A stretch of 15,380 bases of DNA. It comes from Clostridia bacterium. Lineage in GTDB: Bacteria; UBA6262; WVXT01; JAUXBS01. Shown one piece after another: positions 1-15,380 of this stretch; within the stretch, counting starts at the first letter, position 1, and each line of letters opens with the position of its first letter. The translations under genes were made by a program, and so were the position numbers. The stretch spans positions 1 to 15,380 of the forward strand of contig JAUXDE010000031.1 in NCBI GenBank assembly GCA_030618495.1, read 5' to 3'. Under the pieces are notes generated by a model, which was not told the DNA's origin, ran no database searches, and saw only the letters and a list, made by a program, of their open reading frames with translations.

Positions 1-1659
1 CCCGGCAACGAACACCACGGGAAAAAACCTGCCCCTTGAATGCTGAACGGTCATTATTCTTACCGTGTCCTCCCCCGGGTCGAAGTAAACCGATTCGTCC
101 CTCCCGTAGGAAGACAGTATATCGTCAATATAATTCATGAAGCCGGCAAACGAGGAACGGCCTTCAATCCTCCGGAAACTTTCTACTATTTTAATGAAAT
201 AATCCAGATTATTTGCCAGCTTGCCGTTTTCACTGCCCTCGCGTATGTAACCGAACCCCAGGAACACCCTGTATATCAACTTCTCGAGCGGCAGTATTTT
301 TGAGGATTGCCTTAACTCCTCCAGTATAGCCCCCAGCATTTCAACCGATTTAACAGTCTCTTCCTTTATTCTCTTTTTTAAACCGTCATCAAGGGGAGAT
401 TTTACCGCTTCTACAAGGGGGAGCCTGTTCCTTTCACTAAAAGAGATAATCCGCTCAACTTCCGGTGGGGCTATGCGTAAGCCCGGGGCATAAAGCACCC
501 TCGTTATATAATCGTTGACAGATTCTTTTTCCCCGCGGAGCAGCTTGAGAATGGCGATAATCTGGATTATCTCAGGTTGTTTGAAAAAAGCGATACCGCC
601 CGTTACCGAATACGGGATATTATAAATATTCAGCGCTTCTTCCACGTTCCTTACATCGCTTGATATCCCCCTGCACAGGATGGCTATATCGTCATAATGA
701 TACCCCTGCCTTGTCAGTTTATAAACCTGCCGGGCTATAAACAGCGCCTCCTCGTTGGGGCCCGAGCACTTTACAATTATTTTCTCCGGGGTTTGCTTTA
801 CCGCGTCCGATAATTCTATACGTACGGGCTTGAATTTATCAATAAATTCAGAACTTACCTTATCCGGCATCGCCCCGCGGAACCTGAACACGCCTTCGTC
901 CCTGTTACCGCTTACCATCACCCTTAAGCCTCCTTCCGCAAGCATGGAAAAAAGCCGGTACTGGTTAATGTCTATATTCTGATAGTCATCAAGAATGAAG
1001 AGATTAAACCTGTCTCTGTATAATTGCAGGATATCAGGATAGTCGGAAAAAAGCTGGAGCGCTTTGAGCACGAGGTCTCTGAAATCCATGAAATTCCTGT
1101 TCTTAAGATACTCATTGTAACCGTTATAAATTAACGCAAGATCAGAATATTTCAAACTGCCACCGGTGGGAAAAACCTCGCAGTTGTTAAGTTTAAGCAG
1201 GTCCATGAAATCAACGATTTCGTTAATAAATCCTTCCGTTGTTTTTGCGTTTTTGTAATATTTTAGCTCCAGGCCGGTAATTACCTTCTTCAGGACCAGT
1301 TTTTCCTCAAGCCCCTCAATCACCCGGAAATTAGGGTATATTCCCTTGAGCTTGCCGTAGTGCTTACGCAGTATTTTCTTTGAAAAAGCGGTAAAGTTGT
1401 TCAGCCATAGTTCAGCATACCCATTTCCCATAAAAGGATGCAGGGACTCCCTCATATCCTCTTCGTGCTCCGTGAAACAGAGTATCTCTTCAGGCTTGAT
1501 ATTATGCGTTGATAGGTGATATTGAAGTGATTTCTTCAGAACTTCCGTCTTGCCGTTTCCGGCAGGTCCGGTCACGAGCACAGCTTTTTCTTTGCAGGTA
1601 ACCGCCTTCCTCTGGTTTTCGGTAAGATTATGTAAAATATCTTTTATCTTATCTGCCAC
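1..1659 (-). CDS. UvrD-fold superfamily 1 helicase-like protein with degenerate motifs, C-terminus beyond window
   Basis: The 553 visible codons match the UvrD/PcrA/AddB-type SF1A fold; the C-terminus lies off the left edge. A Q-motif-like LTENQ is at residues 12-16 and Walker A GPAGNGKT at 31-38. The Walker B region reads DDYQNID at 224-230, where active UvrD has DEYQDTN. Motif III reads GNRDEGVFRFRGA at 251-263, losing the usual Gln. The NYR arginine of motif IV is replaced by DAV near 285-287. Motif IVa (VTGGIAFFKQPEI, about 352-364) is well kept. The next motif reads TVQHSRGRFFPV at 537-548, where T-x-H-x-A-K-G-L-E-F is usual. The start is GTG at 1659: a stop lies two codons upstream in frame, and it overlaps the preceding gene by 11 bp. 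ATP binding looks possible but efficient helicase action doubtful. AddB and mycobacterial AdnA also keep an inactive or impaired helicase module, so a missing C-terminal nuclease domain is a reasonable guess. Confidence 0.85.
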   Translation of the reverse strand, partial: MADKIKDILHNLTENQRKAVTCKEKAVLVTGPAGNGKTEVLKKSLQYHLSTHNIKPEEILCFTEHEEDMRESLHPFMGNGYAELWLNNFTAFSKKILRKHYGKLKGIYPNFRVIEGLEEKLVLKKVITGLELKYYKNAKTTEGFINEIVDFMDLLKLNNCEVFPTGGSLKYSDLALIYNGYNEYLKNRNFMDFRDLVLKALQLFSDYPDILQLYRDRFNLFILDDYQNIDINQYRLFSMLAEGGLRVMVSGNRDEGVFRFRGAMPDKVSSEFIDKFKPVRIELSDAVKQTPEKIIVKCSGPNEEALFIARQVYKLTRQGYHYDDIAILCRGISSDVRNVEEALNIYNIPYSVTGGIAFFKQPEIIQIIAILKLLRGEKESVNDYITRVLYAPGLRIAPPEVERIISFSERNRLPLVEAVKSPLDDGLKKRIKEETVKSVEMLGAILEELRQSSKILPLEKLIYRVFLGFGYIREGSENGKLANNLDYFIKIVESFRRIEGRSSFAGFMNYIDDILSSYGRDESVYFDPGEDTVRIMTVQHSRGRFFPVVFVAG

Positions 1660-2521
1660 TTTTCATCATATCCCGGGACATTGTCCCGACTGCGCAAGTT
1701 TTTGTTTGTCCGCGCGAAGTTTCCCTGAACGGGACACTGCAGAACAATTTTAGTTCCCCGTTTATAAAATCAATGTCCATCATTAACGATATATTCTTAC
1801 TGCGGTCGTTTATCTCCCTGTCAATCCTTCTCCTGTCAAACATCGTCCTCACCACGGCAAAAACCCCTACCGCGGAACATATCCCGCCCGGGACAAGGAG
1901 GGTTATATCTTCGCTGCTTGCCACCGTAAAATACGTTCCCGCCAGCAGCATACCGGCTCCTATAAGGTAATTAATTGAACCTGACTTCTTTTCCCTTTTC
2001 AGGCTATTCAGTAATCTTTCATTATTCAATCTTTGTTCTTCAAGTAAATCAGTTTTCCCTGAAACCAGGTCATCAATGAATAACGATAAAGTGTTTTTGA
2101 GCCCTGAAAGGGTTTTTTCCCTGCCTTTTCCCGTTAAAAACACCGCGCCGGTATAAACGTCCACTGCTTCAAGGCTTACCGTATATTCCCCGTCTTGTCC
2201 TTCGACACCACCGACAATCATGTGATCGGAATTAAGAATTCTCCCGATTTTGACCGCGCACCTGGCGGCGCTGCAAACAATTTTGTCGAAACCGACTTCC
2301 GAGAGTCTTTCCTCAACCGCCGACTTTTCTATAACCGTATACTTTCCATCCTTTTTCAATCCCCTCCTGGTGAAATCCGCCAGTAAAACTGTATCTTTTT
2401 CGGGAACTTTCCCTGGCTCAAAATCCATTACGGCAATCACCGGCCTGTTCAAATAGACGGCAAGGGAATTATTCCCCAGCACCATGCCTGAAATTAGTCC
2501 TATTAAAACCGGTACGTTCAT
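1649..2521 (-). CDS. CsgG/LpoB-like secreted protein with a paired membrane segment
   Basis: This 290-residue protein has a hydrophobic N-terminus (about 1-22) consistent with a signal peptide or anchor. A domain of the CsgG/LpoB/TolB-N type follows: VIAVMDFE at 28-35, then a VIEKSAVEERLSE helix (63-75) and the pattern C-x(4)-CAVKIGRIL (83-96) leading to VGGV. These features recur in CsgG-like proteins of spirochaetes and candidate phyla, where the domain sits in the periplasm. Two adjacent hydrophobic segments follow (about 183-201 and 206-226), then a polar tail of about 60 residues. No lipobox is seen. It starts 14 bp after plsY, and an AGGTG-type ribosome binding site overlaps the plsY stop, so the two are probably one transcript. 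Substrate and partners are unknown. The family call is moderately firm; a pore or PBP-activator role is not shown. Confidence 0.75.
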   Translation of the reverse strand: MNVPVLIGLISGMVLGNNSLAVYLNRPVIAVMDFEPGKVPEKDTVLLADFTRRGLKKDGKYTVIEKSAVEERLSEVGFDKIVCSAARCAVKIGRILNSDHMIVGGVEGQDGEYTVSLEAVDVYTGAVFLTGKGREKTLSGLKNTLSLFIDDLVSGKTDLLEEQRLNNERLLNSLKREKKSGSINYLIGAGMLLAGTYFTVASSEDITLLVPGGICSAVGVFAVVRTMFDRRRIDREINDRSKNISLMMDIDFINGELKLFCSVPFRETSRGQTKTCAVGTMSRDMMKSGR

Positions 2522-2535
2522 TTTTTATTTAACAC

Positions 2536-3177
2536 CTATTTTTTGTTTGCGGATTTTTTCTTGAATGTAAACTTCGGCTCTTCATGATTCATCAGCCTGA
2601 TAATGTTTGTTTTATGCCTGGCAATTATCATTACCATCAGAAAAATACTAAAAACTATGTACGGAAGCGACCCCGGGTTAAATCCATTGAAGATAATGAT
2701 TATTACCGGAAAGATACTTACCGATACCATGGAAGCAATCGACATGTACCGCGTAACGCTCAGCAGTACAACAAAGCACAACAGGAATACCAGGGTTTCC
2801 AACGGCAGTAACGCAACAATCACCCCCACGAACGTGGCAACCCCCTTGCCTCCCCTGAAATTAAGAAACACCGGGAAAACGTGCCCGATTATTATGGAAA
2901 TCCCGACAGCGCAAATCACGTACCTGTCAGGAATGGAATCAGTCAATAGAATATTTTTAAGCACTAATAGGGGAACTATGGCTTTAAGCGCGTCAAGCAG
3001 TACCGTTAACAACCCCCACTTAAATCCTAAAATCCTTGATACGTTTGTGCCGCCGATATTTCCGCTTCCCTGTTTACGGATATCCTCCTTTGCCACAAAT
3101 TTAGCGATGATATAACCAAAAGGTATGGAACCCGTAAAATATCCCGGCAAAACCAGGAGAAATAAAATAATATTCAT
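2536..3177 (-). CDS. plsY: Acyl-phosphate:glycerol-3-phosphate acyltransferase PlsY
   Basis: PlsY is an inner-membrane enzyme that transfers an acyl group from acyl-phosphate to glycerol-3-phosphate, making lysophosphatidic acid, the first committed step of phospholipid synthesis. At 213 residues it has the normal length and is mostly hydrophobic helices. All three family motifs are visible: GSGNIGGTN at 37-45, GHVFPVFLNFRGGKGVAT at 98-115 with the GGKG acyl-phosphate/glycerol-phosphate loop, and TRYMSIAS at 142-149. The C-terminus ends in a lysine-rich cytoplasmic tail. The ATG at 3177 is the only sensible start and has a weak AAAGG-type site upstream. It is preceded by a sigma-70-like promoter and about 100 nt of leader, and followed 14 bp later by the CsgG-like gene. 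The usual partner plsX is not in the window. Confidence 0.96.
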   Translation of the reverse strand: MNIILFLLVLPGYFTGSIPFGYIIAKFVAKEDIRKQGSGNIGGTNVSRILGFKWGLLTVLLDALKAIVPLLVLKNILLTDSIPDRYVICAVGISIIIGHVFPVFLNFRGGKGVATFVGVIVALLPLETLVFLLCFVVLLSVTRYMSIASMVSVSIFPVIIIIFNGFNPGSLPYIVFSIFLMVMIIARHKTNIIRLMNHEEPKFTFKKKSANKK

Positions 3178-3228
3178 TTTACTTTGCCTTTCTTTCCGTC
3201 TCCATATTTTTATTCGGCAACAAGGTAA

Positions 3229-3252
3229 TCATGAGAAATCACACATGAGCAT
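3229..3252 (-). CDS. Possible 7-residue upstream ORF in the plsY leader
   Basis: In the presumed plsY leader, ATG at 3252 opens a reading frame MLMCDFS that ends in TGA at 3229. AGGTG (3257-3261) lies four bases upstream of the ATG, close but usable as a ribosome binding site. A leader peptide or plain chance are both possible; such short frames are common and no attenuator hairpin was recognised downstream. Confidence 0.25.
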   Translation of the reverse strand: MLMCDFS

Positions 3253-3282
3253 TCTTCACCTGCAGCAATAGCGTACTATTGT

Positions 3283-3311
3283 AGTGTATCACATATAGTA
3301 ATTTGTGTCAA
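3283..3311 (-). promoter_or_regulatory. Sigma-70-like promoter for plsY
   Basis: On the minus strand a perfect -35 box TTGACA (3306-3311) is followed, after exactly 17 bases, by TACACT (3283-3288), a 4/6 match to TATAAT. The predicted start near 3276 gives a leader of about 100 nt before plsY. The -35 neighbourhood TCTATTGACA-(C/T)-AAAT is nearly identical to that of the XRE-cupin gene promoter at 3954-3959. Confidence 0.65.
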
Positions 3312-3334
3312 TAGACACCCGGACTGCGATATAG

Positions 3335-3919
3335 CTAATTATATTTTTTTAACTGCACGTTGCTCGGAGTAAGTTTTGGCGGGCTTGTAGCGATAAGTAT
3401 TTTTGCGGACTTATTCCTCCTGTTTCCAAAACCATGCAGGATGCTTGAATCAAAATGGACGGTATCCCCCCTTTTAAGTTCAAACACATGGCCCCCGACA
3501 TTCATACAAATCACTCCATCCATGACATGGACCACTTCCTCGCCACGATGTTCGTGATAAAATTCCTTGTTCTCATACATTGGCTTTACCTCAATTGTCT
3601 TGAGTTCAAGTTTTGTATCAATCGTGACCGGCTTTGAGAGGAATACCATCTTTACCTTCTTATCCTCAGTTAAAAAGGTATGCGCGTTATTCTTCTTTAT
3701 AACCTTGACTTTATTTTTATTACTCTCGCCAAGAAGCTCAGCCACTGTTGTCCTGAAAATATTTGAAATACTTAAAACCGTTTCAAGGGAAGGGGAATAC
3801 ACGTCCCTTTCAATGCCTGACAGGAAACTGATTGAAAGATTCATCTTTTTGGATAAATCCTTGAGCGTCATATTTTTCTGCTTCCTGAGAGTTTTAATTT
3901 TATAACCTATTTTCAGCAT
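3335..3919 (-). CDS. XRE-family regulator with C-terminal cupin domain
   Basis: This 194-residue protein has an N-terminal XRE/Cro helix-turn-helix (about 4-63; IKTLRKQKNMTLKDLSKKMN, then SISFLSGIERD) and a C-terminal cupin_2 domain (about 105-178). Cupin motif 1 fits H-x-H-x3-E-x6-G with H122, H124, E128 and G135. Motif 2 fits G-x5-(P to D)-x-(G to S)-x2-H-x3-N with G151, H162 and N166, so the metal or small-ligand site looks intact. This architecture matches PuuR/SutR-type regulators, in which the cupin senses a metabolite or metal. The ATG at 3919 gives a full HTH and has no ribosome binding site; the promoter sits so close that the mRNA would be almost leaderless. A palindrome fills the promoter spacer, so negative autoregulation is likely. 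The ligand is unknown. Confidence 0.92.
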   Translation of the reverse strand: MLKIGYKIKTLRKQKNMTLKDLSKKMNLSISFLSGIERDVYSPSLETVLSISNIFRTTVAELLGESNKNKVKVIKKNNAHTFLTEDKKVKMVFLSKPVTIDTKLELKTIEVKPMYENKEFYHEHRGEEVVHVMDGVICMNVGGHVFELKRGDTVHFDSSILHGFGNRRNKSAKILIATSPPKLTPSNVQLKKYN

Positions 3920-3929
3920 ATATAATGTA

Positions 3930-3959
3930 CTAATACTAAATAAACCTTATTTATGTCAA
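3930..3959 (-). promoter_or_regulatory. Promoter of the XRE-cupin gene giving a near-leaderless mRNA
   Basis: The minus strand has a perfect TTGACA (3954-3959) and, 18 bases downstream, TATTAG (3930-3935), a 4/6 match to TATAAT. The expected transcription start is about 3923, only some four bases before the ATG at 3919, and no Shine-Dalgarno sequence fits in between. Confidence 0.6.
3937..3953 (-). promoter_or_regulatory. Palindromic operator candidate in the XRE-cupin promoter spacer
   Basis: A perfect inverted repeat with 7-bp arms and a 3-nt centre (TAAATAA-GGT-TTATTTA on the minus strand) abuts the -35 box and occupies nearly all of the -35/-10 spacer. A dimeric repressor bound here would exclude RNA polymerase. 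The adjacent XRE-type protein is the natural candidate. The AT-rich content makes chance less negligible, but the placement is exact. Confidence 0.6.
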
Positions 3960-3989
3960 TAGAAAACTTTGTGATTTTAGTGCCGCAGG

Positions 3990-4421
3990 TTATTTGCAGC
4001 GATTTCGTATTATTCCCGGTGTAGAGTGGGTTCGGATTGATAGGCCGCTATTGCGATTTCTCCTCATTATGAGCCACAAGGCAATCACTGCGCCTATACT
4101 GTCAATAAGCACATCCATAACCCGGGGGCCCCTGGTGGGAACAAATGACTGGTGGATTTCATCGGAGATCGCATACAGTATTGATATGCCGGCTGATAAG
4201 CTGTAAAGCCAAACAAGGTCAATCTTAAACGAGTTAGACAGAGCCCTCCATAATAAGAACGTCAAGACAGCGTATTCAACCAGATGCGCCCCCTTGCGCA
4301 GGACCATATCCAGGGGCCTTTCCAGTCCGGACGATAAATTAGGAATGCCTGAAAGGTAAAAAATAACACTGCACCATATTATAACGGGAAGCCAGAGTTT
4401 AAGGTAAGAATATGTCCGCAC
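3990..4421 (-). CDS. VanZ-like membrane protein
   Basis: This 143-residue membrane protein has about four hydrophobic segments and the VanZ-family signature. KGAHLVEYAVL (43-53) matches the K-x-x-H-x-x-E-Y motif, and SDEIHQSFVPTRGPRVMDVLID (86-107) matches the conserved SDE-x-HQ-F-P-R-x(3)-D-x(2)-D block. VanZ of the VanA gene cluster gives low-level teicoplanin resistance, but most chromosomal homologues have no known function, and nothing here implies glycopeptide resistance. The start is GTG at 4421, sharing one base with the TAG stop of the DUF3467 gene, so translation is probably coupled. The tail after about residue 122 is polar, arginine-rich and not part of the family core. Confidence 0.88.
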   Translation of the reverse strand: MRTYSYLKLWLPVIIWCSVIFYLSGIPNLSSGLERPLDMVLRKGAHLVEYAVLTFLLWRALSNSFKIDLVWLYSLSAGISILYAISDEIHQSFVPTRGPRVMDVLIDSIGAVIALWLIMRRNRNSGLSIRTHSTPGIIRNRCK

Positions 4422-4711
4422 TAGAAACCAATCTTTTTTTCTTTGATATTGGAAATCTTAATGGCGCCATACTTGTCCTCATACTTTTTAACGCTGTCTT
4501 TAAGCGTAAGCATGAACTTTTTTGCATGATTGGGGCCAAGGATGACCCTTGACCTTACCTTTGCCCTCGGCTGTTGAGGCTGGACATAAATAAAATCCAT
4601 GACGAACTCGGTTTCATTGCTGGAAATAAATGTCAGGTTTGAATACATTCCCTGCGCAATATCATCGTCCAGTTTTATTTGAATTTCCTTTTTTGGCTCT
4701 GTTTCATACAT
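4421..4711 (-). CDS. DUF3467 family protein
   Basis: This is a 96-residue soluble protein of the DUF3467 family, recognised by IQIKLDDDIAQGMYSNLTFI near the N-terminus, then ETEFVMDFIYVQPQQPRAKVRSRVI, and a closing helix with HAKKFMLTLKDSVKKYEDKYG. The biochemical function of the family is not established. The open frame extends further upstream into radC, but ATG at 4711 is the better start: GGGAGGG (4719-4725) lies 7 bases before it, and family homology begins directly after. It is followed by VanZ with a one-base overlap. A possible promoter lies 45-72 bases upstream, so it may be transcribed separately from radC. Confidence 0.88.
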   Translation of the reverse strand: MYETEPKKEIQIKLDDDIAQGMYSNLTFISSNETEFVMDFIYVQPQQPRAKVRSRVILGPNHAKKFMLTLKDSVKKYEDKYGAIKISNIKEKKIGF

Positions 4712-4755
4712 CTTCTTTCCCTCCCTTTTATTGGTAAACCTCATCTTGCCCTTTT

Positions 4756-4783
4756 TGTATATTATTGTCTGGAACTTATTCAA
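4756..4783 (-). promoter_or_regulatory. Possible promoter for the DUF3467-VanZ pair
   Basis: In the 92-bp gap after radC, the minus strand has TTGAAT (4778-4783), a 16-base spacer, and TATACA (4756-4761). Each box matches the sigma-70 consensus at four or five of six positions. The start near 4749 would leave the strong ribosome binding site at 4719-4725 in the leader. It is weak evidence in an AT-rich gap. Confidence 0.3.
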
Positions 4784-4803
4784 CCTGCCCGGAGTCTGCT
4801 TAC

Positions 4804-5493
4804 TCAAATCAATCCCTCTTCCTTCATGCTCTTGTAATCGTTCTCGCACACTATCACATGGTCAAGCACTTCTATGCCCAGGATTTTCCCGGACTCAACA
4901 ATTCTTCTTGTAATCTCTATATCCTCTTCACTGGCGCTGGCGTCTCCCGAAGGATGATTGTGCATCATAATCACGCTTGCCGCATGACAGTTAAGGGCTG
5001 GACTGAAAACCTCCCTTGGGTGCACGATATTGGCGTTAAGCGAACCTATGGATACCGTTTCTCTTTTTATGACTGCATTTCTGGTAGTCAGGTAAATAAC
5101 GACCAGTTTTTCCTTTTTTGCCTTCCTTATTTCAGGGACGTATCCATAAGCGTCCTCCGGCGTTCGAATGTAAACATCCTTACTATCCTTGACAGTCATC
5201 CTTCTTGTGAGTTCAAAAGCCGCGACAATTTCCGCCGCCTTTGAAGGGCCGATGCCCTTGATTTTGCTTAACTTGTCAAACCCCGCATTCAGAAGTTTGT
5301 CCCCGTCATACTCCCGCAGGATACCCCTGGCAAGCTCCATAACGTTCTTGCCCTTGAAACCGGTCCTCAGCATGATTGCAAGCAATTCCTCGTCCTTCAT
5401 TGCGGAAGGGCCCGAACCCGCCAGTTTTTCCCTGGGCCTGTCGACCCTGGCCATGTCCTTGATTTTAAGCGTATTTTTCTTTTTCTCTGTCAT
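4804..5493 (-). CDS. radC: RadC family JAB/MPN+ metalloprotease-fold protein
   Basis: This 229-residue protein has the full RadC (UPF0758) layout. The N-terminal REKL.GSGPSAMKDEELLAI block spans about 21-40, and a helix-hairpin-helix-like LSKIKGIGPSKAAEI is at 75-89. The C-terminal JAB/MPN+ domain has the zinc motif H-x-H-x7-S-x2-D at H178, H180, S188 and D191, with an upstream glutamate (E145 or E161) as the likely catalytic base. RadC was once called a DNA repair protein, but the original E. coli radC102 phenotype was traced to recG, and its molecular role remains unsettled. The start is ATG at 5493; no ribosome binding site precedes it, and a promoter-like sequence places transcription initiation almost at the ATG. 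The gap from the GT4 gene is 44 bp. Confidence 0.95.
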   Translation of the reverse strand: MTEKKKNTLKIKDMARVDRPREKLAGSGPSAMKDEELLAIMLRTGFKGKNVMELARGILREYDGDKLLNAGFDKLSKIKGIGPSKAAEIVAAFELTRRMTVKDSKDVYIRTPEDAYGYVPEIRKAKKEKLVVIYLTTRNAVIKRETVSIGSLNANIVHPREVFSPALNCHAASVIMMHNHPSGDASASEEDIEITRRIVESGKILGIEVLDHVIVCENDYKSMKEEGLI

Positions 5494-5499
5494 TTTTTT

Positions 5500-5528
5500 A
5501 TACTATCATATTACGGTGTATTAATCAA
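5500..5528 (-). promoter_or_regulatory. Possible promoter for radC
   Basis: The minus strand shows TTGATT (5523-5528), a 17-base spacer and TAGTAT (5500-5505). The predicted start falls at or next to the radC ATG (5493), which would make a leaderless message and agrees with the lack of a Shine-Dalgarno sequence there. It could also separate radC from the upstream glycosyltransferase operon. Each box is only a 4-5/6 match. Confidence 0.4.
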
Positions 5529-5537
5529 GCAATCCGG

Positions 5538-6659
5538 CTACCTGGCCGCTGTTTTCTTATAAACTTCAAGCGTCTGACTGGCAGTCTTCTCCCATGAAAA
5601 CATTCCGGCCCTCTCCAGCCCCTTTTTTTTCATTGACTCCTGCAATGATTTATCACTTATTATTTTACTCATTGCCCTTGAAAGTTCATCCGCATTACCC
5701 GGGTTAACCAGCTCTGCGGCGTCCCCCGTTATCTCCGGTATGGAGGAAACGTCTGAAGCGATTACCGGAACTCCGCATGCCATAGCTTCAAGAGGCGGCA
5801 ATCCGAATCCTTCGTAAGTTGAAGGATAAACAAAAAGTTTGGAAGCGCCGTATACCAGGGGCAGTTCCTTATCGGCAATATAACCCGTGAATATTACTTC
5901 GTCTTCAAGCTTCAATAACTGTACCGTATTAAATATCTCGTTAAACATCCATCCCTTTTTTCCCGCTATGACCAGTTTATGTTCAACCCCGGTTAAATCC
6001 TTTAACTGCTTGAATGCCCTTATCAGCACCGGAACGTTTTTCCTCGGCTCAAGCATTCCGACATAAAGTATGTACTTCTCCGGCAGGGAGTATTTTTCGC
6101 GGATATTTTCAAGAAGGGTTTTATCATCTACGGGTTTAAATAATTCATTTGCTCCCTCATATATCACGGTAACTTTTTCTTCAGGCACCCTGAATAACCT
6201 GATTAAATCTTTTTTCGTGCATCCTGAAACCGCAATGAGCCCATCCGCTTTTTTGGCAAACGAAGGAACGAACAATGAATACACGATTCTATGCTTTATC
6301 CTGAATTTCTGCGGAAACAGCCATGAAACCATGTCATGAAATGTAATCACCAGCGGGCAGGGCATCCTCGCGGGCGCCACGTAGCAGGGAGCGTGCAGAA
6401 GTTCAATGCCATCGCGCTTAAGCAAACCGGGCAGTACGAATTGAACCCACAGTATCCTGGGCAGGATTCTGTTCCTGGATATTACCGTTCTAAAATTCCT
6501 TCCGAAATTCGTAAATTCTTCCGGCAAGTCCTTATTGGCGTACAGGAAGTATGAATTATCCGTATCGATCTTCGCCAGGTTCTTCAGTAAATTATACAGG
6601 TACTGGTCAACGCCCACCCTGTCTGCTGTAACAAAACTGACATCTATCCCTATGCGCAT
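5538..6659 (-). CDS. GT4-family (GT-B) glycosyltransferase
   Basis: This 373-residue retaining glycosyltransferase has two Rossmann-like halves. The N-terminal half starts MRIGIDVSFV with the glycine loop RVGVDQY (14-20) and includes HDMVSW (108-113). The C-terminal half has YILYVGMLEPRKNVPVLI (196-213), with the phosphate-contacting R206/K207, and the GT4 signature EGFGLPPLE with the two glutamates of E-x7-E at 283 and 291. It is cytoplasmic and uses a nucleotide-sugar donor; many relatives are mannosyl- or rhamnosyltransferases, but the sugar cannot be read from sequence. GGAGG lies just before the ATG at 6659, a strong ribosome binding site. It is the last gene of the run rarA to GT4, 10 bp after the FN3 protein, so a role in making a lipid-linked sugar or extending a glycan for the membrane transferases upstream is plausible. 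Confidence 0.93.
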   Translation of the reverse strand: MRIGIDVSFVTADRVGVDQYLYNLLKNLAKIDTDNSYFLYANKDLPEEFTNFGRNFRTVISRNRILPRILWVQFVLPGLLKRDGIELLHAPCYVAPARMPCPLVITFHDMVSWLFPQKFRIKHRIVYSLFVPSFAKKADGLIAVSGCTKKDLIRLFRVPEEKVTVIYEGANELFKPVDDKTLLENIREKYSLPEKYILYVGMLEPRKNVPVLIRAFKQLKDLTGVEHKLVIAGKKGWMFNEIFNTVQLLKLEDEVIFTGYIADKELPLVYGASKLFVYPSTYEGFGLPPLEAMACGVPVIASDVSSIPEITGDAAELVNPGNADELSRAMSKIISDKSLQESMKKKGLERAGMFSWEKTASQTLEVYKKTAAR

Positions 6660-6669
6660 TTTCCTCCAA

Positions 6670-7752
6670 CTATTTAACCAGTTTTTCCACCTTCTCGATT
6701 AACTCCTTCAGGCTGTTGGCATAATCCTCTTCATTGTCTTCAATAGATTCTGCAAGTTTGTAATATTCAAGCGCTTCTTCATACCTTCCATTAAACATAT
6801 GGTGCGCGGCAATGGCAGCATAAACGTACGCTGCGCTCAGCTTTGACGTTCCGTTTTCAACGGCTTCAAGTTCTCTTTTAAGCAGGTCTGTGAAATATCC
6901 GGGAAAATCACCGTAGCAAAAGGCATAATCCACCAGGTAGAACAGGAACAGGTACGTACCCTGCTTCCGGTACTTCTGCACCCATTTGTCGGGAACGTAC
7001 ATTACCGTTTCATTCTTTTTTTTCGGTTCGGTGAAGGCGGTTCCCAAAAATGAAATTCCCGCCATGAAATCGTTGTACTTTTCCAGGTTAAAACCCTTAC
7101 TGCTGTAAGGGTCATCCTTTATCATGAAATAATAATGCTGGTTTTCGAGATGCCTGTCAAAATAATACTGCGACTTTTTATTTTTAAGCTTCTTGTAGCA
7201 GAATGCGACCTTGAACAATGAATCAACATTCTTTACCCTGGCCCCGGACTGCAGGGCTTTAAGATAAAGTTTTACCGCGGGTTTATATTTTTTCTTCCGG
7301 GCGTAAAACAGCTTGTTTGCCCTCTTCATGTAAATATCCGCCTTCTTAATATCCTTCCCCGAATTGGTAACATTGGATACGCCCGACATGTTTCCCGTCT
7401 CGTCAAAAGCCCCTAAAGCATAATAGCAGGTAACGTCCGGTTTTAGTTTTCTTACTTTGATTTTTTCGATTATCCCGCTTTTCTTTCTTCCCCTTACCTT
7501 CTTCAGGATTTTTGCCTCGTCCCAGCGTTTCTCCAGGTCAAATGATTTATCCTCCGTGTACCTGATTTCATAATAACGCACCCTGCCCACGGTACCGTCG
7601 TCCCCGGCCGCCGTCCACTCAATTTCTATCTTTCTTCCGTTAAAAGCAGTCAGATCATCTATGTTTCCGGGAGGAATCGTGTCTTTTGACGCGGCAAGAA
7701 CCTGGAACGAAAAAACCAGGTTTACTAAAATAAAAATCAGCACATGTCTCAT
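6670..7752 (-). CDS. Secreted protein with an FN3 domain and helical repeats
   Basis: This 360-residue protein begins with a clear Sec signal peptide (MRH, a hydrophobic core at 4-18, and probable cleavage near VLAA at 18-21). Residues about 25-129 look like a fibronectin type III domain: DTIPPGNIDDLTA, then IEIEWTAAGDDG, YYEIRYTED, and the closing YYALGAFDETGNMSGVSN. TPR-like helical pairs follow at about 137-210 and 300-355 (for example YEEALEYYKLAE). The stretch at about 205-290, rich in Tyr, Phe and Lys, was not recognised. No membrane anchor or lipobox is seen, so it is probably periplasmic or released. Its ATG overlaps the stop of the DUF2723 gene as ATGA, implying translational coupling. 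FN3 is an Ig-like beta-sandwich, the same broad fold type glycosylated by eukaryotic relatives of the two upstream proteins, so it may be their acceptor or accessory. That is inference. Confidence 0.8.
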   Translation of the reverse strand: MRHVLIFILVNLVFSFQVLAASKDTIPPGNIDDLTAFNGRKIEIEWTAAGDDGTVGRVRYYEIRYTEDKSFDLEKRWDEAKILKKVRGRKKSGIIEKIKVRKLKPDVTCYYALGAFDETGNMSGVSNVTNSGKDIKKADIYMKRANKLFYARKKKYKPAVKLYLKALQSGARVKNVDSLFKVAFCYKKLKNKKSQYYFDRHLENQHYYFMIKDDPYSSKGFNLEKYNDFMAGISFLGTAFTEPKKKNETVMYVPDKWVQKYRKQGTYLFLFYLVDYAFCYGDFPGYFTDLLKRELEAVENGTSKLSAAYVYAAIAAHHMFNGRYEEALEYYKLAESIEDNEEDYANSLKELIEKVEKLVK

Positions 7753-9833
7753 TTGTTCTCCTTTGATAAATAGTTTCTGATTGTATTGTAATTCACAACG
7801 GCATCGTTACAGTTCGGGTCTATCTTCATTGCCTTCTCAAACATCTCCAGGGATTCATTCACCATGCCTTTTCTGAAATAAGATATACCCAGGTTATTGT
7901 AACCTGACGCAAAGTCAGGATTGTGCTTCACCGCTTTTAAAAACTGACTTATTGCGCTATCCCATTCCCCCTTGCCGTTGTATACGAGCCCAATCCCGTT
8001 GTAGCCTGAAGCATAACCGGGATTTACATTGACGCTCTTATCGTAAACTTCAAGCGCCTTATCATACATCTTGTTACTATAGTATATATTCCCCAAATCA
8101 AGAAGCACGCCTTCAATATCATAGCCTATACCGCAGGCTTTCTCATACCACAGCATCGCATTGTTTTGATCATTCTTCTCTTTATAGTACTCCGCCATAA
8201 ATAAAGGATACCTTAAGGAAACCAGCCTCGTCCTGTAGTCTTTGTGCGGGGTATCGTCGTACACCCCCGGCATATCGTACCCATCCCACACATCCCGCCT
8301 TTCTTCCCACGTTTCACCGTCCCTGATAACTTTGAATAAAATCCCTACCGGTTTTACCGGGACTCCTCCCACATCAATATCCTTGGTAAAATAAACCGGT
8401 CTTTTAGTGGAAGTGATCAGTTCTGTCCTTACCTTCTGCCTTGCTGCTTCCGAACCGGCATGTTGACCGTATATGTTTTTAAAAACATTGCCGAATGCCT
8501 CGTAAACCGAAACATCGGGTCTTTTCTTTTCAACTATCTTCAAATACGCCATGGGAAATACAAAGTCATCCCCCAGGATGAACAGGATGGAATCCTTCTC
8601 AAGTGTTTTCAACGTATTGGCTGCGTGGTCGTATGCAATCCGGTTCCGGCTTCTGTCATTGGCATGATAGTTTCCCGCCAGCAAAATCAACGGCAGGAGT
8701 ACCAGCGCGTAAACCAGTTTGTTCCTTATTATTTCCATAAGAACTATTATACCAATCCCCGTCCATATGGAGAATACCACTCCCGGCATTACATAAAACC
8801 TTCTTGACATATCAAGGTACATTGGATTTTTCGGCATGTTCGCATACACGAGAAAAGCCAAACCGCTGACAACGAATATCATCATAAGAGAATAAAATAT
8901 TCTTTTATTCTCCCTGAATAACCTGAACGCCCCCGCAATACCCAGCGCAATACCTATAATCTTGAACTGTTCGAAAAGCAAGGTTGCGAATGTAATTACC
9001 TGCCTTAACACCGACCCCGGGGACGGCAGCGCGCCAAGGTCAGAATGAAGCCTGAAGGTACCGTACTGCGACCTGGTTATCACCTCTATGAATCTCTTCA
9101 GGTTATCGGGATTTCCCCAGTTCATAACCGGTGAACGCGATGCCCTGACCGGCAGGTAGATATACAGCAATACGCCCATTAACACAAACAGCATGAAGTA
9201 AAATAATGTTTGTAGTATATTTTCTTTTACCTGGACTCCCTGGCGCTTTACCGTTATCCATATATAATAAACTATTCCGGGCAATGCCATGATTATTGTG
9301 ATATGATTCGTAAGACTCAAGCCCAGGATAAATCCTAACAGGTACAGGTAGGAATTCTCCCTGCCGTTCCATTTCAACGCCACCAGGACCAGCAATGCCA
9401 GGAAGAAAGCATTCAGGCTGAATACTTCCGCTGTCACTGCCCCCGACCAGAACTCCGATGAAAATGCCAGCATCAGCGACCCCGTTACCGCAGCGAGTTT
9501 CTGAAATACCGCCTGAGGAAGCAACGTAGAACATATTTTAATTTTCGCCGTAACCAACAGAATAATGAAGTAAACAAGAACAACAGTCAGGGAGGAAAAG
9601 AACGCAGACATGAGGTTTATCCTGTAGGCTATATTGCCAAACGGCAGCATGGTGAACAGTTTTCCCAACAGCGTATAGAGCGGATATCCGGGAGGATGAG
9701 CAATCCCCATGCAGTACGATGCTGTAACGAGTTCCCCGCTGTCACCGATATAAACCGTGGGGCACAATGTCTTAACATACACTACAAGCGTCAAAATAAA
9801 AACTAAAACAAATATTTTTTTCATGATTTTCAT
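7749..9833 (-). CDS. DUF2723 (TMEM260-like) GT-C membrane protein with C-terminal TPRs
   Basis: This 694-residue polytopic membrane protein belongs to DUF2723, the family that includes human TMEM260, a protein O-mannosyltransferase acting on IPT domains of plexins and related receptors. The family hallmark is at the first extracytoplasmic loop: YIGDSGELVTASY (28-40, with D31 and E34 as likely catalytic acids) and IAHPPGYPLY (44-53). About ten more hydrophobic segments run to residue 390, followed by a soluble region and about four TPRs (about 535-672), two of them clear 34-residue units at 605-638 and 639-672. The TPRs probably face the periplasm and bind acceptor protein. Two ATGs (9833 and 9824) are possible starts and neither has a strong ribosome binding site. 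It sits 24 bp after the TMTC-like gene. Donor is probably a polyprenyl-phosphate sugar; sugar and acceptor are unknown. Confidence 0.9.
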   Translation of the reverse strand: MKIMKKIFVLVFILTLVVYVKTLCPTVYIGDSGELVTASYCMGIAHPPGYPLYTLLGKLFTMLPFGNIAYRINLMSAFFSSLTVVLVYFIILLVTAKIKICSTLLPQAVFQKLAAVTGSLMLAFSSEFWSGAVTAEVFSLNAFFLALLVLVALKWNGRENSYLYLLGFILGLSLTNHITIIMALPGIVYYIWITVKRQGVQVKENILQTLFYFMLFVLMGVLLYIYLPVRASRSPVMNWGNPDNLKRFIEVITRSQYGTFRLHSDLGALPSPGSVLRQVITFATLLFEQFKIIGIALGIAGAFRLFRENKRIFYSLMMIFVVSGLAFLVYANMPKNPMYLDMSRRFYVMPGVVFSIWTGIGIIVLMEIIRNKLVYALVLLPLILLAGNYHANDRSRNRIAYDHAANTLKTLEKDSILFILGDDFVFPMAYLKIVEKKRPDVSVYEAFGNVFKNIYGQHAGSEAARQKVRTELITSTKRPVYFTKDIDVGGVPVKPVGILFKVIRDGETWEERRDVWDGYDMPGVYDDTPHKDYRTRLVSLRYPLFMAEYYKEKNDQNNAMLWYEKACGIGYDIEGVLLDLGNIYYSNKMYDKALEVYDKSVNVNPGYASGYNGIGLVYNGKGEWDSAISQFLKAVKHNPDFASGYNNLGISYFRKGMVNESLEMFEKAMKIDPNCNDAVVNYNTIRNYLSKENK

Positions 9834-9857
9834 GGGCTCAAACCTTAATTTAGAAGT

Positions 9858-11780
9858 CTACCCCCCTATTTGTTTGATTATTTCCTTTATTGTTTCCCTG
9901 TCGGGAGCATTAGGGCTGATTTCCAGGTATTTATGAAAATAATCCGATGCTTTTCCATATTGCATTAACTTGCTATAGTAGACCATTCCGATATTCATGT
10001 ATATATCCGCCCTGTCGGGATTTACCTTGCTAACCTCTATAAACTCCCTTACCGAATCACTGTATTTTCCCATCCCATAATACAAATTAGCAAAATTATA
10101 ATGGCCGTTTTCATACTCCGGGTTTATTTCAACAGCTCTTTTGTAACATTCTGCCGCTTCAGCGTACATTTTTTTATTCTGGTAAATAAGTCCGAGATTA
10201 TTATAAGCCTCTTCAAGCTCCGGATCAACTCCTATCGCTTTCTTGTACCATTCTTCCGCCTTATCATAATCATTCTTCTCATAGTACAGGTAGCCAAGGC
10301 CATTGTACGCGGGAGCATGTTCCGGATTTATCTCAATTGCCTTATTATACATACCTATGGCTTTTTTCCATAATCCCTTTTTCTTGTATGCAAACCCCAT
10401 GTTGTTCCATGCCTCAACATAATCGGGTTGTATTTCTATGACTTTTTCATATTCCTTTATGGCCTTATCGTACATTCCCCTTATGTAATAAAGCGCCCCG
10501 ATATTGTTATGAGCAACATAGTTATCGGGAAACCTTTGAACAGTCCTTTCCCACAGTATTAAATCGTTTTTCCAATCGGTATTGCGTTTCATGGTAACCA
10601 GGGAATATGAAACTATTACCGCTATTAACATGAAAGTCATCAGGTTACTCTTTCTTTTTTTTACTGCCAGAAGCGGCATCGCCATCAGGATGGAAAACCC
10701 TACAGAGGGCAGGTACAACAACCTGTCTGCGATTAATATCCCAATTGGAATTATGTTTGATACCGGCAACAATGCTATTAAGAACCAGAATACACAGAAA
10801 GCAATAAGCTTGCGCCGTTTTAACATATAAAAAGCGATAAATACAACCAGTATCACCACCAGGATTCCCGGGATAACTCCCGGCTCCAACAGGTTTTCGA
10901 AAATCGGAAAATCCCTCTTTTCAGGACTTAATCCAACAGGATAAAATAACAGTTTTACATAATTCATAAAAACCACGGACATTGTGTACACCCTGGCAGA
11001 TATGCTTTTCAAATGAAAAACCTTACTGCCCCCCACGGGGCCGATACCCGACAGGACCGACAACCTTATAACTAAATACACCGCTGTCACGGCAAGGTAA
11101 CCCAGGTAACGGGATATGTTGCTTTTTATTTTTTTAAAAGATATCGATGCCCCGTTTTTTTTGTTCAACAGCAAATCCCACAAAACGATTATTGCGGGTA
11201 GGGTTGCCGCAGACTCCTTTGACATCAGCGCGAGCATGAAAGAAAACAGGGAAATGAAATAATACCGGAGGGATTTTTTACTTCTTATATAAAGGAACAG
11301 GGCAGCCAGGAAGAAAAAGGTTGAAACCAGTTCCGCTCGGCCCACAATGCCCGTTACCGCTTCAACATGGACGGGATGGGCTATGAATACCAGCGCTGCC
11401 AGCAGGGCAACACGGGTATTATTCTGTACCCGGAACCTTCTTAAAATGAACGCGCAGAGAAAGAATATCAGGATTCCGTTTAACGAATGGAATAAATAAT
11501 TCGTTAAATGGTACCCAAATGAATTAAGTTTCCATACGAAGTAGTCCAGGGCATAAGAAGTAATGATTACCGGCCTGTATATTCCTTTCTTTTCCCCGCC
11601 CTGGCTTATCGGCCAGTAACTTGAAACAAAGAAACGCGGGATATTCTTCAGGCTCCTGATTAGAACATTCTGGTCAACAATTGAATGGTCATCAAATACA
11701 AAATCATTATTGAAACCATTGGAAAATACTACAAGCGATACAAAAAATATCAAGAAAACATATTTTCCTGTTTTATTCAT
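9858..11780 (-). CDS. TMTC-like GT-C membrane protein (DUF1736 type) with six C-terminal TPRs
   Basis: This 640-residue protein has the arrangement of eukaryotic TMTC1-4, which O-mannosylate cadherins: a multi-spanning GT-C core followed by TPRs. Visible family marks are FDDHSIV (29-35, with the acidic pair D30/D31), YRPVIITSYALDY (68-80), GYHLTNYLFHSLN (89-101), HPVHVEAVTGIVGRAELVS (135-153) and a nearby SKESA. About ten hydrophobic segments run to residue 400. Residues 418-622 hold six consecutive TPRs of 34 or 35 residues, each near PxxxxAxxNxGxxYxxxxxYdkA. The reaction is expected to move a sugar from a polyprenyl-phosphate carrier to Ser/Thr outside the membrane. The ATG directly follows the rny stop (TAAATG), suggesting reinitiation or coupling. 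Bacterial TMTC-like proteins have no settled substrate, and an assembly role for the TPRs alone cannot be excluded. Confidence 0.9.
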   Translation of the reverse strand: MNKTGKYVFLIFFVSLVVFSNGFNNDFVFDDHSIVDQNVLIRSLKNIPRFFVSSYWPISQGGEKKGIYRPVIITSYALDYFVWKLNSFGYHLTNYLFHSLNGILIFFLCAFILRRFRVQNNTRVALLAALVFIAHPVHVEAVTGIVGRAELVSTFFFLAALFLYIRSKKSLRYYFISLFSFMLALMSKESAATLPAIIVLWDLLLNKKNGASISFKKIKSNISRYLGYLAVTAVYLVIRLSVLSGIGPVGGSKVFHLKSISARVYTMSVVFMNYVKLLFYPVGLSPEKRDFPIFENLLEPGVIPGILVVILVVFIAFYMLKRRKLIAFCVFWFLIALLPVSNIIPIGILIADRLLYLPSVGFSILMAMPLLAVKKRKSNLMTFMLIAVIVSYSLVTMKRNTDWKNDLILWERTVQRFPDNYVAHNNIGALYYIRGMYDKAIKEYEKVIEIQPDYVEAWNNMGFAYKKKGLWKKAIGMYNKAIEINPEHAPAYNGLGYLYYEKNDYDKAEEWYKKAIGVDPELEEAYNNLGLIYQNKKMYAEAAECYKRAVEINPEYENGHYNFANLYYGMGKYSDSVREFIEVSKVNPDRADIYMNIGMVYYSKLMQYGKASDYFHKYLEISPNAPDRETIKEIIKQIGG

Positions 11781-13340
11781 TTATTTTGCCACTTCTACCG
11801 ACCTTATTTCCCTTACTACCGTAACCTTTATCTGCCCGGGATACTTCAATTCCTGCTCAACCCTCTTTGCGACTTCCCGCGCCATCTGCGCCGACATATC
11901 ATCATCAACGTTAGCCGGGTCGACTATTATGCGAATTTCTCTTCCCGCCTGGATAGCGTAGCTCTTTTCCACTCCTGGAAATGATTCCGCTATCTTCTCA
12001 AGATTCTCCAGTCTCTTAAGATAAAACTCCAATGACTCGCGCCTGGCCCCCGGCCTTGAAGCTGAAATAGCATCCCCTGCCTGTATCAAAACCGCTTCAA
12101 TGGTTTCAGCAGGACAATCCTCGTGGTGCGCCGCAATTGCATTAACCACTTTATCGGATTCCTCGTATTTCTTTGTCAGGTCCGCGCCTATCTTGGCATG
12201 AGTTCCCTCCACATCGTGATCTATTGCTTTACCTATATCATGCAGCAGGCCCGCGCGCACGGCAAGATTTACATCAAGCTTCAATTCCGCTGCCATTACC
12301 TTTACGGCTTTGGCAACTTCTATTGAATGCTGGAGCACATTCTGTCCGTAACTTGTCCTGTATCTCAGTCTTCCTATTAACTTGAACAATTCGGAATTCA
12401 GCCCCTGGACATTGAGGTCATACGCAGCCTGTTCCCCAACCTCTTTCAGGTGCTCATCCATTTCCTCGCCCGCCTTTTTCACTGTCTCCTCAATCCGCGC
12501 AGGTTGAATTCTACCGTCCGCAATTAAACGCTCCAGGGATACCCTTGCTATTTCCCTGCGCACACCGTCAAAAGCCGACAGGGTTATGGCTCCCGGTGTA
12601 TCGTCAATAATCAAATCAACCCCCGAGGCGGTTTCAAATGCCTTTATATTCCTTCCCTCGCGTCCTATGATTCTTCCTTTCATTTCATCATCCGGAAGAG
12701 AAACCGTTGAAACGGTGATATCAGCCGTATACTCAGAAGCGCTCTTCTGTATTGCCTGGCTCAGTATTCTTTTTGCCTTTCTATCGGCCGTCTCAATCGC
12801 CTGCTGTTCAATCTTCCTTATCAATGTCATGCCTTCCCTCTTTACTTCTTCTTCCATCCTGCTGAGAAGTATTTTCTTTGCTTCCTCGGGAGTCATCTTC
12901 GCAAGCCTTTCAAGAACTTTCTTCTGTTCTTCCTTTACCTGCGAGAGCCTGCCTGATTCTTCCGTAACCCACTTTTCCTTTGATGAAATATATTTTACTT
13001 TCTTATCCAGTTCCAATTCCTTTTTTTCCAGCATATCGACCTTGCGGTCCAGGTTTGTTTCTTTCTGCATTACCCTTTTCTCGAATTCCTGGAGTTCAGT
13101 TCTGCGGCTTTTGGTTTCCCTGTCAAAATTCATCCTCGACTTGTGCATTTCCTCCTTTGCTTCAAGTATACCCTCCTTTTTCTTGGATTCATATTCCTTT
13201 TGCGCATCGTCAATAATCCTTTTAACATTGGATTCAGCTGAATTTAACTGCCTTCCGGCAGCAATCACCCTTATAATCCAGCCAATGATTATTCCAAGAA
13301 CCACAGCGCCCAATCCGACGAAAACAATTAAGTTATCCAT
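11781..13340 (-). CDS. rny: Ribonuclease Y
   Basis: RNase Y is a membrane-anchored endoribonuclease that starts mRNA decay in many bacteria lacking RNase E. This copy is full length at 519 residues with the complete domain order: an N-terminal membrane helix (about 4-28), a long charged coiled coil (about 33-200), a KH domain with GRIIGREGRNIKAFE (222-236), and an HD domain with H338 (QHSIEVA), the HD pair H367/D368 (LLHDIGKA), H405/H406 and D423 (AGDAISA). The ATG at 13340 is preceded by AAAGGGG at suitable spacing. It lies 21 bp after the cyclo-ligase gene and its stop abuts the TMTC start. A link between 5-formyltetrahydrofolate cyclo-ligase and rny is seen in other bacteria; the glycosyltransferases that follow are unusual company. 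Confidence 0.97.
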   Translation of the reverse strand: MDNLIVFVGLGAVVLGIIIGWIIRVIAAGRQLNSAESNVKRIIDDAQKEYESKKKEGILEAKEEMHKSRMNFDRETKSRRTELQEFEKRVMQKETNLDRKVDMLEKKELELDKKVKYISSKEKWVTEESGRLSQVKEEQKKVLERLAKMTPEEAKKILLSRMEEEVKREGMTLIRKIEQQAIETADRKAKRILSQAIQKSASEYTADITVSTVSLPDDEMKGRIIGREGRNIKAFETASGVDLIIDDTPGAITLSAFDGVRREIARVSLERLIADGRIQPARIEETVKKAGEEMDEHLKEVGEQAAYDLNVQGLNSELFKLIGRLRYRTSYGQNVLQHSIEVAKAVKVMAAELKLDVNLAVRAGLLHDIGKAIDHDVEGTHAKIGADLTKKYEESDKVVNAIAAHHEDCPAETIEAVLIQAGDAISASRPGARRESLEFYLKRLENLEKIAESFPGVEKSYAIQAGREIRIIVDPANVDDDMSAQMAREVAKRVEQELKYPGQIKVTVVREIRSVEVAK

Positions 13341-13361
13341 ATTTTACGCCCCTTTCACAGT

Positions 13362-13937
13362 TCAGTAAATTGTTTTTTCCGTAATAACCCTGTCCATTTT
13401 AACATCATTCTTGTCAAGCTTAAGTTCCTCAACCACCTGCATCTCAAACGCAAGCCCTACAACATGCGCAGCCCCGTCATTCCCCCCTAATCCATGAAGG
13501 AACCTGTCATAGTATCCCCTGCCGAACCCGACCCTGCCTCCGCGCTTGTCAAAAACCAGCCCGGGGACAACAATGAGGTCAATAACCTGGCGTTCAACAG
13601 GTTTACAATTCCCCTCTTCCGGTTCGGGTATCCCGAAACTGCCTTTCTTAAGAGAACCATCATAATCCGTAATCTCAAAAACAGCAAGACCGTCCCCCTT
13701 TACAGCCGGCACGACAACTCTTTTATCTTTCAAGGTTTCAACTATCATTTCACCTGTCCTGACTTCCTTTTGAAAAGAAACATAGAACATTACCGTTCCG
13801 GCCCTGATAAACTCCTGAAGAGAAAAAAGTTTCTTTGAAATAATCCTGCTTTTGTTGTATATGTCTTCAAGAGCAAGATTATTTCTCTTTACCAGGAATT
13901 CTTTTCTTACCTCTTCTTGCGTTTTCAAGAGCTTCAA
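13362..13937 (-). CDS. 5-formyltetrahydrofolate cyclo-ligase
   Basis: The enzyme (MTHFS, YgfA/Fau family) converts 5-formyltetrahydrofolate and ATP to 5,10-methenyltetrahydrofolate in the cytoplasm, recycling folate. At 191 residues it has normal length. Family marks are the N-terminal RKEFLVKRNNLALEDIYNKS helix pair, FGIPEP at 101-106, and the nucleotide/folate loop GGRVGFGRGYYDRFL at 133-147. The chosen start is TTG at 13937: AAAGGAG (13942-13948) lies just upstream, and homology to the family begins within the first residues. This start puts 59 bp of the gene inside the 3' end of rarA in another frame. Another TTG at 13928 is the main alternative. Translational coupling to rarA is likely. 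Confidence 0.93.
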   Translation of the reverse strand: MKLLKTQEEVRKEFLVKRNNLALEDIYNKSRIISKKLFSLQEFIRAGTVMFYVSFQKEVRTGEMIVETLKDKRVVVPAVKGDGLAVFEITDYDGSLKKGSFGIPEPEEGNCKPVERQVIDLIVVPGLVFDKRGGRVGFGRGYYDRFLHGLGGNDGAAHVVGLAFEMQVVEELKLDKNDVKMDRVITEKTIY

Positions 13938-15207
13938 GCCTCTCCTTTATCTTCTTTTCATAACCGCTATCCTTCGGAGAATAGTACTTCTTTTTTCCAG
14001 GCAGGTATTCCTGTTCAACATACCCCCCGGGATAATCATGAGGATACTTATAATCCTTCATACCCGCCTTCGTCAAATGTTTCGGGACCCTTAATAATTC
14101 CTTGTCTTCCATATCCTTCATTGCATCGTTTATTCCCGCATAAGCGGCATTACTCTTTGGAGCGGACGCAATATAAGATGCCGCCTGCGCCAGTGTTATC
14201 CTGGCTTCCGGCATGCCTACGAACTCCGATATCTGTAATGCCGCATTGGCAACCACAAGCGCCATGGGGTCGGCATTGCCCACATCCTCCGCTGCGCAAA
14301 TGACAATCCTCCTGGCAATGAACCTGGGGTCTTCCCCCGCGTACAGCATCTTCGCAAGCCAGTAAATGGCGGCGTCCGCATCAGATCCGCGCATGCTCTT
14401 TATGAACGCTGAAATAGTGTTATAATGTTCATCGCTTTTCTTGTCATAGATGACAGCTTTCTTCTGAATGGATTCCTCGGCAATCTTCAGGGTAAAACGA
14501 ACTATCCCTTTCCTGTCCGGATTTGTCGTAAGAACACCGAGTTCAAGAGCATTTAAGGCCCGCCTCGCATCCCCGTCCGATATTTTTACAAGATGTTTTA
14601 CAGCTTCATCTTCCAGTACAACATTGTATTTGCCCAAACCGTTAACGTTGTCTTCAACAGCTCTTCCAATAACAGCCTCAATGGCTTTATTCTTGAGCGG
14701 TTCGAACTTAAAAACCTGTGAACGGGAAATCAGGGCAGGATTAACGTAGTAAAAAGGATTCTCCGTTGTAATGCCTATCATCCGGATCACAGCCTTCTCC
14801 ACGTCAGGAAGAAGCGCATCCTGCTGGTTCTTGTTGAAATGATGAATTTCATCTATCAACAGGATGGTCCTCTTGCCTGATATACTAATACGCTCTAAAG
14901 CGCTGCTTACTTCCTTCTGTATACGCGCAACCCCTGAATTCACGGCGTTGATTTGGGCAAAATGCGCTTTCGTTCTCTTTGCGATTATACCGGCCAACGC
15001 GGATTTCCCGCATCCCGGAGGGCCATAAAAAATCAGTGATGATATCCTGTCTGCCTCAACAATGCGCCTTAACAACTTCCCTTCGCCCAGAATATGCTCC
15101 TGCCCCACGAATTCCCCGAACCCCTGAGGGCGCATTCTTAATGACAGGGGAGCGTTTTCATTTTTATATACGTCTTTTTCCGTTTTTTGGAATAAGTCCA
15201 TGGTCAT
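13879..15207 (-). CDS. rarA: RarA/MgsA/WRNIP1-family AAA+ ATPase
   Basis: RarA (MgsA) is a clamp-loader-related AAA+ ATPase acting at stalled replication forks with SSB. From ATG at 15207 the product has 442 residues, the usual length. Walker A GPPGCGKS is at 62-69, Walker B LLIDEIHHFN at 116-125, sensor 1 TTENP at 147-151, an arginine finger in SRSQ at 161-164, and sensor 2 GDARRALN at 212-219. The C-terminal half carries the tetramerisation helices (AEDVGNADPMAL, ASYIASAPKSNAAY) and the typical YKYPHDYPGGYVEQEYLP ending, followed by a basic tail. The frame is open further upstream, but MTMDLF or MDLF (15201) fits family starts and CAGGGA lies about 8 bases before 15207. That site is inside the 13-bp stem of the leader hairpin, so initiation may be controlled by folding. 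Confidence 0.95.
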   Translation of the reverse strand: MTMDLFQKTEKDVYKNENAPLSLRMRPQGFGEFVGQEHILGEGKLLRRIVEADRISSLIFYGPPGCGKSALAGIIAKRTKAHFAQINAVNSGVARIQKEVSSALERISISGKRTILLIDEIHHFNKNQQDALLPDVEKAVIRMIGITTENPFYYVNPALISRSQVFKFEPLKNKAIEAVIGRAVEDNVNGLGKYNVVLEDEAVKHLVKISDGDARRALNALELGVLTTNPDRKGIVRFTLKIAEESIQKKAVIYDKKSDEHYNTISAFIKSMRGSDADAAIYWLAKMLYAGEDPRFIARRIVICAAEDVGNADPMALVVANAALQISEFVGMPEARITLAQAASYIASAPKSNAAYAGINDAMKDMEDKELLRVPKHLTKAGMKDYKYPHDYPGGYVEQEYLPGKKKYYSPKDSGYEKKIKERLEALENARRGKKRIPGKEK

Positions 15208-15297
15208 AAAAAAATCCCTGCTATACCGTGAAAACAGACAGTAAGCCAACCAGCACCGGCGCTCTTCAGCCTGACATCACAGACATAGCAGGGATTT
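15208..15297 (-). promoter_or_regulatory. Structured rarA leader: long hairpin ending in a T run at the start codon
   Basis: A perfect 13-bp inverted repeat (AAATCCCTGCTAT at 15285-15297 and its complement at 15212-15224, minus sense) encloses 60 nt. Inside, further helices can be drawn for the minus-strand RNA: CUGUGA with UCACGG, AGGCUGA with UUGGCUU, and AGCG-CCGG-UGCU at the tip. Several pairs are G-U and would be lost on the plus strand, which supports minus-sense RNA. The 3' arm contains the rarA ribosome binding site and merges into seven U residues that reach the ATG. It could be a terminator-like attenuator, a translation switch, or a small RNA. I could not match it to a known riboswitch, 6S RNA or SRP RNA. 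Confidence 0.6.
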
Positions 15298-15310
15298 CCC
15301 CCGGAATCAA

Positions 15311-15379
15311 TCAACCAGACAAGGTTTTATCAACCAATTTTATTAATTCCTGGATTTCATCCTCTGATTTTTCACTACT
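15311..15379 (-). CDS. C-terminal end of an unrecognised protein, cut by the window edge
   Basis: The minus strand has 22 sense codons and a TGA stop at 15311-15313. The visible residues, ending EIQELIKLVDKTLSG, look like an amphipathic C-terminal helix of a soluble protein. The codon use and the helix pattern resemble a real coding end, but the length is too short to name a family. It lies about 104 bases upstream of rarA in the same direction. Confidence 0.5.
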   Translation of the reverse strand, partial: SSEKSEDEIQELIKLVDKTLSG

Positions 15380-15380
15380 A

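Follow-up and report, generated by a model that had tools for sequence, protein, structure and literature searches.

Background

Two families of animal protein O-mannosyltransferases share the arrangement of a GT-C membrane core with TPRs. The human TMTC1-4 proteins (CAZy GT105) begin with a GT-C core, carry a TPR array behind it and are described by a published table of seven motifs (PMC7801869), and human TMTC models place the DUF1736 region and the DW motif (M5) near metal and phosphate. Human TMEM260 (CAZy GT117; PDB 9rql) is built of a GT-C core with a C-terminal TPR arm, and its acceptors in animals are IPT domains. In human glycoproteomics O-mannose was located chiefly on cadherin and IPT domains, a few FN3 domains being modified at low occupancy; the human TMTCs and TMEM260 act on Ig-like folds, with a few FN3 cases (PMC11292533). 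In 2021 attention was drawn to full-length bacterial TMTC homologues, e.g. AMJ42_05695, Deltaproteobacteria DG_8 (PMC7801869); these too are GT-C proteins with TPRs from uncultured bacteria, of predicted function only. In the literature searched DUF1736 was found and DUF2723 was not.

General O-glycosylation loci of bacteria are described from Tannerella, Neisseria and Burkholderia. Extracytoplasmic O-glycosylation of proteins by the genes presented here would be a process of that kind, but the known loci transfer preassembled oligosaccharides, whereas nothing here implies a transferase of that type and a single-sugar donor is expected. To our knowledge, TMTC- and TMEM260-dependent domain-specific O-mannosylation has been described in eukaryotes only.

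Here we analyse the window, a whole stretch of 15,380 nucleotides of bacterial DNA, in which a TMTC-like and a TMEM260-like gene lie side by side; no TMEM260-like neighbour was reported for the bacterial TMTC homologues of 2021.

Materials and methods

The genome carrying the window (1.69 Mb, 98% complete, about 1600 genes) was compared with that of a sister species of the same genus (G001), with the own phylum sampled by six genomes, with 68 genomes of Hydrogenedentota and with a wider set of 116 genomes, most of which represent one bacterial family each. TMEM260-like proteins were searched with PF11028 (curated cut-off 24.2 bits) and TMTC-like proteins with a profile (A3) made from the GT-C core of the window protein; the single TMTC-like protein used as a query against genome contigs returned TPR matches only. 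TMTC motifs were judged against the seven-motif table for human TMTCs (PMC7801869), with 13 TMTC-like paralogues of the same genome aligned.

Results and discussion

Organization of the locus

Every gene from position 15249 down to 1 is carried by the minus strand. The features considered below are as follows.

11781-13340, minus: rny (RNase Y), housekeeping neighbour of the TMTC-like gene (TIGR03319, 715 bits)
9858-11780, minus: TMTC-like GT-C glycosyltransferase (predicted) with C-terminal TPR array, 640 aa (ORF, Pfam TPR, TMTC motifs in the 13-paralogue alignment)
10560-11780, minus: GT-C membrane core of the TMTC-like protein, residues 1-407, source of profile A3
11688-11693, minus: codons D30-D31, DD motif (M1), in the first extracytoplasmic loop of the TMTC-like protein
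7749-9833, minus: TMEM260-like (PF11028) GT-C glycosyltransferase (predicted) with C-terminal TPR array, 694 aa (PF11028, TPRs, phmmer match to human TMEM260 9rql)
8499-9809, minus: portion of the TMEM260-like core aligned to human TMEM260 by phmmer
9741-9743, minus: codon D31 in GDSGEL, candidate catalytic or metal-binding Asp of the TMEM260-like protein
6670-7752, minus: predicted secreted protein with signal peptide, FN3-like domain (residues ~20-135) and C-terminal TPR (hydrophobic segment, weak FN3 matches, orthologue in the sister species)
5538-6659, minus: cytoplasmic GT4 glycosyltransferase (PF00534, E 1.6e-43)

Read from 15249 to 9858, the order is rarA, 5-formyltetrahydrofolate cyclo-ligase, rny and the TMTC-like gene. 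The TMEM260-like, FN3-like/TPR and GT4 genes follow, then radC, a DUF3467 gene and a VanZ-like gene, and finally a HTH-cupin regulator, plsY, a small protein and a UvrD helicase. There are 0 bp between the rny stop and the TMTC-like start and 24 bp between the TMTC-like and TMEM260-like genes, while the TMEM260-like and FN3-like genes overlap by 4 bp; no minus-strand terminator-like site was found in the short gaps between these four genes. Such spacing makes a shared transcript for the TMTC-like and TMEM260-like genes plausible.

The sequence-only reading of this DNA had described two adjacent genes, 24 bp apart, each encoding a GT-C core with a C-terminal TPR array. Both ORFs were found as described, each protein having a multi-TM N-terminus followed by Pfam TPR matches (residues ~410-635 of the TMTC-like protein) or TPR_1/TPR_2 matches (residues 576-686 of the TMEM260-like protein). 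The observation on the genes is thus right, and so are the family labels, with one correction: the first protein is TMTC-like, not a DUF1736 TMTC.

TMEM260-like protein

By its sequence this protein belongs to the TMEM260/GT117 family, and we regard the assignment as settled. The DUF2723 profile that the first reading had called for, PF11028.14, matches it with 157 bits (E 4.7e-46), and a phmmer search of PDB sequences retrieved human TMEM260 (9rql) with E 8.7e-47. Residues 9-445 pair with residues 30-464 of the solved human protein, 437 residues in which the whole GT-C core is aligned throughout, among them a segment of 33 residues set against 33 of the human enzyme; GDSGEL and AHPPGYPL are common to both. 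All five TMEM260-like proteins of the genome keep D31 of GDSGE. Unlike the core, the C-terminal arm of the bacterial protein does not align with the human one. The acceptors in animals are IPT domains; for the bacterial protein acceptor and sugar are only predicted.

TMTC-like protein

The reading of the other protein as a TMTC stood in its architecture and in most of its motifs, and did not stand for DUF1736 and DW. DUF1736 (PF08409) gave no match to the window protein even at E 10, and none above the cut-off among the genomes of its phylum; sub-threshold matches occur in three of the 13 paralogues (best E 0.007). With M1, the DD of D30-D31 is kept in 13/13 paralogues and corresponds to D52/D53 of human TMTC1 (PMC7801869). 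M2 (SHKSYRP) retains YRP, with R69 in 13/13, and lacks SHK, and in M3 (RxD) R148 is present in 13/13 with E replacing D (RxE). M4, KE(T/Q)xxT, reads KESAAT in the window, S standing for T/Q, with K188 in 13/13, E189 in 11/13 and T193 present. The DW of M5 is missing, the window having EK and the aligned paralogues mostly D or E followed by H or Y. One P of M6 (PxxP) could be clearly placed, and M7, (D/E)RxxY, is DRLLY in the window, with E in 12/13 and Y in 13/13 paralogues at the E352 and Y356 positions. An additional pattern, HP..EAV, is conserved in the TMTC-like cores, with H135-P136 invariant across the 13 paralogues. Compared through the motif table, the protein is thus like human TMTC1-4 in DD, YRP, the R of RxD, KExxxT and (D/E)RxxY, and unlike them in DUF1736, DW, the SHK of M2 and the RxE form of M3. 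A crude hydropathy plot gave about 9 clear segments versus the 11 TM helices, with extracytoplasmic TPRs, of TMTC/GT105, profile A3 had no match in PDB, and a single-sequence structure model of the core (pLDDT 47) was too poor for use on the active site. On its sequence the protein is best described as a GT-C/TPR protein outside the strict DUF1736 family.

Absence of DUF1736 and DW, together with the existence of catalytically inactive GT-C relatives such as PIG-U (PMC7801869), might suggest a degenerate scaffold which is no transferase and merely presents TPRs in the periplasm. We regard this as very improbable: the 13 paralogues share only 21-43% identity with the window core, yet DD, K188, R148 and H135-P136 are invariant in them, which indicates strong constraint at the active-site loops. 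The absence of acidic catalytic residues from structure models had been named earlier as grounds for refutation; at the level of sequence, candidates for such residues are conserved, the DD in 13/13 TMTC-like cores and D31 in 5/5 TMEM260-like proteins.

Comparison of TMTC-like and TMEM260-like profiles gave a weak match only, so the two are distant GT-C relatives, and their origin as recent paralogues was ruled out on the same ground. The claim that these are bacterial relatives of two eukaryotic families can be upheld, on the TMTC-like side without DUF1736.

Secreted FN3-like/TPR protein and the nature of the acceptor

The product of the gene overlapping the TMEM260-like gene has a single N-terminal hydrophobic segment. 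Evidence for its FN3 domain is weak: NCBIfam TIGR00868 matches residues 23-129 with E 1.6e-6, a chitinase FN3 gives E 0.14, and PF00041 (FN3) does not match. It has the pattern DxxPP...W.A..DDG...YEIRY...L.P...A.D..GN.S, which we take to be typical of bacterial FN3 domains. A single-sequence model of this protein (pLDDT 42) was too poor for use. Its orthologue in the sister species is 70% identical and again comes next, downstream, to the TMEM260-like orthologue, so that no other partner of that gene is as well conserved. A link to secreted Ig-like proteins, anticipated by the sequence-only reading, is thus seen at the locus itself, weak as the FN3 call is, and we propose this protein, as a lead only, as the best candidate acceptor or partner of the TMEM260-like enzyme. 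A general enrichment of FN3 domains in the genus was also considered and dropped, PF00041 matches (8 and 6 in the two genomes) being no more numerous than the 2-7 in genomes of the same order without TMEM260-like genes.

The enzymes could also be active GT-C transferases that use a lipid-phosphate sugar and act on envelope glycans or lipids, as do ArnT and the polysaccharide-decorating GT-Cs, with TPRs docking to the envelope assembly machinery. The TMTC-like core has weak PMT_2/GtrII matches, a cytoplasmic GT4 gene lies in the same strand run, and in the sister species (locus L086) the order is TMEM260-like, FN3/TPR, flippase (Wzx-like) and GT4. Furthermore, a GT-C fold does not by itself tell what an enzyme's acceptor is (PMC7801869), and TMEM260-like genes of Hydrogenedentota commonly stand beside plsY and a GTPase gene, not beside secreted Ig-like genes. 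Against these points, the full core of the TMEM260-like protein resembles an enzyme with protein acceptors, the combination of GT-C and TPRs is common to both animal protein O-mannosyltransferases, and it is a secreted-protein gene that overlaps the TMEM260-like gene. On balance, glycan or lipid acceptors seem rather unlikely to us.

Pairing of the two genes within the genus

Clustering of TMTC-like genes with TPR-bearing TMEM260-like genes recurs in this lineage. Three of the five TMEM260-like genes of the genome adjoin a TMTC-like gene, namely those of the window, contig 90 (C90) and contig 59 (C59). The order on contig 90 is TMTC, response regulator, TMEM260, TMTC; on contig 59 the TMEM260-like gene is preceded by an ORF for the TPR end of a TMTC-like protein, with 63% identity to its counterpart in an operon of the sister species. 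That operon, on contig 28 (C28), is composed of TMTC-TMEM260-TMTC-TMTC with 4-bp overlaps, and contig 75 (C75) of the same species carries TMTC, a secreted DUF2914 protein and TMEM260.

In the sister species the orthologues of the window pair do not adjoin one another and lie on two contigs. There, the rny-TMTC pairing is the same as in the window (L092), and an AAA/DUF4143 ATPase gene lies upstream of the TMEM260-like orthologue, with contig ends nearby; insertion would explain the separation, and rearrangement is equally possible.

In the tree, the TMEM260-like proteins form two clades, and the linked ones all belong to that of the window protein. The TMTC-like genes linked to them fall into several TMTC lineages (a relationship between the pairs of the window and of contig 90 is possible), so the pairing does not descend from one copied cassette, and duplication of a single TMTC/TMEM260 cassette was ruled out.

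It is quite possible, at a little below even chances, that the adjacency has no meaning and the enzymes act separately, neighbours only through crowding of TMTC-like copies (about 20 among the roughly 1600 genes) and tandem growth of GT-C islands. Such a view bears on the adjacency alone and would leave both enzymes free to be protein glycosyltransferases. Tandem TMTC pairs and other GT-C genes do occur in the same islands, the orthologous pair is not adjacent in the sister species, and the arrangement is almost absent elsewhere. On the other side, random placement predicts about 0.03 linkages per TMEM260-like locus, and three of five has P of about 1e-4 to 3e-4 when tandem growth of gene islands is ignored; linkage is confined to one TMEM260-like clade and never met in the other; and there are the 4-bp overlaps of the contig 28 operon and the several lineages of linked TMTCs.

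Distribution outside the genus

Both families are widespread in bacteria, and their pairing is almost absent outside the genus. In Hydrogenedentota, TMEM260-like matches were found in 52 of 68 genomes (48 above the cut-off) and TMTC-like ones in 67, with a TMTC-like gene adjacent at one of the 39 TMEM260-like loci inspected (L102). In the 116-genome sample, TMEM260-like proteins occur in 56 genomes and TMTC-like proteins (profile A3) in 47; both families are present in 28 of the 110 genomes outside the own phylum, which is above chance (Fisher P 0.006, uncorrected for phylogeny). None of the 62 TMEM260-like loci in other bacterial families had a TMTC-like gene within the 3-18 kb examined, and viral contigs contained nothing for either family. 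The survey of co-occurrence proposed with the first reading, which was to tell whether the pair is a one-off neighbourhood, therefore gave a divided answer: pairing recurs inside the genus, and outside it a TMTC-like neighbour is found at 1/101 loci. A general link of the two genes is not borne out, considering also that most TMTC-like copies of the genome lie in unrelated housekeeping operons.

Genome complement and probable sugar donor

The unusual thing here is the TMTC-like expansion: about 20 genes found with profile A3 (some cut at contig ends) in 1.69 Mb, beside 5 PF11028 genes. The sister species has a similar TMTC-like count, and 8 of its genes exceed the PF11028 cut-off. Since PF11028 finds nothing in four further genomes of the order, and TMTC-like matches number 0-2 in them, the expansion can be assigned to the genus or family. 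Many copies sit singly in housekeeping operons (rny, ksgA, trxB, uvrD; names read from N-termini). PMT_2-type GT-C proteins with TPRs were also observed in the same islands as the clustered genes.

Four GT2 enzymes of the size of polyprenyl-phosphate-sugar synthases were scanned in the genome. Two of them were compared with the PDB, and for both the best match was dolichol-phosphate-mannose synthase 5mlz (E 3.8e-31 and 2.5e-22); a lipid-phosphate-sugar donor is therefore likely available. Their genes lie elsewhere in the genome, while the transferases and the secreted FN3-like gene are together at the locus.

Conclusions

The reading that we favour, with somewhat more than even confidence, is that both genes encode active protein O-glycosyltransferases dependent on a lipid-phosphate sugar, with acceptors selected by TPRs, and are part of a lineage-specific expansion. 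Both proteins would be located in the inner membrane and would transfer one sugar, a hexose and possibly mannose, at the periplasmic face: the donor would be a polyprenyl-phosphate carrier, and the target Ser/Thr of exported proteins that the periplasmic TPR arm selects. Several parallel transferases with different acceptors would be the simplest reading of the repeated clustering, and the FN3-like/TPR protein would be the first acceptor to consider.

Taken singly, the parts of such a system are already known and occur widely. What the literature searched does not describe is that they cluster repeatedly and that the TMTC-like set is so large, and both features are specific to this lineage. 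By our estimate the TMTC-like genes make up over 1% of all genes in a small genome of a sparsely sampled phylum, and this would need explaining. For both families, widespread as they are in bacteria, the literature searched yielded no tested bacterial activity, and a small cluster holding both enzymes and a candidate Ig-like acceptor lends itself to a simple recombinant test of transfer and of acceptor selection by TPRs. A bolder version, which we hold to be improbable although somewhat less so than the scaffold discussed above, is a large modular system of protein O-glycosylation in this genus, where every TPR-bearing transferase serves a single exported Ig-like or repeat protein of its own, the window holding one cognate cassette of TMTC-like and TMEM260-like enzymes with a translationally overlapping FN3-TPR acceptor. 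If true, it would be a bacterial counterpart, and perhaps the ancestor, of domain-specific O-mannosylation in animals.

TMTC-like genes and their neighbours

The genome from which the window derives carries about 20 TMTC-like GT-C/TPR genes in 1.69 Mb, which by estimate is more than 1% of its genes, and many of them are single additions to housekeeping operons. A second species of the same genus (G001) has a similar TMTC-like set; other genomes of the order gave 0–2 matches. Orthologues of the two species are about 70–80% identical, whereas a 3.7 kb stretch is 100% identical between L088 (G001:C85) and L031 (G000:C100), the latter from the window's own genome, and a 2.9 kb stretch is 99% identical between L091 (G001:C188) and L040 (G000:C81); contigs were therefore probably cross-binned between the two metagenome bins.

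Features of the inspected loci
L087:12979-15192, PMT_2-type GT-C protein, C-terminal TPR array
L087:15189-17183, PMT_2-type GT-C protein, C-terminal TPR array
L028:7879-8247, short response-regulator receiver gene overlapping TMEM260-like gene
L087:17999-18340, short response-regulator receiver gene overlapping TMEM260-like gene
L182:4681-11788, tandem array of three TMEM260-like genes
L041:4171-4977, secreted DUF2914 protein, downstream of TMTC-like gene
L085:635-1441, secreted DUF2914 protein, downstream of TMTC-like gene

The PMT_2-type proteins are a third GT-C/TPR class within the TMTC-like/TMEM260-like islands; the L087 genes lie beside the response regulator and TMEM260-like gene. The receiver overlap occurs in both species.

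TMEM260-like genes of Hydrogenedentota have a different conserved context, with plsY repeatedly alongside (L104, L105, L108, L109, L111, L115, L120, L125, L130) and, in many of these nine loci, a GTPase gene too. In L105, plsY and the TMEM260-like gene are fused in a single reading frame.

The DUF2914 gene lies 3' of the TMTC-like gene in both species, and in G001 it stands between the TMTC-like and TMEM260-like genes. Its secreted product is another candidate acceptor.
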